64,000 bases of DNA. Origin: an uncultured Geobacter sp. Its GTDB lineage: Bacteria; Desulfobacterota; Desulfuromonadia; Geobacterales; CAIOGM01. Below, in pieces: positions 1 through 64,000 of this stretch. The notes under the pieces were generated by a model, which did not search any database, was not told the DNA's origin, and saw only the letters and a program-made list of their open reading frames with translations. The position numbers and the translations under genes were made by a program. Location: NCBI GenBank assembly GCA_903902855.1, contig CAIUWK010000010.1, forward strand, positions 1 through 64,000. Reading direction: 5' to 3'. Each line of letters opens with the position of its first letter. The stretch's first letter is position 1.

Positions 1-1136
1 TCCAGCATTTCCACGGCCACCTTGGCCAGACGGGCGGAACAGCCACCACTCCCCAGCTTCCCCTTGACCCCGGCCAGTTTTAGCCGGATAGCCTCCCGGT
101 ACGCCGAATCATCGAGGATAGCGCCGATTTCAGAGGCAATGGCCGCAGGCTGCGCCTCGTCCTGAATTAATTCCTTCACCAATCGCTCTCCGGCCACGAT
201 ATTGCAGATCCCCGCATGGTCGATCTTCACCAGCCGTCTGCCGATGGCATACGTAACCGGGGAGACCCGGTAGATGATCACCATGGGTACCGTCATGAGC
301 GCCAGCTCCAGGGTCACCGTGCCGGAGACGGTGATGACCGCGTCGCAGAGCTGCATGACATCGTAAGTCAAACCCTGGATGATGGCAACCTCCAGGCCGG
401 CGGCCTGGATGGAAAGGGCCAGATCCTCCCGTTTGAAGCTTGGCGCCAGGGGGAGCACAAACTGAATATCCGGATACCGCTCCTTCAGGAGCCGGGCGGA
501 ATCGAGAATAGTCTGGAAGAGATTCTTCAGCTCGCTGCGGCGACTCCCCGGAAAGAGCCCCACCACCGGCCGGGAAGGGTCGACACCGAAGCGGAGAAAC
601 GCCTCGTCCCGGGTCATGGTCGGCGCCACGATATCCAGCAGCGGGTGCCCCACGAAGGTCACCGGCACCCCGGCCCGCTCATAAAGGGGGACCTCGAAGG
701 GGAAGAGCACCGCCATATGATCCACGATGCGCGCCATCTTCTTCACCCGGCCGGGCCGCCAGGCCCAGACCTGGGGACTGATATAAAAGAGCACCCTGAT
801 CCCGGCTTTTTTGGCCGCCGCCGCCAGGAGTTGGTTGAACTCCTGATAATCGATGAGTATGAGGAGGTCGGGACGACGTGTCTTGAACTGCTTTTTGAGC
901 AGAACATAAGCCTGTCGGATGGTTCCGGCATGAGCCAGAATCTCCACCAGACCGAATACCGCCATGTCGTCGGCGTTAACCAGGGTTTCCACCCCCTCCC
1001 CCCGCATGAGAGCCCCCCCCATGCCGAAGAATCGCGCCAGGGGAAGACGGTTACGAATCTCAGCGGTGAGCCAGGCACCGTACTTGTCGCCGGAGGCCTC
1101 TCCGGCCACGATCATAATCTGCGGATTCGGCGTCAT
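1..1136 (-). CDS. lpxB: Lipid-A-disaccharide synthase LpxB (3' end cut by window edge)
   Basis: This GT19 enzyme joins UDP-2,3-diacylglucosamine to lipid X to make the lipid A disaccharide at the inner face of the inner membrane. Translation from the ATG at 1136 opens with MTPNPQIMIVAGEASGDKYG, the family's N-terminal signature. It continues without a stop for 378 codons, through segments such as YISPQVWAW, PFEVPLYERAGVPVTFVGHP and LFPGSRRSE, and ends at the window edge. Since LpxB is usually about 380 residues, only a few codons are missing. An 8-base C run at 1013-1020 keeps the frame. It lies directly downstream of lpxA, separated by a 28-bp palindrome. Identification is from sequence motifs; the activity is inferred from the family. 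Confidence 0.95.
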   Translation of the reverse strand, partial: MTPNPQIMIVAGEASGDKYGAWLTAEIRNRLPLARFFGMGGALMRGEGVETLVNADDMAVFGLVEILAHAGTIRQAYVLLKKQFKTRRPDLLILIDYQEFNQLLAAAAKKAGIRVLFYISPQVWAWRPGRVKKMARIVDHMAVLFPFEVPLYERAGVPVTFVGHPLLDIVAPTMTRDEAFLRFGVDPSRPVVGLFPGSRRSELKNLFQTILDSARLLKERYPDIQFVLPLAPSFKREDLALSIQAAGLEVAIIQGLTYDVMQLCDAVITVSGTVTLELALMTVPMVIIYRVSPVTYAIGRRLVKIDHAGICNIVAGERLVKELIQDEAQPAAIASEIGAILDDSAYREAIRLKLAGVKGKLGSGGCSARLAKVAVEML

Positions 1137-1172
1137 GAGGCGACACCGTCCGTTCTTCCCGGGTTCATACGC

Positions 1173-1200
1173 GTAGGGGCACGGCGCGCCGTGCCCCTAC
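1173..1200. repeat. 28-bp perfect palindrome, copy 1 (intergenic)
   Basis: The half-site GTAGGGGCACGGCG is followed directly by its reverse complement, giving a perfect 28-bp palindrome in the lpxA-lpxB gap. A second copy with one mismatch lies inside carB at 60303-60330. The flanking bases differ between the two copies, and I see no clear target-site duplication. As RNA it would form a strong hairpin, but no T-run follows it on either strand, so it is not a standard terminator. Confidence 0.9.
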
Positions 1201-1236
1201 AGCAGGACAAAGGGAATGGCATGAATGATCTGGGGA

Positions 1237-2013
1237 TCAACGGCAGATCCCACGCTGGGCGGTTTCGATGAACTGAATGAACCTGACAACTTCGGGGAGC
1301 GGCTGAACTTCGGACTTCATCCGGAGCAACGCCTCTTTCAGCTTCAGATCAGAGGTCAGCAGGCGATAGGCCTTCTTCAGCTCGCTGATGGATTCATCTT
1401 TGACCCCCCGCCGCTTGAGGCCGATGAGGTTGAGCCCCCGCAGGGTGGCGTCCCGTTTCTCTTCGGTGGCGGCGATGGTGTAGGGGGGAACGTCATGCCC
1501 CACCATGGTACCGCCGCCGATCATGGAGTGGCAGCCGATACGGGCAAACTGATGAATGGCGCAGAGTCCGCCGATGATGGAGTACTCCTCCACGGTAACA
1601 TGGCCGGCCAGGGTGGCGCAGTTGGCCATGACCACCCCGTTCGCCACATGGCAGTCATGGGCAACATGGGAATAGGCCATGAAAAGGTTGTCATCCCCCA
1701 CCGTGGTCTCACCGTCGCCGGTCACGGTCCCCAGATGAAGGGTGGCGAATTCACGAATGGTGTTCCGGTTCCCGATGCGAAGCCTGGTCTCTTCCCCGTT
1801 ATACTTCAGATCCTGGGGGATGGCCCCCACGGACGCCATCTGGAAGATCCGGTTATCTTCGCCGATCTCGGTCCACCCCTCCACCACCGCATGGGGACCG
1901 ACGCTGGTCCCTCTGCCGATCTTCACGTGGGGTCCGATAACGGCAAAGGGGCCGATCTTCACATCTGCGGCCAACTCAGCACCGGGATAGATCACTGCTG
2001 TCGAATGTATCAT
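1237..2013 (-). CDS. lpxA: UDP-N-acetylglucosamine acyltransferase LpxA
   Basis: LpxA transfers a 3-hydroxyacyl chain from acyl carrier protein to UDP-GlcNAc, the first step of lipid A synthesis in the cytosol. The 258-residue product starts MIHSTAVIYPGAELAADVKI and is built of hexapeptide repeats forming a left-handed beta-helix, with the catalytic-His region SHVAHDCHVAN near residue 120. The start at 2013 is preferred to upstream in-frame codons because AAAGGAG sits six bases before it and because family members begin at this point. It lies between fabZ and lpxB in the usual lipid A order. The leader between fabZ and lpxA carries a degenerate GGGGATT-type inverted repeat. Confidence 0.97.
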   Translation of the reverse strand: MIHSTAVIYPGAELAADVKIGPFAVIGPHVKIGRGTSVGPHAVVEGWTEIGEDNRIFQMASVGAIPQDLKYNGEETRLRIGNRNTIREFATLHLGTVTGDGETTVGDDNLFMAYSHVAHDCHVANGVVMANCATLAGHVTVEEYSIIGGLCAIHQFARIGCHSMIGGGTMVGHDVPPYTIAATEEKRDATLRGLNLIGLKRRGVKDESISELKKAYRLLTSDLKLKEALLRMKSEVQPLPEVVRFIQFIETAQRGICR

Positions 2014-2032
2014 AGAAACTCCTTTCAAAAGC

Positions 2033-2183
2033 CGGGACCAGGGATTGGGGATTGGTATAAACCACGTTAAAGTAGTAGCAGTCACTCGCTAATTAACCGG
2101 CATTCAGACCAAAAGCAGTAAAACCGGGAGGTATCGATCTCAGAGCCCAGTTGTTTTTACCGGTCCCCAGTCCCCAATCCCCG
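2033..2183. repeat. Degenerate inverted repeat, family A (GGGACC/GGGGATT), in the fabZ-lpxA gap
   Basis: The stretch GGGACCAGGGATTGGGGATT (2034-2053) is matched in the opposite orientation by ACCGGTCCCCAGTCCCCAAT (2159-2178). The arms are imperfect and built of 7-8 base units. The same phrase family recurs at 8709-8776 and 63389-63519. The 173-bp gap contains no gene that I can see. Confidence 0.75.
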
Positions 2184-2186
2184 TTT

Positions 2187-2651
2187 TTACTGCCGGTCCA
2201 TGGCCGCGAAGGTTGCCTTCAGATCCGCCTCGGCCGCCACCTTGCCGTCAACGGTGGCCTTGCCGTGAAAAACCCAGATCCCCCGCTTGCAGGCGATGGC
2301 GGTCATCTCGATGAGCAACTGATCCCCGGGGCGAACCGGTTTGCGGAACTTGGCGTTATCGATGGAGGCGAAGTAACAGACCTTCTTCCGGACCTCGTCA
2401 CTGGAGGCCAGATAGGCCAGAATTCCCCCAACCTGGGCCATCCCCTCGATGATGAGTACTCCCGGCATGATGGGATGGCCGGGAAAGTGCCCCGGGAAAA
2501 ACGGCTCGTTGATGGTAACGTTTTTCAGCCCCACGATCCTGACCCCAGGCTCATGCTCCACCACCCGGTCTACCAGAAGGAAGGGGTAACGATGCGGCAG
2601 GATACTCATGACCTGACCGATATCCATGACGGTTTCCAGTTTATTCTCCAT
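2187..2651 (-). CDS. fabZ: 3-hydroxyacyl-ACP dehydratase FabZ
   Basis: FabZ dehydrates beta-hydroxyacyl-ACP in fatty acid elongation and so competes with LpxA/LpxD for the same hydroxyacyl pool, which explains its usual place between them. The 154-residue hot-dog-fold protein has the active-site His loop [13 protein letters not shown] and the Glu helix [13 protein letters not shown]. The start [13 protein letters not shown] at 2651 has AAAGGAGG upstream and lies one base after the lpxD stop, so translation is probably coupled. A longer in-frame extension upstream overlaps lpxD and is rejected. Confidence 0.96.
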
Positions 2652-2652
2652 A

Positions 2653-3696
2653 TCAATCCTCCTTTGACACCGGAAGCCTTGCTTCCAGTTCCTTGAGCCG
2701 TTTTTCCAGATCCATGATACTCTTGCGCATTTCCGGTATTTTGGGCGCAATCATGGCAGCCTTGAGCCACTGTTTGTGCGGCATGGCGGGATAGCCCGAG
2801 TAGACCTGGCCGGCGGGGATGTCGCTGTGAATCCCCGACTTGGCCCCCACCATGACCCGATCCCCGATCTCCAGATGTCCGGCCACCCCCACCTGACCGC
2901 CAAGGGTCACGTACTCCCCCAGCTTCGTACTCCCGGAAACCCCCACCTGAGAGACGATGACACTATGGGCGCCGATGACGCAGTTGTGTGCTATCTGCAC
3001 CAGATTATCGATCTTGGCTCCCCGACAAATGAGCGTGACCCCCAGAGCGGCCCGATCGATGGTGCAGTTGGCTCCGATCTCCACCTCGTCCTCGATGACG
3101 ACGATCCCCACCTGGGGGATCTTGTAGTGACCGGCACCGTCCAAGGCATAGCCGAAGCCGTCGCTCCCCACCACCGTCCCGTTATGGATGGTTACCCCGC
3201 TGCCGATGCGGCACCGTTCCCGTACACTCACATTGGCATGAAGCACCGTATCGGAGCCGATCTGCGCCCCCTCGTACACGGCCACTCCCGGAAAGAGGAC
3301 CACCCGGTCCCCCAGTCTAACCCCATCCCCCACAAAGGCGCCGGGATAGACCGTGACGTCCGCACCCAGTGAAACCCCGGTTCCCACAAAGGCCCCCGGC
3401 ATGATCCCCTTAACCTGGGGGGGACGGACATAAAAGAGCGTGACCAGCTTGGCAAAGCCGAGATACGGATTGGCCAGAAAGATGGCGTTCTTGTCGTGGC
3501 TCTGGGCTCCGGGAGGAAGGAGCACCGCCCCGGCCGCCGTGGTTGCCACCTTGGCGGCGTACTTGGGATTGGCGAGAAAGGAGATATGACACTCTTGGGC
3601 CTCGTCCAATCCGGCGACTCCGGAAACCAGGAGCGCAGGGTCACCCCTGAGCTCACCACCGAGATACTCTGCAAGCTCACTGAGAGTTTTTTCCAC
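2653..3696 (-). CDS. lpxD: UDP-3-O-acylglucosamine N-acyltransferase LpxD
   Basis: LpxD adds the second hydroxyacyl chain in lipid A synthesis. The product has an N-terminal uridine-binding domain (about residues 1-100), a hexapeptide-repeat beta-helix (100-300) with the catalytic His segment [14 protein letters not shown], and a C-terminal helix. I choose a GTG start at 3696 ([14 protein letters not shown], 347 residues) because GAGG lies six bases before it. The ATG four codons upstream at 3708 has no ribosome binding site. It is followed within one base by fabZ and preceded by the Skp-like chaperone gene. Confidence 0.95.
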
Positions 3697-3716
3697 GTGA
3701 CACCTCATAAAAAAGA

Positions 3717-4244
3717 CTACTTCTTTCGCGATCCGTTGAACTGCTTCACCAAGAGGTCGGTGAGATCGATCGTGTCATCGAAGAAGATGATCCCGTCACT
3801 CCCGGTGCGGGCGAAGATCATGGTATAGCCGTTCTTACGCCCGTACTCCTGCACCACTTTTTCAAAGGATTCCAAAATCTTCTTGGTGAGTTCCTCATCT
3901 CTCCCCTGCAACTCGTCCTGTGCATCCTTGGTGAAGCGTTGGAAATCCTTCAGCTTGGCCGAATAATCCTTCTCCTTTTCCGACTTTTTGCTCTCGGAAA
4001 GGATTACCCCCTGGCGCTCCAGTTCATCCTTGAGCTTCTTCAGCTCCTCCTGCTTGGCGTTGATCTCATCCTGGTATCTCTTCACCTTGCCGGAGAGCTG
4101 TTCCTTGGCCTCCTTGCCGGCATCGGAAAGGTTCAGGGCCTTCTGCACATCCACATAACCGAACTTCACCTCGGCCGAGCAGATACCGGCAGCCAGAGCC
4201 AAGGTCAGCAGGACAGTCATGCTCATGGTAACGATTCGCTTCAT
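3717..4244 (-). CDS. skp: OmpH/Skp-family periplasmic chaperone
   Basis: Skp-type proteins hold unfolded outer-membrane proteins in the periplasm on the way to BamA. The 175-residue product starts with a signal peptide (KR at residues 2-3, hydrophobic core about 9-20, cleavage likely after CSA near residue 24). The mature part begins [13 protein letters not shown], typical of the family, and is mostly charged coiled coil (residues 40-130) followed by the [21 protein letters not shown] tail region. It sits between bamA and lpxD as in many proteobacteria. AAGGAG precedes the start at a slightly long spacing of about 10 bases. Confidence 0.92.
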
Positions 4245-4263
4245 GATTCTCTTTCTCCTTATG

Positions 4264-4411
4264 TGTTGATTGATAACTTGTTGAAATGTTGAAATGTTGA
4301 ATCGTTGAGTTGTTGAATTGTTAAGATGTTGAATCGTTGAGTTGTTGAGTTGTTGAATCGATTAAACATTTCCACGATTCAACAATTCAACAGCCTGACA
4401 ACGATTCAACA
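4264..4411. repeat. Short-period degenerate repeat, family E (GTTGAAT/GTTGAGT), in the bamA-skp gap
   Basis: From 4264 to 4361 the sequence is an irregular run of 7-9 base units such as TGTTGAAT, CGTTGAGT and TGTTGAAA. From 4374 to 4411 the same units appear inverted (ACGATTCAACAATTCAACAG), so the gap can fold into a long imperfect hairpin. The inverted arm ends five bases from the bamA stop codon. No coding potential is evident in the gap. Confidence 0.85.
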
Positions 4412-4415
4412 GTTT

Positions 4416-6776
4416 TTAAAAAAAGCCCCCCATGGAAAACTCCAGCTTGCCGCTGGCTTTATCGATCCCGGTGCGGGGATTGAGAGGAATGCCGTATTCC
4501 AGCCGGAGCGGCCCCATGGGAGAGAGCCAACGGACACCACCGCCGTAACTGGTGAGAAAACGTGAGAAGAACGGCTGATCCTTCCCATCGGGGGTCTGCC
4601 CCCAGGCGTACCCGGCATCATAGAAGATAACCCCCTTGAGCCCGGCCTCTTTCACCAGGGGGAAGGTGGTCTCAGCATTAAATACCCCCTCCTTGACACC
4701 TCCCAGATAGTTGGTGCCGGTGGAGGACCAGACCCCTGTAATCGGGTCGTTCTGTCCCAGAGGGGTCGTGGGAGATACGGAGCGGGTATCATACCCCCGG
4801 ACGGTATTGATCCCCCCCACAAAGAATCTGTCCTGCTGATAGATCTCCCGCCCGATGCTCTGCATGTACCCCAGCAACCCCTTCACGGAACCGACCACGT
4901 TCCAGAAAAGCGGTTGGTAGTATTTGGCCTCACCGGTGTAACGGAGATAGCGAGTTGTTCCCCCAAGCCCGGCAAATTCCGCAGATGCCGAAGCAGTCAG
5001 TCCCTTGGTGGGATCGGGACGATAGTCGGTGGAGTTAAGGGTGATGCTCCCCATGATGGAACTGGTGGTGGTATTGGGAACCAGTTGCCCGGAGGTCAGG
5101 AGTGTCTGGTCCAGGATGCCGTAGATCTCGGTCTTCACCAGTTTGTAAAGCCAGTACGTGCTCAGGTCATCGGTGAGAGCATACCCCCCCTTGATATCAC
5201 CGCCGGTATCTCTCTGGCTGTAATTGGTCCAGTCCCTCTGCGTCCGGTAGAGATCTCCCCCCAGGGTCCAGCGGGTATCCATGAAATAGGGGTCGGTAAC
5301 GCCGATGTTGTACGTCTGGGAACGCCCGCCAAGGGAAGCGGCAAGGTTGGCCTTCAGCCCGAGCCCCAGGAAGTTGGACTGGGAAACCGACCCTTGCCCC
5401 ACAATCCCGTCCACCGAACTGTAGCCGGCGCCGAAACTGAAGGTGCCGGTGGGTTTTTCCTTGACCTCGACGTTGATGTTCATCTTTTTTTCGTCACTGC
5501 CGGCGGTGGTGGAGAGGTTTGCTTCCTCGAAAAAACCAAGATTCATCAGGTTTTGCTTGCTCCTCTTGAGGCCGGTACCGCTGGAAAGCTCCCCTTCGAA
5601 CAGCCGCATCTCGCGCCGGATCACCTTGTCCCGGGTCTTGCCGTTGCCGGAAATGTTGATCCGGTCGATATAGACCTTCTCCCCCTTTTCCATGTCAAAG
5701 GTGAGGTCGATGGTCTTATTGGCGGCGTTCACCTTGGTCAGCGGAGTGATATTGGCAAAGGCGTACCCCTTGTCGCCGAAGGAGTCGGTAAGGATAAAGA
5801 CATCGCTGCGGAGTTTGGAACGGCTGAAGATCTCACCCGAGATGATCTGGAGTTTCCCCTTGAGAGCGGACAGATCATCGGGCTGGTCCCCCTTGAAACT
5901 CAGGGTTCCGGTGCGGAACTGATCCCCCTCGGTGATCCCGATGGTCACCACAAGACCGCTCTTGTCGTCCAGAAGCCTGATCTTAGGTTCTCCCACCTTC
6001 ACATTGGCGTAACCGTTGTTCATATAGTGATCGGCAATGAGGTTGACGTCATTCTTGAGAGCTTCTTCCTTGTAGGTCCCGGCACCGGTGAGCCAGGAGA
6101 GAAACCACTTTTCCTTGGTCTCCATCACCTTCTTCAGCTGTTTTGCCGTATAGACCTTGGCGCCGGTGAAGGAGATATCGGTGATATAGATCTTCTCTCC
6201 CTCCTTGATGGTGAAGATCACCTTCAGGTCGGTGCCCCCCAGCTGCGCAGTGGCGGTGGTCACCTCCGCCAGATAATAGCCGTCATCGGCGTACAGCTTC
6301 TTGATCTTCTTCACGCTGAGACTCACGTCACGGGGGGTATAGACCGTTCCGCTCTTTATTGCCAGAACCTCTTTCAGCTTGTCCGTTGTGAGCTCCTTGT
6401 TCCCCTTGAGCTCTATCTCCCGGACGAAGGGCTTTTCCTGCACGTTGAAGAGGAGCTTGACCCCGCCGGTGACACTCTCCGTGGCGGCGTTCACGTCCTG
6501 AAAAAACCCCAGACGATAGATGGCGCGGACATCGGCGTCAATGCGAGCCGCCTCCAGCGTCTCCCCTTTCCTGGTGGTGACCACGTTGAGGATCGCGGCC
6601 GGCTCCACCCTGGTGGCGCCGAGCACAACCACCTCCATGACCGTCGGCTCCGTCCCACCCTGGGCCACATCCCCACCCCAGAGAAGAAGGAGCAGCGACA
6701 GCAGGGCCGCGCCACCTCGCAGTACCGGAAGGAACCTCACCACAACCTCACCTCTACGCTGTACATGATATGGCAT
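4416..6776 (-). CDS. bamA: Outer membrane protein assembly factor BamA
   Basis: BamA is the central beta-barrel of the complex that folds and inserts outer-membrane proteins. The 786-residue product has a signal sequence, five POTRA domains (about 45-420) and a 16-strand barrel (about 430-786). The barrel contains the lid-loop motif RGYDTRSVSP and a C-terminal Phe (SMGGFF). The ATG at 6776 overlaps the lolD stop as TGATG, suggesting coupling. A GTG at 6740, just after GAGGTGAGG, would give a neater signal peptide (MRFLPVLRGGAALL), so the start is uncertain by 12 residues. It lies between lolD and skp in an envelope operon. Confidence 0.96.
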   Translation of the reverse strand: MPYHVQRRGEVVVRFLPVLRGGAALLSLLLLLWGGDVAQGGTEPTVMEVVVLGATRVEPAAILNVVTTRKGETLEAARIDADVRAIYRLGFFQDVNAATESVTGGVKLLFNVQEKPFVREIELKGNKELTTDKLKEVLAIKSGTVYTPRDVSLSVKKIKKLYADDGYYLAEVTTATAQLGGTDLKVIFTIKEGEKIYITDISFTGAKVYTAKQLKKVMETKEKWFLSWLTGAGTYKEEALKNDVNLIADHYMNNGYANVKVGEPKIRLLDDKSGLVVTIGITEGDQFRTGTLSFKGDQPDDLSALKGKLQIISGEIFSRSKLRSDVFILTDSFGDKGYAFANITPLTKVNAANKTIDLTFDMEKGEKVYIDRINISGNGKTRDKVIRREMRLFEGELSSGTGLKRSKQNLMNLGFFEEANLSTTAGSDEKKMNINVEVKEKPTGTFSFGAGYSSVDGIVGQGSVSQSNFLGLGLKANLAASLGGRSQTYNIGVTDPYFMDTRWTLGGDLYRTQRDWTNYSQRDTGGDIKGGYALTDDLSTYWLYKLVKTEIYGILDQTLLTSGQLVPNTTTSSIMGSITLNSTDYRPDPTKGLTASASAEFAGLGGTTRYLRYTGEAKYYQPLFWNVVGSVKGLLGYMQSIGREIYQQDRFFVGGINTVRGYDTRSVSPTTPLGQNDPITGVWSSTGTNYLGGVKEGVFNAETTFPLVKEAGLKGVIFYDAGYAWGQTPDGKDQPFFSRFLTSYGGGVRWLSPMGPLRLEYGIPLNPRTGIDKASGKLEFSMGGFF

Positions 6777-7447
6777 CAGGATATCCGCCCGTCTTCTAGC
6801 TGAACAATCTTTCCCATACTGGCGGCAAACCGCTCGTTGTGCGTTACGATAATGAGAGTCAATCCCAGCTCGTCGTGGAGTTGACGGAGGACATCATGGA
6901 CCCCGTCGCTACTCTTTCGGTCCAGATTGCCGGTGGGTTCATCGGCCAGGAGCAGGGGGGGGGAGAGGAGGAGTGCCCGGGCAATGGCCACCCGCTGCTG
7001 CTCGCCGCCGGAAAGCTCCGTCGGTCGGTGGGTCAGGCGCTGCCCCAGCCCCACCCTCCGCAGCAGCTCCTCAGCCATCGGTTCCACCTCACGCCGCTTG
7101 CGCCGGTTGATGAGTCCCGGCATCATCACGTTCTCCAGGGCGGTAAACTCGGGGAGGAGATGGTGAAACTGAAAGACGAAACCGATGGTACGGTTTCTGA
7201 AGGTTGCCAGGTCCGCCTCACTCCGGCGAAAGATATCCTCCCCTTGGAAGGAGAGGGTTCCTCCTGTGGGGAGATCCAGAGTTCCCATGATATGGAGAAG
7301 CGTGCTCTTCCCTGCTCCCGAGGCTCCCACCAGGGCGATGGTCTCTCCGGCGGCCACATCCATGGTGATCCCCTTGAGAACTTCCACCCGCCCCTCGCCG
7401 GCACCGTAGGATTTCCGGAGGTCACGGAGTTCGAGGAGATTACTCAT
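6776..7447 (-). CDS. lolD: Lipoprotein-releasing ABC transporter ATPase LolD
   Basis: LolD powers extraction of outer-membrane lipoproteins from the inner membrane with LolC/E. The 223-residue protein has Walker A GASGAGKS, the Q loop [11 protein letters not shown], the signature LSGGEQQR and Walker B LLLADEPT. The start [15 protein letters not shown] at 7447 overlaps the stop of the upstream permease gene by 8 bases (ATGAGTAA). That fixes the start and implies translational coupling. The longer upstream extension is rejected. Confidence 0.95.
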
Positions 7448-8699
7448 AGCGCAGCGCCTGGGCCGGCGGGAGTCGAGACGCCTGCCATGAAGGATAAAGC
7501 GTGGCCACAAAGGAGATCAGGATCGCCGTGACGGAGATGAGCGCCACGTCCCCCGGGATCACCCGTGACGGGAAATGGTCCAGATAATAGACATCCTTGC
7601 TGAAGAACTGCATCCCGGTGAGATTCTGGATGACGGTTACGATGGTCTCCAGATTCATGGCAATAAGAAGTCCCCCAAGGACGCCGAAGAACGTGCCGAT
7701 CACCCCCACCACAACCCCTTCCAAGACAAAGATCTTCATGACGGAAAGCCCCGTTCCCCCCATGGACTTGATGATGGCGATGTCCTTACTCTTCTCCATC
7801 ACCACCATGAAGAGGGTAGAGGCGATGCCGAAGGCCGCCACCAGGACGATGAGTGTCAGAATGATGAACATAACCATCTTCTCGGTCTTCAGGGCAAAGA
7901 GGATGTTCTTGTTCATCTGCATCCAGTCCCGGGCATAATAGGGGTAACCAAGGACCCTGTTGATCTCCTTGGAGATGGCACCGGTCCCGTAGACATCGGC
8001 GACTCTCAGTTGGATGCCGGTGACCGCATCACCCAGGGAGAGGAAACTCTGCGCCTCGTTGAGCCCCACATAGGCTAGGGTCGAATCGTACTCGAACATC
8101 CCCGTGTTGAAGAGCGCCACCACCCGGAACGGTTTCATCTTGGGGATCATCCCCAAGGGGGTCAGAGTCCCCAGGGGGGAAATGACGCTTACCTTGTCTC
8201 CCACCCCCAGGTTCAAATTCTTCGCAAGTTCCTTACCGATGATGATCCCCGGTTCGGGGCCGTACTCCCCCTTGCCCGGTTCCAGTCCCGCCAGTTTCCC
8301 CTCCACCAGGGATTTCTGAAAATTCGTCACCCCGGCGTCGCTCTTGGGTTCCATCCCTCGCAGGACCACCCCGGAGACGTTCTTGCCGCTGGAGAGCATC
8401 ACCTGACTGTAGATGAACGGCGTCGAAGCGGTCACGCCGGGTATCCCCTGCAACTGCTCCATCACCCCCCGGTAATCGTCCATGGTCCCGCTGCTCTTCA
8501 GCACCACGATATGGGCATTGGTCCCCAGGATCTTATCCTTCAGATCCTCCTCAAACCCGGTCATCACCGCCAGAACGATAATGAGGGCCATGACCCCCAA
8601 CGCCACGCCGGAGGTGGAGATGAAGGTGATGATGGAGATAAAGGCGGATCTCCGCTTGGGCCGCAGATAGCGCAAGGCAACGAACAGCTCGTAGGACAT
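7440..8699 (-). CDS. lolC: Lipoprotein-releasing permease LolC/LolE
   Basis: This inner-membrane permease of the Lol exporter works with LolD. The 419-residue product has one N-terminal transmembrane helix (about 22-48, with [19 protein letters not shown]), a large periplasmic MacB-type domain (50-265) and three C-terminal helices of the FtsX fold (about 270-410). Only one permease gene is present, so it probably forms a homodimer as proposed for LolF-type systems; I cannot separate LolC from LolE. The ribosome binding region lies in a family A repeat phrase. Confidence 0.93.
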
Positions 8700-8708
8700 G
8701 GAGAACCT

Positions 8709-8776
8709 TGGGGACCGGGGACTGGGGATTGGGGACCGAGTTACAACCGGTCCCTGATCACCGGTCCCTGGTCCCG
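8709..8776. repeat. Degenerate inverted repeat, family A, between lysS and lolC
   Basis: TGGGGACCGGGGACTGGGGA begins the left arm (8709-8738), and ACCGGTCCCTGATCACCGGT with CCCTGGTCCCGG forms the inverted arm (8745-8776). The two arms fill the whole gap between the lysS stop (8778) and the lolC start (8699). It is the same phrase family as at 2033-2183 and 63389-63519. Confidence 0.8.
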
Positions 8777-8777
8777 G

Positions 8778-10253
8778 CTATTTTTCCTTCCTCAACTGCG
8801 GGAAGAGGATGACGTCGCGGATGGACGGGGAGTCGGTGAGGAGCATGACCAGACGATCGATCCCGATCCCCTCGCCGGCGGTGGGGGGCATGCCGTACTC
8901 CAATGCCCGGATATAATCCTCGTCCATGTAGTGGGCCTCTTCGTCCCCCTTGTTCTTCAGGGCGACCTGAGCGAGAAACCGCTCCTTCTGGTCCACCGGA
9001 TCGTTGAGTTCCGAAAAGGCGTTGGCCAGCTCACGACCGGCAATGTACAGCTCGAACCGGTCCACGATCTCGGGATCGTTATCGTTTTTCCGTGACAACG
9101 GAGAAACCTCGGTGGGATAGGCCGTGATGAAGGTGGGCTGAATCAGCTTCGTCTCGGCCACCTCCTCGAACACCTCCATGAGGAGCCTGCCGTAGCTTAT
9201 GCTCTCGGGGAGCCCCAGACCGATCTTCTGGGCATAGGCGTAGAGCAAATCCCGGTCCTCCAGGCTCTTCCGGTCGATATCGCCGTACGCCACCACCGCC
9301 TCTTTCACGGTGAGCCGTTTCCAGGGGCGCTGGAACGTGATGGCCTCTCCCTGACAGGTGAACTCCAGGCTTCCCAGGAGCTCTTGCGCCACATGACAAA
9401 GGAGCTCTTCCGTATAAGTTATGAGATCTTCATAGGTGGCGTAGGCCCGGTAGAACTCCATCATGGTGAATTCCGGATTGTGCCGGATGGAGATCCCTTC
9501 GTTGCGAAAGTTGCGATTAATCTCGAAAACCCGGTCGAATCCCCCCACCACCAGCCGCTTGAGATAGAGCTCGGGGGCGATCCGGAGGTAGAGATCCATG
9601 TCCAAGGCATTGTGATGGGTGGTAAAGGGACGCGCCGTGGCGCCGCCGGGGATCTGCTGCATCATGGGAGTCTCGACTTCCAGGAAGTCGTTTTTCACCA
9701 TAAAGTCACGGATGAGGGTGATGATCCGGGAGCGTTTCAGAAAGACGTCGCGGGATTCCGGGTTGACGATGAGATCCACATACCGCTGGCGGTAACGAGT
9801 CTCCACATCGGTGAGACCGTGAAACTTTTCCGGAAGCGGCTGAAAGGACTTGGTGAGCAGCCTGATGGCGGTCACATGAAGTGAAAGCTCGCCGGTCTTG
9901 GTGCGAAACGGCCACCCCTCGGCCCCGACGATATCCCCCAGGTCGAAGGACTCGAAGAGGGCGAAGCACTCCTCCCCCACCACGTCTTTCTTCACATAGA
10001 GCTGCATCCGCCCCTTGCGGTCCTGCAGCTGAATAAAGGCGGCCTTGCCGAAGGAGCGGCGGGCCATGATCCTGCCGGCCACCACGAAGCTCTCGGCGTT
10101 CTCGGGGATTTCGGTAGTTTCGCCATAGGCGGCCAGGAGATCCGCCGAAGTATGACGGGGGGTAAAGTCATTGGGGTAGGGATTAATCCCCTCTTCCCAC
10201 ATCTTGTTAACCTTACGGCGGCGCTGCAGCGTCAGTTCATGTAGCTCTTCCAT
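8778..10253 (-). CDS. lysS: Lysyl-tRNA synthetase, class II
   Basis: LysS charges tRNA-Lys in the cytosol. The 491-residue length is normal for the family. An N-terminal OB-fold anticodon-binding domain (about 55-165, with [20 protein letters not shown]) is followed by the class II catalytic core. Motif 2 is [20 protein letters not shown] and motif 3 is [15 protein letters not shown]. The start is the first ATG; no strong Shine-Dalgarno sequence is seen. It follows the RCC1-repeat gene on the same strand, with an 86-bp gap. Confidence 0.97.
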
Positions 10254-10339
10254 GGGTGAGTCGGACCTTTCAGGCTTAAAATCAGTAATCGAGGAAGATA
10301 ACCTGTTCCCCGGAGGCAGTCAAGGGAAAAGGGGGAAGG

Positions 10340-11551
10340 CTACGGGTACCCGCTAATAGGCACCGGAGCAAGAACGTTGGTAGTGGAATTGTTTCCCACC
10401 TGACCATAGGTATTGTCTCCCCAGGACCACCCCTTTCCCCCGGAAAAGGCCAGGGAATGGTAGCCGATGGCGAGGATTCTGTCGATAAACGGAAGGCCAG
10501 GTATCGTTATGGGTACGGCCACATTGCTGTCAGTGGTCGTCCCCTGCCCCAGTTGGCCATACACGTTGTAGCCCCACCCCCAGACTTTCCCGTTGACATC
10601 CAGTGCCAGAGAATGATCCAACCCGGCGGCAATGGCGACCACTCCGCTCAGGGGGATATTGTTGGCATCCACCACCGGCACCGGAAATAACGCATCAACC
10701 GTAGATTTATTACCCAACTGGCCGTACTTGTTGTATCCCCAGGAGACAACCGTACCATCACTCAAGAGAGCAAGGCTGTGACTCCCGCCGGCAGCAATGG
10801 CGGTGGCCGAAGAGAGGGTTCCCACCAAAACCGGGAAATTTCTCGTTACGATGGTTCCGTCTCCCAGTTGCCCCGAGGCATTGTTCCCCCAGGCCCAGAC
10901 GCGCCCAGGAGAGGCGTCCAGGGTAAGGTTGAACCCGCCACCGGCGGAAATCTTGACCGCGGTAAAAACCTTGCCGCTGCTGGCACTGGTCAGTACGGGG
11001 AGAGCCGTCATGTTGTAGCCGGTAGGAGCGTCATTCCCCAACTGGCTCCAGGTATTCCCCCCCCACGACCAGACGGTTCCCGTGGCATCCAGGGCAAGGC
11101 TGTGATTCCCCCCTGCAGCCACGGCCGTCACCCCGTCCAGGTAGGTGTGGGCGCTGGTATTGTTTTTGAAAACCTTTGCCGGTTTATAGGACGCCGTCGT
11201 CGTTCCATTCCCCAGTTGTCCATAGCCGTTATTTCCCCAGGCCCAGACCCCGCTCAGGTTCTTGAAGGCCAGCGAGTGTGTCCCCCCGGTCACGATCCCG
11301 GCCACCCGGGGAAGGTCTGCTACCGCAACCGGCGTCAGGCTGTTGCCGGAGCTTGAGTTACCCAGTTGGCCGTACCCATTATTCCCCCACGCCATGGTAG
11401 TATGATTGCGAAAGGCGATGCTCTGGACATAGGAGGCACCGGGGGACTGATTCGATAGCGGCCAGGTGGAGGAGGATGTGCTACCGCTGCCGCAGGCAGT
11501 GAGAGTGGCAAGTAATAGTGCTCCCGTCAGGGCATAGCGTAAAATTTTCAT
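10340..11551 (-). CDS. RCC1-repeat lipoprotein, probable seven-bladed beta-propeller
   Basis: The 403-residue product begins with a lipoprotein signal peptide ending in the lipobox LTAC (Cys at residue 20), then a Gly/Ser linker. Seven copies of an RCC1-type unit follow, for example AWGNNGYGQLGN, SWGGNTWSQLGN, GWGYNVYGQLGQ and SWGDNTYGQVGN, spaced about 50 residues apart. Seven such repeats are the number needed to close a propeller. Family knowledge gives protein-protein interaction as a general role, but no partner is evident here. It probably sits on the outer membrane or is surface-exposed (inferred from the lipobox). It lies between the pyrophosphatase gene and lysS without obvious functional linkage. 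Confidence 0.85.
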   Translation of the reverse strand: MKILRYALTGALLLATLTACGSGSTSSSTWPLSNQSPGASYVQSIAFRNHTTMAWGNNGYGQLGNSSSGNSLTPVAVADLPRVAGIVTGGTHSLAFKNLSGVWAWGNNGYGQLGNGTTTASYKPAKVFKNNTSAHTYLDGVTAVAAGGNHSLALDATGTVWSWGGNTWSQLGNDAPTGYNMTALPVLTSASSGKVFTAVKISAGGGFNLTLDASPGRVWAWGNNASGQLGDGTIVTRNFPVLVGTLSSATAIAAGGSHSLALLSDGTVVSWGYNKYGQLGNKSTVDALFPVPVVDANNIPLSGVVAIAAGLDHSLALDVNGKVWGWGYNVYGQLGQGTTTDSNVAVPITIPGLPFIDRILAIGYHSLAFSGGKGWSWGDNTYGQVGNNSTTNVLAPVPISGYP

Positions 11552-11576
11552 AATTTAAATGCTCCGTTTCAATGTG

Positions 11577-11600
11577 GTCATCCCGAAGGGAATGAGGAGT
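11577..11600. repeat. Repeat phrase, family J (GTCATCCCGAAGGGAATGAG)
   Basis: This single unit in the leader of the RCC1-repeat gene contains a small hairpin (CAT..CCC / GGG..ATG around a TTCG turn on the minus strand). I list it because its form matches the other boundary phrases of this window. I see only one copy here. Confidence 0.4.
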
Positions 11601-11646
11601 TAACTATACTAACCGTTAAATGTCAAGAACCGGGAAGCCTCACCGG

Positions 11647-13293
11647 TCAAAGAACCCCCAGGACCTTCAACAGATGGGGGACCATCTGCTTCTTACGGGA
11701 CATGACCCCCTTCAATTCATAGAGATGCGGCTCGATCTGGGAATACCCCATGACATGGGCCAATTCGTTTTTCCCCTCCACGAGAAAGAGGGTCGTTTCA
11801 CTGTAGATATCGGTCACCATGAGCCCCGCCATGGCCAGTCGCTCCTCCTCCTTCACCCGTTTCAGAGCCTCACGCAGGCTCTCCCTGATCTCGTAAAACT
11901 CATCGAAACCGACCACCTCCACCTGCCCGATACCAAAGAGCGTATCGCCGGCGGTGAACTGCTTGAAATCGGCCCGTATGGCCGTTTCAACAGATTCATA
12001 GGCGGAAAAACCGCTGCAGGAGGAGAAGATCTCCCGGCCGAACCGGGCATGATCCAACCCGGCCCGTTCCTCCAGCCAGATCGCCAGTTCCCGATCCCGG
12101 CGGGTGGTGGTGGGGGATTTGAGGATCACCGTATCGGTAACTATTCCAGCCAGGAGGAGCGCCGCGATACGTGGCTCCGGCTCAATCCCCCCTTCCCGGT
12201 AGAGGGAGGCCACAATGGTGCAGGTGCTCCCCACCGGAGCAACCATGAAGGTGATCGGCTGATTCGTGGGAGGATTCCCCAGTTTGTGATGATCGACGAC
12301 CTCCAGAATCTCCACCGACTCGGCCCCCGGCACCGCCTGGGCCAACTCGTTGTGATCCACCAGGATCAGGGCGTAGGGAAGCGGCGCCAGGAGTGACGAC
12401 TTGGTGGCGACCCCGGCCACGGTGCCGTCTTCCTCCAGGACGATCACCGCCGGCTCTCCCGAATGAAGGAGCTTGAGGCGCAGATGTTCCAGCGGTTCGG
12501 CCACCCCCACCTGTTCATACCGCGCCTCAACGAACTCCGTCAGCGGCGTGGAAAGCCTGGTCAGGGAGGCGGCGGTTGCCGTATCGTGGGGTGTGGAGAG
12601 AAGCGTGACCCCGTTCTTCCGGGCCAGCTCTTGCAGGTCACCATCGACCTCTCGCCCCCCCGTCACCACGAGAAGCCTCACCCCCTTCTGAATTGCCGCC
12701 TGCTGAATGGTGCGGCGGTCCCCGGTCATGACCAGCAGAGAGGTCGGGTCATACCCTTCGATCCGACTGGTGAACGACTCCTCCCGCATGGCGCCGATGA
12801 AGAGATGGAGGTGTTCGATTCCGTCATCCGACTCACCGGTAACGAAGGTCGCCCCCAAACAGGCAGCCAGGGAACGGAGGGAGGTATCCACCCCCCGCAT
12901 CCGATCCGTGCCGGCCAACAGATATTTTTCCGACAGCCGCAGGAGAGTGACGATCCCCAAGGGGGCATTCTCTCCGTCCACCACCGGAAGAACCCGGACG
13001 TTGTGCCGATGGAACAGCTCCAGCGCCTCCTTCAGCGACAGAGTCGCCGCCGCGGTAACCGGCTGCCGTTTGATGACGTCCCGGACCTTGGGGTGCACAT
13101 CGGCCAGATAGAGTGGGGGGGCGATCCCCAGCCGTTCCAGGATGGAGCGGGTCTGGGGATTGGGGGTCCCCGCCATGGCGGCGCAAACCTTGGGGGACCC
13201 CAGCTTCTTTTTCAACTCCGCATAGGCGATGGCCGACGCGATGGAGTCGGTATCAGGGTTGCGGTGGCCGATGACGTAGATCTGTTTGCTCAC
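11647..13293 (-). CDS. ppaC: Manganese-dependent inorganic pyrophosphatase with CBS and DRTGG domains
   Basis: This family II (DHH) pyrophosphatase hydrolyses PPi in the cytosol. The 548-residue length exceeds the about 310 of simple family II enzymes because a regulatory insert separates two parts of the DHH domain. The N-terminal motif is GHRNPDTDSIASA. CBS domains (about 65-125 and 240-300) flank a DRTGG-like domain, and then come VDHNE and VDHHKLGNPPT. CBS-type enzymes are regulated by adenine nucleotides; that is family knowledge. Translation starts at GTG 13293 with GGAG six bases upstream. Confidence 0.93.
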   Translation of the reverse strand: MSKQIYVIGHRNPDTDSIASAIAYAELKKKLGSPKVCAAMAGTPNPQTRSILERLGIAPPLYLADVHPKVRDVIKRQPVTAAATLSLKEALELFHRHNVRVLPVVDGENAPLGIVTLLRLSEKYLLAGTDRMRGVDTSLRSLAACLGATFVTGESDDGIEHLHLFIGAMREESFTSRIEGYDPTSLLVMTGDRRTIQQAAIQKGVRLLVVTGGREVDGDLQELARKNGVTLLSTPHDTATAASLTRLSTPLTEFVEARYEQVGVAEPLEHLRLKLLHSGEPAVIVLEEDGTVAGVATKSSLLAPLPYALILVDHNELAQAVPGAESVEILEVVDHHKLGNPPTNQPITFMVAPVGSTCTIVASLYREGGIEPEPRIAALLLAGIVTDTVILKSPTTTRRDRELAIWLEERAGLDHARFGREIFSSCSGFSAYESVETAIRADFKQFTAGDTLFGIGQVEVVGFDEFYEIRESLREALKRVKEEERLAMAGLMVTDIYSETTLFLVEGKNELAHVMGYSQIEPHLYELKGVMSRKKQMVPHLLKVLGVL

Positions 13294-13301
13294 GCTATTC
13301 T

Positions 13302-13375
13302 CCGTGTAATCTGTAAAATCTGCGGATCAGTAACACTCTCTGCTCTCGGTGTAATCGGTGGATCAGTAATACTCT
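13302..13375. repeat. Repeat phrases, family F (GTGTAATC..GGATCAGTAA), two direct copies
   Basis: CCGTGTAATCTGTAAAATCT with GCGGATCAGTAA (13302-13333) and CGGTGTAATCGGTGGATCAG with TAATACTC (13347-13374) are imperfect direct copies filling the gap between the pyrophosphatase and radical SAM genes. The second copy runs into the 3' end of the radical SAM gene, so the stop TGA and the last Tyr codons come from the phrase. Confidence 0.65.
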
Positions 13376-14244
13376 TCCCCGTACTCCGGCACCTCATCCA
13401 GGAAACCGGGTATCCGCTCCGCTTCTTTCATGGCCGCATCCACCTGGGAAATAATCCGCTCCCGGTCCTTGGGATAGCTCCCCGCCAGATTGAGAAAATT
13501 GGAGACATGGTTGGAGCGGAGGATCGTCCGGGCCGGAGAGAGCAACGCCACCATCTCCCGCACCTCCTGGAGCAACTCCCGGTGGCTGCACGGGATAACC
13601 CCCCGAATAAAATCATCGTTGTGGCGTCGGAACAGGGTGAGGAGGGAGAAGTATTCCGGATTCACCCGGTTGACCCAGGCGGCGGTGGCGCGGGCATGCT
13701 CCCGACTCCGCCCCTTCCCCGCCAGACCGAGGATGGCGGTCACCGAAAGCTTCATCCCTGCCCACCTGGCCTTGAGAGCCAGTTGCGCCATGGTGTCGCT
13801 GTCGAACCCCTTGTTAATGGTCCGCAGCATCTCATCATCTCCCGACTCCAGCCCCAGGTAAAGCATCCGGAGCCGTTTCTCCCGGAGCGTGATCAACTCC
13901 TCACCGCTCTTGGTGGTAAGACTCCGTGGAGAGGCATAGGCCCCCACCCGGTTCAAGGCGGGAAAGGTGGTTATCAAAGCGTCCAGGATGGAGCAAAGCC
14001 CCTCAAAGGGATAGACCAAGGCGTCGCCGTCGGCCAGAAAAACCCGGTCAACACCACCACGATAGCGCTCCGGGATGGCAGCGATCTCCGCCAGCACCTC
14101 TGCCACCGGCTTCAGCCGGAACTGTTTTCCCTTGTACATTCCGCAGAAGGTGCAGTGATTCTGGGAGCAACCGATGGTGATCTGGAAAATGAGTGATCGG
14201 GCCTCTGACGGCGGGCGAAAAAGCGGTTCCTCATACTGCGGCAT
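13363..14244 (-). CDS. Radical SAM protein, function unknown
   Basis: The 293-residue product carries the 4Fe-4S/SAM motif CSQNHCTFCGMYKG (CxxxCxxC) near residue 33 and a TIM-barrel core with VFLADGDAL and YLGLESGDDEMLRTINKG, as in Elp3/MiaB-like oxidoreductase families. No accessory domain shows its substrate. The start MPQYEEPLFRPP at 14244 is chosen because AGAGGTGAT lies just upstream. A predicted terminator separates it from the MglA-like gene. Its last codons overlap a boundary repeat phrase. Confidence 0.85.
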   Translation of the reverse strand: MPQYEEPLFRPPSEARSLIFQITIGCSQNHCTFCGMYKGKQFRLKPVAEVLAEIAAIPERYRGGVDRVFLADGDALVYPFEGLCSILDALITTFPALNRVGAYASPRSLTTKSGEELITLREKRLRMLYLGLESGDDEMLRTINKGFDSDTMAQLALKARWAGMKLSVTAILGLAGKGRSREHARATAAWVNRVNPEYFSLLTLFRRHNDDFIRGVIPCSHRELLQEVREMVALLSPARTILRSNHVSNFLNLAGSYPKDRERIISQVDAAMKEAERIPGFLDEVPEYGEEYY

Positions 14245-14269
14245 GACATCACCTCTGAAGAGTCCTGCA

Positions 14270-14319
14270 AAAAACATGAAAGCCGCTCTCACCGCAACGA
14301 CGCGCTGAGAACGGCTTTC
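14270..14319 (-). terminator. Intrinsic terminator after the MglA-like gene
   Basis: GAAAGCCGCTCTCA (14278-14291) pairs with TGAGAACGGCTTTC (14306-14319) with one mismatch around a 14-base loop. On the minus strand the hairpin is followed closely by a run of six T. It lies 22 bases past the stop of the MglA-like gene and before the radical SAM start. Confidence 0.75.
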
Positions 14320-14340
14320 AGTTCAGTTGATCCGTTTAAT

Positions 14341-15498
14341 TCATTCTTCAGGCGGTACAACAGCATCAAGAGAGATGATCAGCAGGAATTCCCGACGTTC
14401 TATCCCGGTGGTAACCGTAACGGGAATTGTCAGCCTCCCCCCATCCAGCTCTCCCCTTCCGGAGAGCTCCAGGTTGATCTCCTTCCCCACCAGAGGGACC
14501 AATTCCGCAGGTACCACCTCTTCGCGTCGCTCCGGCTCCGCCCCGGCCTCGCTCCAATAGGGCGCTTCCGGCGCCACCTCAGCCAGGGCCTGCTCCTCAG
14601 CCGTGGACTCCGGCGCCACCGCCTCCTCAACCTCAACCTGATTCTCTTCCTCGGCCTCGCTCCAAAAGGGCGCCTCCGGCTCCGGCTGTTCCTCTTCTTC
14701 TGTCTCTTCCTTTACCTCGACCTCAGCCTCAGCCGTGGCCTCCGGCTCCACCGCCTCTCCAGCGTCAACCATGGGGGGAAATTCCGCCGCAGCCTCAGCC
14801 TCAACCTCAGCCTCAATCTGTTCCTCTGCCGCAGCCTCGATCTCAACAGAGGGTTCCGGGATTTCCTCTACCTTTACCTCTTCCTCCGCCTTGATCTCTG
14901 CCTGAGCTTGAACCTCAAGCTTCTCCCTGATGTTCGCCAGAACCATCCTGGTGAGACAGGAGAGGGGGAAGTTCACCCCTTCGCCGGTGGCCGCCACCGT
15001 GGGGAACCCCGGGACGTTGTCCCGGTTGAGAGTCCGCTGCAACTCATCCAGCGCCACGGCGTCAGGAATATCTCGTCGATTATACTGCATCACCAAAGGA
15101 ATCTGATCGATACCGGACCCTTGGCTGACGAGGAGCCCCTGCAGCTCATCGAGAGCATCAAGGTTCTCCTGCTGCCGGCTGGGATCGGAATCGGCCACGA
15201 AGACCAGACCATCGACCCCCTTCAGCGCCATTTTCCAGGTGGATGGACTGAGAACCTCTCCGACTACCGTATAGAGATGGAACCTGACGACATACCCCTC
15301 CACCATGTTGTCGGCAGGGCAGAAGTCGTAAAAGAGCATCCGGTTACCCTGCAAAGCCAACGCCTTGATGGAGCTGCGAAAATCAGGGATCAGCTTCCGG
15401 TAAATATGGGTGATCGAACTCTCCTTGCCGGAACAACCGGGACCGAAGTAGACGATCTTCGCATTCGCTTCTCTGATGACATGATTGAACAGAGCCAT
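14341..15498 (-). CDS. MglA-like small GTPase homologue with altered G motifs and long acidic tail
   Basis: Residues 1-200 align by eye with MglA polarity GTPases (AKIVYFGPGCSGK, RFHLYTV.G, LKGVDGLVFVADS), which switch type IV pilus or gliding polarity. Three nucleotide-binding motifs are changed. The P loop reads GPGCSGKES, with Glu where Thr/Ser binds Mg. The switch II region reads TVVGEV instead of TVPGQV. The base-recognition motif reads NRRD rather than NKxD. After residue 200 comes about 120 residues very rich in Glu, Ala and Val with repeated units such as PFWSEAEEE and PYWSEAGAEPE, then a short C-terminal domain. Family membership is clear; whether it hydrolyses GTP is doubtful. It is followed by a strong terminator and preceded by a SPOR protein. 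Confidence 0.85.
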   Translation of the reverse strand: MALFNHVIREANAKIVYFGPGCSGKESSITHIYRKLIPDFRSSIKALALQGNRMLFYDFCPADNMVEGYVVRFHLYTVVGEVLSPSTWKMALKGVDGLVFVADSDPSRQQENLDALDELQGLLVSQGSGIDQIPLVMQYNRRDIPDAVALDELQRTLNRDNVPGFPTVAATGEGVNFPLSCLTRMVLANIREKLEVQAQAEIKAEEEVKVEEIPEPSVEIEAAAEEQIEAEVEAEAAAEFPPMVDAGEAVEPEATAEAEVEVKEETEEEEQPEPEAPFWSEAEEENQVEVEEAVAPESTAEEQALAEVAPEAPYWSEAGAEPERREEVVPAELVPLVGKEINLELSGRGELDGGRLTIPVTVTTGIERREFLLIISLDAVVPPEE

Positions 15499-15533
15499 AG
15501 ACTATTTCCTTTCGGGATGCGATTACGTCAATT

Positions 15534-16592
15534 TCACCGGCGCTGGACGATAGTGCAGGAGATCCCCGCGTTCTTCAACCGCTCGGCCGGGAGAGCCGCG
15601 GCTTCGTGCGTAGGGAATGAGCCGGCGGTAAGCTGTCTGGTCGCCACCGGGGTGACGACCTGTGTCAGCTCGACGGTGACCCCCCATGCAGAGAGCCGCT
15701 CCTGTTCCAGCTTTCCTCCCCCCTCTTCGTGGTACGAACCGGCAATCAGTTCATAAACGGCACCATGGGGGAGGACGAAGGCGTCAGGCGCCGCCTCCAG
15801 CAGTTTTTTTCTCTCGGCAGCGGCCGCCGCTGCATCCTTGAACTCGGCCACATGCAGTCGATACATGCGAGTCGGCCGCTTGGGACCGGGTGAGACCTTC
15901 GACTCCAGTCCCCCCTTTTTCAGGAGGGCGCGAGCAGATGCCAACTCACGTTCTCCGGCAAAGGGGCCGCAGCGGAGGGCGTAACGTTTCTTGCTGCCCC
16001 CCACCGCAGGGGCCGAGGTGGCAACCGGCTTTACGGGAACGATTGCGGGAGCGGCGGCCTTCTGCGATTGCGGCTTCACTCCGACCGGGGGAGCCTGGGC
16101 ACTCTTCACCGTGGCTTTCGTTGCCGGGAACGGGAAGGGGGCCGGTTTCGTAGCCCCCACAACAGGAAGCGGCGCGGTAACCGCCGGCCTCGGCGCTTCG
16201 GGGAGAGACTTTTTCGCAACCAAAGGCGTCCCCCCCCCCGGCTTCATCTCCTGAGCCGCTTTACCGGGAAGAGTCTGGTCCCCCTTGTGTGTCGGTTCGC
16301 CGGGCTTCACGAGCGACGGAGTGAGGGGGATATCGGAGGCCACCGGACGTACCGACGTTGAGGCCGCGGCCATGGGAAGAGCTTTATGGGGTAGGGATTT
16401 TCGCAGCGGCGCCACGGCGGCATGGTGCGGCTCCCCATGACTCCGGATCAGCCCCGTGAAATAATAGAGATAGCCGAAGAGTCCCACAACAGCCAGGAAC
16501 GCCACGAGGAGCATCTTCCGCCACCCCCCGAGAAAACCATCCTGCTGGGGTTTCTCCAGCCTCTCCTTTTCCAGTTGCCTCAGAGTTCTCAT
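15534..16592 (-). CDS. Membrane-anchored SPOR-domain protein
   Basis: The 352-residue product has a cytosolic N-terminus, one transmembrane helix (about 28-47, MLLVAFLAVVGLFGYLYYF), and a Pro/Ala/Lys-rich periplasmic linker (about 55-210). The C-terminal part contains at least one SPOR-like repeat (YALRCGPFAGERELASARAL) and a second related segment ending QLTAGSFPTHEAAALPAERL. SPOR domains bind denuded peptidoglycan at division sites. AAGGA lies eight bases before the ATG. Role in division or envelope maintenance is inferred from the domain. Confidence 0.82.
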   Translation of the reverse strand: MRTLRQLEKERLEKPQQDGFLGGWRKMLLVAFLAVVGLFGYLYYFTGLIRSHGEPHHAAVAPLRKSLPHKALPMAAASTSVRPVASDIPLTPSLVKPGEPTHKGDQTLPGKAAQEMKPGGGTPLVAKKSLPEAPRPAVTAPLPVVGATKPAPFPFPATKATVKSAQAPPVGVKPQSQKAAAPAIVPVKPVATSAPAVGGSKKRYALRCGPFAGERELASARALLKKGGLESKVSPGPKRPTRMYRLHVAEFKDAAAAAAERKKLLEAAPDAFVLPHGAVYELIAGSYHEEGGGKLEQERLSAWGVTVELTQVVTPVATRQLTAGSFPTHEAAALPAERLKNAGISCTIVQRR

Positions 16593-16685
16593 AACATCAT
16601 TCCTTGATCCCCATCTGCCGGTTTCTCCCCCACGTTTCGTCCCCTCTTCAGGGGAACCGTGAGGGAGGTTGACTCTACCTCATTT

Positions 16686-18776
16686 CTACCCTTTGGCGGC
16701 CTTCTCGGCAGCGGCCTCGGCAATGACCTTCTGCGCCATGTGACTGGGAACCTCTTCGTAATGGGAGAACTCCATGCTGAACAGCCCCCGGTCGCTGGTC
16801 ATGGACTTGAGGTCGTTGGAATAGGCAAGCACCTCGGACATGGGGACCACGGTCCGAATGATCTGGGAGTTGGCCTTGGGCTCCACCCCCACCACCTTCC
16901 CCCGCCGGGAGTTGAGATCGCCGATGACATCCCCCATGTTCTCATCGGGAACGGTGACCTTCATGGTCATGATCGGCTCCAGCAGGACCGGCTTGCAGAG
17001 TTCCATGGCCTTCTTGAAGGCCATGGAGCCGGCCACCTTGAAGGCCATTTCCGAGGAATCCACCGTATGGAAGGAACCGTAGACCAGCGCGACCTTGAAA
17101 TCCACCACCTGATAACCGGCCAGGAACCCCTCATGGGATGCTTCCAGAATACCCTTGTCCACCGCGGGGATGTACTGCCGGGGGATGACGCCGCCGACAA
17201 TCTTGTCTTCGAAGACGTACCCTTCCCCCCGCCCGGCAGGCGACATCTCGATGGTGCAGTCGCCGAACTGACCCCGTCCGCCGGACTGTTTCTTGTATTT
17301 ACCCTGGACCTTGGCGTTGCCGCGAATGGTCTCCAGGTAAGGAACCCGGGGGGTCTTGAGCAACACCTCCACCCCGAACTTCCGTTTCAGCTTCTCAACG
17401 ATGACCTCCAGGTGAACCTGCCCCATGCCGGAGATGATCATCTCCTTGGTCTGGCTGTCACGATGGGATTCCAGGGTCGGCTCCTCCTCGATCATCCGGT
17501 GGAGGGCGCTGTGAATCTTGTCCTCATCGGCCTTGGTCTTGGGCTCGATGGCATAGGAGATCACCGGGAGGAGCTGCTTTGCCGGTTCATAGATGATCGG
17601 CTTGACCTCGTCGCAGAGGGTATCGCCGGTGACGGTCTCCTTGAGTTTTGACACCGCCACGATGTCGCCGGCCACCGCCTGCTTGATCGGCTTCTGTTTC
17701 TTCCCTTCAAGCTCGAAGATCTGGCCGATCCGCTCCTGACACTCCTTAGTGGAGTTGTAAATAGTGGAATCGGAGTTGAGCACCCCGGAATAGATCCGGA
17801 AAATGGTGATCTTGCCGGTGTAGGGATCGGAGGTGGTCTTGAAGACCAGGGCCGAGAAGGGTTCGGTCTCGGCAGGGGAGCGCTCGATGACCTGGCCGTT
17901 CTTGGGGTTGGTCCCCACAGCCGAGGTCCGGTCCAAGGGTGAAGGGAGATAGGCACAGACGGCGTCCAGCAACTGGGAAGCGCCGATGTTCCGGGTGGCG
18001 GAGCCGCAGAGAACCGGGGTAAAGGTGTTGCGCATGGTCCCCACGCGGAGTCCGTCCAGGATCTCCTCTTCGGTCAACTCCCCACTCTCCAGATATTTTT
18101 CGGTGAGAGCATCATAGGCCTCGGCCACGGTCTCCACCATCATCTCCCGGAGTCGCCGGGCCTCATCCAGATATTGCGCCGGGATCTCCCCTTCGGTGAA
18201 GGAACCGGACTGATCCGTGACATAACGGAGGGCCTTCATCCGGACCAGATCAATGACCCCTTCGAAGCTCTCCTCGATCCCCAGCGGCATCTGCACGGCA
18301 ACACCCCGGGCCCCCAGAGCCTTTTCCATGTCGTCGATGGCTCTCAGAAAGTTGGCCCGCTCCCGGTCCAGCTTGTTGACGAAGGCGATACGGGGGATCT
18401 CGAACTCGTTGGCCCAGCTCCAGATCTCTTCTGTCTGCGCCTTCACCCCGGAGATGGCGGAGAGGATGACCACCGCGCCGTCCAGGGCCCGCAGGCAGGC
18501 GCGGGTGTCGGCGATGAAGTTGCCGTAACCGGGGGTATCGACGATATGGATGGAGTGATCATTCCAGTTACAGTGGTCCAGGGCCGACGTAATGGAGATC
18601 TTTCGTTTGATCTCTTCCGGCTCGAAGTCCATGGTAGAGGTGCCGTCATCAACCCGCCCCAGCCGATCGATCATGCCGGTGGTAAAGAGAATGGACTCCG
18701 TCAGCGAGGTCTTTCCCGCACCGCCGTGAGCCACGATCCCCAGGTTCCTGATCTTTGCCGTCTCATACTTTCCCAT
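16686..18776 (-). CDS. fusA: Elongation factor G paralogue (EF-G-like translational GTPase)
   Basis: This is a five-domain translational GTPase of 696 residues. G1 is AHGGAGKTSLTE, G3 is DTPGYGNF and G4 is NKLDRERANF. The AHGGAGKT form, rather than AHIDAGKT, is typical of the EF-G-2 or EF-G-like branch found alongside the main EF-G. The usual str operon (rpsL-rpsG-fusA-tuf) is absent, which supports a paralogue. Role in translocation or ribosome recycling is family inference. The start has an AAAGGGGGG ribosome binding site. The leader carries a GGTTGAGG-type repeat. Confidence 0.93.
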   Translation of the reverse strand: MGKYETAKIRNLGIVAHGGAGKTSLTESILFTTGMIDRLGRVDDGTSTMDFEPEEIKRKISITSALDHCNWNDHSIHIVDTPGYGNFIADTRACLRALDGAVVILSAISGVKAQTEEIWSWANEFEIPRIAFVNKLDRERANFLRAIDDMEKALGARGVAVQMPLGIEESFEGVIDLVRMKALRYVTDQSGSFTEGEIPAQYLDEARRLREMMVETVAEAYDALTEKYLESGELTEEEILDGLRVGTMRNTFTPVLCGSATRNIGASQLLDAVCAYLPSPLDRTSAVGTNPKNGQVIERSPAETEPFSALVFKTTSDPYTGKITIFRIYSGVLNSDSTIYNSTKECQERIGQIFELEGKKQKPIKQAVAGDIVAVSKLKETVTGDTLCDEVKPIIYEPAKQLLPVISYAIEPKTKADEDKIHSALHRMIEEEPTLESHRDSQTKEMIISGMGQVHLEVIVEKLKRKFGVEVLLKTPRVPYLETIRGNAKVQGKYKKQSGGRGQFGDCTIEMSPAGRGEGYVFEDKIVGGVIPRQYIPAVDKGILEASHEGFLAGYQVVDFKVALVYGSFHTVDSSEMAFKVAGSMAFKKAMELCKPVLLEPIMTMKVTVPDENMGDVIGDLNSRRGKVVGVEPKANSQIIRTVVPMSEVLAYSNDLKSMTSDRGLFSMEFSHYEEVPSHMAQKVIAEAAAEKAAKG

Positions 18777-18788
18777 AAAACCCCCCTT

Positions 18789-18842
18789 TAAGGTTAAGGT
18801 TGAGGTTGAGGTTGAGCAAAACAGGCTCTTAACCTTAACCTG
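18789..18842. repeat. Degenerate inverted repeat, family B (AAGGTTGAGG), between coaX and fusA
   Basis: TAAGGTTAAGGTTGAGGTTG and further GAGG units (18789-18816) are mirrored by CTCTTAACCTTAACCTG (18827-18843). The right arm supplies the last Gly codon and the TAA stop of coaX. A further fragment, CACCTCAACCTCAACCTG, occurs at 26935-26952 beside pdxJ. Confidence 0.8.
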
Positions 18843-19614
18843 TTTCTATCTGTTTGTTACGTTCGTAGAGAATCCGGAGCCCTTCCAATGTCAGATACTC
18901 TTCCACCGCCTCGATGGTCTTTGACTCGGGGGCGATGAGCGCCGCCAGACCGCCGGTGGCGATGACCGTGGGGCTCTCCTTACCTTCGGCTTTCATCCGG
19001 GTCACGATCCCGTCCACGAGACCGACGTAGCCGAAGACAATGCCGGCCTGCATGGAGTTCACCGTATTCCGGGCAATCACGCAGGGGGGTTTCACCACCT
19101 CCACCCGGGGAAGCTTGCTCGCCTTCTGGAAGAGGGCCTCCATGGAGATGGCCAGTCCCGGGGCAATGGCCCCGCCGCAGTACTCCCCCTTCTTGTTCAC
19201 ATAGTCGAAGGTGGTGGCGGTACCGAAGTCGACGATGATGAGCGCACAGCGGTATTTCTCGTATCCCGCCACGGCGTTGACGATCCGGTCGGCCCCCACC
19301 TCCCGTGGGTTGTCGTACTGGATCACCATCCCGGTCCTGATCCCCGGCCCGACGACGTACGGTTTCAGGTCAAAAAACTGCCGGGCCAGTCGCTCCAGCA
19401 CCCCGGTCATGGTGGGGACCACCGAAGAGATGATGATGGCGGTGATATCGGTGAAACGGCGCCCCGAGAGGGTGAAGAGGGCATTCACCAGAATGCCGTA
19501 TTCGTCAGGGGTCTTCCCCTTGTCGGTGGCGATCCGCCACTCCCGCTCCAGATGCTCTCCGTCGTAGATTCCCAGGACGATATTGGTGTTACCCACGTCT
19601 ATGACCAGCAGCAT
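18835..19614 (-). CDS. coaX: Type III pantothenate kinase CoaX
   Basis: CoaX phosphorylates pantothenate, the first step of coenzyme A synthesis. The 259-residue ASKHA-fold protein starts [20 protein letters not shown] (phosphate-binding DVGNTN) and has [11 protein letters not shown] and ISSVVPTM. The start at 19614 matches the family N-terminus; no clear ribosome binding site is visible. birA lies upstream on the same strand. Their coupling across a repeat-filled 214-bp gap is uncertain. The last codons overlap a boundary repeat. Confidence 0.95.
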
Positions 19615-19657
19615 ACGGATAATCCCGATCTCATAAATAACAACCAAAATTTTTGAA

Positions 19658-19777
19658 CCGCAAAGACGCAAAGTACGCGAAGAAACCCGAGAGGAACAGC
19701 GAAACCCGATTTTTTTGGTTCACCTCAAAAAAGAGGTTTTTCTCTGCGCTTTCTTTGCGTTCTTTGCGTCTTTGCGG
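19658..19777. repeat. Inverted repeat, family D (CCGCAAAGACGCAAAG), between birA and coaX
   Basis: CCGCAAAGACGCAAAGTACG with CGAAGAAA (19658-19685) is matched by TTTCTTTGCGTTCTTTGCGT with CTTTGCGG (19750-19777), nearly perfect over 28 bases, with a spacer of about 64 bases. It fills most of the gap 19615-19828. Similar CGCAAAGACGCAAAG phrases are, as far as I recall, found between genes in many unrelated bacteria. No gene is visible here. Confidence 0.88.
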
Positions 19778-19828
19778 TGAAAATGTTTTCGCTTTTTCAT
19801 AATCTTTAAGATCTGTCTCTGTGCGGGT

Positions 19829-20848
19829 TTAACCGCAGAGGGAGACATCACCGGTATAAACGGATTCCACCCGACCGTCGTCCCGTTGCAGGAGAAGCGC
19901 CCCGTTTTCGTCGATCCCCACCGCCACCCCTTCCCGGGAGAGGGCTGAACCATCCTCGATCCGTACCCGGCGATTGATGACGCCGCAGAGAGAGATCCAC
20001 TCTTCCCTGATGGCGCCATACCCGCCGTTCAGATACTTCCCGTAGAGCTCATCCAGCTCTTCCAGCAACCGCCGGGTAAAGGCGATCCGGTCAATGAGCT
20101 CCCCACTCTCCAGAAAGAGGGAGCCGGCAGGGTGGCGCAGCTCAGCAGGGAACTGCTCTTGAGTCATGTTCAGATTCACCCCGAAACCGAGAACCACGGT
20201 GGCAACCCGGTCCGTTTCAGCAGTCATCTCATTGAGCAGCCCCGCCACCTTCCTGCCGTTGATGAGAATATCATTGGGCCATTTGATGACGGGGGTGAGG
20301 GGGGTACAGGAGCTGATGGTCCGCGCCACAGCCACCACGGAGAGAAAGGTGAGCTGAGGAGCGTCAAGGGGGATGATGGGAGGACGGAGCAGCACGGAAG
20401 CGTAGAGATTGACTCCCGGAGGCGAGGCCCAGACTCTCCCCATCCGCCCCTTCCCTTGGAACTGGGACTCGGCAAGCACCACCGTCCCTTCCGCAGCCCC
20501 CTCTTCCCCCAGACGGGCTATGGCGGCATTGGTGGAACCGGTTTCCCGGTAGGTAACCAGAGTCCCCCCCAGCCGTTTGGTGGTCATCCCTGCGGCAACG
20601 GCCGCAGGATGAAGAAAATCAGGGAGGGAGAGGAGACGATACCCCCGGGAAGGGACCGACTGGAAGAGAAAGCCATGCTCTCTCAGAGACTCGATCCGTT
20701 TCCAGACAGTGGTGCGGGAGACCCCGGCAGTGGCGCTGAGATCCTCCCCGGAGAGGAACTCCCCCCCGGAGTTCAGGAAAGAGGCAAGGAGAAGCCGGTC
20801 GATGTCGCCGGAAAGGGATTCCAGCCGTTGCCCGGCGCCAGCCTTCAC
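19829..20848 (-). CDS. birA: Bifunctional biotin-protein ligase and biotin operon repressor BirA
   Basis: BirA activates biotin with ATP and attaches it to carboxylase carrier proteins. In bifunctional forms the biotinyl-AMP complex represses transcription. The 339-residue product has an N-terminal winged helix (about 15-75, GEDLSATAGVSRTTVWKRIE). The ligase core follows, with the adenylate loop GRMGRVWASPPG and KWPNDILINGRKVAGLL, and then a small C-terminal SH3-like domain. The start overlaps the nadC stop as ATGA, indicating an operon. Confidence 0.95.
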   Translation of the reverse strand: MKAGAGQRLESLSGDIDRLLLASFLNSGGEFLSGEDLSATAGVSRTTVWKRIESLREHGFLFQSVPSRGYRLLSLPDFLHPAAVAAGMTTKRLGGTLVTYRETGSTNAAIARLGEEGAAEGTVVLAESQFQGKGRMGRVWASPPGVNLYASVLLRPPIIPLDAPQLTFLSVVAVARTISSCTPLTPVIKWPNDILINGRKVAGLLNEMTAETDRVATVVLGFGVNLNMTQEQFPAELRHPAGSLFLESGELIDRIAFTRRLLEELDELYGKYLNGGYGAIREEWISLCGVINRRVRIEDGSALSREGVAVGIDENGALLLQRDDGRVESVYTGDVSLCG

Positions 20849-21675
20849 GCCCCCCCCAGCAGCAGGGAGATGTCGCAGGCCCGGGCCGAGTGGGTCAACG
20901 CCCCCACGGAGATCAGATCGACCCCGGTCTCGGCAATGCCCCGCACGGTATCCAGATTGACCCCGCCGGAAGCCTCCACCAGGGAACGTCCGGCGATGAG
21001 CGCCACCGCTTCCCGCATGGCGGCCAGATCCATATTGTCCAGCATGATGATATCAGCGCCGCAGGCCACTGCCTCGGCCACTTCGGCCAGGTTTTCCGTC
21101 TCCACCTCGATCTTCATGGTATGAGGAATTACGGCCCGGGAACGGGTCACCGCCGCGGTAATTCCGCCGGCGGCAGTGATATGGTTTTCCTTGATCAGGA
21201 CGGCGTCATAGAGTCCTGCCCGGTGGTTCCCACCACCCCCCACCGTCACCGCATATTTTTCCAGAACCCGCAGGCCTGGAGTGGTTTTCCGGGTATCCAC
21301 GATCCTCGCCCCGGTTCCCGCCACCGCCGCCACATAGCGCGACGTGAGCGTGGCGATGCCGCTCATCCGCTGGAGCAGGTTCAGGGCGACCCGCTCTCCC
21401 TGCAGGATAACGGCGTCAAGGCCGGAAATTTCCCCGATAAGGTCACCCGGTGAGCAGAGAGCGCCATCTGTGAACCGGGATGAGTAGTTCGTCTGAGGGT
21501 CCAGCATGGTAAAAACCCGGGCCGCGACCTCACACCCCGCAAGGATGAATTCTTCCTTGGCGATGAGACGGGCCTGAGCCGGACGCGGCTGCGGGATGAC
21601 CGATCGAGTCGTGATATCTCCGGTATAAATATCTTCCCGAAGGGCATTTCTGATAATTGAATCAATGAGATCCAT
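20845..21675 (-). CDS. nadC: Nicotinate-nucleotide pyrophosphorylase (quinolinate phosphoribosyltransferase) NadC
   Basis: NadC converts quinolinate and PRPP to nicotinate mononucleotide in de novo NAD synthesis. The 276-residue protein has DIYTGDITT, the core TRKTTPGLRVLEKYAV and the glycine-rich GGGGNHRAGLYDAVLIKENH. The start MDLIDSIIRNAL at 21675 is preferred because GGAG sits six bases upstream; two in-frame ATGs lie just 5'. It overlaps birA by four bases. Confidence 0.96.
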   Translation of the reverse strand: MDLIDSIIRNALREDIYTGDITTRSVIPQPRPAQARLIAKEEFILAGCEVAARVFTMLDPQTNYSSRFTDGALCSPGDLIGEISGLDAVILQGERVALNLLQRMSGIATLTSRYVAAVAGTGARIVDTRKTTPGLRVLEKYAVTVGGGGNHRAGLYDAVLIKENHITAAGGITAAVTRSRAVIPHTMKIEVETENLAEVAEAVACGADIIMLDNMDLAAMREAVALIAGRSLVEASGGVNLDTVRGIAETGVDLISVGALTHSARACDISLLLGGA

Positions 21676-21742
21676 CGACATCTCCATGGGATCAAGGCTT
21701 TTGCCTTTATATCACAGCTTTCCGGACGCCGCAACCGCAAAC

Positions 21743-21792
21743 AAGGTTATAGGTTATAGGTTCGAGGTTCGAGGTTCGAGGTTCGAGGTTTT
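21743..21792. repeat. Tandem degenerate repeat, family C (GGTTCGA/GGTTATA)
   Basis: Two GGTTATA units are followed by four GGTTCGA units in perfect 7-base tandem between nadC and the divergent binding-protein gene. It ends ten bases before the -35 box of the promoter at 21803. No inverted arm is seen. Confidence 0.85.
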
Positions 21793-21802
21793 AACGAATG
21801 CA

Positions 21803-21831
21803 TTGACGTTCCGTTGCTTGGGCTATAAAAT
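21803..21831 (+). promoter_or_regulatory. Sigma-70-type promoter for the binding-protein gene
   Basis: TTGACG (21803-21808) and TAAAAT (21826-21831) are separated by 17 bases and lie 34 bases before the start codon. CAAAGGAG precedes the ATG. The match to consensus is good, and this is one of only two plus-strand genes here. Confidence 0.65.
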
Positions 21832-21864
21832 ACGGTCGTTCCGATAACTACAAAGGAGATCCGC

Positions 21865-22752
21865 ATGAATCTGAAAACCGTTACTCGCAGTTTCATCACG
21901 CTGTTGTTCGCCACGTTCACCCTGGGAAGCATCACCGTCTTTGCCGGCGACCTGGCCGAAGTAAAGAAAGCCGGTGTCCTGCGTCATATCGGCGTTCCCT
22001 ACGCCAACTTCGTCAGCGGTTCCGGGGACGGCATGGATGTGGAAATCATCAAACTCTTCGCCAAACAGCTGGGGGTCAAGTATGAATACGTAAAGTCCGA
22101 CTGGGGGACCGTAGTGGAAGATCTCATCGGCAAGAAGGTCAAAGCCACAGGGAGCGACGTGGAATTCGGCGAAGCCGTTCCGGTGAAAGGTGATCTCATT
22201 GCCAACGGCTTTACCATCCTCCCCTGGCGGCAGAAGGCCGTAAATTTTTCGGTGCCGACCTTTCCCAGCCAGATCTGGCTGGTAGCCCGGGCCGACTCCA
22301 CAATGAAACCGATCAAGTCCGCCAAGAATCTTGACAAGGACATCGCCACCACCCGCTCCCTGCTCAAGGGGAAACAGCTCCTGGCGCTCCCCAAGACCTG
22401 CCTTGATCCCGCAGGGAACAAGCTGGACGCCACCGGTGCGGAGGTGATAATCTTCGACGGCAACCTCAACGAACTGGCTCCGGCTCTGGTAAACAACAAG
22501 GCGGAACTGACTATCCTGGATGTTCCCGACGCCCTCATCGGCCTGGAAAAATGGCCCGGCAAGATCAAAATCATCGGCCCCACCTCAATGAAACAGGAAA
22601 TGGGTGTTGCCTTTCCCAAGGATTCCCCCAAACTGCGGGAGGCATTCAATGAATTCTTCAAGAAGATAAAAAAAGACGGCACGTATAACCGGATAGTCAA
22701 GAAGTACTACCCGACGGCACTGTTCTATTTCCCGGAATTTTTCAAGAAGTAG
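21865..22752 (+). CDS. Periplasmic solute-binding protein (SBP family 3, amino-acid type)
   Basis: The 295-residue product has a signal peptide (cleavage likely after VFA near residue 27) and a bilobal type 3 binding-protein fold: LAEVKKAGVLRHIGVPYANF, GMDVEIIKLFAKQLGV, GFTILPWRQKAVNFSVPTFP and a C-terminal IKKDGTYNRIVKKYYP. These proteins deliver amino acids or related solutes to an ABC importer, or act as sensors. No permease or ATPase is adjacent, so it is an orphan. It has its own promoter and AGGAG ribosome binding site. The ligand cannot be told. Confidence 0.85.
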   Translation: MNLKTVTRSFITLLFATFTLGSITVFAGDLAEVKKAGVLRHIGVPYANFVSGSGDGMDVEIIKLFAKQLGVKYEYVKSDWGTVVEDLIGKKVKATGSDVEFGEAVPVKGDLIANGFTILPWRQKAVNFSVPTFPSQIWLVARADSTMKPIKSAKNLDKDIATTRSLLKGKQLLALPKTCLDPAGNKLDATGAEVIIFDGNLNELAPALVNNKAELTILDVPDALIGLEKWPGKIKIIGPTSMKQEMGVAFPKDSPKLREAFNEFFKKIKKDGTYNRIVKKYYPTALFYFPEFFKK

Positions 22753-22760
22753 CCGGTTAG

Positions 22761-22803
22761 ACAAAAAGAGACCTCGGATGGGGTAAACTACCTCCGAGGT
22801 CTC
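22761..22803 (-). terminator. Hairpin terminator between convergent binding-protein and truA genes
   Basis: GAGACCTCGGA (22768-22778) pairs perfectly with TCCGAGGTCTC (22793-22803). On the minus strand the hairpin is followed by CTTTTTG, suiting termination of the truA transcript. It lies at a convergent junction and may also stop the plus-strand transcript, though there is no T-run on that side. Confidence 0.7.
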
Positions 22804-22844
22804 CTTCAAGACATACTTACTTCCATCTTTAACCCTTCACCCGC

Positions 22845-23582
22845 CTAATAATAGACCTCCACCAGACACAACCCCTGTGGCGGGGCCGTGGCGCCGGAAC
22901 ATGACCGGTCCCCCTGAGCCAGAAGCTGAACGACTATCCCCGGCTCCATCCTTCCTCTTCCCACCGCCACCAGTGTTCCCACCATGATCCGCACCATGTT
23001 CCGTAAAAAACCGGTACCCCGGACGTCGATACTGATGAAACCGTCCGGAGTGGCGGTGATATCCAGACCGGTAATGGTGCGCTGCGTGCTCTTCGCCGCG
23101 CAGTTCGCCGCCTGAAAGGCCCGGAAATCATGCTCGCCGATGAATGCGCCGGCCGCCTCTCTCATTGCGGCAAGGTTCAGCTCTTCCTTGATCAACCAGG
23201 AGGTGAAGCGGCGGAGCGGGGAACGGACGGGACTGTTGAGGATGGTATAGCGGTAGAGTTTACCCCGGGCGTCGGCCCGGGGATTGAAGGAATCAGGAAC
23301 CTCTTGGGCCGATTGGATGGCGATATCAGGAGGGATCAGGTTATTGAGGCCGTGACTGTAAGCCGCCGCCGGCAGGGAGCGGGTGGTGGTGAAGACGGCA
23401 ACCATCCCCCGGGCATGGACCCCGGCATCGGTCCGTCCCGAGGAGCGAAGGCGTACCGGTTCTCCCAGGAGCTTCAGGAGCCCCCCCTCCAGAACCTCCT
23501 GAATGGTCAGACCGTTGGGCTGGGACTGCCAACCGCAATAGGCGGTGCCGTCATACTCGATGATCAGCTTTATGGAAGGCAT
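22845..23582 (-). CDS. truA: tRNA pseudouridine(38-40) synthase TruA
   Basis: TruA makes pseudouridine at positions 38-40 of tRNA anticodon arms. The 245-residue protein starts MPSIKLIIEYDGTAYCGWQS and has the catalytic Asp motif RSSGRTDAGVHARG and FLRNMVRIMVGTLVAVGRG. The start at 23582 matches the family; an N-terminal extension upstream overlaps the previous gene's Cys-rich end and is rejected. No obvious Shine-Dalgarno sequence is seen, so coupling to the gene 10 bases upstream is likely. Confidence 0.96.
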   Translation of the reverse strand: MPSIKLIIEYDGTAYCGWQSQPNGLTIQEVLEGGLLKLLGEPVRLRSSGRTDAGVHARGMVAVFTTTRSLPAAAYSHGLNNLIPPDIAIQSAQEVPDSFNPRADARGKLYRYTILNSPVRSPLRRFTSWLIKEELNLAAMREAAGAFIGEHDFRAFQAANCAAKSTQRTITGLDITATPDGFISIDVRGTGFLRNMVRIMVGTLVAVGRGRMEPGIVVQLLAQGDRSCSGATAPPQGLCLVEVYY

Positions 23583-23592
23583 GATGGAGCCA

Positions 23593-23988
23593 TCAGCAAC
23601 CGCAGCCGCAGTTGTGACAGACCTTGCGGTTATGATCTTCGGGGGGGACGGTCTCCGGCGCAAAGGCGATCCGGTTCACCGCACGCCGGATGTCCTCGGC
23701 CAAGTTCAGGTTGGGACTCTTGCCGATGACATGCCCGAGACAGATGTTGGCAAAACCGTCATCCAAAGAGGTAATCCTCACCGCATTGAGCAGGTCGCCA
23801 TAACTGTTGATATCTATGGTGAATTCCGGATTATCGGCCAGAGAGAGAAGAACGCCGCACCCCTCCAGCTCCTCGGTCATATCGCTGAAGAACCGCCGGT
23901 ACTCGGGAGAGGTCAACTCGACCCGCCAGTCGGGGCGGAGATGGTTCTGTTGATAAAAGATGAGGGATATCCGTTTGATGACGGCCAT
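23593..23988 (-). CDS. Uncharacterised protein with C-terminal CHNCGCGC motif
   Basis: I do not recognise this 131-residue protein. It is soluble, with no signal or membrane segment. It opens MAVIKRISLIFYQQNHLRPD and ends in a cysteine cluster, CHNCGCGC, preceded by a basic HNRKV stretch. The C-terminal four-Cys cluster suggests metal or Fe-S binding or a redox relay; that is inference. GGAGG lies five bases before the start. It sits between truA (10 bases downstream) and a receiver-domain gene (16 bases upstream), and probably shares their transcript. Confidence 0.75.
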   Translation of the reverse strand: MAVIKRISLIFYQQNHLRPDWRVELTSPEYRRFFSDMTEELEGCGVLLSLADNPEFTIDINSYGDLLNAVRITSLDDGFANICLGHVIGKSPNLNLAEDIRRAVNRIAFAPETVPPEDHNRKVCHNCGCGC

Positions 23989-24004
23989 TACCGCCTCCCG
24001 ATGG

Positions 24005-24391
24005 TTACGGCTCTGCCGCCGCTTTTTTGCTGAGGGAATTGAAGATCATCTGGAGAACCGCCTTCTGCTTGGCCTCGTACTTGTTGAGGACCGCCAGACA
24101 GGTCCCCATGGGAAACTGCTCGTGCAGATAGTCGGCGTCCCGGCCCGAGAGGATGACGATCCGGTTTTTGTCGATGCCGCACTCCCGGGCATACTGGAAG
24201 AGCTTCATCCCATCCAGGTTGGGCATCTCCAGATCGATGAGCAAGAGCGACAAGGGGCCACGGAGCGCCCCCAGCGCCTTGATGGGGCTGGTGCAGGTCT
24301 CCACGTCCAGGAGCGGGTAGTACTCATGTATGTAACCGCAAAGGATTCCGAGAAACGCCTCATCATCATCCACAATCAGGATCTTGCCCAT
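24005..24391 (-). CDS. Stand-alone response regulator receiver domain
   Basis: The 128-residue product is a single REC domain: acidic pocket VDDDEA, phosphoacceptor Asp in LLLIDLEMPNLDG, Ser in VILSGRDADY, and the conserved Lys in LNKYEAKQ. There is no output domain, so it would act by protein interaction, as in CheY or Spo0F types. No kinase gene is nearby. The ATG at 24391 is preferred to the preceding GTG because GAGG is five bases upstream. It shows an operon-like spacing to the MlaF-like ATPase gene. Confidence 0.88.
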   Translation of the reverse strand: MGKILIVDDDEAFLGILCGYIHEYYPLLDVETCTSPIKALGALRGPLSLLLIDLEMPNLDGMKLFQYARECGIDKNRIVILSGRDADYLHEQFPMGTCLAVLNKYEAKQKAVLQMIFNSLSKKAAAEP

Positions 24392-24425
24392 CACTACCTC
24401 GTCATCGCGGGGAAGCCGCTCTTGT

Positions 24426-25247
24426 TCAGGAGTCCTTGATCCCCTTGGTCGTTGTATAGATGAAGTTGCGCACCACCGGATTAGTGCTGGCCTTCAGCTG
24501 GGCCGGGGTCCCCACCTCCACGATCCTGCCGTCATGAATCATGGCAATCCGGTCGGAGAGGAACAGCGCAAAGTTCAGATCGTGGGTCACGATGACCGTG
24601 CTGTTTTTGGAGGTACGGCGCAACGCGATGATGGTATTGGCCAGTTCATCGGCGTTCACCGGGTCCAGTTCCGCGGTGGGCTCGTCATAGAGGATCAGGT
24701 CGGGGTTCATGGCCAGGGAGCGGGCGATGGCCACCCGCTTTTTCATCCCCCCGGAAAGCTCCGAACTCTTCAGTCCTTCCTTCCCTTCCAACCCAACCAG
24801 CGCCAGTTTCTCGGCTACGATCCGCCTGATGCTCTGCTCCGGACAGATCCGCTTGTCCCGGAGCCAGAGCCCCACATTCTCCCCCACGGTGAGCGAGTTG
24901 AACAGGGCCGATGACTGGAAGACCATGCTGCAACGAAACCAGTCGGCGTCCACCACGGTCCCGTCAGCGGCGAAGAGGGGGCGATCGTCGATGTAGATCT
25001 GGCCGCTGTCAGGGACATCCAGCCTGACGATGAGCTTGAGGAGCACGCTCTTTCCGGTCCCCGAGGGGCCGATGATGGAAAAGGTCTCCCCCGCCCGGAT
25101 CTCCAGAGTCAGATCCTTCAGGACATGATTCGCTCCGTACCGCTTGTTCAGCGCCTCGATCCTGATCCCCACGCCACGGGTTTCCGTGAGGTCAACAGGA
25201 GCCGCCACCCCAGTCCCCCCGTTACCTCCCTTATGGAAAAACGACAT
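24426..25247 (-). CDS. MlaF-like ABC transporter ATP-binding protein
   Basis: The 273-residue ATPase resembles MlaF/Ttg2A of phospholipid-transport systems. Walker A is GPSGTGKS. MVFQSSALFNSLTVGENVG is the Q-loop region, the signature is ELSGGMKKR, Walker B is LILYDEPTAELDP, and the H loop is TVIVTHDL. A 25-residue N-terminal extension precedes the domain. The usual partners MlaE and MlaD are not adjacent, so it may pair with permeases encoded elsewhere. The next gene upstream encodes a small membrane protein. GGAG lies five bases before the ATG. Confidence 0.85.
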   Translation of the reverse strand: MSFFHKGGNGGTGVAAPVDLTETRGVGIRIEALNKRYGANHVLKDLTLEIRAGETFSIIGPSGTGKSVLLKLIVRLDVPDSGQIYIDDRPLFAADGTVVDADWFRCSMVFQSSALFNSLTVGENVGLWLRDKRICPEQSIRRIVAEKLALVGLEGKEGLKSSELSGGMKKRVAIARSLAMNPDLILYDEPTAELDPVNADELANTIIALRRTSKNSTVIVTHDLNFALFLSDRIAMIHDGRIVEVGTPAQLKASTNPVVRNFIYTTTKGIKDS

Positions 25248-25256
25248 TCATTCTCC

Positions 25257-25709
25257 TCAGAACAGCAGCAGACGCCGGTTGGTAAAGTACCCCTTGTGAC
25301 GATGGATGAACTGGGTCAGCAGCAGGATCAGCAACACCACGATGAGGTTATTGAGCAGCACCCCCTGGCCATCGACCCTCTCCCCCACGAACCGTTCCAG
25401 TTCCGCAGGGGTGATGGCAATAAGGTTGACGACGGTGTTGCCGATCTCCAGGAGATTATACCCCATGAGGAAAAACCAGGTCAGGCACTGCCGTTTCACT
25501 AGGCCGATGACCAGGTAGAGGGAGATCAGACTGTCCATAAAGACCAGCGTCTGCGCCACGCTCCCGGTGTAGACCCGTCCCATGAAGGGGAAGGGGTGCC
25601 CCACGGTGGAGAAGGTCACCAGGAAGAAAAAGGCGTAGAGTCCGGTGAGGAGGTTCAGCCCCAGGGGGCGTCGCTCCTGCTCCCGGTCACAACCCTGGTC
25701 ATCGGTCAC
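25257..25709 (-). CDS. Small integral membrane protein, unknown function
   Basis: The 150-residue product has about four hydrophobic helices (near 20-40, 50-68, 75-98 and 118-138), separated by short loops, and ends in a basic tail (RHKGYFTNRRLLLF). I do not recognise the family. It starts with GTG at 25709, and the ribosome binding site is weak. It is nine bases from both the upstream 32-residue membrane ORF and the downstream MlaF-like ATPase gene, so co-expression with that ATPase is likely. It lacks the length expected of MlaE. Confidence 0.7.
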   Translation of the reverse strand: MTDDQGCDREQERRPLGLNLLTGLYAFFFLVTFSTVGHPFPFMGRVYTGSVAQTLVFMDSLISLYLVIGLVKRQCLTWFFLMGYNLLEIGNTVVNLIAITPAELERFVGERVDGQGVLLNNLIVVLLILLLTQFIHRHKGYFTNRRLLLF

Positions 25710-25718
25710 GGCGCACCG

Positions 25719-25817
25719 TCACTTCTTTTTCCTCATGTCGCTGGCGGCAACACAACCGAAAACGACACACATGATGAAAACGGTAAAAATCCAGTCGGCG
25801 GGGGAAAATCCGAACAT
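25719..25817 (-). CDS. Very small single-pass membrane protein (32 residues), putative
   Basis: MFGFSPADWIFTVFIMCVVF begins a 32-residue product with one hydrophobic helix (about 8-26) and a basic C-terminus (DMRKKK), a common shape for bacterial small membrane proteins. AAAGGGTGG lies about five bases before the ATG. It fills the gap between manC and the GTG-start membrane protein gene. Coding is suggested by composition and spacing only. Confidence 0.5.
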   Translation of the reverse strand: MFGFSPADWIFTVFIMCVVFGCVAASDMRKKK

Positions 25818-25839
25818 GTAGGCCACCCTTTCTCCGTTA

Positions 25840-26898
25840 TTAGAGATACTCCTTGAGGCCGCGCAGCTCCAGTTCCCCCACGATCCCCTTGACCTCCTGT
25901 GCCCGGTCACGGGGGCAGATCAGCAGGGCGTCAGGGGTCTCCACTACGATGAGATCTTTCACCCCCAGGAGCGCTACCATCTTGCCGCCGCCATAGGCGA
26001 GACACCCTTGGGCGTCGGTGAGAACCGTACCGGCAGCGTTGATGATGACATTGCCGTTGTCGTCCCCCTCCACCACCTCGGGGAGGGCACTCCAGCTCCC
26101 CACGTCGCTCCAGCCGAAGGAGGCCGGGATCATGGTGACCCGGTCGGACTTTTCCATGACCCCAACGTCGATGGATTCCCCCTTCACCGCCGCATAGAAC
26201 GCCTCCAGCCCCTCTTGAGCAATCCCGCCGTCCCGGAGTTCCAGGTCGGCCAGAGCGGCGGAGAGCTCGGGAAGATGCCGGTTGAGCTCCTCCAGGATGA
26301 CGTCGGCGCGCCAGAGAAACATCCCGCTGTTCCAATAAAAATTACCGGCGGCCAGAAACTGTTGAGCCCGCTCCAGGTCGGGCTTTTCCACAAAACGCGA
26401 GACTGGAAAGGGGCCATCCCCGCAGGAACCGGGAGCCACCTCGATATACCCGTACCCGGTCTCGGGGCGGGTGGGAGTGATCCCCAGGGTCACCAGCCTC
26501 CCCTCCCCTGCGGCGACGGCGCCCCGGCGGAGTACGGCGCAGAACTCTTCCTGGTCAGGGATGACATGATCGGCCGGGAGCACAGCCAGAACCGTTTCCG
26601 GGGAGAGGGCCAGCCGGGCCGCCAACCCCACTGCCGGAGCGGTGTTACGCCCCACCGGTTCGGCGATGACCTCCACGGGGAGCTCCGTGATATAGGCCAG
26701 TTGGGCCGCGCTCTCCTGGGCCTGTAGCCGGTTGGTGATAACCACGATCCGCTCCGGCTTCAGCGGCAGGACCCGCTCCACGGTCCGCTGGAGCATGGAC
26801 TTCCCCCCCAGCACCGACATGAGCTGTTTGGGATGACGGAGACGCGACAGGGGCCAGAACCGGGTGCCGGAGCCGCCGGCAAGGATGACGATAATCAT
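25840..26898 (-). CDS. manC: Mannose-1-phosphate guanylyltransferase
   Basis: This enzyme makes GDP-mannose from mannose-1-phosphate and GTP for surface polysaccharide synthesis. The 352-residue single-domain product has the nucleotidyltransferase signature LAGGSGTRFWPLSRLRHPKQ, EPVGRNTAPAVGLAA, LPADHVI and FVEKPDLERAQQFL. It lacks the C-terminal isomerase domain of bifunctional ManC enzymes. AGGAG precedes the ATG. It could feed GDP-mannose to the glycosyltransferase region at 37-48 kb, which is inference. Confidence 0.93.
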   Translation of the reverse strand: MIIVILAGGSGTRFWPLSRLRHPKQLMSVLGGKSMLQRTVERVLPLKPERIVVITNRLQAQESAAQLAYITELPVEVIAEPVGRNTAPAVGLAARLALSPETVLAVLPADHVIPDQEEFCAVLRRGAVAAGEGRLVTLGITPTRPETGYGYIEVAPGSCGDGPFPVSRFVEKPDLERAQQFLAAGNFYWNSGMFLWRADVILEELNRHLPELSAALADLELRDGGIAQEGLEAFYAAVKGESIDVGVMEKSDRVTMIPASFGWSDVGSWSALPEVVEGDDNGNVIINAAGTVLTDAQGCLAYGGGKMVALLGVKDLIVVETPDALLICPRDRAQEVKGIVGELELRGLKEYL

Positions 26899-26955
26899 AT
26901 GAACTCTCCTGCGCTATAGAGTGGACCGTGCTCCACCTCAACCTCAACCTGCCAT

Positions 26956-27675
26956 TTACGCGTACTTGATCAGCTCCACCATCTCCCGCACCGCCCGCTC
27001 CAGCCCCACCAGCAGGGCCCGGGAGATGATAGAGTGGCCGATATTGAACTCCTCGATGCCGCCGATGGCTGCCACCTTCTTGATGTTGCCATAGGAAAGC
27101 CCATGGCCGGCATTGACCCCCATCCCCAGCTTCTTGGCCAGCCTCACGGCATTGCCGATTTTCAGCAACTCCTGCTCCTGCAGCACCCACTCCCGGGCCT
27201 CGGCAAAGGCGCCGGTATGGATCTCGATACAGTTGGCGTCAACCTTGTTGGCAGCCTTGATCTGGTCAGGGTCCGGATCGATGAAGAGACTGACGAGGAT
27301 GCCGCCATCCTGAAGCCGATCCACCGCCTGGGAGATGAGCTCCAGATTGAACCGGACATCTAACCCCCCTTCGGTGGTCAGTTCCTGACGCTTCTCCGGG
27401 ACCAGGGTGCAGATCTCCGGCTTCACCTCCAAGGCGATCCGGACCATCTCGTCGGTGGCCGCCATCTCCAGGTTCAGTTTCGTCTTCACCGTCTGGCGCA
27501 GCAGGCGCAGATCCCGATCCTGGATGTGACGCCGATCTTCCCGCAGGTGGATGGTGATGCCGTCGGCCCCCCCCAACTCCGCCAGGATCGCCGCTGCCAC
27601 CGGGTCAGGCTCCATCCCGCCACGGGCCTGCCGGACGGTGGCCACATGATCGATATTGACTCCCAGATTCGCCAT
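26956..27675 (-). CDS. pdxJ: Pyridoxine 5'-phosphate synthase PdxJ
   Basis: PdxJ condenses 1-deoxyxylulose 5-phosphate with aminoacetone phosphate to make pyridoxine 5'-phosphate. The 239-residue TIM-barrel protein has [15 protein letters not shown] at the N-terminus, [15 protein letters not shown], and the C-terminal segment [17 protein letters not shown]. The start overlaps the last base of the glmM stop. The stop is four bases from a family B repeat fragment. Confidence 0.97.
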
Positions 27676-29036
27676 CAGTTCCCCCTCTCGCCCAGGTGCC
27701 GATCAACCAGAGTGATAATCTCCTTGGCCCAGAGGGTGATCTCCTTGGTATCTTTCCCTTCGATCATGACCCGCAGGAGCGGCTCGGTGCCGGAGTAGCG
27801 GATAAGAATCCGCCCCTGGTCACCCAGGAGAGCTTCAATCTCCTGCACCCGCTGCCGGATCTCCGGGATGGTCATGATATCCTTTCTTTCGGCAACCCGG
27901 ACATTGAGGAGCACCTGGGGGAGCGGCACCATGCATTGGGCCAGCTCGGAGAGCGGCTTGCCGGTGCGGAGCATGACCGCCAGGAGTTGCAGGGCGGAGA
28001 GGGTCCCGTCGCCGGTGGTGTTGTGGTCAAGGAAAATCATATGCCCCGATTGCTCGCCACCCAGGTTATAACCTCCCCTGCGCATCTCCTCCACCACGTA
28101 GCGATCCCCCACGGCGGTCTTGACCACATGCCCCCCCCCGTTACGCATGGCAATATCCAGCCCCATGTTGCTCATGACCGTGGCCACCAGGGTATTATGA
28201 TTAAGCTTATTCTGCGAGATCATATCCAGGGCGCAGATGGCCATGATCTGATCGCCATCCACCTCCCGGCCGAATTCGTCACAGACAATCACCCGGTCGG
28301 CGTCCCCATCCAGGGCGATGCCGATGTCTGCCCGCAGCTCCCGCACCTTTTCCCGGATGACCTGGGGATAGAGTGAGCCGCAACCGGCGTTGATGTTGGT
28401 GCCGTCCGGCTCCACCCCCACGGCAATGACCTCGGCCCCCAGTTCCCGCAATACCGCCGGAGCCACCTTGTAGGCGGCGCCGTTGGCGCAGTCCACCACG
28501 ATCCGGAGGCCGGTGAGGTCGAGCTCCTTGGGAAAGGTACTCTTGAGGAAGACGATATAGCGACCGATGGCGTCGTCGATACGTGACGCACGCCCTACCT
28601 CCGTGGCGGTGGGGCGGAGCGAATCGATCCGCCCCGATTCGATGAGCTCTTCGATCTTCAACTCCACATCGTCGGGGAGCTTGAAACCGTCACGAAAGAA
28701 AAATTTGATCCCGTTGTCCTGAAAAGGGTTGTGCGAGGCGGAGATGACCACCCCGGCATCGGCCCTCATGGAGGCGGTGATATAGGCGATCCCCGGAGTG
28801 GGGAGCGGCCCCACCAGGAGCACATCAACCCCCATGGAACAGATACCGGCGGAAAGGGCGTTTTCGATCATATAGCCGGAAAGACGGGTATCCTTGCCGA
28901 TGACGATCCGGTGCCGGCGTGGGCTCCCCTTGAAGACATAGGCGGCAGCCCGGCCGATCTGCATGGCCATTTCCGTTGTCATGGGATGGACATTGGCCAC
29001 ACCGCGAACGCCGTCAGTGCCGAAGAGTTTTTTCAT
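27675..29036 (-). CDS. glmM: Phosphoglucosamine mutase GlmM
   Basis: GlmM interconverts glucosamine-6- and 1-phosphate on the way to UDP-GlcNAc for peptidoglycan and lipid A. The 453-residue protein starts [20 protein letters not shown]. It has the phosphoserine loop [16 protein letters not shown], the metal loop [12 protein letters not shown], the sugar loop GGEQSGHM and the phosphate-binding [12 protein letters not shown]. It lies downstream of cdaA and a YbbR gene. This cdaA-cdaR-glmM order is also conserved in Firmicutes, where CdaA activity is linked to GlmM. AAGGAG precedes the start. Confidence 0.97.
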
Positions 29037-29066
29037 AACTAGAGCTCCTTGCGAGTATTTAAAAAA

Positions 29067-29444
29067 TCACTGTCTCGACTTCACCAGCCGGAGTTCAATT
29101 CGGGCGGGGAGAATCCTGGTTACCCTGACCCCCTGGGGCAACCCGAGCTGTTGCTCCAGAGCGGGAAACGCCGTGACCCCTTCACCGGCTCCTGAAAGAT
29201 CCAGATCAAGGGTGAGCTCCTCCGGTTTCAGCAGGGTAACGGTGAGCCATGGACCGGATATGACAGCCTCCACAAAGGGAGGGGCACCGGATGACGTCAT
29301 CCCCACAGCCCGGTTATGAAGGCGCACCGGAACGGAAACCGGACGCTCCACACTCCGCTCCCAGGTGACAAAGAGCCAGAAGGTCAGGGCCAGAACCCCC
29401 GAAAGAAGTTTCACCATGAGGGAGGTGCCGTTTCGTTCAGGCAT
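29067..29444 (-). CDS. YbbR-like (CdaR-type) membrane-anchored protein
   Basis: The 125-residue product has one N-terminal transmembrane helix (about 10-28, MVKLLSGVLALTFWLFV) and a single YbbR-like extracytoplasmic domain, shorter than the multi-domain CdaR of Bacillus. Such proteins modulate the diadenylate cyclase CdaA. The start MPERNG at 29444 overlaps the cdaA stop by eight bases (ATGCCTGA), showing coupling. It is followed by glmM. Confidence 0.85.
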   Translation of the reverse strand: MPERNGTSLMVKLLSGVLALTFWLFVTWERSVERPVSVPVRLHNRAVGMTSSGAPPFVEAVISGPWLTVTLLKPEELTLDLDLSGAGEGVTAFPALEQQLGLPQGVRVTRILPARIELRLVKSRQ

Positions 29445-30213
29445 GGCCGGCACGCTCCGGAGACGGCTCAAGGGAACGCCCCAGAAACTTCCTCAGCTCC
29501 GCCAGATCGATGTCTCTGGTGATTCTTCCGCCGGTGACGACTGAAATGGCGCCGGTCTCCTCGGAGACGACCACCACCACGGCATCCACCAACTCGGTGA
29601 GTCCGATGGCGGCCCGATGGCGGGTCCCCAGATTCTTGCTGATCCCCGGGTTCCGGGTCAGAGGGAGAAAACAGCCCGCCAGGGTCAGCTTCCCCCGCTT
29701 GATGATCACGGCGCCGTCATGTATGGGAGAATAGGGGAGAAAGATGGAGGTCAGCAGTTCGCTGGTGACCTTGGCGTCGATCTCGGTCCCCACCTCGATG
29801 AACGGGCCAAGCCCCATCTGACGCTCCAGTACAATGAGAGAGCCGATGTTACGGGCAGCCAGGGAAGCAGCGGCAGCGCCGATGGCATCGATCACCTCGG
29901 CCACGTCACTGCTCTGCTGGGGCGTTGAGCTCAGGACCCTACCAAAGGTGAGGATCGCCCGGCGGATATCGGTGTGGAAGATGACGACCACGATGACCAC
30001 CGCAGAACCGAGGAGCGAGTTCAACAGCCACTGGAGTGTGGCAAGACCGAACAAACGGGAAATAACGGCAAGGAGGAGGAGGGCATTCAGCGCCAGCAGG
30101 AGGCGCAGGGCCAACGCGTTTCTCAGGAGAGAACTTGCCCGGTGAATGAGCAGTGCGACCAGCACCATATCCAGCAGATCGGTCCACCGGAAGCTCTCCA
30201 GAATCGCGCCCAT
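29437..30213 (-). CDS. cdaA: Diadenylate cyclase CdaA (c-di-AMP synthase)
   Basis: CdaA makes c-di-AMP from two ATP at the inner face of the membrane. The 258-residue product has three N-terminal helices (about residues 12-85) and a DAC domain with PIHDGAVIIKRG and TRHRAAIGLTE, the two active-site motifs. The ATG at 30213 gives MGAILESFRWTDLLD; a TTG six codons upstream is the alternative. The GGGGGAGGG run sits very close to the ATG, so the choice is open. The order cdaA-ybbR-glmM is conserved, and folP lies upstream. Confidence 0.95.
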   Translation of the reverse strand: MGAILESFRWTDLLDMVLVALLIHRASSLLRNALALRLLLALNALLLLAVISRLFGLATLQWLLNSLLGSAVVIVVVIFHTDIRRAILTFGRVLSSTPQQSSDVAEVIDAIGAAAASLAARNIGSLIVLERQMGLGPFIEVGTEIDAKVTSELLTSIFLPYSPIHDGAVIIKRGKLTLAGCFLPLTRNPGISKNLGTRHRAAIGLTELVDAVVVVVSEETGAISVVTGGRITRDIDLAELRKFLGRSLEPSPERAGHA

Positions 30214-30276
30214 CCCTCCCCCTGTTGTCAACGCCGGAGACCGACTCCTCCGAACGGAAAACGAACATCCGGTACG

Positions 30277-31140
30277 TCAGCCGGCGATCTCCCACGCCAT
30301 ATCCGCCACGTCACGCATGGCGGCAACGTCATGAACACGAAGCAGTGTGGCCCCGTTGGCAACGGCCAGAGCCACGGTGGCGGCAGTGGTAAAGAGTCGA
30401 CTCCGGACGGTTCGTCCCGCCGCCGTTGCGGTGAACCCCTTGCGGGAACTCCCCACCAGAAGAGGTCTCCCCAGCTGAAGCAGCTCACGCAGATGACGGA
30501 GCAGCTCCAGATTACCCGTGCGCTCCTTGCCGAAGCCGATACCCGGATCCAGCACGATCTGCTCCGCGGTTATTCCGGAAGAGAGGGCCTGCTGCAGCGA
30601 CGCGGCGAGTCCGGCAGAGACCTCAGCCACCACCTCTTCGTAGGAGGTGTCATGCTGCATGGTGAGAGGTCGCCCCCGGGTGTGCATGACTACCAGACCG
30701 GCATGGGAATCGGCCACGACGTCGGCCATTTCCGCCTCAAAGGTAAGGCCTGCGATATCGTTGACGATCTCGACGCCGGCAGCCAGGGCCCGGGCCGCGA
30801 CACCCGACTTGGTGGTATCAATGGAGAGAGGGATATTCAGGAGGGGGACCAACCGTTCAACCACCGGCATGACCCGGCGGAGCTCCTCATCCAGGGAAAC
30901 TCCCACCGAGCCGGGCCGGGTACTCTCACCGCCGATATCGATGATATCGGCTCCCTGTTCAGCCATGGTAACTGCATGGGCAACGGCCTGCTCGGTATCC
31001 CTCCAGAGACCTCCATCGGAAAACGAGTCAGGAGTTACGTTAAGGATACCCATGATCAGAGGCCTTCCCGACAGGTCAATGGTCCGTCGACTGGTCCGCC
31101 AGAGATGGCGGAGTTCCTGGGGAGATCCCGACTCCGTCAT
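30277..31140 (-). CDS. folP: Dihydropteroate synthase FolP
   Basis: FolP joins 6-hydroxymethyl-dihydropterin pyrophosphate with p-aminobenzoate in folate synthesis. The 287-residue TIM-barrel protein has [35 protein letters not shown] and VGSSRKGF. An N-terminal extension of about 25 residues precedes the first strand. The ATG overlaps the ftsH stop as ATGA, so the genes are coupled. Confidence 0.96.
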
Positions 31141-32966
31141 GCCGGTAGGGGAGCTCCTTCGATGAGCAGCGCTTCCGACCTGACCCCGGCAATAAGAACG
31201 TCCACCTCGGCGCCGGTCATGGTCTCCTTCTCGATGAGCACCTTGGAGAGACGATGGAGGCTGTCGATGTTGTCGGTGAGGAGCTGGAACGCCTGCCGGT
31301 AATTCTCTTCCACAATCTGCCGGATTTCACCGTCAATCTCCACGGCCGTGGCCTCGCTGTAGTTTTTGGCCGAGGCCATGTCCCGCCCCAGAAAGATCTG
31401 CTCATCTTTTTTACCGAAGGTTACCGGCCCCATCTTGGTGCTCATCCCCCACTCACAGACCATCTTGCGCGCCATCTCGGTGGCTCGTTCGATATCGTTG
31501 CCGGCACCGGTGGTCATGGTATGAAAGATCAGCTCTTCGGCGGCCCGCCCACCCATGAGCACGGCAATGCGGTTCATGAGTGATTCGCGGGAGTAGCTAT
31601 GTTTATCTTCGATGGGGAGCTGCATGGTGACCCCCAACGCCCTCCCCCGGGGGATGATGGAGACCTTATGCACCGGGTCGGTACCGGGGATGAACTTGGC
31701 CACCAGGGTATGCCCCGCCTCGTGATAGGCGGTATTGTTCTTCTCTTCCTCGGAGATCACCATGCTCCGGCGCTCGACCCCCATGAGAACCTTGTCCTTG
31801 GCGTTGTCGATATCTTCCATATCGATGACGCTCTTATCCTTGCGGGCCGCCAGGAGCGCCGCCTCATTAACCACATTGGCCAGGTCCGCCCCGGAAAAGC
31901 CGGGGGTCCCCCGGGCTATGACCTCCAGGTCCACGTCCGTCCCCAGCGGGGTCTTCTTGCTGTGAACCTTGAGAATCTCCGCCCGCCCTTTCACATCGGG
32001 ACGGGGAACCACCACCTGTCGGTCGAAGCGGCCGGGCCGGAGCAGCGCCGGGTCCAGGACATCGGGGCGGTTGGTGGCGGCGATGAGGATAACCCCTTCA
32101 TTGGACTCGAAACCGTCCATCTCCACCAGGAGCTGATTGAGGGTCTGCTCCCGCTCGTCATGGCCACCACCCAGCCCCGCGCCCCGGTGGCGCCCTACTG
32201 CGTCGATCTCGTCGATGAAGATGATACAGGGGGCGTTTTTCTTCCCCTGCACGAAGAGGTCACGGACCCGACTGGCCCCCACCCCCACAAACATCTCCAC
32301 GAAATCGGAACCGGAGATGGAAAAGAACGGCACCCCTGCCTCTCCGGCAACGGCTCGTGCCAGCAACGTCTTACCGGTCCCCGGAGGCCCCATGAGGAGC
32401 ACCCCCTTGGGAATCCGCCCCCCCAGCTTGGTAAACTTTTTCGGCTCCTTGAGAAACTGGATGATCTCCTCCAGCTCTTCCTTGGCCTCTTCGATCCCAG
32501 CCACATCCTCAAAGGTGATCTTCCCCTGGGACTCGGTGAGGAGCTTGGCCCGGCTCTTGCCGAAGGACATGGCCTTCCCCCCCCCTGCCTGCATCTGGCG
32601 CATGAAAAAGATCCAGACCCCCACCAGGAGAATCAGCGGAAACCAGGAGATGAAGATGGAGAACCAGGAGACCCGCTCCTCTTCAGGGCGTGCGGAGATG
32701 CCGACCTTTTTTTCCTGAAGCTTCTGCACGATATTCGTATCGGCAGGCTTGTAGCTCCGGAACTCCTTCCCATCGGCATACTTGCCGATGATGTCGCTCC
32801 CCTGGATGATCACGGAAACGACCTTGCCCGCATCCACCGCAGTGATGAAATCACTGTAGTTCACCTTGTCCTGGGGAGGGTGAGGCTTGTTGAAGAGGTT
32901 GAAGAGAAGAATCATCATCAGGCTGATGACCAGCCAGAGCGCCAGGTTTTTATAAAATTGGTTCAA
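31137..32966 (-). CDS. ftsH: ATP-dependent zinc metalloprotease FtsH
   Basis: FtsH is a hexameric inner-membrane AAA+ protease that degrades membrane and short-lived cytosolic proteins. The product has two N-terminal helices (about 8-24 and 98-116) around a small periplasmic domain. The AAA module has GPPGTGKT and [12 protein letters not shown], and the second region of homology is [20 protein letters not shown]. The zinc motif is HEAGH. No ATG lies at the family N-terminus. A TTG at 32966 gives [11 protein letters not shown] (609 residues), and another TTG lies two codons upstream. Its length and order before folP are normal. Confidence 0.97.
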
Positions 32967-33038
32967 AATCAACCCCCGTAAAGGAAGGGCCGGACCGACA
33001 GAGCGGCCCGGTCCAGGGAACTTGGATAGAGCTTCTGG

Positions 33039-33067
33039 TAATTACCATATGCATCGTTGTTTGACAA
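33039..33067 (-). promoter_or_regulatory. Possible promoter upstream of ftsH
   Basis: On the minus strand TTGTCA (33062-33067) and TAATTA (33039-33044) are 17 bases apart, about 73 bases before the ftsH start. The match is moderate and the assignment tentative. The gap 32967-33086 holds nothing else that I can name. Confidence 0.3.
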
Positions 33068-33086
33068 GTAAATTGGCCTGCTTCAG

Positions 33087-34439
33087 TCAGAGGAGCGTCG
33101 AACCCGGCCCGACCGGCGCCACGAAGGGCTCTCCGGACGGGATCTCCTCCTGGGTAAAGGCGGGACTTATCTGCCGCAGATGCTCCATGAGTTCCTGCTT
33201 GGAATAGCCGATGCTGGTGACTGCGATGGTGACGTTAGTTCCCTTGATCCGGGTAATCCTGATTTTGAAGTTATCATCCCTCAGACAGACTTCAATGAGA
33301 TTGTCCGGATGGGATTGCAGGTTGTAACGATCGATTTTACCGTCACTGAGCACCCAACGATCACTCCGTTTGATAAGATGATACCTGCGAAACCAGAGGA
33401 AATTGCGTCCCCAGAGCGAACGCCCCAACTGCCCCAGCGACCGCATGACCATGGGGGAGAGGGATCGATATTTCTTCACGTACGTACGAGCCATGTCGTC
33501 CATGAAAAACATCTGGATGACACCGATGGTCCGCCGAGCTCCAAAGAAAAACCCCACGCCAAGAAGGACGACGGCGGCCAGGCTCCCCATGAATTTGGTG
33601 GCTTTACTCAGGGTCAGGCGGCTCTCTCCGCCACCTCCCTTCGAGGAGGGCACCACAGATTCCACCCCCTTCTGGTATTCCTCCGAATGGCGCTCAAAAT
33701 AACCGCTGCCGGCAATACCGATGGCTTTTTTCTGCAACTTGGGGGAACGCATGACATCTGCGGCAAAATAGTCCATACGCAGGGCATTGGTCAGGCTCAG
33801 AAGCTGATAGGCGTCATTGAGGATGGAGGTTTCGACCGAATCGCTGGTTATTCTCCTATACCCGGCAATGGAGAGAACACTCTCCGCCTCGACCCTTATG
33901 GCGGGGATGATAACTTTTGTAAATCTCGACCGGGACGGAACGGCGCTGTCAAGGACGACAGTGACTGAATTAGTCCCGAAAGAGATCTCAATCTCCCCTT
34001 TCTGCAGGAGATAGGTAGCCGAGACTTCTCCCAGTTCGGTGATACTCTCCACATTCATGGTGTTGTTGAAGGCTGCCATGAAGTTTTTCTGAAAAACAAC
34101 ATTCCCCTTCTTGCCGTCATAACTCGAACCGGGGCAGGCCTCGCCCAGCTTCATGAGGAAGTAAGGCTGTTGTTTCGAGGGGTTTTCGGGAAAACGAGCC
34201 TTTGCATCGCTGTTAATCTTGTGCAGGAGTTCGATGATCTCGCGTCCCTTACTCACGCGCACCTGAAAAGCCTGGAGAGTCCGCTGGTAGCCATCCTCCG
34301 CTCCGGCTGACGACTCGGATCCTGGAGAGGGGATCTGAGTCTGGGCGGAAACAGCATTCAGCAGGACCGGCGCGCCAAAGGCCAGAGGGGCGAATACCAG
34401 CAGTATAACCATGGAGAGACGACAGGAGAGAGGTACCAT
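33087..34439 (-). CDS. Exported membrane-anchored protein, unknown function
   Basis: I do not recognise this 450-residue product. It has an N-terminal signal (MVPLSCRLSMVILLVFAPLA) and a periplasmic region of about 290 residues. One transmembrane helix follows near 300-320 (SLAAVVLLGVGFFFGARR), and then a cytoplasmic C-terminal domain of about 130 residues with KRSDRWVLSDGKIDRYNL. A Lys/Gly/Ser-rich linker precedes the helix. The start at 34439 is chosen because it heads the signal peptide. It lies upstream of ftsH and faces away from the rluA-type gene, so it may start its own transcript. Confidence 0.75.
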   Translation of the reverse strand: MVPLSCRLSMVILLVFAPLAFGAPVLLNAVSAQTQIPSPGSESSAGAEDGYQRTLQAFQVRVSKGREIIELLHKINSDAKARFPENPSKQQPYFLMKLGEACPGSSYDGKKGNVVFQKNFMAAFNNTMNVESITELGEVSATYLLQKGEIEISFGTNSVTVVLDSAVPSRSRFTKVIIPAIRVEAESVLSIAGYRRITSDSVETSILNDAYQLLSLTNALRMDYFAADVMRSPKLQKKAIGIAGSGYFERHSEEYQKGVESVVPSSKGGGGESRLTLSKATKFMGSLAAVVLLGVGFFFGARRTIGVIQMFFMDDMARTYVKKYRSLSPMVMRSLGQLGRSLWGRNFLWFRRYHLIKRSDRWVLSDGKIDRYNLQSHPDNLIEVCLRDDNFKIRITRIKGTNVTIAVTSIGYSKQELMEHLRQISPAFTQEEIPSGEPFVAPVGPGSTLL

Positions 34440-34610
34440 GCTAACTCGCTTCCGGGAGAAAGCCGATGACGGGAGAGTGAACAGCGCCGTCAAGAGACTC
34501 CCCCTTTTTGTGATTTTGTCGGTATACTAGCACAAAAAGATTCCTGACTGTCATCTAATCTTTCGTCCATGATCCCACAGCCCCCACCCGGGCAAATACG
34601 AGAGTCATCC

Positions 34611-35492
34611 ATGGGGATATCCCGCTACCCTTCCACTGTTACCATGCCGCAGGCTAAACCGCCATACCCCTCCCTCCTGGAGTTCCTCAGCGAGAGGTTT
34701 CCCTCAGTCACGGCTGAAACCTGGGCACAACGAATCACCCAAGGAAAGGTGCTGGACGAGGCGGGTCATCCTCTCACTCCTGACTTCGGGTATGCTCCGG
34801 GGAGACAGATCCGATACTTCCGGGAAGTCGCCGCAGAGCCGGTCATCCCCTTTGCGGAATCCATACTCTATGAGGATGACGAACTGCTGGTCGCCTGTAA
34901 GCCCCACTTTCTCCCCGTAACCCCTGGAGGGAGGTATGTGAATGAGTGCCTGTTGAACCGGTTGCGCTTGAAGACGAACAACGGCAACTTGGCACCGCTC
35001 CATAGAATCGATCGGGAGACGGCGGGAATCGTCCTCTTTTCCGTCAACCCAGGGAGCCGGGACCGGTACGGCGAACTCTTTCGAAGAGGGGGGGCAGAAA
35101 AAAGCTACGAGGCTCTCTCCCGCTGCGTCCCTCCTCCCGGAACGACCGGGTGGTTCGTCGAAAACAGGATCGTGCAGGGAGAGCCCTGGTTCAGGATGAG
35201 TGTCGCTCCCGGAACGGTAAATGCCCGCTCCCGGATCAACCTGGTGGCGGTACGGGGAGAGCTGGCCCGTTTCCAGTTACAGCCGCTCACCGGTAAGACC
35301 CATCAATTGCGGCTTCATATGAGCGGCCTGGGGTTCCGGATAGCCAACGACAGGCTCTATCCGGAGTTACAACCGGAATCCCCCGATGACTTCAGGAACC
35401 CGCTTCAGTTGCTGGCCAAGATGATCCGTTTTCAGGACCCCGTCACCGGAACAGCCCGGGAGTTCATCTCACCCCGGGAACTCTCGTGGTAG
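34611..35492 (+). CDS. RluA-family pseudouridine synthase
   Basis: The product isomerises uridine in rRNA or tRNA. It has the catalytic Asp motif HRIDRETAGIVLFS, the N-terminal strand FAESILYEDDELLVACKP and the C-terminal PLTGKTHQLRLHMSGLG, all typical of RluA/RluC/RluD proteins. There is a short N-terminal S4-like region (SLLEFLSERF). Target position cannot be assigned. I use the ATG at 34611 with GAGAG six bases upstream; ATGs at 34569 and 34644 are alternatives. It is one of two plus-strand genes, and a large inverted repeat follows it. Confidence 0.9.
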   Translation: MGISRYPSTVTMPQAKPPYPSLLEFLSERFPSVTAETWAQRITQGKVLDEAGHPLTPDFGYAPGRQIRYFREVAAEPVIPFAESILYEDDELLVACKPHFLPVTPGGRYVNECLLNRLRLKTNNGNLAPLHRIDRETAGIVLFSVNPGSRDRYGELFRRGGAEKSYEALSRCVPPPGTTGWFVENRIVQGEPWFRMSVAPGTVNARSRINLVAVRGELARFQLQPLTGKTHQLRLHMSGLGFRIANDRLYPELQPESPDDFRNPLQLLAKMIRFQDPVTGTAREFISPRELSW

Positions 35493-35503
35493 GCTCTTCC
35501 TTT

Positions 35504-35629
35504 GTAACTACTCAGGTTGATAGGCTGAAGGCTGAAGACTATTAGGAAAACCTCCGCAAGATCAATAAAGGCGACCCATACTGGACGGGTTTAACCTTCA
35601 GTCTTCAGCCTCAATACCTGAGTAGTTAC
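35504..35629. repeat. Long inverted repeat, family G, between rluA-type gene and asnS
   Basis: GTAACTACTCAGG (35504-35516) is perfectly inverted at 35617-35629. Inside it, GGCTGAAGGCTGAAGAC (35523-35539) is mirrored by GTCTTCAGCC (35601-35610). The gap 35493-35636 lies between convergent genes and is filled by this element, so it could act as a two-way terminator, although no T-run follows either arm. Confidence 0.88.
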
Positions 35630-35636
35630 CTTCCTT

Positions 35637-37022
35637 TTAAAATTCCGCATGACGGGGGGTACGGGGAAAGGGGATGACATCGCGGATATTTTCCATGCCG
35701 GTGAGATACATGATAAGCCGCTCGAAACCGAGGCCGAAACCGGCATGGGGACAGGAGCCCCACCGCCGTGAGTCCAGATACCACCAGAGCCCTTCCGAGG
35801 GAATCCCCATTTGGGCCATCCGCTCTTTCAGGAGATCCGAGCGCTCCTCCCGCTGGCTGCCGCCGATGATCTCCCCCACCTTGGGGACCAGGAGATCCAT
35901 GGCCGCCACAGTACGGCCGTCATCGTTTTGCCGCATGTAGAACGCCTTGATCTCCCGTGGGTAGTTGATCACGAAGAGCGGCCCGTCGGCCACCTGTTCC
36001 GAGAGATAGCGCTCATGCTCGGTCTGCAGGTCCACCCCCCAGGCCACCGGATAGACGAAGGGTACCTTCGCCCTCTGCAACTCCCTGATGGCTTCGCCGT
36101 ACTCCATGATCTGGAACCTGGTCCCGGCGACCTTCTGCAGCCGTTGGATGAGACCGGTATCCATATGGGTGTTAAAAAACTCCAGATCCTCACCGCACTC
36201 CTCCAGGACCCGATGGCAGAGGTAGCGGAAGAACTTCTCGGCCAGGGCCGCGTCGGCGGCCAGGTCGGCAAAGGCCATCTCCGGCTCGATCATCCAGAAC
36301 TCGGCGGCGTGACGGGGGGTGTTGGAGTTTTCGGCGCGGAAGGTGGGACCGAAGGTATAGATGTCGCTGAAAGCCAAAGCAAAGAGTTCCCCTTCCAGTT
36401 GGCCGCTCACCGTAAGGGAGGTGGGGCGGCCGAAAAAATCCGCAGAGAAGTCCACCTCCCTAGCTCCCCCTGGCGGCGCTGCCGGATCAAGGGTGGTTAC
36501 GCGGAACAGTTCGCCGGCCCCTTCGCAATCATTGGCGGTGATGATGGGGGTATGGACGCAGAGGAAGCCTTCCTCCGCAAAAAACTGATGGATCGCCTGG
36601 GCCAGGAACGAGCGGACCCGAAAGAGCGCCCCGAAGGTGTTGGTGCGGGGTCGCAGATGGGCAATGGTCCGGAGGTACTCGAAACTGTGGCGCTTCTTCT
36701 GCAGGGGATAATCCGGAGTGGCGTCCTGATAGATCGTCACGCTTGCTGCGGCCAGTTCGAACCGCTGCCCTGCTGCGGGGGACTCCACCAGAGTCCCGGT
36801 GACCGCCAGAGAACTCCCGGTCCCAAGTCGGCTGACCTCCTGGAACGCAGGGAGCTGCTGCTCCACCACGATCTGGATGCCGCTGAGGCAGGAGCCGTCG
36901 TTGAGGACGACGAACGCCACCCCCTTGCCGGCCCGTACCGAGCGCACCCAACCGGCAACCGTATACTCATCCCCTCCCCTCCCCTGCGCCAAAACCTGCC
37001 TAATCCGCTTTCGTCCCGTCAT
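35637..37022 (-). CDS. asnS: Asparaginyl-tRNA synthetase
   Basis: AsnS charges tRNA-Asn directly. The 461-residue class IIb enzyme has an N-terminal OB-fold (TVAGWVRSVRAGKGVAFVVL) and the catalytic core with TFRAENSNTPRHAAEFWMIE (motif 2) and GLGFERLIMYLTGM (motif 3). The FRAENSNTxRH form distinguishes AsnS from AspS. The start MTGRKRIRQV at 37022 has GGAGG four bases before it. It marks the edge of the AT-richer glycosyltransferase island. Confidence 0.95.
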   Translation of the reverse strand: MTGRKRIRQVLAQGRGGDEYTVAGWVRSVRAGKGVAFVVLNDGSCLSGIQIVVEQQLPAFQEVSRLGTGSSLAVTGTLVESPAAGQRFELAAASVTIYQDATPDYPLQKKRHSFEYLRTIAHLRPRTNTFGALFRVRSFLAQAIHQFFAEEGFLCVHTPIITANDCEGAGELFRVTTLDPAAPPGGAREVDFSADFFGRPTSLTVSGQLEGELFALAFSDIYTFGPTFRAENSNTPRHAAEFWMIEPEMAFADLAADAALAEKFFRYLCHRVLEECGEDLEFFNTHMDTGLIQRLQKVAGTRFQIMEYGEAIRELQRAKVPFVYPVAWGVDLQTEHERYLSEQVADGPLFVINYPREIKAFYMRQNDDGRTVAAMDLLVPKVGEIIGGSQREERSDLLKERMAQMGIPSEGLWWYLDSRRWGSCPHAGFGLGFERLIMYLTGMENIRDVIPFPRTPRHAEF

Positions 37023-37219
37023 CGCCCCTCCATCTGTCGGTATGCCGAATCCTACTTGCCACAATTACCTGAAAAAGCAAAGAAATTCTTGAATAGTGAT
37101 GAAAAGCCATCAACGATCAGCAGAGCCTGAGTTTGACATATCACCGATAAGGAGAGCTACTTTTTGGCCCGCCATCAGCGACGAAGCAAAAAGATGACCA
37201 CTATCTTCAATGAAGGCAC

Positions 37220-38371
37220 TCAACTACACGCTTTTCCATAAACCGCCTGAGTTAGGCGAGCTGTTTCGCGCCAATTGAATCGTTCAGCCTGTTTCAATCC
37301 GTTGACGCTCATTTTTCGGCGTATAACTGCGTCATTCAAGGTGTTGAAGATTCTCGATGCTATTTCATCTACGGAAAGAGGATCGAAAAGTAATGCTGCA
37401 TTACCAACCACCTCAGGCAGTGACGTGCGATTAGAGCAAACCACCGGGCAGCCGCAGGCCATTGCCTCAACAAGCGGTATGCCGAATCCTTCAAACAAGG
37501 ATGGATAAACCATGACTGTGGCAAGATTGTACAGACAGGGGAGCTCTTCGTAAGGAATGTACCCGAGAACCGTTATCGTGTCCTGAAGGTTGCGTTTCAG
37601 TATTTCAGTTCGGAGTTCTCCGGTGCGACCGGTTGACATGCCGGAAAGAACAAGATTAACGACCAATCCGTACCTGTCACGGATGAGACAGAGCGCATCC
37701 AGTAAGGTGCGGTGATTTTTGTGAGGCCACAATGCCGCGGGATAGTAGATGAAAACGTCAGGGAGACGGTATCGGGACTTTACAGCAGTAAGAATCGCGG
37801 AATCAGTTATTGGGCGATACTCATCACCGATACCGGTATAGATGACATCGATCTTGTCAGGGTGTATGCCGTAACGGTCGACAAGACATTCTTTAGTAAA
37901 ATTTGAACTTACGATGATCCGCTTAGCCTGTTGCGCAGATGCGGCATAAGTATATTTTCGGAATCTCTTTTCTCTCTTCGTAAAAAAATCCGGATAAAAT
38001 TCCTGTTGCATATCCCAGAAAGTTAGCACCGAAGGTATTTTCAGTCCCAATGGTTCGAGGATCGTAAACGGGTGATGGATTACATCAACCGGCAATTGAT
38101 TCATTGAAGGTTTTATTATATCTACGTGTGCTACCTCGAACAGAACTCCCCTCATCAACCAGCTAAGAGTAGGTTTGCCGATATTATAAACCTTCATTTC
38201 GAAACGTGGATTGTGTAATTTGAAACTATCGACGTCTGAATTTTTGCAGATAACCATGTAGTCATCTACATCATTATCAGTCTGGAGATGATGAAGTAAT
38301 TGACGAAAATAAGTTTCGACACCTCCCATGGCGCCGGATGTAAAGCCAACTGCGTTGAGACCAATTCTCAT
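37220..38371 (-). CDS. Glycosyltransferase family 4
   Basis: This is a GT-B retaining glycosyltransferase of 383 residues, probably using a nucleotide sugar at the cytosolic membrane face. It has [14 protein letters not shown] near the N-terminus, the linker [12 protein letters not shown], and the donor-binding segment [20 protein letters not shown] (the EX7E motif). Sugar specificity cannot be told. It is the first gene of an AT-rich cluster that runs to 43443 on the minus strand. GGGGG lies four bases before the ATG. The 155-bp gap to asnS shows no gene. Confidence 0.9.
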
Positions 38372-38410
38372 CTAACCCCCGACACCACGGTAAATTAAAG
38401 CCAGACCACG

Positions 38411-39205
38411 TTATCCGACTTTTTTGTCGAGTGAAGTTCCAGACATCTTTGAGAAATCAGCCATCAAAAGTGATTTTCTGTAAGCGAACGGAGCAAGCAT
38501 GAGTACTATTATCGTATTGGCGCATACGCGGAAAAGTGGCGGACTAATTCGTTTCTCAGTAAAAAGGTGGAGCCATGCGCCATTACTGTAAAAGTTAAGG
38601 CCAAAGCGCTTAGCTAAACATGCCAAAGATTCACGAGTGTGAAATCCCACATGCTGCCCATGTTCTACGCCGTAATACCACCAAGTACCGGGTTGTGGTG
38701 TTGGTTGTGGCAACAATTGCGTAGAAAAAAACAGATTACGCGAATAGGAAAGAATTCGGTTCAGTTCTGCCGCGGGATCAACCAGATGTTCGAACAATTC
38801 AAACGCGGTGACCAACTCAATCTTCTCTTGGCACGGCTCAGGAGATTCAAAACCGGATGCGAAAATATTCCTGCAGTATTTATCATTCCATAAAAAGTCA
38901 AAACCGTTATCACGCATAAGCCTTACAAAGAGCCCATAACCGCCCGCATAATCGATGAAACGCCCCTTACTATCGAAAAACAGCGCAATAATAACCTTAG
39001 TGACATTAGCCAACTCACGATTACGTCTGACAAGACCGACATCACTATCGGTTATGGCGGACGCGTACGCCTCCTCCAGCCAGTACGGCTCCTCTGTTTG
39101 GACGTAACCACATGCTGAGCAGTTATAGTAATCTACAGAATATTTTCCCAATACTTCAGCCGTGGAAAAATAGTCAGATGGAGAAGCACATACCAAACAT
39201 TTCAT
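38411..39205 (-). CDS. SAM-dependent methyltransferase with N-terminal zinc ribbon
   Basis: The 264-residue product opens with a probable zinc ribbon (CLVC near residue 3 and CSAC near 33), followed by a class I methyltransferase core: RFIDYAGGYGLFVRLMRDNG (motif I) and VTAFELFEHLVDPAAELNRI (motif IV region). Such ribbon methyltransferases often modify sugars in surface-glycan clusters, which fits the neighbours. The substrate is unknown. The gene is AT-rich like the rest of the island. Confidence 0.82.
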   Translation of the reverse strand: MKCLVCASPSDYFSTAEVLGKYSVDYYNCSACGYVQTEEPYWLEEAYASAITDSDVGLVRRNRELANVTKVIIALFFDSKGRFIDYAGGYGLFVRLMRDNGFDFLWNDKYCRNIFASGFESPEPCQEKIELVTAFELFEHLVDPAAELNRILSYSRNLFFSTQLLPQPTPQPGTWWYYGVEHGQHVGFHTRESLACLAKRFGLNFYSNGAWLHLFTEKRISPPLFRVCANTIIVLMLAPFAYRKSLLMADFSKMSGTSLDKKVG

Positions 39206-39278
39206 TATGTCTCATTCTGCGGCAGATTATCAAAACGGCTAGCAACATCCAATCCAACCTCACGCTGAGTAAAATAGC

Positions 39279-40352
39279 TTAAGGGGTATTTCGTGGCAAT
39301 CTCAAAAAATACCCGATATTAAGAAGTAATGTACGGGCAAACATCCGTGAATAACTTTTATATGATTCAAAACTGTAACAACGATGCAACGGTACTAACG
39401 GATATTCTCCCAACAGAGGAGAAGTGTCTGATATCAAAGCACTAACAACCTGACGACAAAACCGATCCCAAGTGAAGTGAGTTGCCAACAGTTCGTCTGC
39501 TCGTGCGACAAGCGATAACAATTCCTCTTCAGGGGCATATTGCAACCGGCGGAGAACAGCAATCGTCTCTTCAAGATCGTTAGTCGGGACATTAACAATA
39601 CCGGGAATATTCTCGTACCCACTGGTGGGCGTGCAAATCGGCACAAGGCCCCAAGACATTGCCTCCAGAATTGTTGTGGGATTTGCATCGGCAGTTCCCA
39701 GTGTGATCAGAAAATCATACTGGCGGATCAGTTCTTGGCCACTTTGTGAAGAAAAGTCCCTGTAACCCAACCGATGGAGCCCATTGTGACCTGAACCGCG
39801 ACCAGCCCATCCAAAACAGTACTCAGGAAGTGCCCGAGCAATCTTTGATAAAAACGAAACGTTCTTGACCGGATTATCATTGCCAATATAGATAAACTTT
39901 CGCTGGCCCGGCGGATTGAACTTACTCTTGATTCGGGGAAAGCTCTTTCTGTCAACGGCAAGGTCCAAGTGGCGCATTTTCGGGCTCCACCTGGCCAGAA
40001 AAGAGCGATCAATTCTGTCAAACCAGTACTTACCCGTTATGGCCAGAAACAGATCACATTTATCGATAATCGAGTCAAGGTAGCCGACTTGATTGACGTC
40101 CAGATTGAATGGCTGAAGGATGATAATTCGTGCCCAGTTTTCATTTTTGAACGATCGTCTGAAAATCGTAAATGGAATCGGATGAGGATGGCCGATGAGC
40201 ATATCCCCGGGATGTGCATAAATTTTTTCCAATGAATCCCACTCATATGTAATAACCTCACCCATCGAGGACAAAACCTGTGACAATACATATCCGATAA
40301 TGTCTGGAGCAGAAATTTTATTCTGGTGAGGATAGACAAGGTGAATCGTCAT
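39279..40352 (-). CDS. Glycosyltransferase (GT-B fold, family 4-like)
   Basis: The 357-residue product lacks strong N-terminal GT4 signatures but has the C-terminal donor domain KFIYIGNDNPVKNVSFL, ITLGTADANPTTILEAMSWG and PICTPTSGYENIPG, typical of family 4. The ATG overlaps the upstream gene's stop as ATGA. Sugar and acceptor are unknown. Confidence 0.8.
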   Translation of the reverse strand: MTIHLVYPHQNKISAPDIIGYVLSQVLSSMGEVITYEWDSLEKIYAHPGDMLIGHPHPIPFTIFRRSFKNENWARIIILQPFNLDVNQVGYLDSIIDKCDLFLAITGKYWFDRIDRSFLARWSPKMRHLDLAVDRKSFPRIKSKFNPPGQRKFIYIGNDNPVKNVSFLSKIARALPEYCFGWAGRGSGHNGLHRLGYRDFSSQSGQELIRQYDFLITLGTADANPTTILEAMSWGLVPICTPTSGYENIPGIVNVPTNDLEETIAVLRRLQYAPEEELLSLVARADELLATHFTWDRFCRQVVSALISDTSPLLGEYPLVPLHRCYSFESYKSYSRMFARTLLLNIGYFLRLPRNTP

Positions 40353-41308
40353 CTTGAAATTTTGCCAGACACAGCAGTGACTGCTCGGTATAGTCGATGA
40401 AGGGGACCGAGCAGGCCGATTAAGTGGATAAAATCTATCAGTACGGCCTTTCTCATAGCTGGAAGATGTTTTGTTTCATGTAAAAATTGATCGTATTCGA
40501 CATCAACACAAACTCTGCCCGGGCCTCTCAAGAGATCAGAATCAAGCCTGCCAAGCTTGAGCAGATGACTGTCAGTTACTTCACTTGAATGCGTCCCGAT
40601 AATACCAATATTTGATATGAGGTTTATCCGTGGCGTCACGCATAGACCGTTATTGAAAACACAACAATAAACCCATTGAATATCCCAGGTATCAAGATTC
40701 ATTTTAGTTACGAGATTAAAGATATAAACGTAATATTTGGCTATTTTTGATCCAAAATGATATTTAAGAAACGTAACTTCACAAGGAGCAGGCCAGCTAC
40801 TCATTCCTCTATCGTACAATTTCCAGGCACGCTTCCATGTAGCCCATCCCCAGATCGAGTAGTGCTGAGAGAAAAAATAATTTTGGGTACTCATATCGGT
40901 TGAGCCAAAATTGGTACCGGTAATCATCATGATGCGCTCGTCATGCCGGTATTCTTCCAACATTTTTTCACAAAATCCAAAAAAGTCAGGAGACGGCAAC
41001 ACATCATCTTCAAGAATTATGCCTTCCTCTTCATGCTCAAAGAACCAACTGATACCACTCGAAACCCCAACGCCACAACCGAGATTTTCTTCTCTGAATA
41101 ATGTTTTTACTTCGCAAGGCCAATCAACATCAGTTACAACTCCTCTCGCTTCATCACAAAGCGCTCTTTCTCCAGAGCGGTCAATCCGTGGACCGTCAGC
41201 AGCTACATACAACCGTGGTGGTCGCACCTGACGAATTACTTCAAAAACCTGGCGGGTTGTCTCTGGACGATTAAAAACCAAGAACAGAACAGCAGTACTC
41301 AGAGACAT
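40349..41308 (-). CDS. GT-A type glycosyltransferase, family 2-like
   Basis: The 319-residue product resembles nucleotide-sugar transferases found in O-antigen clusters: STAVLFLVFNRPETTRQVFE, LYVAADGPR, GIILEDDVLPSPDFFGFCEK (metal-binding acidic motif) and YSIWGWATWKRAW. It has no obvious transmembrane segment apart from a weak hydrophobic stretch near the C-terminus. It overlaps the next gene by four bases. The substrate is unknown. Confidence 0.8.
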   Translation of the reverse strand: MSLSTAVLFLVFNRPETTRQVFEVIRQVRPPRLYVAADGPRIDRSGERALCDEARGVVTDVDWPCEVKTLFREENLGCGVGVSSGISWFFEHEEEGIILEDDVLPSPDFFGFCEKMLEEYRHDERIMMITGTNFGSTDMSTQNYFFSQHYSIWGWATWKRAWKLYDRGMSSWPAPCEVTFLKYHFGSKIAKYYVYIFNLVTKMNLDTWDIQWVYCCVFNNGLCVTPRINLISNIGIIGTHSSEVTDSHLLKLGRLDSDLLRGPGRVCVDVEYDQFLHETKHLPAMRKAVLIDFIHLIGLLGPLHRLYRAVTAVSGKISR

Positions 41309-41344
41309 TTATCGCTCTTTTCTCACAATAAATTTAGCAGTCAC

Positions 41345-42685
41345 TCAGCGAAACAGATATTTCACGAATAAAAAAGATCTTATATGTAAATAAAATATCG
41401 GCCTTGTTCTTTCAATAACAACATTTAGCAATACTGATGCAAATGCTTGAGATATAACAGTAGCAATAGCAGCGCCAACTATCCCGTAAGCAGGAATAAG
41501 AAAAACGTTCAAAATAATATTTAAAACAGCCCCGGATGACAATCTAAACAAAGCAACTTTGGTCATGTTTTCTGTCAGGTCCCATGGACCTTGTGCTACA
41601 CCCAAGAAAACAAAAAGTGACGCCCAGATGTGAATCGCCAACACCTGACCGGCGGCTGAAAAACCCGAACCGTACAGAGATACGATTAATCGAGAAGAAA
41701 TAAAAGTCATTGGCACGGCTATGGATAACGACAGTACCACCATGAGGCTGAATAGCCTCTGAATACGCCGGTAATAGAGTGATTCATCGTCTATCCTCGC
41801 CTGAACAACAGATGGAAACACAGAGGACACAATAGCCAACGGAACAAAGTACCATATTTCGGACAGCCCAATCGCAGCAGAATAAATACCGACTGCTTTA
41901 GCACCCAACAATTGAGCAATCATGACCTGATCTATTTTCATATAAATAGCGACTGAAACACCGCTCAAAATCATCGGCCAACTGTCTTTCAACATTCGTC
42001 CTGCCCAGAGACGACTCCAGCGCCATTTTTTCAGCCTTTGCCCTGAGCGATGGTAGATAACAACAAGGCCTACTGTACCGAGCACTATTTCTGCAAGGCC
42101 AGCCATGGCAAACAATGTCAACGGCGCATGAAACCAAATCAATCCGACTTTAAAGATAGAGAGAATGATAAAAGATGTATTACGGGCCCAAACAGTACAC
42201 TTTGCTGCCACTTGTGATTGGAACCAGAAGTCTATTACATCAAACACCTGAAAAATTGTTCCAACGGCAATAATCCCGACTAACCAGACAACAAGAGCAT
42301 CACCTTGCCAAAACCACGTGATGCTGCCAACCGTCAACAAAAACAGGACAACTCCTCCCATCAACTTAAGGACAAAAGCTGTTCCGAGAATTTCATTCCG
42401 TCGTTCCGGTTCTCTGATAAGTTCTCTTACCACAATCCCATCTAATCCCAGGGTTGCGATCGCCGAAAACAGTGCCACATAAGCCCCGGCATAACTGAGG
42501 AAACCGAACTGTTCGGGACCAAGATAACGTGCCACCCAGATTCCAACAAATAATCCGACCACCATTCGCAGAACCTTATCTGCTAACATCCATCCAATGT
42601 TGCCAATAATTTTCTGGAGATTGTGTCGCCCTTCCAGTTGTTTTCTGACAATTACTGGTAGTTTAGAAATCCAGAATTGAGTCAT
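41345..42685 (-). CDS. Polysaccharide flippase, Wzx/RfbX type
   Basis: The 446-residue protein has about 12-14 hydrophobic helices throughout, beginning LQKIIGNIGWMLADKVLRMV and RYLGPEQFGFLSYAGAYVAL, the usual N-terminus of Wzx exporters. It would flip a lipid-linked oligosaccharide across the inner membrane. The ATG at 42685 overlaps the upstream stop as ATGA, which fixes the start. Neither a Wzy-type polymerase nor a chain-length regulator is visible in the island. Confidence 0.9.
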   Translation of the reverse strand: MTQFWISKLPVIVRKQLEGRHNLQKIIGNIGWMLADKVLRMVVGLFVGIWVARYLGPEQFGFLSYAGAYVALFSAIATLGLDGIVVRELIREPERRNEILGTAFVLKLMGGVVLFLLTVGSITWFWQGDALVVWLVGIIAVGTIFQVFDVIDFWFQSQVAAKCTVWARNTSFIILSIFKVGLIWFHAPLTLFAMAGLAEIVLGTVGLVVIYHRSGQRLKKWRWSRLWAGRMLKDSWPMILSGVSVAIYMKIDQVMIAQLLGAKAVGIYSAAIGLSEIWYFVPLAIVSSVFPSVVQARIDDESLYYRRIQRLFSLMVVLSLSIAVPMTFISSRLIVSLYGSGFSAAGQVLAIHIWASLFVFLGVAQGPWDLTENMTKVALFRLSSGAVLNIILNVFLIPAYGIVGAAIATVISQAFASVLLNVVIERTRPIFYLHIRSFLFVKYLFR

Positions 42686-43443
42686 TTGACCCAACCGAAT
42701 TCCCTCAGTTTTTCCTGCGTCACAACAATAAGATGTAAGCCAAATCTTGCAAAATACTGAATATTCGCAAGCAAAGCCGAGTATCCATGTGCGGAAAGCG
42801 CCCTTTTCACCTCACGATATCCCTGAAGCGCACTACGTCCGCTCACACCTCCCGCCTGTATGGCAACCAGAGTATCCGGCAGATAGGCAATCGTCACTCC
42901 TTTTCGTAACCAGCGCAGAAAGATTTCCACATCCATGGCTATGGCGTAGGAAACATCAAAAAGCCCCCACTTCTCGTATACCTCGCGACGCACGAACGTT
43001 GCCGGGTGATTGAACAGTACGAGTCGCCAGGGGTACCACCAACGCCCGGCAGGCTTGATCCGCTTGATGAACCGGGAACCTTCGTAAAGTAAAACGTCAC
43101 CATGCATGACATGAACTGTGGGATTATTTCTGAAAAAATCGGCCACCTGTTCCAATGCTCCCGGCAATAAAACGTCATCGGAGTTAATCAGTGCTATAAC
43201 TTCACCACCTGCTTGGCGAATACCCTTATTAAAAGCATCTGCTATACCAGCGTCGGGTTCACTTAAAAAAAAGCTTATGGCAGATCCATAAGAAGTGACC
43301 AACTCTTGAGATCCGTCATCTGAAGCACCATCTATAACAATATATTCCAATGGCGAATATATTTGGACTAAAACACTCTCCACAGTACTAACAATAGTCT
43401 TTGCACTGTTATGACAGACCGTAACTATTGATATGAGTGCCAC
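42682..43443 (-). CDS. Glycosyltransferase family 2
   Basis: The 253-residue GT-A enzyme starts MALISIVTVCHNSAKTIVST and has YIVIDGASDDGSQELV, EPDAGIADAFNKGIRQA and LINSDDVLLPGALEQVA (DxD-type metal motif). It is close to WcaA/WbbL-like transferases. Translation starts with GTG at 43443, with GAGG eight bases upstream. It is coupled to the flippase gene and is the last gene of the visibly AT-rich stretch. Confidence 0.9.
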   Translation of the reverse strand: MALISIVTVCHNSAKTIVSTVESVLVQIYSPLEYIVIDGASDDGSQELVTSYGSAISFFLSEPDAGIADAFNKGIRQAGGEVIALINSDDVLLPGALEQVADFFRNNPTVHVMHGDVLLYEGSRFIKRIKPAGRWWYPWRLVLFNHPATFVRREVYEKWGLFDVSYAIAMDVEIFLRWLRKGVTIAYLPDTLVAIQAGGVSGRSALQGYREVKRALSAHGYSALLANIQYFARFGLHLIVVTQEKLREFGWVK

Positions 43444-43479
43444 GCAGTAAACCTCTAAGACCTGAAAGATGTACGAGAT

Positions 43480-44577
43480 TCAATGATCGAAAGATATGGT
43501 ATTGAGCATATTATGACTATCAACAACCGCTTGCACGCCATCCACAAAGGCAGCCTTGCTCTCCTCGAAGTCGTACGACATGGCATACTCAATGGCCTTC
43601 TCCCGCAGGTCAGCCAGAAGAGTAGTATCAGTCACGATCCGCTCCAGATTTTTCACCAGTGAGGGGACGTCGCCCACAGGCGAGCAGAGAATAGATTCTG
43701 CCTTTGCTGCATAAGGAATTGCATCGGTTGTCACCACAACAGCTCCGCAGGCCATCGCCTCCAGTGGAAACAGGCCGAAACCTTCGTGACGTGAAGGATA
43801 CAGGAAAATATCCGCGCTGCTGAGGAGCTGCCGGAGACGTTGATCAGTGACAACGCCGAAGTTGCGCGTAGTAACCTCGCAGGTAGCCGGATTCAATTGA
43901 TTGCCGCAGACCCAAAGTTCCATTCCTGAGACAACTTCCGGACTCAGGGAGGAGAGGAGCTGTAAAGAAAGATCAAAGCCCTTGCGATAGGTGTCGCCAC
44001 GGGCCATCAGGAGAACGGCTTTCTTCCTCCCCTTCAACCGAACCAGATCAGCATCTGGTTCAGGGTAGAACAAAACATGGTCGATGCCGGTCTTGATCGT
44101 TATCATGTTTTTTGCCGAATATCGCCGATGGAAAATGTCCGTCAGATGCTGTGACATGGAGATGATCGGTTTCCCGGAAGAGAAGAGAATCCGGTATAAG
44201 GCATCTATGACGGCTCTGGTGAGTCTGCCGTCGGTATACTCCAGATCATCCGCCTGAGCGTAGTACAAGACTTCGTTGCGCAACGACAGCAGCAGGTGAA
44301 GATGAATTATATCAACAATGACGAGATCGTGGTGTAGGTTGTGCGTTGCGGCATGCAAGAGAAAAGCACCCCTGCCGGCACAGGGGATAACATCGAGCTT
44401 CAGCTCGGGAGAAAGCTCGAAGAGCGTGCCCATCTCCTTCACATGCAGGGTAACCTCATGACCAATTGAAGCCAGATGATTTGCATAGGCCAGACTCAGT
44501 CGATCTCCACCGCGATTGAGAAGGGAGTATCGATAAAAACCGATATTCATTTTGCGGCTGTTTCCGCTATTCGGCAT
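43480..44577 (-). CDS. Glycosyltransferase family 4
   Basis: The 365-residue GT-B enzyme has RYSLLNRGGDRLSLAYANHL near the N-terminus and the donor motif YPSRHEGFGLFPLEAMACGA. The start is ambiguous among three nearby ATGs (44580, 44577, 44550). I use 44577, five bases after GGGGG. The first ATG overlaps the stop of the UbiA-type gene, so the genes are coupled. Base composition is back to that of the chromosome. Confidence 0.88.
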   Translation of the reverse strand: MPNSGNSRKMNIGFYRYSLLNRGGDRLSLAYANHLASIGHEVTLHVKEMGTLFELSPELKLDVIPCAGRGAFLLHAATHNLHHDLVIVDIIHLHLLLSLRNEVLYYAQADDLEYTDGRLTRAVIDALYRILFSSGKPIISMSQHLTDIFHRRYSAKNMITIKTGIDHVLFYPEPDADLVRLKGRKKAVLLMARGDTYRKGFDLSLQLLSSLSPEVVSGMELWVCGNQLNPATCEVTTRNFGVVTDQRLRQLLSSADIFLYPSRHEGFGLFPLEAMACGAVVVTTDAIPYAAKAESILCSPVGDVPSLVKNLERIVTDTTLLADLREKAIEYAMSYDFEESKAAFVDGVQAVVDSHNMLNTISFDH

Positions 44578-44579
44578 CA

Positions 44580-45428
44580 TTACCCCCCATACAGCCCCCA
44601 CCCCGTGGCAACGACCCAGGCGGCCCCCGTGAGGAAAAGGATCGGGTCCTTGAGGAGTGATTCGGTTGGGTCCCCTCCCCTTCCCGACTTGATCCGAAAA
44701 AGATACCGCAGCAGAGCGAAACAGCAGAGCGGCACGGTGTAGATGAGTCGATGATGCTCGATCACGTAGAGGGTGTAGGTCACCAGCACCGCCCCGCCGG
44801 TCATGTACATGACTCCATCAAGGAAACCGTCCGGATAGGTGTCCAGAGCCTTCCGATGGGCGCCGGCATGGCGCCCCAGGGAATTTTTTTCACTGAACCG
44901 CTTCCCCGTACTTAGAAAGATCGCCAGGAGAAAAACGGTGAGAAAAAGCCATTCGGAGACCGCGATCCCGAATGCCTCTCCCCCGGCCAGGAGCCGGATA
45001 AGGAAACCCGAGGCGATACAGAAGATGTCGAAGAGAGGAAAACGCCGGAACCAGAGAGTGTAGCTCCAGGAAACGACGAAATAGGCCAGGAGCAGGGAAA
45101 GAAACGAAGAGCCTACGCGGGAACCGAGAAGGGTTGCAATGAGCAGCAGCAGCGCCGACATGCCGGCCGCCATGGAAACCGGAACCGAGCCGGAAGCCAG
45201 CGGCCGGAGTCTCTTGGTGGGATGGGCGCGATCCTCCGTCATATCCATGATATCGTTGAAGAGGTAGACCGAACTGGAGGCGCAGCAGAAGAGTGCGAAA
45301 GGGATGACACCACGCATCCAGGCGCCGGGGAGCAGGAGCGCCCCGCCCAGAAAAGGGGGGAAAAAGAGCATGAGATTCTTCAGCCACTGGTGTGGGCGGA
45401 GCAGGGTAATCATCGGCAGTACCATCAT
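44580..45428 (-). CDS. UbiA-family prenyltransferase, resembling decaprenyl-phosphate phosphoribosyltransferase
   Basis: The 282-residue protein has 8-9 transmembrane helices and the prenyl-diphosphate/metal motif NDIMDMTEDRAHPTKRLRPL. The DRAHPTKRxRP form is that of DPPR synthase (Rv3806c type), which attaches phosphoribose to a polyprenyl phosphate; quinone-pathway UbiA differs. The second acidic motif appears as LDTYPDGFLD. In this setting it may prepare a lipid-linked pentose for the adjacent transferases (inference). GGAG precedes the start. Confidence 0.85.
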   Translation of the reverse strand: MMVLPMITLLRPHQWLKNLMLFFPPFLGGALLLPGAWMRGVIPFALFCCASSSVYLFNDIMDMTEDRAHPTKRLRPLASGSVPVSMAAGMSALLLLIATLLGSRVGSSFLSLLLAYFVVSWSYTLWFRRFPLFDIFCIASGFLIRLLAGGEAFGIAVSEWLFLTVFLLAIFLSTGKRFSEKNSLGRHAGAHRKALDTYPDGFLDGVMYMTGGAVLVTYTLYVIEHHRLIYTVPLCCFALLRYLFRIKSGRGGDPTESLLKDPILFLTGAAWVVATGWGLYGG

Positions 45429-45456
45429 TGATTGCTCCTCCGGGTACGAAGAAAAC

Positions 45457-47343
45457 TCACGGTTTCATCTCCCTACGGAGAAGCTTCTCCGCGTTAGCCC
45501 GGGCAGGGTCGTTGGCCGGAAGCTTCAGGAGCAGCTCTTGCAGCGACTTGATCCCGGCGGCTCTCTCTCCGATACGGAGGTTGAGCTTGGCAAGCCGGTA
45601 GAGGGTATGAGGGTCCTTTTCCAGTTCGTAGAGCTTTCGGGTATACTCCAGCACGAGCCGCTGATACCGGTCACGTTCCGCCGGTTGGGCCTCACTCGCC
45701 TTGCCTTCATAGAAACCGATGAGGGCATTGAGAACCGCCGGTTTCTGACCGCGGCTTTTTTCCAAGGCTGTCAGGTAGAGCTGTTCCACCTCCTGCCGGC
45801 GCCCCTGCTCCTGCATGATGGACGCCATGAACAGGTCATACTGCTCTTCATAGTCAAGGGAATAGAGTCCCTGGGCGATCCGGTACTGCTCTTCGGCCTC
45901 TTTATATCTCTTTTTCTGTATCAACGCCTGCATGTACAGACCATGAGCCGTTTTGAATTCAGGTGATGTATCGACCATATCGGCAAACAACTTGATATTG
46001 TTGCCCCATACCAAAGTCCTCTGAAAGGTCGCCCCGGCCGCAGCCAGAACCACCAGCGTCGTCCCCCACACCAGTATCGTCTTCGTCCCTTTCGCCTCTG
46101 ACGGCAGGAGAGAGCCCAAGACAAGGAGCCAGAAGGGGAGCGCCAGATAGACGTACCGTTCCGCATAGGCGGTCCAGGCAATGGTGCCGAAAGCAAGTGG
46201 GAGCGCCGGGATAATCATGCAGAACCCGCCAAGAAGCAGGCCGGAGAAGAGATTCGGCCGGGCAAGGAGATAGAGACAGAAGACAAGAAGCGACGCCCCG
46301 GCAAGGGAATAGAGCGGGTCTATTTCACGGATCGCCGCATCCAGGGATAACGGCAGGAAAAACTTCTTGAAATAGAACGCTTCAGCCCCCAGGAATACCT
46401 GGAGGGTATACCCCAAATCGTTCTTCATGAGGGTAACGGTCTGGGATATTTTGGAAAGATCCGAGGTGAATGCGCTCCTCCGGATACACCATGAGAGCGC
46501 CACACAGAGGAGACCTGAGCTCCCGAGAATCGCCGCGAACCTCACCCCCCGGTGGGAGTTCTCTCCCTCACGGAAGAGTCCGGAGTTGAACAGACCGAAA
46601 GAAATCAATGAGAGAAAGGCGACCCACCAGAAGTTGGCAAAGGATACGGCGACTGCGGTAGTTACCGTGACACAACAGGTCAGAATGACGGCGTCACGGC
46701 TCTCCATACGCCCCCCCTCCGTCCCCACTCTCATCTCTTCTCGTCCTCCCCAGATGACAAGAAATGCCGCCGGGATGAAGGCCAGGGCGGTTTCCTTGGC
46801 CAAGGCTCCCACCCCCATGAAGAGAAAAGCCGGCAAGAGAAATAGCCACCTCCCCTCCCGCAGATACTTCACCACGAACCAGAAGGCAGTCAGGACAAAA
46901 ACACCGGCAAGGAGATCGGTTCGTCCGGAGATCCAGCAGACAGACTCCGTCGCCAAGGGATGAAGGCCGAACAGGAGAGCCGCCACCAGGGGAAAGAGTG
47001 ACGATCGAGGAGAATCGGCATAAAGGAGACGGGCAACGGCAAAAACAAGGAGCGCATTGAGAAGGTGGAGAAGGATGTTCTCCAGATGCATCATCTCCGG
47101 CTGGGCAAACCAGGCAAAGCGATCGAAGAGAAAGGTTGCCCCGATGAGAGGCCGGTAGTATCCACCACCGGCATGATGGGGAAAAAAGAGCTCCTTGAGA
47201 TTGGCATCCTGAACGTTGAGCAGACAATTGATCATGCTCACATCATCCAGCAGCGATACCTCTCCGAAGACAGCGAAGTAGTAGACGGCAAGGACGGCGC
47301 CACAGATCAGAAGCGCCTGATAGAGAGGTTTCGGTAGCGCCAT
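45457..47343 (-). CDS. TMTC-like membrane glycosyltransferase with C-terminal TPR repeats
   Basis: The 628-residue product has about 11 transmembrane helices over residues 10-430. The signature LHPLATESVCWISGRTDLLA closely follows the HPxxTESVxWxxGRxDLL motif of TMTC and related GT-C O-mannosyltransferases. The loop before it contains DDVSMINCLL, where the acidic pair is usually catalytic. TPR-like helices fill residues about 440-620. Eukaryotic TMTCs O-mannosylate cadherins from dolichyl-phosphate mannose. A protein-glycosylating role here is inference. It starts at the base after the ABC gene's stop. Confidence 0.82.
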   Translation of the reverse strand: MALPKPLYQALLICGAVLAVYYFAVFGEVSLLDDVSMINCLLNVQDANLKELFFPHHAGGGYYRPLIGATFLFDRFAWFAQPEMMHLENILLHLLNALLVFAVARLLYADSPRSSLFPLVAALLFGLHPLATESVCWISGRTDLLAGVFVLTAFWFVVKYLREGRWLFLLPAFLFMGVGALAKETALAFIPAAFLVIWGGREEMRVGTEGGRMESRDAVILTCCVTVTTAVAVSFANFWWVAFLSLISFGLFNSGLFREGENSHRGVRFAAILGSSGLLCVALSWCIRRSAFTSDLSKISQTVTLMKNDLGYTLQVFLGAEAFYFKKFFLPLSLDAAIREIDPLYSLAGASLLVFCLYLLARPNLFSGLLLGGFCMIIPALPLAFGTIAWTAYAERYVYLALPFWLLVLGSLLPSEAKGTKTILVWGTTLVVLAAAGATFQRTLVWGNNIKLFADMVDTSPEFKTAHGLYMQALIQKKRYKEAEEQYRIAQGLYSLDYEEQYDLFMASIMQEQGRRQEVEQLYLTALEKSRGQKPAVLNALIGFYEGKASEAQPAERDRYQRLVLEYTRKLYELEKDPHTLYRLAKLNLRIGERAAGIKSLQELLLKLPANDPARANAEKLLRREMKP

Positions 47344-48207
47344 CTACCCCCCCTTGACGATGTCGAGAAAAAACTGTTCCAGGTTCTTGCGCACCGGTTC
47401 CACCAGGGTAACGGTCTGACCTTCCTCTTTCAGACGAGAGAGGAGATCCGACAGGTGATCCACGGTGACGATCTGCTCTCTTTCGCCTGCAGGAGAACGA
47501 CTGCGAAGGAGATACCCGGTAATCCCCTCGGCCATGATCCGATCCACCCGCTCAACCATCCGGAGTGCGCCGTTGACGATGACCCCCACCCGGTCACAAA
47601 CCGCCTCCACGTCGGCGGTGATATGGGTGCTGAAAAAAACGCATTTCCCCTCTCCCCGCAGTTCACGAATGATCTCCTTCACCAGCGCCCGTCCCAATGG
47701 ATCCAGGCCGCTCATGGGCTCGTCCATGATATAGATATCCGGATCGTGCAGCAGCGCCTGGGCGACTCCCAACCGTTGCACCATCCCCTTGCTGTACCCC
47801 CGGATCGGTCGCGACCGCGCCTCCCAGAGATCCAGCCGCCGCAGCGACTGCTCGCCACGCTCCTTCACCCGTTGCGGCACCATGCCGAAGGCCCTCCCCA
47901 CAAACGTGAGGTACTCTTGGGCGGAAAGGTACTCATAAAAAGCGGGATTTTCCGGAAGGTACCCGACGCTGCGACGCGAGGCAGGATCATGGACATCGAT
48001 CCCGTTCAACCGGACCGTCCCGGCGGTGGGGCGAATGAGCCCCATGAGACTCTTGATGGTGGTGCTTTTCCCGGCGCCGTTGGGGCCAAGGAAACCGAAC
48101 ACCTCCCCTCGCCCCACCTGAAGATCAATCCCCTTCAACGCCTCCACCCGTTGCATCCGCTTGCCGGTGAAACTCTTCTTCAATCCCTGGATATCAATGA
48201 CTTTCAT
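47344..48207 (-). CDS. ABC exporter ATP-binding protein
   Basis: The 287-residue ATPase has Walker A GPNGAGKS, the signature RGYSKGMVQRLG, Walker B IYIMDEPMSGLDP and H loop VFFSTHI, as in ABC-2 type exporters. The start MKVIDIQGLKKSF at 48207 lies one base after the upstream stop. Its permease is encoded at 49063-49860, with a TPR-like protein between them. In G. sulfurreducens an ABC transporter near pilA belongs to the xap extracellular-polysaccharide locus; equivalence is suggested by position only. Confidence 0.9.
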   Translation of the reverse strand: MKVIDIQGLKKSFTGKRMQRVEALKGIDLQVGRGEVFGFLGPNGAGKSTTIKSLMGLIRPTAGTVRLNGIDVHDPASRRSVGYLPENPAFYEYLSAQEYLTFVGRAFGMVPQRVKERGEQSLRRLDLWEARSRPIRGYSKGMVQRLGVAQALLHDPDIYIMDEPMSGLDPLGRALVKEIIRELRGEGKCVFFSTHITADVEAVCDRVGVIVNGALRMVERVDRIMAEGITGYLLRSRSPAGEREQIVTVDHLSDLLSRLKEEGQTVTLVEPVRKNLEQFFLDIVKGG

Positions 48208-48208
48208 A

Positions 48209-49066
48209 TCATGGTTTCCTGGCAGCGCCGAGCGCATGGGTAAACTTGCTGGTGGTGGCAACCTGACCATCCGGTTCCAGATAGAAACGGCCGCCGTAGG
48301 GATCACGTGGTATCGGTGTCAGTGCCCCCCAGCGGATCAACTCTTCCAGCGATTTCGGTGCCCGCCCCTCAGCGGCACGGAACCGGTCACGGGCCTCTTC
48401 CAGGCGACGGACCTCCCGGAACGCCTGAAGCCGGATTCGAAAGCTCCGGCGCACCGCCTCATTGCCTGCCCCTTTTTCCATCATGGTGAGGTAGGCAATG
48501 GCCTGTTCGGTCCGACCCGACTGCCAGAGATAGCGTCCGGCCAGATTAACGAAAAGCTCGGCCCCGGAGAGTTCACCCGCCCTCTTGTAATACTGAGCAG
48601 CCTTAGAATAATCCTTCAAAAAGTAGGCTGAATTGAATCCCGCGAAGAGCGGCAGCATGAAATCCCACTTTCGGTACTTCATGCCGTACTCCAGCATGGC
48701 GTTTGCCGCCTTCACCTCATGAACATCCCAGACCAGAAACGACTGGGCGAAATAATAGGCATCCATATTGTAGGGATCGAGCTTGACCGCGGCAGCCAGA
48801 GTCCCGTACATGCTCTGATAATCGGGAGGAACCTTGAGGGTATTGAACTGGGGTTCGACAATGGCTCCGAAATACATCATCGACTTGAGGATCAGCGCCG
48901 CCGCCGTCACCCCTTTGTGATCCGCCGACACAAACTTCAACACCTGGGGGGTTGGAACGTACCCCATCTTCTCCACAACCGGCCTGGTCCGCTGGTAGTC
49001 GGCAAAAGGAATAATCACCGCCAGATACGCAAGAATCAGGATCAGTGTGAAGGCAAAGGGTTTCAC
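48209..49066 (-). CDS. Membrane-anchored TPR-like protein of the ABC exporter operon
   Basis: The 285-residue product has an N-terminal hydrophobic anchor (FAFTLILILAYLAVIIPFA) followed by helical repeats of TPR type (for example KLDPYNMDAYYFAQSFLVWD and YSKAAQYYKRAGELSGAELF). It ends with a short domain holding WGALTPIPRDPYGGRFYLEP, which resembles the C-terminal part of pseudopilin-like proteins. Translation starts with GTG at 49066, overlapping the permease stop by four bases (GTGA), with AGGGA six bases before. It is probably a scaffold of the transporter. Confidence 0.78.
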   Translation of the reverse strand: MKPFAFTLILILAYLAVIIPFADYQRTRPVVEKMGYVPTPQVLKFVSADHKGVTAAALILKSMMYFGAIVEPQFNTLKVPPDYQSMYGTLAAAVKLDPYNMDAYYFAQSFLVWDVHEVKAANAMLEYGMKYRKWDFMLPLFAGFNSAYFLKDYSKAAQYYKRAGELSGAELFVNLAGRYLWQSGRTEQAIAYLTMMEKGAGNEAVRRSFRIRLQAFREVRRLEEARDRFRAAEGRAPKSLEELIRWGALTPIPRDPYGGRFYLEPDGQVATTSKFTHALGAARKP

Positions 49067-49860
49067 TTCATTTCCCTGCGCTCGTAGATCACCGCAGTCA
49101 GGGCCAGCATTATGGTGGTATAGATGACCCAATAGAGAACCGTGAGCGCCATTCCTCTTCCGGCAATATCCAGCCCATACACCGCCTGAAGCTTGTAGTC
49201 GAAGGCCGCCAGGTTCGGGATGAGATAGTAGAGCAGCGAAGCCGCCTTGACGACCATCCCGGGCAGAACCTTTACCGCCTGGGAGCCCGAATGGAGGTAG
49301 TCATAGACCTCCTGACTGGCGTTTCCCACCAGGTAGACGGAGATGGTCCCGAAGATCGGCAGAAAGAATGAGGTGCTGACGGAGGAGAAGAAAAAGGCTA
49401 CTGACACCAGGAGAAGGTACTTGAGGGTGTCGAACAGAACGGCAATCATCATGTTATCCCATCGAACGGGGCGAGACGGCGGATAGAGCCCTTTGGCCCA
49501 GAGTATCACCAGGAGAGTTATCACCCCAAGAAAAAGCGCAGTGAGACAGAGAAACAGGGCGTTACCCATGAAGCGGCCAAGGATATAGGAGGTCCGGGAA
49601 AGAGGAAGCCCGAGAACCGAAAAGGTATACCGCTTCTCGATATCTTTCCAGAGAGAGGTTCCCCCCAGGAACACCGCTAGAAGGAGCAGGATGAAAGAGA
49701 TGAGGGAGAGAGAGAGGGTTATGGAAAGTTCCGTCACCTGGCGCATGGAGAGAGAACCGATGGTGGGGATGAAGAGAAACAACAACGCCATGACCATGAT
49801 CCCCTGAAAGACCCGGTCACGAAAAATACCTTTGAGGGTAATAAGCAGGATGCTTGTCAT
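49063..49860 (-). CDS. ABC-2 type exporter permease
   Basis: The 265-residue protein has six transmembrane helices, starting MTSILLITLKGIFRDRVFQG, with WKDIEKRYTFSVLGLPLSRT after the second helix. This is the layout of ABC-2 family permeases of the NosY/GldF type. I use the ATG at 49860, ten bases after GGAG; another ATG three codons upstream is too close to that site. It pairs with the ATPase at 47344-48207. The cargo is unknown. Confidence 0.87.
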   Translation of the reverse strand: MTSILLITLKGIFRDRVFQGIMVMALLFLFIPTIGSLSMRQVTELSITLSLSLISFILLLLAVFLGGTSLWKDIEKRYTFSVLGLPLSRTSYILGRFMGNALFLCLTALFLGVITLLVILWAKGLYPPSRPVRWDNMMIAVLFDTLKYLLLVSVAFFFSSVSTSFFLPIFGTISVYLVGNASQEVYDYLHSGSQAVKVLPGMVVKAASLLYYLIPNLAAFDYKLQAVYGLDIAGRGMALTVLYWVIYTTIMLALTAVIYERREMK

Positions 49861-49894
49861 AGCCGTCATTCTCCAAAGATATTATTAGTAATAC

Positions 49895-50494
49895 TCACAA
49901 CCCAAGCATGCGAAGCTGCCATTCTTGGGGGCTCTGCATGAACGCCACTGCAACAATTTCCAGATCTCCCACCTGGATATACACATTGTCAAATCGGGCC
50001 GCGAAGAGAACCTTCTGCAAAGAGCGCACCGTAAAACCGGTCTTATGGGCAAAGAAATCCGTTCCGCTCCGTTCTATCTCACTCCCCAGTCCATAAATCA
50101 CATCACGGACCCTGATGGAACCCGCAGAAGAGTCGTACAGAATGTCGTCAAGGTCCAGCTCCTCTGCCACGACTCTCTTCATCAATGCGCCGAGGTCCGG
50201 CACCCTGATATAAGCAAAACCGTCTTTTTTGAGAACAATTCTGAAACCGGAGAGAACCAGAGGCAGATCGTGCGCGAAAAAATGTTCCAGATTGTGTGAA
50301 CAGTAGATCGAATCATACTGACGAGGTTTCAGTTTGCATATATCACGGGCATCGCACAGGACATCCGGTTTACATCCAGGGTCGATATCAAGCAGATCAT
50401 GCCGCCACCCATCATAACAGGGCGGAATCGGCATCTGCTTATGGTTACCACCCACATTCAAGAAGCTTCGCTTTGATCCATCTTCTGGAACCAT
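49895..50494 (-). CDS. SAM-dependent methyltransferase-like protein
   Basis: The 199-residue product has a class I methyltransferase-like core: SFLNVGGNHKQMPIP in place of the usual motif I, HDLLDIDPGCKPDVLCDARD, and YDSIYCSHNLEHFFAHDLPL. The arrangement LDIDP..CDA..SHNLEHF also occurs in the C-terminal domain of the giant transferase upstream (SHVLEHF). It lies 25 bases after that gene and may share its substrate. A weak ribosome binding site (GGGAG) is about ten bases from the ATG. Confidence 0.78.
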   Translation of the reverse strand: MVPEDGSKRSFLNVGGNHKQMPIPPCYDGWRHDLLDIDPGCKPDVLCDARDICKLKPRQYDSIYCSHNLEHFFAHDLPLVLSGFRIVLKKDGFAYIRVPDLGALMKRVVAEELDLDDILYDSSAGSIRVRDVIYGLGSEIERSGTDFFAHKTGFTVRSLQKVLFAARFDNVYIQVGDLEIVAVAFMQSPQEWQLRMLGL

Positions 50495-50519
50495 AGGAAT
50501 GGTACTCCCGGAAAAGTCT

Positions 50520-53500
50520 CTACCCCTCTGAAGAGGAGGGTTTGCGCCCGACCATGTTCAGACTTATCTTCTCACCCTTGAATTTCATCTCGCTGGTGTC
50601 TTTGAATACATCGAATCCTGGAACCTTTCTTATCTCCCTGAAACCCGCATCTTCCAGAAATTTGCAGAGGATCTCACTGTTAAAACCGACATAATGGTAA
50701 TCGTAGACATCCACATGGCCGCCGAACATCATTTGCATGATAAAAAATCGATCCTGACTGGTGACCTGCTCTTGATCAGCCCATAACCTGACAAAAACAT
50801 CCAGATCAGGCACACTGACGTGCAGAGAGCCTCCCGGCGTGAGAACCCGGAACCATTCCTTCAGAACCGGGAGTAACCGGTACTGGTAATCAAAGTGTTC
50901 GAGAACATGAGAAGCGTACATCTCGGTAAAGGTATTGTCGGCAAATCGGGAGAGGTCTGAGGCGTCTCCCAGATAATCCACGCACTCCGCCGGAACAGCA
51001 TTAAGAATTTCCCACCCCTTTTTCCGTACCGTTCCACCAATGTGCAGCCTTCTCTCCCGAGAAATATCCGGCTCAACGGCAACGGACCTGACTGCGGAAA
51101 CCTCTGCCGATCGGCACCATTTTTTCCACATTTCGCGATAAGCGTTTTCCAGAATTCTACAGAAACCCGGCCCATCGCAGAGTGGCGAGACCGCCATACG
51201 GTCTCTCAGGGTTCCCCTTAGGAATGCCAACCTGTCGTGGTTTTGTGCAAGAGCAACGATCGTTGACACATAGGCATCCATATCCTCGGCAACAAACTCA
51301 TCCAGCCCCACACGCGAGAGAATACTGGCGCCAACCCTTCCGGCATGCCTGTCCCCTCGCAACGCAACAACCGGCACCCCCATCCAGAGCGCCTCGCAGG
51401 TGGTGGTGGTGCCGTTGTACGGAAAAGTGTCGAGAGCAATGTCTATGGCATCGTAAATCTTGAGGTGCTCGGAGTGAGTATCTGTGGATGGTAACAGTTC
51501 GACCCTCTCCTGTTCAACACCGTTATCAACAAACATCCCACGAAAATAATCACGGGTAGCATGATCGTGAAACGAGGAGCGTTTTATGATTATACGAGAA
51601 AGGGGCAGTTCCCGCAGGATGCGGGACCAAACCGCCACGACCTCCGGGGTAACCTTTGCCAGATTGTTGAACGATCCGAAGGTAAGATACCCATTCGTCA
51701 GCGCCGGTAGTGGAGGAATGGCCGGGGAATCGGGAGGAGGGAAAAAACTGAGGAAGCCACCGGGGAGACGGACAAGCTCCTCGGTATGCAGATGGTCTGA
51801 TGCCCCTAGTGGGTCGGCCACCCCGTCGGTAAACCGATACTGAATGCGGGAGAGTCCGGTGCTGTTGGGATAACCCAACCATGAAACCTGGATCGGCGCC
51901 GCTCTGCGAGCAAACACACCCAGTCGATTGTCGCCGGTATGCCCGGAGAGATCCACCAGGATATCGATCCTGTCCTTCCGGATCAACGTCACAACATCTT
52001 CATCACTTATCCCATGTATGGGACGCCACGCATCGCACTGCTCCTTCAAATAACTCGTCAGGTCATCATCCACATTCCGATTCGAATAACAATAGACATC
52101 CATTCGGCTTCGGTCCCGGAAACGAAGGGGATTTACGATGAAATATCCGACCGGATGGTGTCCGAAGTCAGCTGAAACATATCCGATTTTCAACTTTTTG
52201 GTTTCATCCGGACTGACGCGCCATCGTCGGAAGGGCTTACTCTTTTTCTCCTGGCCGGAGCCCCAGGCAAGATGTTCCCTGAAAACATCTTCTACTGAAA
52301 CAAGAGAACTGTAATTAATGGACAAAAGATGTCCGGTGTGAGCGCTCTGCAACTCCGGTTGCTCCGTTGCAGCCCGACGAAACAGTGTGATAGATTCCTC
52401 TGCTCGTCCCATATTACACAGGACACCGGCAAGGTTGGAAACCGCGGTGATGTTTGCCGGATCAAGGTCGATAACCCGTCGATAACTCTCTTCAGCTGCC
52501 GACAAACGATTAACCTTTTTATAGAGTGCGGCAAGATTGAAATGCGCATCCTTGTAGTCAGACTGGGCCTGAACCGCCTTTTCCAAGAGAGCTATCCCGT
52601 TATCTGTTTTCCCTAGTCGGAAAAGTACCATACCGAGACCATGGAGAGCACGGGAATGCTCAGGCTCCCGCATGAGAATGTCTCCATAAACCTCCTTTGC
52701 TTGAGCAAAATGCTTCCTTTCAAACAGTGTCGCAGCGAGATTCAAGGCACCATCAATGGAGCCACTGTCGCTACGTTCAGTTGTGATCAGTTTTTCATGC
52801 CACATTGCACGATATACGGACTCAAGATCCTGCGCAAACTGCGTACCATCGCAAAGTGGTGAGCTTGCCATGCGACTCCGGAGTGATTCCCTGATGTCAG
52901 CAAGGTGCAGGGGTGATTCAGCCAATCGGCGTGCGATCTCCACGTATTCTACCACTGTTTCGGCTATCAACTCTCCCATTCCCACCAGCCTCAGAAAAGA
53001 GGCAGACTGACGACTGATGGGGGTATCCCCACGAAGCGTCACCACCGGTACCCCCATCCAGAGGGCTTCGCAGGTGGTCAACCCGCCGGTAAAGGGAAAG
53101 GTGTCCAGAGCGATATCAACATCACCGTATTCGGTCATCATCAGGAAGTGTGGCGAACTTTCCCGAAACTCTATCCGACTATGGTCGATATCATGTAACG
53201 CAAATACTCTGCGATATTTCCTCCTGACCTGACTGCTTTTGAAGGATTTTCCCTTCAAGATTAACCGTGAACCGGGGACAGCATGGAGAACTCCAGCCCA
53301 CGCCGCCATGACTTCATCGTTTATCTTGACCGGATTATTAAAGCTACCGAAGGTAATGATGCCATTCTCCTGAGCCGGGAGAGATTCAACATCAGGAATA
53401 AACTGAGGGGCAAGGTAGCAGAAACGACTGTTAGGAAGACGGATCACCTGCTCGGAGTAATACCGTTCCTCTCCAGGGAGGGTTGTGTCGCTGTCAGAGA

Positions 53501-56243
53501 TAAGATAATCAACCCCGGCAATCCCTGTCGTGTAACAATATCCCAGCCATGAGACCTGTACCGGAGCCGGCTTGTGTGACAGAAGCGTCAGTCTGTTATC
53601 TCCGGTGTGACCGGATAGGTCAACCAGGATATCGATGCGATCCCGACGGATCATTCCCGCAACCTGACAGTCATTCTGTCCCGCGATCAAACGCCAGTAG
53701 TCCGAGCCCTTCTTTAATTCGACGGTAACTTCGTCTTCACGATAACTGTTGCTATAGCAGAAAATCTCGAACTGATCTCTGTCATGACAGATCAGGGCCG
53801 GGCGAAGAAACGTGCCAACCGGATGACGGTGAAAATCGGAGGAGACATAGCCGATGCGAAGTTTACGCGTACTGTTGGTGTCGACAGGTCCCAGCCATGG
53901 TAAACCGACACCGTGAGACGTTCCCCATAGACACGCTTCCCGGGACAATTCCTCCTGACAAGCGTCTGGAAGATAATTGAGCGACATGAGCAGTGCCGAA
54001 TGGTCGGAAGGGTTCTCCACACCGTCGGAAAGGGCTCGCCTGATAAGATCAGCCGCACGCCCGGTTTCACACAAACCCAGGAGTACGGAACCAAGTCGAA
54101 ACATGAGCCCTGAATTATTCTTATCAAGAGTAAGGGCCTTGCGATAGCAGGTTACAGCACGGGTGACAAGTCCGGCCTCCTGGTACGCTTCACCCGCCTG
54201 CAACCAGCAGTGGGAAGATGATGGTGTCCGCACTGCTTCTTCGTAATAGAGTTTCGTTGCTTCCGCGTACTCTCCGGCGGCGAGAAGCGCCGCCCCCAGG
54301 TTGGGACGCCCTTCCGCCAGGGTCGGTTCGAGCTCAAAAGCACGACGGCAAGCAGCCACCGCGTCGTGGTAACGACCACACTCCTTCAGAGCGTTACCCA
54401 GATTAGTCCATCCCTTGGCGTGACCGGGATTGATGGTTACGGCTTTCCTGAAACAATCCAAGGCCTCATCTCGTCGTCCCTGCCTGAACAGAGCGATACC
54501 GAGATCGCTCCAGAGTTCAGCCCCCTCGGGATTGCACTCCAGGGCGATGCGTAATCTCCGCTCAGCATCTTCCAACTCTCCGGAATTCAATGAATCAAGA
54601 CCTGCCCGATGGCTCTCAAGATCAGCCTCCTTGGGAGTGCCCGGCGAAGAGAGAGCACACCATTTCCGCCAAATAGTTCTGAGACTATGCTCCATCTCAC
54701 GGCTGAATCGATCAGCATCACAGAGTGGCGATGCCGCCATTTTTGCCCGTAATGTAGCACGAAGCAGAGTCAGGTGATCCCGATCGGCGGCAAGTACTGC
54801 GGCCCGCTGCACATATTCATCAGGGGTAGTGGCAATGCAGCACTCCAGCCCGACTCGTGTGAGAATGTCGGCACCGACTCGGGCCGCGGGTCGCTCGCCG
54901 GCCAAGGTCACCACCGGAACTCCCATCCAGAGAGCCTCGCAGGTGGTGGTTGTCCCGTTATAGGGAAAGGTGTCCAGTGCAATATCCACCCTGCCGTAGC
55001 AGTTCAGGTGTTCTTCGAAAGATCCGGTCTGCCCCACAAGGATGAGCCTTGTCGTCTCTCCACCAAGTCGTCGGAAGATTCGGACGAATCGGGACGACAC
55101 CTCGGCATCGTCGAATGATCTGTTTTTAAGCAACAGGGAGGAACCGGGAACGCTCGCAAGAAGCTTGACCCAGAGAGATATAACCTCGTGCCCGATCTTG
55201 GCAAAATTATTAAATGAGCCGAAAGTTATGCTTCCTGTCTCCCGATATGAGATCGAATCGATTTCAGGAGACTCTGATGGCGGGGTGTAACAGAGGAAAC
55301 CGCCGGGAAGCCTGAGCAGACGTTCGGAATACCAGGAATCGGCACTACCCTGCGGATCGGCGATCTCATCGCTAATCCTATAGTCCATGGCGGAAAGACC
55401 GGTGGTGCCTGGATACCCCAGCCAGGTGACCTGAAGAGGTGACGGTTTGAGCGCAAACAGTCCGATGCGCTCCCCGGCGGAGTGCCCTGCCAGGTCGATC
55501 AGGATATCAATCCGGTCGTTTCGTATCAGGTCCGCAAGCTCAGCGTTACTCATCCCCCCGCAGCACCGCCACCTCCCAACCATTCCCTGTAATCGGCGGG
55601 TGACTTCGTCCGCTTGGGGCATATCTGCATAGCAGGTCAGATCCAGGACGTTACGGTCGTAGCTCTTCAGCCAGGATTCCAAAAAAAAGGCAACGGGATG
55701 GAACAGCAGGTCGCCTGATACCAGCCCGATCCGCAGTCGCCGTTCCGGATGAGGCGTTAAGGTCCAGACTTTAGAGGAATTACAATGGCAGGGAGAAAGC
55801 ATCGGTTCCAATCCCCGGCTTTCAGCAAGAAGTTCGTCCCCCTTCACACCGTAGAGATAGTGGAGAGCCATGAGCAGATTAGATCCTGCCACGACAAAAT
55901 TGTGATCAAGAGAAATCGCTCTTCTGAAGGCGCGTACGGCGCTCCGGATTCGCCCCTGAAAGATCGCAACTGAACCAAGGTTATTCCACGTCTGTGGTAA
56001 ACAGGATTTAAAGCGCAGTGACTGGTGTAAAGCGGATCGCGCCTCCTGAAGCCGACCCGTTTCCAGAAGATGATACCCGAGGTTGCACCATGTCTCCGCA
56101 TGGTCGCTTTGGAGTTGCACTGCTCTTCGGAATGACTCAATCGCCCCGTCGTGGTCACCTATTTCCCCGCGGGAGATTCCTCTGCCAAATTCGATCTCGA
56201 AAGAGTGTTTCATGCCTTGCATCATATTTTGATTATCCGTCAC
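50520..56243 (-). CDS. Giant protein: three TPR plus SPINDLY/OGT modules and a C-terminal methyltransferase
   Basis: This single 1907-residue frame contains three tandem modules, each TPR repeats followed by a GT41 O-GlcNAc-transferase domain. OGT domains lie near residues 170-530, 795-1150 and 1350-1710, with TPRs before each. All keep the conserved His (FHPVAF, RHPVGT, HHPVGY), the Lys in GSFNN..K and the UDP-binding segment DTFPYNGTTTTCEALWMGVP (DTFPFTGGLTTCEA in module 2). A class I methyltransferase with SHVLEHF and GGSLHVSVPDLDV fills about 1730-1907. I prefer a GTG start at 56243 because GAGG lies six bases before it; a TTG four codons upstream is the alternative. It is separated from pilA-C by an intrinsic terminator. 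Target proteins are unknown; pilin or other exported proteins are possible. Confidence 0.9.
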   Translation of the reverse strand: MTDNQNMMQGMKHSFEIEFGRGISRGEIGDHDGAIESFRRAVQLQSDHAETWCNLGYHLLETGRLQEARSALHQSLRFKSCLPQTWNNLGSVAIFQGRIRSAVRAFRRAISLDHNFVVAGSNLLMALHYLYGVKGDELLAESRGLEPMLSPCHCNSSKVWTLTPHPERRLRIGLVSGDLLFHPVAFFLESWLKSYDRNVLDLTCYADMPQADEVTRRLQGMVGRWRCCGGMSNAELADLIRNDRIDILIDLAGHSAGERIGLFALKPSPLQVTWLGYPGTTGLSAMDYRISDEIADPQGSADSWYSERLLRLPGGFLCYTPPSESPEIDSISYRETGSITFGSFNNFAKIGHEVISLWVKLLASVPGSSLLLKNRSFDDAEVSSRFVRIFRRLGGETTRLILVGQTGSFEEHLNCYGRVDIALDTFPYNGTTTTCEALWMGVPVVTLAGERPAARVGADILTRVGLECCIATTPDEYVQRAAVLAADRDHLTLLRATLRAKMAASPLCDADRFSREMEHSLRTIWRKWCALSSPGTPKEADLESHRAGLDSLNSGELEDAERRLRIALECNPEGAELWSDLGIALFRQGRRDEALDCFRKAVTINPGHAKGWTNLGNALKECGRYHDAVAACRRAFELEPTLAEGRPNLGAALLAAGEYAEATKLYYEEAVRTPSSSHCWLQAGEAYQEAGLVTRAVTCYRKALTLDKNNSGLMFRLGSVLLGLCETGRAADLIRRALSDGVENPSDHSALLMSLNYLPDACQEELSREACLWGTSHGVGLPWLGPVDTNSTRKLRIGYVSSDFHRHPVGTFLRPALICHDRDQFEIFCYSNSYREDEVTVELKKGSDYWRLIAGQNDCQVAGMIRRDRIDILVDLSGHTGDNRLTLLSHKPAPVQVSWLGYCYTTGIAGVDYLISDSDTTLPGEERYYSEQVIRLPNSRFCYLAPQFIPDVESLPAQENGIITFGSFNNPVKINDEVMAAWAGVLHAVPGSRLILKGKSFKSSQVRRKYRRVFALHDIDHSRIEFRESSPHFLMMTEYGDVDIALDTFPFTGGLTTCEALWMGVPVVTLRGDTPISRQSASFLRLVGMGELIAETVVEYVEIARRLAESPLHLADIRESLRSRMASSPLCDGTQFAQDLESVYRAMWHEKLITTERSDSGSIDGALNLAATLFERKHFAQAKEVYGDILMREPEHSRALHGLGMVLFRLGKTDNGIALLEKAVQAQSDYKDAHFNLAALYKKVNRLSAAEESYRRVIDLDPANITAVSNLAGVLCNMGRAEESITLFRRAATEQPELQSAHTGHLLSINYSSLVSVEDVFREHLAWGSGQEKKSKPFRRWRVSPDETKKLKIGYVSADFGHHPVGYFIVNPLRFRDRSRMDVYCYSNRNVDDDLTSYLKEQCDAWRPIHGISDEDVVTLIRKDRIDILVDLSGHTGDNRLGVFARRAAPIQVSWLGYPNSTGLSRIQYRFTDGVADPLGASDHLHTEELVRLPGGFLSFFPPPDSPAIPPLPALTNGYLTFGSFNNLAKVTPEVVAVWSRILRELPLSRIIIKRSSFHDHATRDYFRGMFVDNGVEQERVELLPSTDTHSEHLKIYDAIDIALDTFPYNGTTTTCEALWMGVPVVALRGDRHAGRVGASILSRVGLDEFVAEDMDAYVSTIVALAQNHDRLAFLRGTLRDRMAVSPLCDGPGFCRILENAYREMWKKWCRSAEVSAVRSVAVEPDISRERRLHIGGTVRKKGWEILNAVPAECVDYLGDASDLSRFADNTFTEMYASHVLEHFDYQYRLLPVLKEWFRVLTPGGSLHVSVPDLDVFVRLWADQEQVTSQDRFFIMQMMFGGHVDVYDYHYVGFNSEILCKFLEDAGFREIRKVPGFDVFKDTSEMKFKGEKISLNMVGRKPSSSEG

Positions 56244-56253
56244 TGACAACCTC

Positions 56254-56284
56254 AAAAAAAAAGGGTTGAGTAACTCAACCCTTT
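56254..56284 (-). terminator. Intrinsic terminator between pilA-C and the giant transferase gene
   Basis: AAAGGGTTGA (56260-56269) and TCAACCCTTT (56275-56284) pair perfectly around GTAAC. On the minus strand the hairpin runs straight into a further six T. It lies 25 bases after the pilA-C stop and only 11 bases before the GTG of the giant gene. Confidence 0.9.
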
Positions 56285-56309
56285 CTCAGTGGTGCTATGC
56301 AACTAAAAA

Positions 56310-56642
56310 TCACAACGATGTGAAACCGCTTGGAACAGAATCAGTGGCATTAGTAGGTGCAGTTACACCAGAGAGAGTTCCCTTGGTCTTGGTCCCATAA
56401 TACAGCCTCGGGTCGGCATTGTTGGTGAAGTAGACCTTATCTCCCTGGAGGTGACCGGCTTGACAAGCGTAAGCCGAGTCAGTGGAAGTCACGGCAATCT
56501 GCACATTGTTTGATGGAGAAAATGATCCGCCACCCAGACTGAGAACACCGCTTATTGTCGAACCATTGGCAGCGTATGCCGTTCCGCACGCCATGACCAT
56601 GGCCACCACAAAGCATATCTTAATCATTAATTTCTTATCCAT
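56310..56642 (-). CDS. PilA-C, secreted partner of geopilin (Spc-like)
   Basis: The 110-residue product has a signal peptide (cleavage likely after TAYA, residue 24) and a small Ser/Thr-rich beta domain (ISGVLSLGGGSFSPSNNVQI, CQAGHLQGDKVYFTNNADPR). In Geobacter the pilin is split: PilA-N has the helix and PilA-C the globular part, and the two assemble together; the partner was earlier called short pilin chaperone. The position 23 bases after pilA-N and the size fit that model. AAAGGAG lies upstream of the ATG at 56642. One Cys remains after processing (near residue 60). Confidence 0.88.
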   Translation of the reverse strand: MDKKLMIKICFVVAMVMACGTAYAANGSTISGVLSLGGGSFSPSNNVQIAVTSTDSAYACQAGHLQGDKVYFTNNADPRLYYGTKTKGTLSGVTAPTNATDSVPSGFTSL

Positions 56643-56665
56643 TGTATATCTCCTTTCAAAAATAA

Positions 56666-56878
56666 TTAGTAAGACGGATATTTCTGATTGTCGGCAGCGG
56701 CGGATTCCATCTGGGTCTTGAAGTTCCGAATGTCGCTGGAGGCTGCGGAGTTGTATCCCTTGGTCCGGTAGGCCGAGAACTGCGGGATGGCGATGGCCGC
56801 CAAGATGCCGATGATCGCCACGACGATCAGCAACTCGATGAGGGTGAAACCTTTTCTGTTCCTGAGTTTGATCAACAT
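56666..56878 (-). CDS. pilA: Type IV pilin, short geopilin PilA-N
   Basis: The 70-residue prepilin has the leader MLIKLRNRKG cleaved by PilD before FTLIELLIVVAIIGILAAIA, leaving a 60-residue mature protein with Phe1 and Glu5. It matches G. sulfurreducens PilA closely (IPQFSAYR.K.YNSAASSD). Mature aromatics are F24, Y27, Y32, F43, Y57 and Y60; position 51, Phe in G. sulfurreducens, is Ala here. The start at 56878 is chosen because GGAG is seven bases away; the ATG at 56884 is too close to it. The gene is driven by a sigma-54 promoter and followed by pilA-C. Confidence 0.95.
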   Translation of the reverse strand: MLIKLRNRKGFTLIELLIVVAIIGILAAIAIPQFSAYRTKGYNSAASSDIRNFKTQMESAAADNQKYPSY

Positions 56879-56946
56879 AGTCATTCTCCTTTCTCTGGTG
56901 TTGTGCCCCGCCTTCAGGCATTGGTTATGTGGTTACTTTTTCAAAT

Positions 56947-56961
56947 GCAACCCACGTGCCA
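56947..56961 (-). promoter_or_regulatory. Sigma-54 (RpoN) promoter of pilA
   Basis: On the minus strand the sequence TGGCACGTGGGTTGC matches the -24/-12 consensus TGGCAC-N5-TTGC perfectly. It lies about 69 bases before the pilA start codon. PilA of G. sulfurreducens is known to be RpoN- and PilR-dependent, which agrees. Confidence 0.92.
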
Positions 56962-57044
56962 ACAAACTACCCCTCGAAAAATCGATGTTTTCTACTGATT
57001 CATCAAGCCCCACCCACAAAAAGGACTTTTTTGGGCACACTAAA

Positions 57045-57061
57045 GTGACAATTTTTGTCAC
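57045..57061. promoter_or_regulatory. Candidate activator-binding palindrome upstream of pilA
   Basis: GTGACAATTTTTGTCAC has perfect 7-base arms and a 3-base centre, and sits about 110-120 bases upstream of the expected pilA transcription start. That is a usual distance for a sigma-54 enhancer site. The arms contain TGTC, the core reported for PilR sites in Pseudomonas. PilR binding here is inference. Confidence 0.55.
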
Positions 57062-57279
57062 AACACCGAAACATAAGAACCATACCGGCAACAAAAAACC
57101 GGGAATGGCGCGCCCATATGGTTAATTTTTTCACACGATACTCCACCTTGACGAATAAGTCACTACAAATTTTAATCACTCTACAAATAAGCGTGACAGA
57201 GGAAAAGGTAAAAGATGTCGGCGGCAGTATAGGTGCAAAGTGGGAGATGACGAGACTACCTGAATGACTGCATAAACAG
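57062..57279. other. Gene-free, AT-rich region upstream of pilA
   Basis: Together with 56885-57061 this makes the largest gene-free stretch of the window (about 450 bases). Apart from the sigma-54 promoter, the palindrome and the terminator listed separately, I see AT-rich sequence with no convincing open frame. It is unlike the repeat-filled gaps elsewhere. Confidence 0.6.
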
Positions 57280-57309
57280 GAAAGGGACGGCTTTTCGGCC
57301 ATCCCTTTC
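57280..57309 (-). terminator. Hairpin terminator after the DUF1858 gene
   Basis: GAAAGGGACGGC (57280-57291) pairs with GCCATCCCTTTC (57298-57309) around a 6-base loop. The one non-Watson-Crick position becomes a G-U pair only in minus-strand RNA, which supports that direction. The T-run beyond it is weak. It isolates the pilA promoter region from the gene group to the right. Confidence 0.65.
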
Positions 57310-57334
57310 ATCACTCACATCTAGATAAGAGCTA

Positions 57335-57535
57335 TCAACCCAATGTCTTGTACAGATCTTGGACCAACTCGTCCACTTTGATCCCGTGGGCGTTGCACCC
57401 TTGCTCCAGGGTCTCATTCTGCGCGCCCATACAACCGACGCAGCCAAGGTTGTAGCTTCTGAGCACCTCGACGGACTTGGGATAACTGCGCATCAGTTCA
57501 AAAAAGGTCATATCCTTGCTGATTGTCTGGCTCAT
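57335..57535 (-). CDS. DUF1858 domain protein
   Basis: The 66-residue product is a single DUF1858 domain: MSQTISKDMTFFELMRSYPK, then the redox-type motif LGCVGCMGAQNETLEQGCNA and a C-terminal helix. DUF1858 proteins carry a CxxC pair and are often found with hybrid cluster or Fe-S proteins in anaerobes. The start at 57535 has AAGGA nearby. It follows greA on the same strand, with a gap of about 45 bases. Confidence 0.85.
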   Translation of the reverse strand: MSQTISKDMTFFELMRSYPKSVEVLRSYNLGCVGCMGAQNETLEQGCNAHGIKVDELVQDLYKTLG

Positions 57536-57579
57536 GGCGTTCCTTTCAACGGTTGGTGGTACGTCGTGTGAAGTTGCGA

Positions 57580-58056
57580 TCATTCGTAGCGGATTTCTAC
57601 AACCTCGTACTCCTTGATCCCCGAGGGGACCTTGGCCTTGACGGTATCATCAAGCTTATGCCCGATGAGGGCCTTCCCCACCGGCGAGGTACAGGAAATC
57701 TTGCCGATCTTGATGTCCGCCTCATCCTCCCCCACGATCTTGTAGGTCACTTCCTCGTCGTTGGCGGTATCGTAGAGGGTAACAGTGGCGCCGAAAACAA
57801 CCTTATCCGGCTTCAGATTGGACAGGTCCACCACATAGGCCCGGGCAATCTTGTCGGAGATCTCTTGTATCCGACCTTCGGTGAAGGACTGTTTCTGTTT
57901 GGCTGCGTCATATTCGGCATTCTCCGAGAGATCACCATGGGCACGAGCCTCAGCAATATCCTGAATCACCCGCGGCCGTTCCTCACGTATGAGACGTTTC
58001 AACTCTTCCTGGAGAAATTCGTAACTCTCTTTAGTCAATGGTATGGAATGAGACAT
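57580..58056 (-). CDS. greA: Transcription elongation factor GreA
   Basis: GreA rescues backtracked RNA polymerase by stimulating transcript cleavage. The 158-residue protein has the N-terminal coiled coil with ARAHGDLSENAEYDAAKQ (acidic tip DLSENAEYD) and the C-terminal FKBP-like domain with SPVGKALIGHKLDD. Length and motifs are those of the family. GGAG lies about ten bases upstream. The gene is followed by DUF1858 and preceded by a small periplasmic protein gene. Confidence 0.96.
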   Translation of the reverse strand: MSHSIPLTKESYEFLQEELKRLIREERPRVIQDIAEARAHGDLSENAEYDAAKQKQSFTEGRIQEISDKIARAYVVDLSNLKPDKVVFGATVTLYDTANDEEVTYKIVGEDEADIKIGKISCTSPVGKALIGHKLDDTVKAKVPSGIKEYEVVEIRYE

Positions 58057-58076
58057 TTTACCAACTGCTCCTCATC

Positions 58077-58454
58077 TTATTTTTTACTTTTAGCGGATGG
58101 TGTTACCTTACAAGGATACGTATTGACCAGCGTGGATATTACGGCAATTTCAATAGTTGTATCGTCTTTGACATAGGTGACGCTCTTGCTGAGAATCATC
58201 TCCAAAAACTGGGTGTAATTCCCCTTACGCAGAAAACGTTCCTGGTCCGGCATACAGAAAAGCGGTTGCTCGCCTCTGGCCTCCAGGACGTCGTTGGCAT
58301 TGAAGATGCCGTGGATATAGCCGCGAAGATAAATTTCTATCTGAGCTTTCTGCTGAGGAACATCCTTTTTGGAGCGGTACTCACTGATCTTCATCGCTTG
58401 GGACGACCCTGAGGCCACCAAGAGGAGCGCGACGACGGTTAACAGAATTTTCAC
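58077..58454 (-). CDS. Small periplasmic protein, Rap1a/Tai-like
   Basis: The 125-residue product has a signal peptide (cleavage likely after SQA near residue 20). The mature domain has two Cys (PLFCMPD and NTYPCKV) in the pattern seen in Rap1a/Tai family proteins, some of which are immunity proteins for type VI amidase effectors. No effector gene is adjacent, so I do not assign immunity. It starts with GTG at 58454, with AAAGGA seven bases upstream. It lies between carB and greA. Confidence 0.7.
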   Translation of the reverse strand: MKILLTVVALLLVASGSSQAMKISEYRSKKDVPQQKAQIEIYLRGYIHGIFNANDVLEARGEQPLFCMPDQERFLRKGNYTQFLEMILSKSVTYVKDDTTIEIAVISTLVNTYPCKVTPSAKSKK

Positions 58455-58507
58455 GATACCATCCTTTAATTGACGGTATGTATACCATCAAAAAAATTAC
58501 AAGGGAA

Positions 58508-61778
<3,271 letters not shown>

Positions 61779-61786
<8 letters not shown>

Positions 61787-61886
61787 ATGAAAACAACTCC
61801 TTCAGGTAGTTAACGAAAAATAAAAAAACAGCCCCTGCCATACAGAGACCGGCCCAGAGGAAATCGAGCTTCACCGGCTGCCCCAT
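61779..61886 (-). CDS. Small membrane protein overlapping the carB start, putative
   Basis: An open frame of 35 codons starts [20 protein letters not shown] and contains one hydrophobic helix (about 8-26) followed by [10 protein letters not shown]. Its TAA lies within the first codons of carB (8-base overlap), a typical coupled arrangement. The ribosome binding site is weak. It fills a gap that otherwise contains nothing. Coding is inferred from length, composition and overlap; I cannot name a family. Confidence 0.5.
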
Positions 61887-61928
61887 ATACCAGATCAATA
61901 TCGGAGAGGATCAGCAGACAAACCGTTC

Positions 61929-62405
61929 TCACCCGGGAGAGCCGATCCCGGTCAACTCAGCCAGCAACTTCTTGAGGGATTCGGCGTGCTCCCGGTCGTG
62001 CGCCATCATGGCCTCAAACATCTTGCGGTGCTCTTCGTCGGAGTAGACCAGGACCTTCTCCAGATGAAAACCGGCAAGCTCTTCTTCAAGAGTTATGGCC
62101 GCTTCCAGCGCCCTCACCAGATCGGGAGGATTGACGGTGAACTCCCGACGCAGGGCTCTGACTCTTTCCAATTCCATGCCGGAGCTGTTACGCTCCCGGG
62201 AGGGGACCACAAGCATCTCCTCCAGCAGCTTTTCCGCCAAGAGGAATTGGCTTTCGTGATTCTCTTCCTCAAGGGCGGTCTTCTTCCAGAGGGTCGAGGC
62301 GCGCCGATCATCACGAAAGAGGTCGCTGAACCAGTGATACAGTTCGGCACACTCTCTCTCGATGGCGGTACAGTTTTTGAGAAGCGCAAGCGTTTTATCA
62401 TTCAT
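61929..62405 (-). CDS. Ferritin-like (rubrerythrin-type) domain protein
   Basis: The 158-residue all-helical product has carboxylate/His motifs of a di-iron four-helix bundle: AIERECAELYHWFSDLF, LEEENHESQFLLAEKLLEE, ITLEEELAGFHLEKVLVYS and MAHDREHAESLKKLL. It lacks the rubredoxin domain of rubrerythrin. A role in peroxide or iron handling is family inference. The start MNDKTLALL at 62405 follows GGGGGAAG. It lies between the radical SAM gene and carB. Confidence 0.82.
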   Translation of the reverse strand: MNDKTLALLKNCTAIERECAELYHWFSDLFRDDRRASTLWKKTALEEENHESQFLLAEKLLEEMLVVPSRERNSSGMELERVRALRREFTVNPPDLVRALEAAITLEEELAGFHLEKVLVYSDEEHRKMFEAMMAHDREHAESLKKLLAELTGIGSPG

Positions 62406-62438
62406 GGCTTCCCCCTTCTTCACCCATCCCGACGGTTG

Positions 62439-63377
62439 TCACTCCTGCACCCACCCATTCTCCAGCCCGGCGGTTTCCAGAGCATCAACCGCCGCCGCAT
62501 ACTCCTCGTCGGTGATCTTTCGACCCAGCTCCGGCAGACCGGTGGCCTCATGGGCCGGAAAATACTGTTTCATGAGTGAGACATGCGTCTCTCGCCCCAG
62601 GTTCCGGGCGATCCAGGGGAGGATCTCCGCACTGCCGTCGGCCCCCTCCGGCAGGACCAGGTGCCGGATGATGAGCCCCTTCAGCGCCACCCCCTCGACA
62701 TCGATTTCCAGATGCCCCACCTGGCGCAGCATCTCCCCCACCGCTGCCCGGTTTGCCTCCCGGTAGCCGGGAGCAGAGGAATAGGAGCGGGCCACCTCAT
62801 CGTCATGGTATTTCATGTCCGGCAGGTAGATCTCCACCACCCCATCCAGCAACTCCAGAGCGTCGACCTTTTCATACCCGCTGGAATTCCAGACCAGAGG
62901 GAGAGTGAATCCTCTCCCCACGACCAGCCAGAGCGCCGCCAGGATCTGCGGCAGGTAGTGGGTCGGGGTGACGAAGTTGACGTTGTGAACCTTCCTCTGT
63001 TGAAGCCGGAGCATCCGACTGGCCAGTTGCAACGGCGTCAACTCTTCGCCATTATCCAGCTGGCTGATGGGAAAATTCTGGCAGAAGCGGCACTTCAGAG
63101 TACATCCCGTGAGAAAAACAGTTCCGGAACCACGGCTCCCCGAGATGGGTGGTTCCTCACCCCGATGCAGGTTGGCCGAGGCGATGCGGGGGCGGAACCC
63201 GGCCCGGCAGAGTCCGGTCTCGCCGGCAATCCGGTCTACTCCGCACTCATGGGGGCAGAGATCACAGTGGCGTAGCCGGTGGTAGGCTGCCCGGGCCCGT
63301 TGCAGGAGTTCGCCGCTCCGGTAGAGAGTCTGAAGCCGTGACTGGTGATTGATGACTGGTGACTCGTGAGTTGTCAT
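62439..63377 (-). CDS. Radical SAM protein, PflA-like activase family
   Basis: The 312-residue product has an N-terminal CDLCPHECGVDR cysteine cluster and the radical SAM motif CTLKCRFCQNFPIS near residue 95, as in PflA-like YjjW/AmmeMemoRadiSam-type activases. It has TPTHYLPQILAAL and LPDMKYHDDEVARSY further on. The target enzyme is unknown. Residues 1-14 (MTTHESPVINHQSR) are encoded by a GACTGGTGA-type repeat phrase, so the start may be an acquired one. No good alternative ATG lies downstream. Confidence 0.85.
   Translation of the reverse strand: MTTHESPVINHQSRLQTLYRSGELLQRARAAYHRLRHCDLCPHECGVDRIAGETGLCRAGFRPRIASANLHRGEEPPISGSRGSGTVFLTGCTLKCRFCQNFPISQLDNGEELTPLQLASRMLRLQQRKVHNVNFVTPTHYLPQILAALWLVVGRGFTLPLVWNSSGYEKVDALELLDGVVEIYLPDMKYHDDEVARSYSSAPGYREANRAAVGEMLRQVGHLEIDVEGVALKGLIIRHLVLPEGADGSAEILPWIARNLGRETHVSLMKQYFPAHEATGLPELGRKITDEEYAAAVDALETAGLENGWVQE
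63335..63376. repeat. Repeat phrase, family H (GACTGGTGATTGAT), at the radical SAM gene's 5' end
   Basis: GACTGGTGATTGATGACTGG followed by TGACTCGTGAGTTGTCAT consists of imperfect 7-base units (GACTGGT, GATTGAT, GACTCGT). It is read in frame as the first codons of the radical SAM gene, including its ATG. Confidence 0.7.
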
Positions 63378-63388
63378 GGCATAAAATC

Positions 63389-63519
63389 CGGGATTGGGGA
63401 CTCGGGACCGGGAAACAGTAAAAACAATTATCAGTGACCGGTCCCAGGTCCCTGGTCCCCGACTTTACCGGTCCCTGGTCCCCGACTTTACCGGTCCCCG
63501 ATCCCGAGTCCCGAGTCCC
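63389..63519. repeat. Degenerate inverted repeat, family A, carA to radical SAM junction
   Basis: CCGGGATTGGGGACTCGGGA with CCGGG (63389-63413) is mirrored by several GGTCCC/GAGTCCC units (63436-63519). Those units include a 23-base direct repeat, GGTCCCTGGTCCCCGACTTT plus ACC, present twice. The right-hand units overlap the 3' end of carA. Confidence 0.85.
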
Positions 63520-64000
63520 TGAATTTCTCCATCAACTCCACGAAGCGCCCGAAGAGATAGTGCGAGTCGTGGGGACCGGGAGAGGCCTCGGGGTGGTGCT
63601 GCACCGAGAAGATGGGGAGCTCACAGTGCCGCATCCCCTCCACGGTCTGGTCGTTGAGATTCTCATGGGCTAGGCAGCCGATCCCCCCCAGGGAAGAGAT
63701 ATCCACGGAAAAACCGTGGTTCTGGGCCGTTATCTCCACCTTGCGGGTCACCATGTCCATGACCGGCAGGTTGGAGCCGTGGTTGCCGAACTTGAGTTTG
63801 ACCGTCTTCCCCCCCAGGGCCAGCCCCAGGAGCTGGTGGCCAAGACAGATGCCGAAAATCGGTTTTTTCCCCACGAACTTCCGGATGTTTTCGATGACGG
63901 CGGTCATCGGTTCCGGGTCACCAGGACCGTTGGAGAGAAAAATACCATCCGGCGCCATGGCCAGGGCCTCTTCCGCGGGAAAAGTGGCCGGCACCACCGT
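63488..64000 (-). CDS. carA: Carbamoyl-phosphate synthase small subunit CarA (5' end cut by window edge)
   Basis: CarA is the glutamine amidotransferase subunit feeding ammonia to CarB. The 170-residue visible part is the class I glutaminase domain: LSNGPGDPEP, catalytic Cys in FGICLGHQLLGLALG, and His/Glu in VQHHPEASPGPHDS. The usual C-terminus near FVELMEKF is followed by RDSGLGIGDR, encoded by the family A repeat, whose sequence also provides the TAA. The 5' half lies beyond the window. carB is 1.7 kb downstream, separated by a radical SAM gene and a ferritin-like gene. Confidence 0.95.
   Translation of the reverse strand, partial: TVVPATFPAEEALAMAPDGIFLSNGPGDPEPMTAVIENIRKFVGKKPIFGICLGHQLLGLALGGKTVKLKFGNHGSNLPVMDMVTRKVEITAQNHGFSVDISSLGGIGCLAHENLNDQTVEGMRHCELPIFSVQHHPEASPGPHDSHYLFGRFVELMEKFRDSGLGIGDR

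Follow-up and report, generated by a model that had tools for sequence, protein, structure and literature searches.

Why would a single protein, encoded directly beside pilin genes, carry three glycosyltransferase domains of family GT41 and a methyltransferase-like tail, and what would it glycosylate? The question is raised by an unbroken open reading frame of 1907 aa at 50520-56243 on the minus strand of the window, by which we mean the whole 64,000-nt stretch of DNA that was analyzed, from an uncultured Geobacter sp. The source genome comprises 3.56 Mb in 113 contigs, with an estimated completeness of 92.5%, and the contig bearing the gene is 69.8 kb long. The frame starts with a GTG at 56243, preceded by GAGG; residues were counted from this codon, and an alternative TTG start adds four more. 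Pfam matched GT41 (PF13844) at 2.5e-156 and 521.6 bits, against a cut-off of 25, in six stretches that correspond to three two-lobed domains, and also detected many tetratricopeptide repeats (TPRs) and a C-terminal Methyltransf_11 domain (PF08241). The catalytic domains lie at approximately residues 168-527 (54663..55742), 793-1150 (52794..53867) and 1349-1708 (51120..52199). N-terminal to each of them are TPRs, at approximately residues 15-125 (55869..56201, Pfam TPR families), 547-742 (54018..54605, Pfam and AlphaFold) and 1165-1295 (52359..52751, Pfam), and the methyltransferase-type domain, delimited by Pfam and by identity to the tails of relatives, occupies residues 1729-1903 (50535..51059), all on the minus strand. 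The three TPR-GT41 units and methyltransferase domain of the original prediction are thus borne out by the reading frame and by Pfam. An assembly fusion was considered as the origin of the length of the protein and rejected, as comparable chains occur in a single-contig and a two-contig genome (G117, 1226 aa, and G125, 1714 aa). The same genome has a second GT41 gene of another subfamily (L096:5450-7383, G000:C95), which is split into adjacent frames of 330 and 315 aa and is perhaps frameshifted.

The three modules each matched the solved Arabidopsis SPINDLY (SPY) with E-values of 1e-107 to 1e-135, and in an alignment spanning the entire catalytic domain they were 37-44% identical to it. Equivalents of SPY D491, H495, N661 and K665 are kept in this alignment by all three, including the key His and Lys that had been claimed for every module (H495 and K665, 3/3); SPY mutants at these two positions are inactive (PMC9715652). 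K689, a guanosine contact in SPY, is likewise kept throughout. The donor site of SPY (Y744, T747, T748, T749 and H728, with the motif YNGTTTT) is retained in modules 1 and 3, whereas in module 2 these positions hold F, G, L, T and M, the motif reading FTGGLTT exactly as had been reported. SPY and human OGT are distinguished by K689/A731/Y744 versus L866/R904/C917 (PMC10027727). At these positions modules 1, 2 and 3 have K/C/Y, K/E/F and K/I/Y, and the OGT-type Leu, Arg and Cys are absent from all three. Of the residues looked for as marks of the SPINDLY type (K689, Y744, no Arg at 731, T747/T748, and H728), modules 1 and 3 show all, while module 2 has K689 together with F744, E731, G747, L748 and M728. 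Judged by its predicted nucleotide-recognition residues, the enzyme is SPINDLY-like, which makes the name O-GlcNAc transferase, used in the original prediction, a misleading label for modules whose donor-site residues are of the GDP-fucose type. Arabidopsis SPINDLY resembles the protein in combining TPRs with a GT41 domain and in the residues shared with its modules, but it has one module, with no methyltransferase and no counterpart of the altered pocket of module 2.

The altered pocket raises the possibility that catalysis is confined to one or two modules, with the others serving as scaffolds for substrate binding or regulation, and that module 2 above all is a dead pseudo-enzyme. Three contacts of SPY are gone from module 2, namely T748 to phosphate and ribose, T747 to fucose, and H728, which stacks on the base; the T747A mutant of SPY retains only about 10% of its activity (PMC10027727). 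Nevertheless, the equivalents of H495, N661, K665 and K689 remain. An AlphaFold model of the TPRs and catalytic domain of module 2 had a mean pLDDT of 94.7, and its matches in the PDB were headed by SPY (TM 0.84-0.89 for the best-aligned chains), followed by TtOGT, human and fly OGT, and XcOGT. The confidence of the model and these whole-fold matches argue that module 2 is no fragment and is, as modeled, a complete GT-B enzyme fold. The replacement residues are also conserved. Donor sites were read for every domain in the loci collected; of the 94 domains placed in a tree, 49 have the SPY-like pocket (TT-H) and 28 share the pocket of module 2, a class that we call GG-M. In the latter, G747 is invariant (28/28), position 748 is L, M, A or I, S723 is found in 25/28, and position 728 is Met in 27/28 and Ile in the other. 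K665 and K689 are each present in 28/28 GG-M domains; K689 is found in 46/49 TT-H modules as well, with Arg in the remaining three. A single GG-M clade was rejected (p=0.0097), suggesting that the pocket probably has more than one origin, although this argument must be read with the long branches and the quick tree method in mind. Conserved replacements and repeated origins are unlike what a decaying site would leave behind, and the recurrence of the same pocket suggests that it does something. We therefore regard a dead module 2, or a chain with only one or two working modules, as quite improbable. The difference in donor pocket that had been predicted for module 2 stands, but as a member of a recurring class and not as a one-off change.

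Every one of the 14 pilA-linked loci has at least one GG-M module (14/14), whatever the length of the chain, from 1 to 6 modules, and the sole module of the chain in G004 is of this class. The pocket is, however, not unique to pilA loci, an idea that was rejected when GG-type enzymes were also found on Azospirillum and Nostoc plasmids, the one from Azospirillum having, by eye, a Met at the 728 position. The GG-type pocket thus extends beyond the order of the source genome. On a plasmid of Azospirillum sp. B510, a GDP-L-fucose synthase gene is found close to the GG-type GT41 gene (L104:11395-15132), as is another GT41 gene of the SPY-like type, and this context offers an independent hint of GDP-sugar use.

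The modules still group by pocket class in a tree built without the donor-site columns. Module 2 of the window falls within a set of 21 domains (support 97), of which 20 are GG-M and the remaining one belongs to a different type. The last module of a relative in G102 groups as the sister of module 3 (support 99), and the placement of module 1 is loose. The phylogeny proposed along with the original prediction, which had raised local duplication as the source of the three modules, spoke against that origin: a tree holding the three window modules together was rejected (AU p=1.8e-6). A sister pair of modules 1 and 3 was compatible with the data (p=0.28).

Several catalytic domains in one chain had been presented as exceptional. 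Among the 141 genomes of the order, however, GT41 chains of more than one module recur. The relative in G102 (L054:5591-11566) has two GT41 modules and a methyltransferase tail and, where module 1 would be, a B12-binding/radical-SAM domain at its N-terminus; it is 52% identical to the window protein over residues 539-1903 and adjoins pilA and pilA-C. Further two-module chains are found in G117, G118, G086, G087, G096, G105 and G139, three-module chains in G125 and G112 (the latter filling a short contig), a five-module chain of 3040 aa in G065, and six-module single frames of 3763 and 3732 aa in G074 and G101, respectively. The window chain thus takes an intermediate place in a series that runs from one to six modules. 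Elsewhere in the phylum, two-module chains were seen in G366 and G185, each as two matches in one long frame. The two six-module frames (L069:3091-14379 and L070:5335-16530) adjoin pilA-C; after each come another GT41 gene and a fusion of radical-SAM and methyltransferase domains. A 2310-aa protein in G064 (L065:9618-16547) carries two near-copy GT41 modules, a recent duplication, with GT9-like sequence in its TPR array.

Such a series invites comparison with modular peptide and polyketide synthases. By this analogy, the chain would be an assembly line for protein glycosylation: a single pilin subunit would be served in fixed sequence by modules that differ in their nucleotide-sugar pockets, and the number and kind of modules, from 1 to 6 across species, would write the structure of the pilus glycan. 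We consider such an assembly line unlikely, if worth bearing in mind.

The genomic context bears more directly on the acceptor. The pilin is split into two genes, pilA (56666-56884, minus strand), which on reading its sequence encodes a short type IV pilin (GFTLIELLIVVAIIGILAAIAIPQF...), and a separate pilA-C (56310-56642, minus strand), recognized by sequence reading and search as encoding a 110-aa exported pilin partner, our proposed acceptor. Both are upstream of the glycosyltransferase gene. Between pilA-C and that gene lies an intrinsic-terminator hairpin with a T9 tract (56252..56287, minus strand; fold z = -3.4), which was found by folding after having been missed by a promoter/terminator scanner, and the ribosome-binding site of the glycosyltransferase follows the hairpin immediately. 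Similar hairpins separate pilA-C from the next gene in the GT41-bearing loci that we inspected, lying by eye inside the over-long 5′ end of the called frame in L055 and L069. Given this terminator, pilin and glycosyltransferase are not simply one transcript. The pilA and TMTC-like neighbors of the original prediction are both present, although the pilin consists of two genes and the terminator sets both apart from the glycosyltransferase gene.

Downstream, on the same strand and tightly packed, are genes for a short Methyltransf_11-like protein (49895..50494), an ABC-2 type membrane protein (49063..49869, from Pfam and a genome search), a TPR-like protein (48209..49132, Pfam), an ABC transporter ATPase (47344..48306, Pfam), a polytopic GT-C-like protein (45457..47343), a UbiA-family polyprenyl-phosphate phosphoribosyltransferase (44580..45428, above the cut-off of NF008978), and then GT4, GT2 and flippase genes. 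This arrangement of pilA and pilA-C followed by ABC-2 exporter genes fits what we call the pilA/xap-type locus, whose ABC gene was found in 98/141 genomes of the order and which includes a pilin in 49/60 control loci. By gene order we take the ABC locus of the window to correspond to the xap region of G. sulfurreducens, and the ATPase presumably occupies the position of xapD. Three frames of 319, 357 and 468 aa, at 39279-41308 and 33087-34493 of the window, had no Pfam or NCBIfam match.

The GT-C-like protein, which had been called TMTC-like, has C-terminal TPRs and was modeled with a pLDDT of 84.6. At E up to 0.01 it gave no match to the TMTC-specific DUF1736 (PF08409), only one to PMT_2 (29 bits, cut-off 26.1) and a weak one to TPRs. 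A structure search of the PDB for a GT-C fold matched only its TPR tail. The UbiA gene lies directly beside it, an arrangement reminiscent of the three-component addition of pentofuranose by a polyprenyl-phosphoribose synthase, a flippase and a GT-C enzyme (PMC11127046). The characterized systems, however, modify O antigens (PMC11127046). UbiA homologues occur at 54/74 control pilA/xap-type loci, so that this gene is not specific to the GT41-bearing loci; this hints at pentofuranose in a widespread pilA/xap-type locus.

Because the cluster runs in one direction into ABC exporter, GT4, GT2 and flippase genes, the modules might build or modify a polysaccharide or lipid-linked glycan, such as an extracellular polysaccharide of the xap type, and not a protein. 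In G. sulfurreducens, xapD (GSU1501), from the related locus, is described as a sugar ABC transporter needed for growth on electrodes (PMC5585712), and HMW1C-type GT41 enzymes can also add sugar to sugar (PMC9715652). Against this, 72 other loci retain the polysaccharide-like core but have no GT41, and the TPR-GT41 enzymes of known substrate in the literature cited here act on proteins. A polysaccharide or lipid-linked acceptor therefore seems to us rather unlikely.

The distribution of GT41 genes instead follows one subtype of PilA-C. Among the 19 genomes encoding this subtype (E<=1e-6), 13 have a GT41 gene near pilA-C on the same contig and in a 14th, G105, GT41 lies on a separate short contig with ABC genes, leaving five without GT41 nearby. 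In contrast, no GT41 frame was found at any of 72 pilA/xap-type loci from genomes lacking the subtype (0/72, with 1.3 Mb scanned directly). The association has a Fisher p of about 1e-11, a value that overstates independence because the genomes are related, and spans seven genera in three families. The link between glycosyltransferase and pilin locus that had been proposed from a single sequence is thus upheld by conservation of the neighborhood, and we regard the evidence for it as strong. Two candidate correlates within PilA-C were discarded: a C-terminal [WYF]-T-S-[LM] tag looked diagnostic as a recognition signal in 16 sequences, but most PilA-C homologues without GT41 have the same tail; and Ser/Thr content did not separate PilA-C at GT41 loci from the others (26-37% versus 24-36%), a value of 22% in G087 reflecting an over-long frame.

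The methyltransferase genes appear to travel with GT41. In the set examined, close relatives of the short Methyltransf_11-like protein occur only at GT41-bearing pilA loci, and neither it nor the fused tail has relatives at control loci (0/74). The distribution is therefore that of a cassette, made up of the GT41 gene and the short methyltransferase gene, which sits as an insertion between pilA-C and the ABC genes. The same genus also includes G003, where the ABC gene comes directly after pilA-C. Methylation by the tail of the 1907-aa protein, which the original prediction had allowed for, is plausible. By itself the tail matched Methyltransf_11 at 32.3 bits (cut-off 21.2), over profile positions 46-93 of 95 only, and it reads LHIGGTVRKKGWE (HIGGT) where the classical glycine-rich SAM motif I is expected. 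It is 62% identical to the tail in G102 and 57% identical to a stand-alone protein encoded directly after a single GT41 gene in G124.

The tail is also 55-58% identical to those of single-module GT41 proteins adjoining flagellin genes in G120, G089 and G109, where the flagellin was called by Pfam in G089 and by likeness to it in the other two. At L056, L057 and L058, such single GT41-methyltransferase fusions lie near flagellin genes with a 2.2-kaa TPR/GT9-like protein between. That the closest single-module fusions in the order adjoin flagellin genes counts against PilA-C as the acceptor, and it makes a flagellin or another acceptor possible. In that case the enzyme would be a protein O-glycosyltransferase for flagellin or some other secreted protein, hitch-hiking beside pilA in a pilA/xap glycan locus. 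GT41 proteins with methyltransferase domains are, moreover, common in the flagellin glycosylation islands of enterobacteria (PMC4875605). However, no flagellin gene was seen near the 1907-aa gene in the window, the GT41 genes of pilA loci track a single PilA-C subtype across the same three families and seven genera, and the pilA-linked chains have a donor-pocket class of their own. On balance, we think a flagellin or other secreted acceptor improbable, while giving it some weight.

The reading that we tentatively prefer, and that we think has a good though not better than even prospect of being correct, is that of a protein O-glycosyltransferase akin to SPINDLY and FlmG, cytoplasmic and with several donors, which acts on PilA-C or a pilin before export. 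A single substrate would be held by the TPR superhelices, the likeliest candidate being PilA-C (or else a pilin), whose gene lies immediately upstream, and the catalytic modules would attach sugars to Ser/Thr in the cytoplasm, before the substrate is exported. The probable donor of modules 1 and 3 is a GDP-6-deoxyhexose with a fucose- or rhamnose-like sugar, while module 2, with its different pocket, probably adds a different sugar, and the glycan could be capped or modified by the tail and by the separate methyltransferase-like protein. Once the product has been exported, a pentose may be added in the periplasm by the GT-C-like membrane protein and the adjoining polyprenyl-phosphoribose synthase. 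The terminator ahead of the glycosyltransferase gene would keep the level of the enzyme below that of the pilin. We infer the acceptor, the identities of the donors, the order of the sugars, the methylation and the periplasmic step. Points against this reading are the flagellin-linked fusions, the five genomes whose PilA-C is of the subtype yet has no GT41 neighbor, the overlapping Ser/Thr contents of PilA-C with and without GT41, the terminator, and the outcome of the search for donor pathways, which identified no GDP-fucose synthase and only a sub-threshold Gmd-like match.

We searched the genome by family for pathways that could supply the donors. These searches found a Gmd-like GDP-mannose dehydratase, which at 345 bits falls short of the NCBIfam cut-off of 415, and genes that read as those for dTDP-rhamnose synthesis; they identified no GDP-fucose synthase. 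CMP-pseudaminate was rejected as a donor, as there is no true NeuB in the genome (92.5% complete), the sole PF03102 match (44 bits) being in a frame that reads as a DAHP synthase.

The nearest functional parallel, by analogy, is FlmG of Caulobacter, in which flagellins are selected by a TPR domain and, while still in the cytoplasm and not yet exported, glycosylated by the C-terminal domain (PMC7591256). We propose the same logic here, with TPRs guiding the O-glycosylation of a filament subunit in the cytoplasm ahead of its export. FlmG differs in having a single catalytic domain and in using pseudaminic acid, and no true NeuB was found in the genome of the window. The enterobacterial islands are alike in placing GT41 (COG3914) and a methyltransferase domain at the locus of a filament protein, and differ in that the filament is flagellin; the parts of that source available to us do not describe multi-module chains (PMC4875605). 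TtOGT, XcOGT and human OGT share the GT41 fold and the catalytic His, but none is multi-module, and human OGT uses UDP-GlcNAc, with L866/R904/C917 replacing K689/A731/Y744. The GT41 family itself, its fusion to methyltransferases and the cytoplasmic glycosylation of filament proteins are all known already. Searches of the open-access literature returned no multi-module GT41 chain, no chain with two pocket classes and no linkage to pilins, which is weak evidence of absence.

TPR-GT41 enzymes are central in plants and animals, and to our knowledge few of those in bacteria have a known substrate. The bacterial examples described in the literature cited here have one catalytic domain. Chains of 2-6 modules with two pocket classes, lying beside Geobacter-type pilin genes, provide a natural series, with both the donor class and the number of modules varying at a single locus. 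Their presence predicts glycosylated pili in the species that carry them, a point of relevance to the debate over how Geobacter pili are built and what their surface chemistry is, and it suggests that the pilus proteins of these bacteria bear several different sugars.
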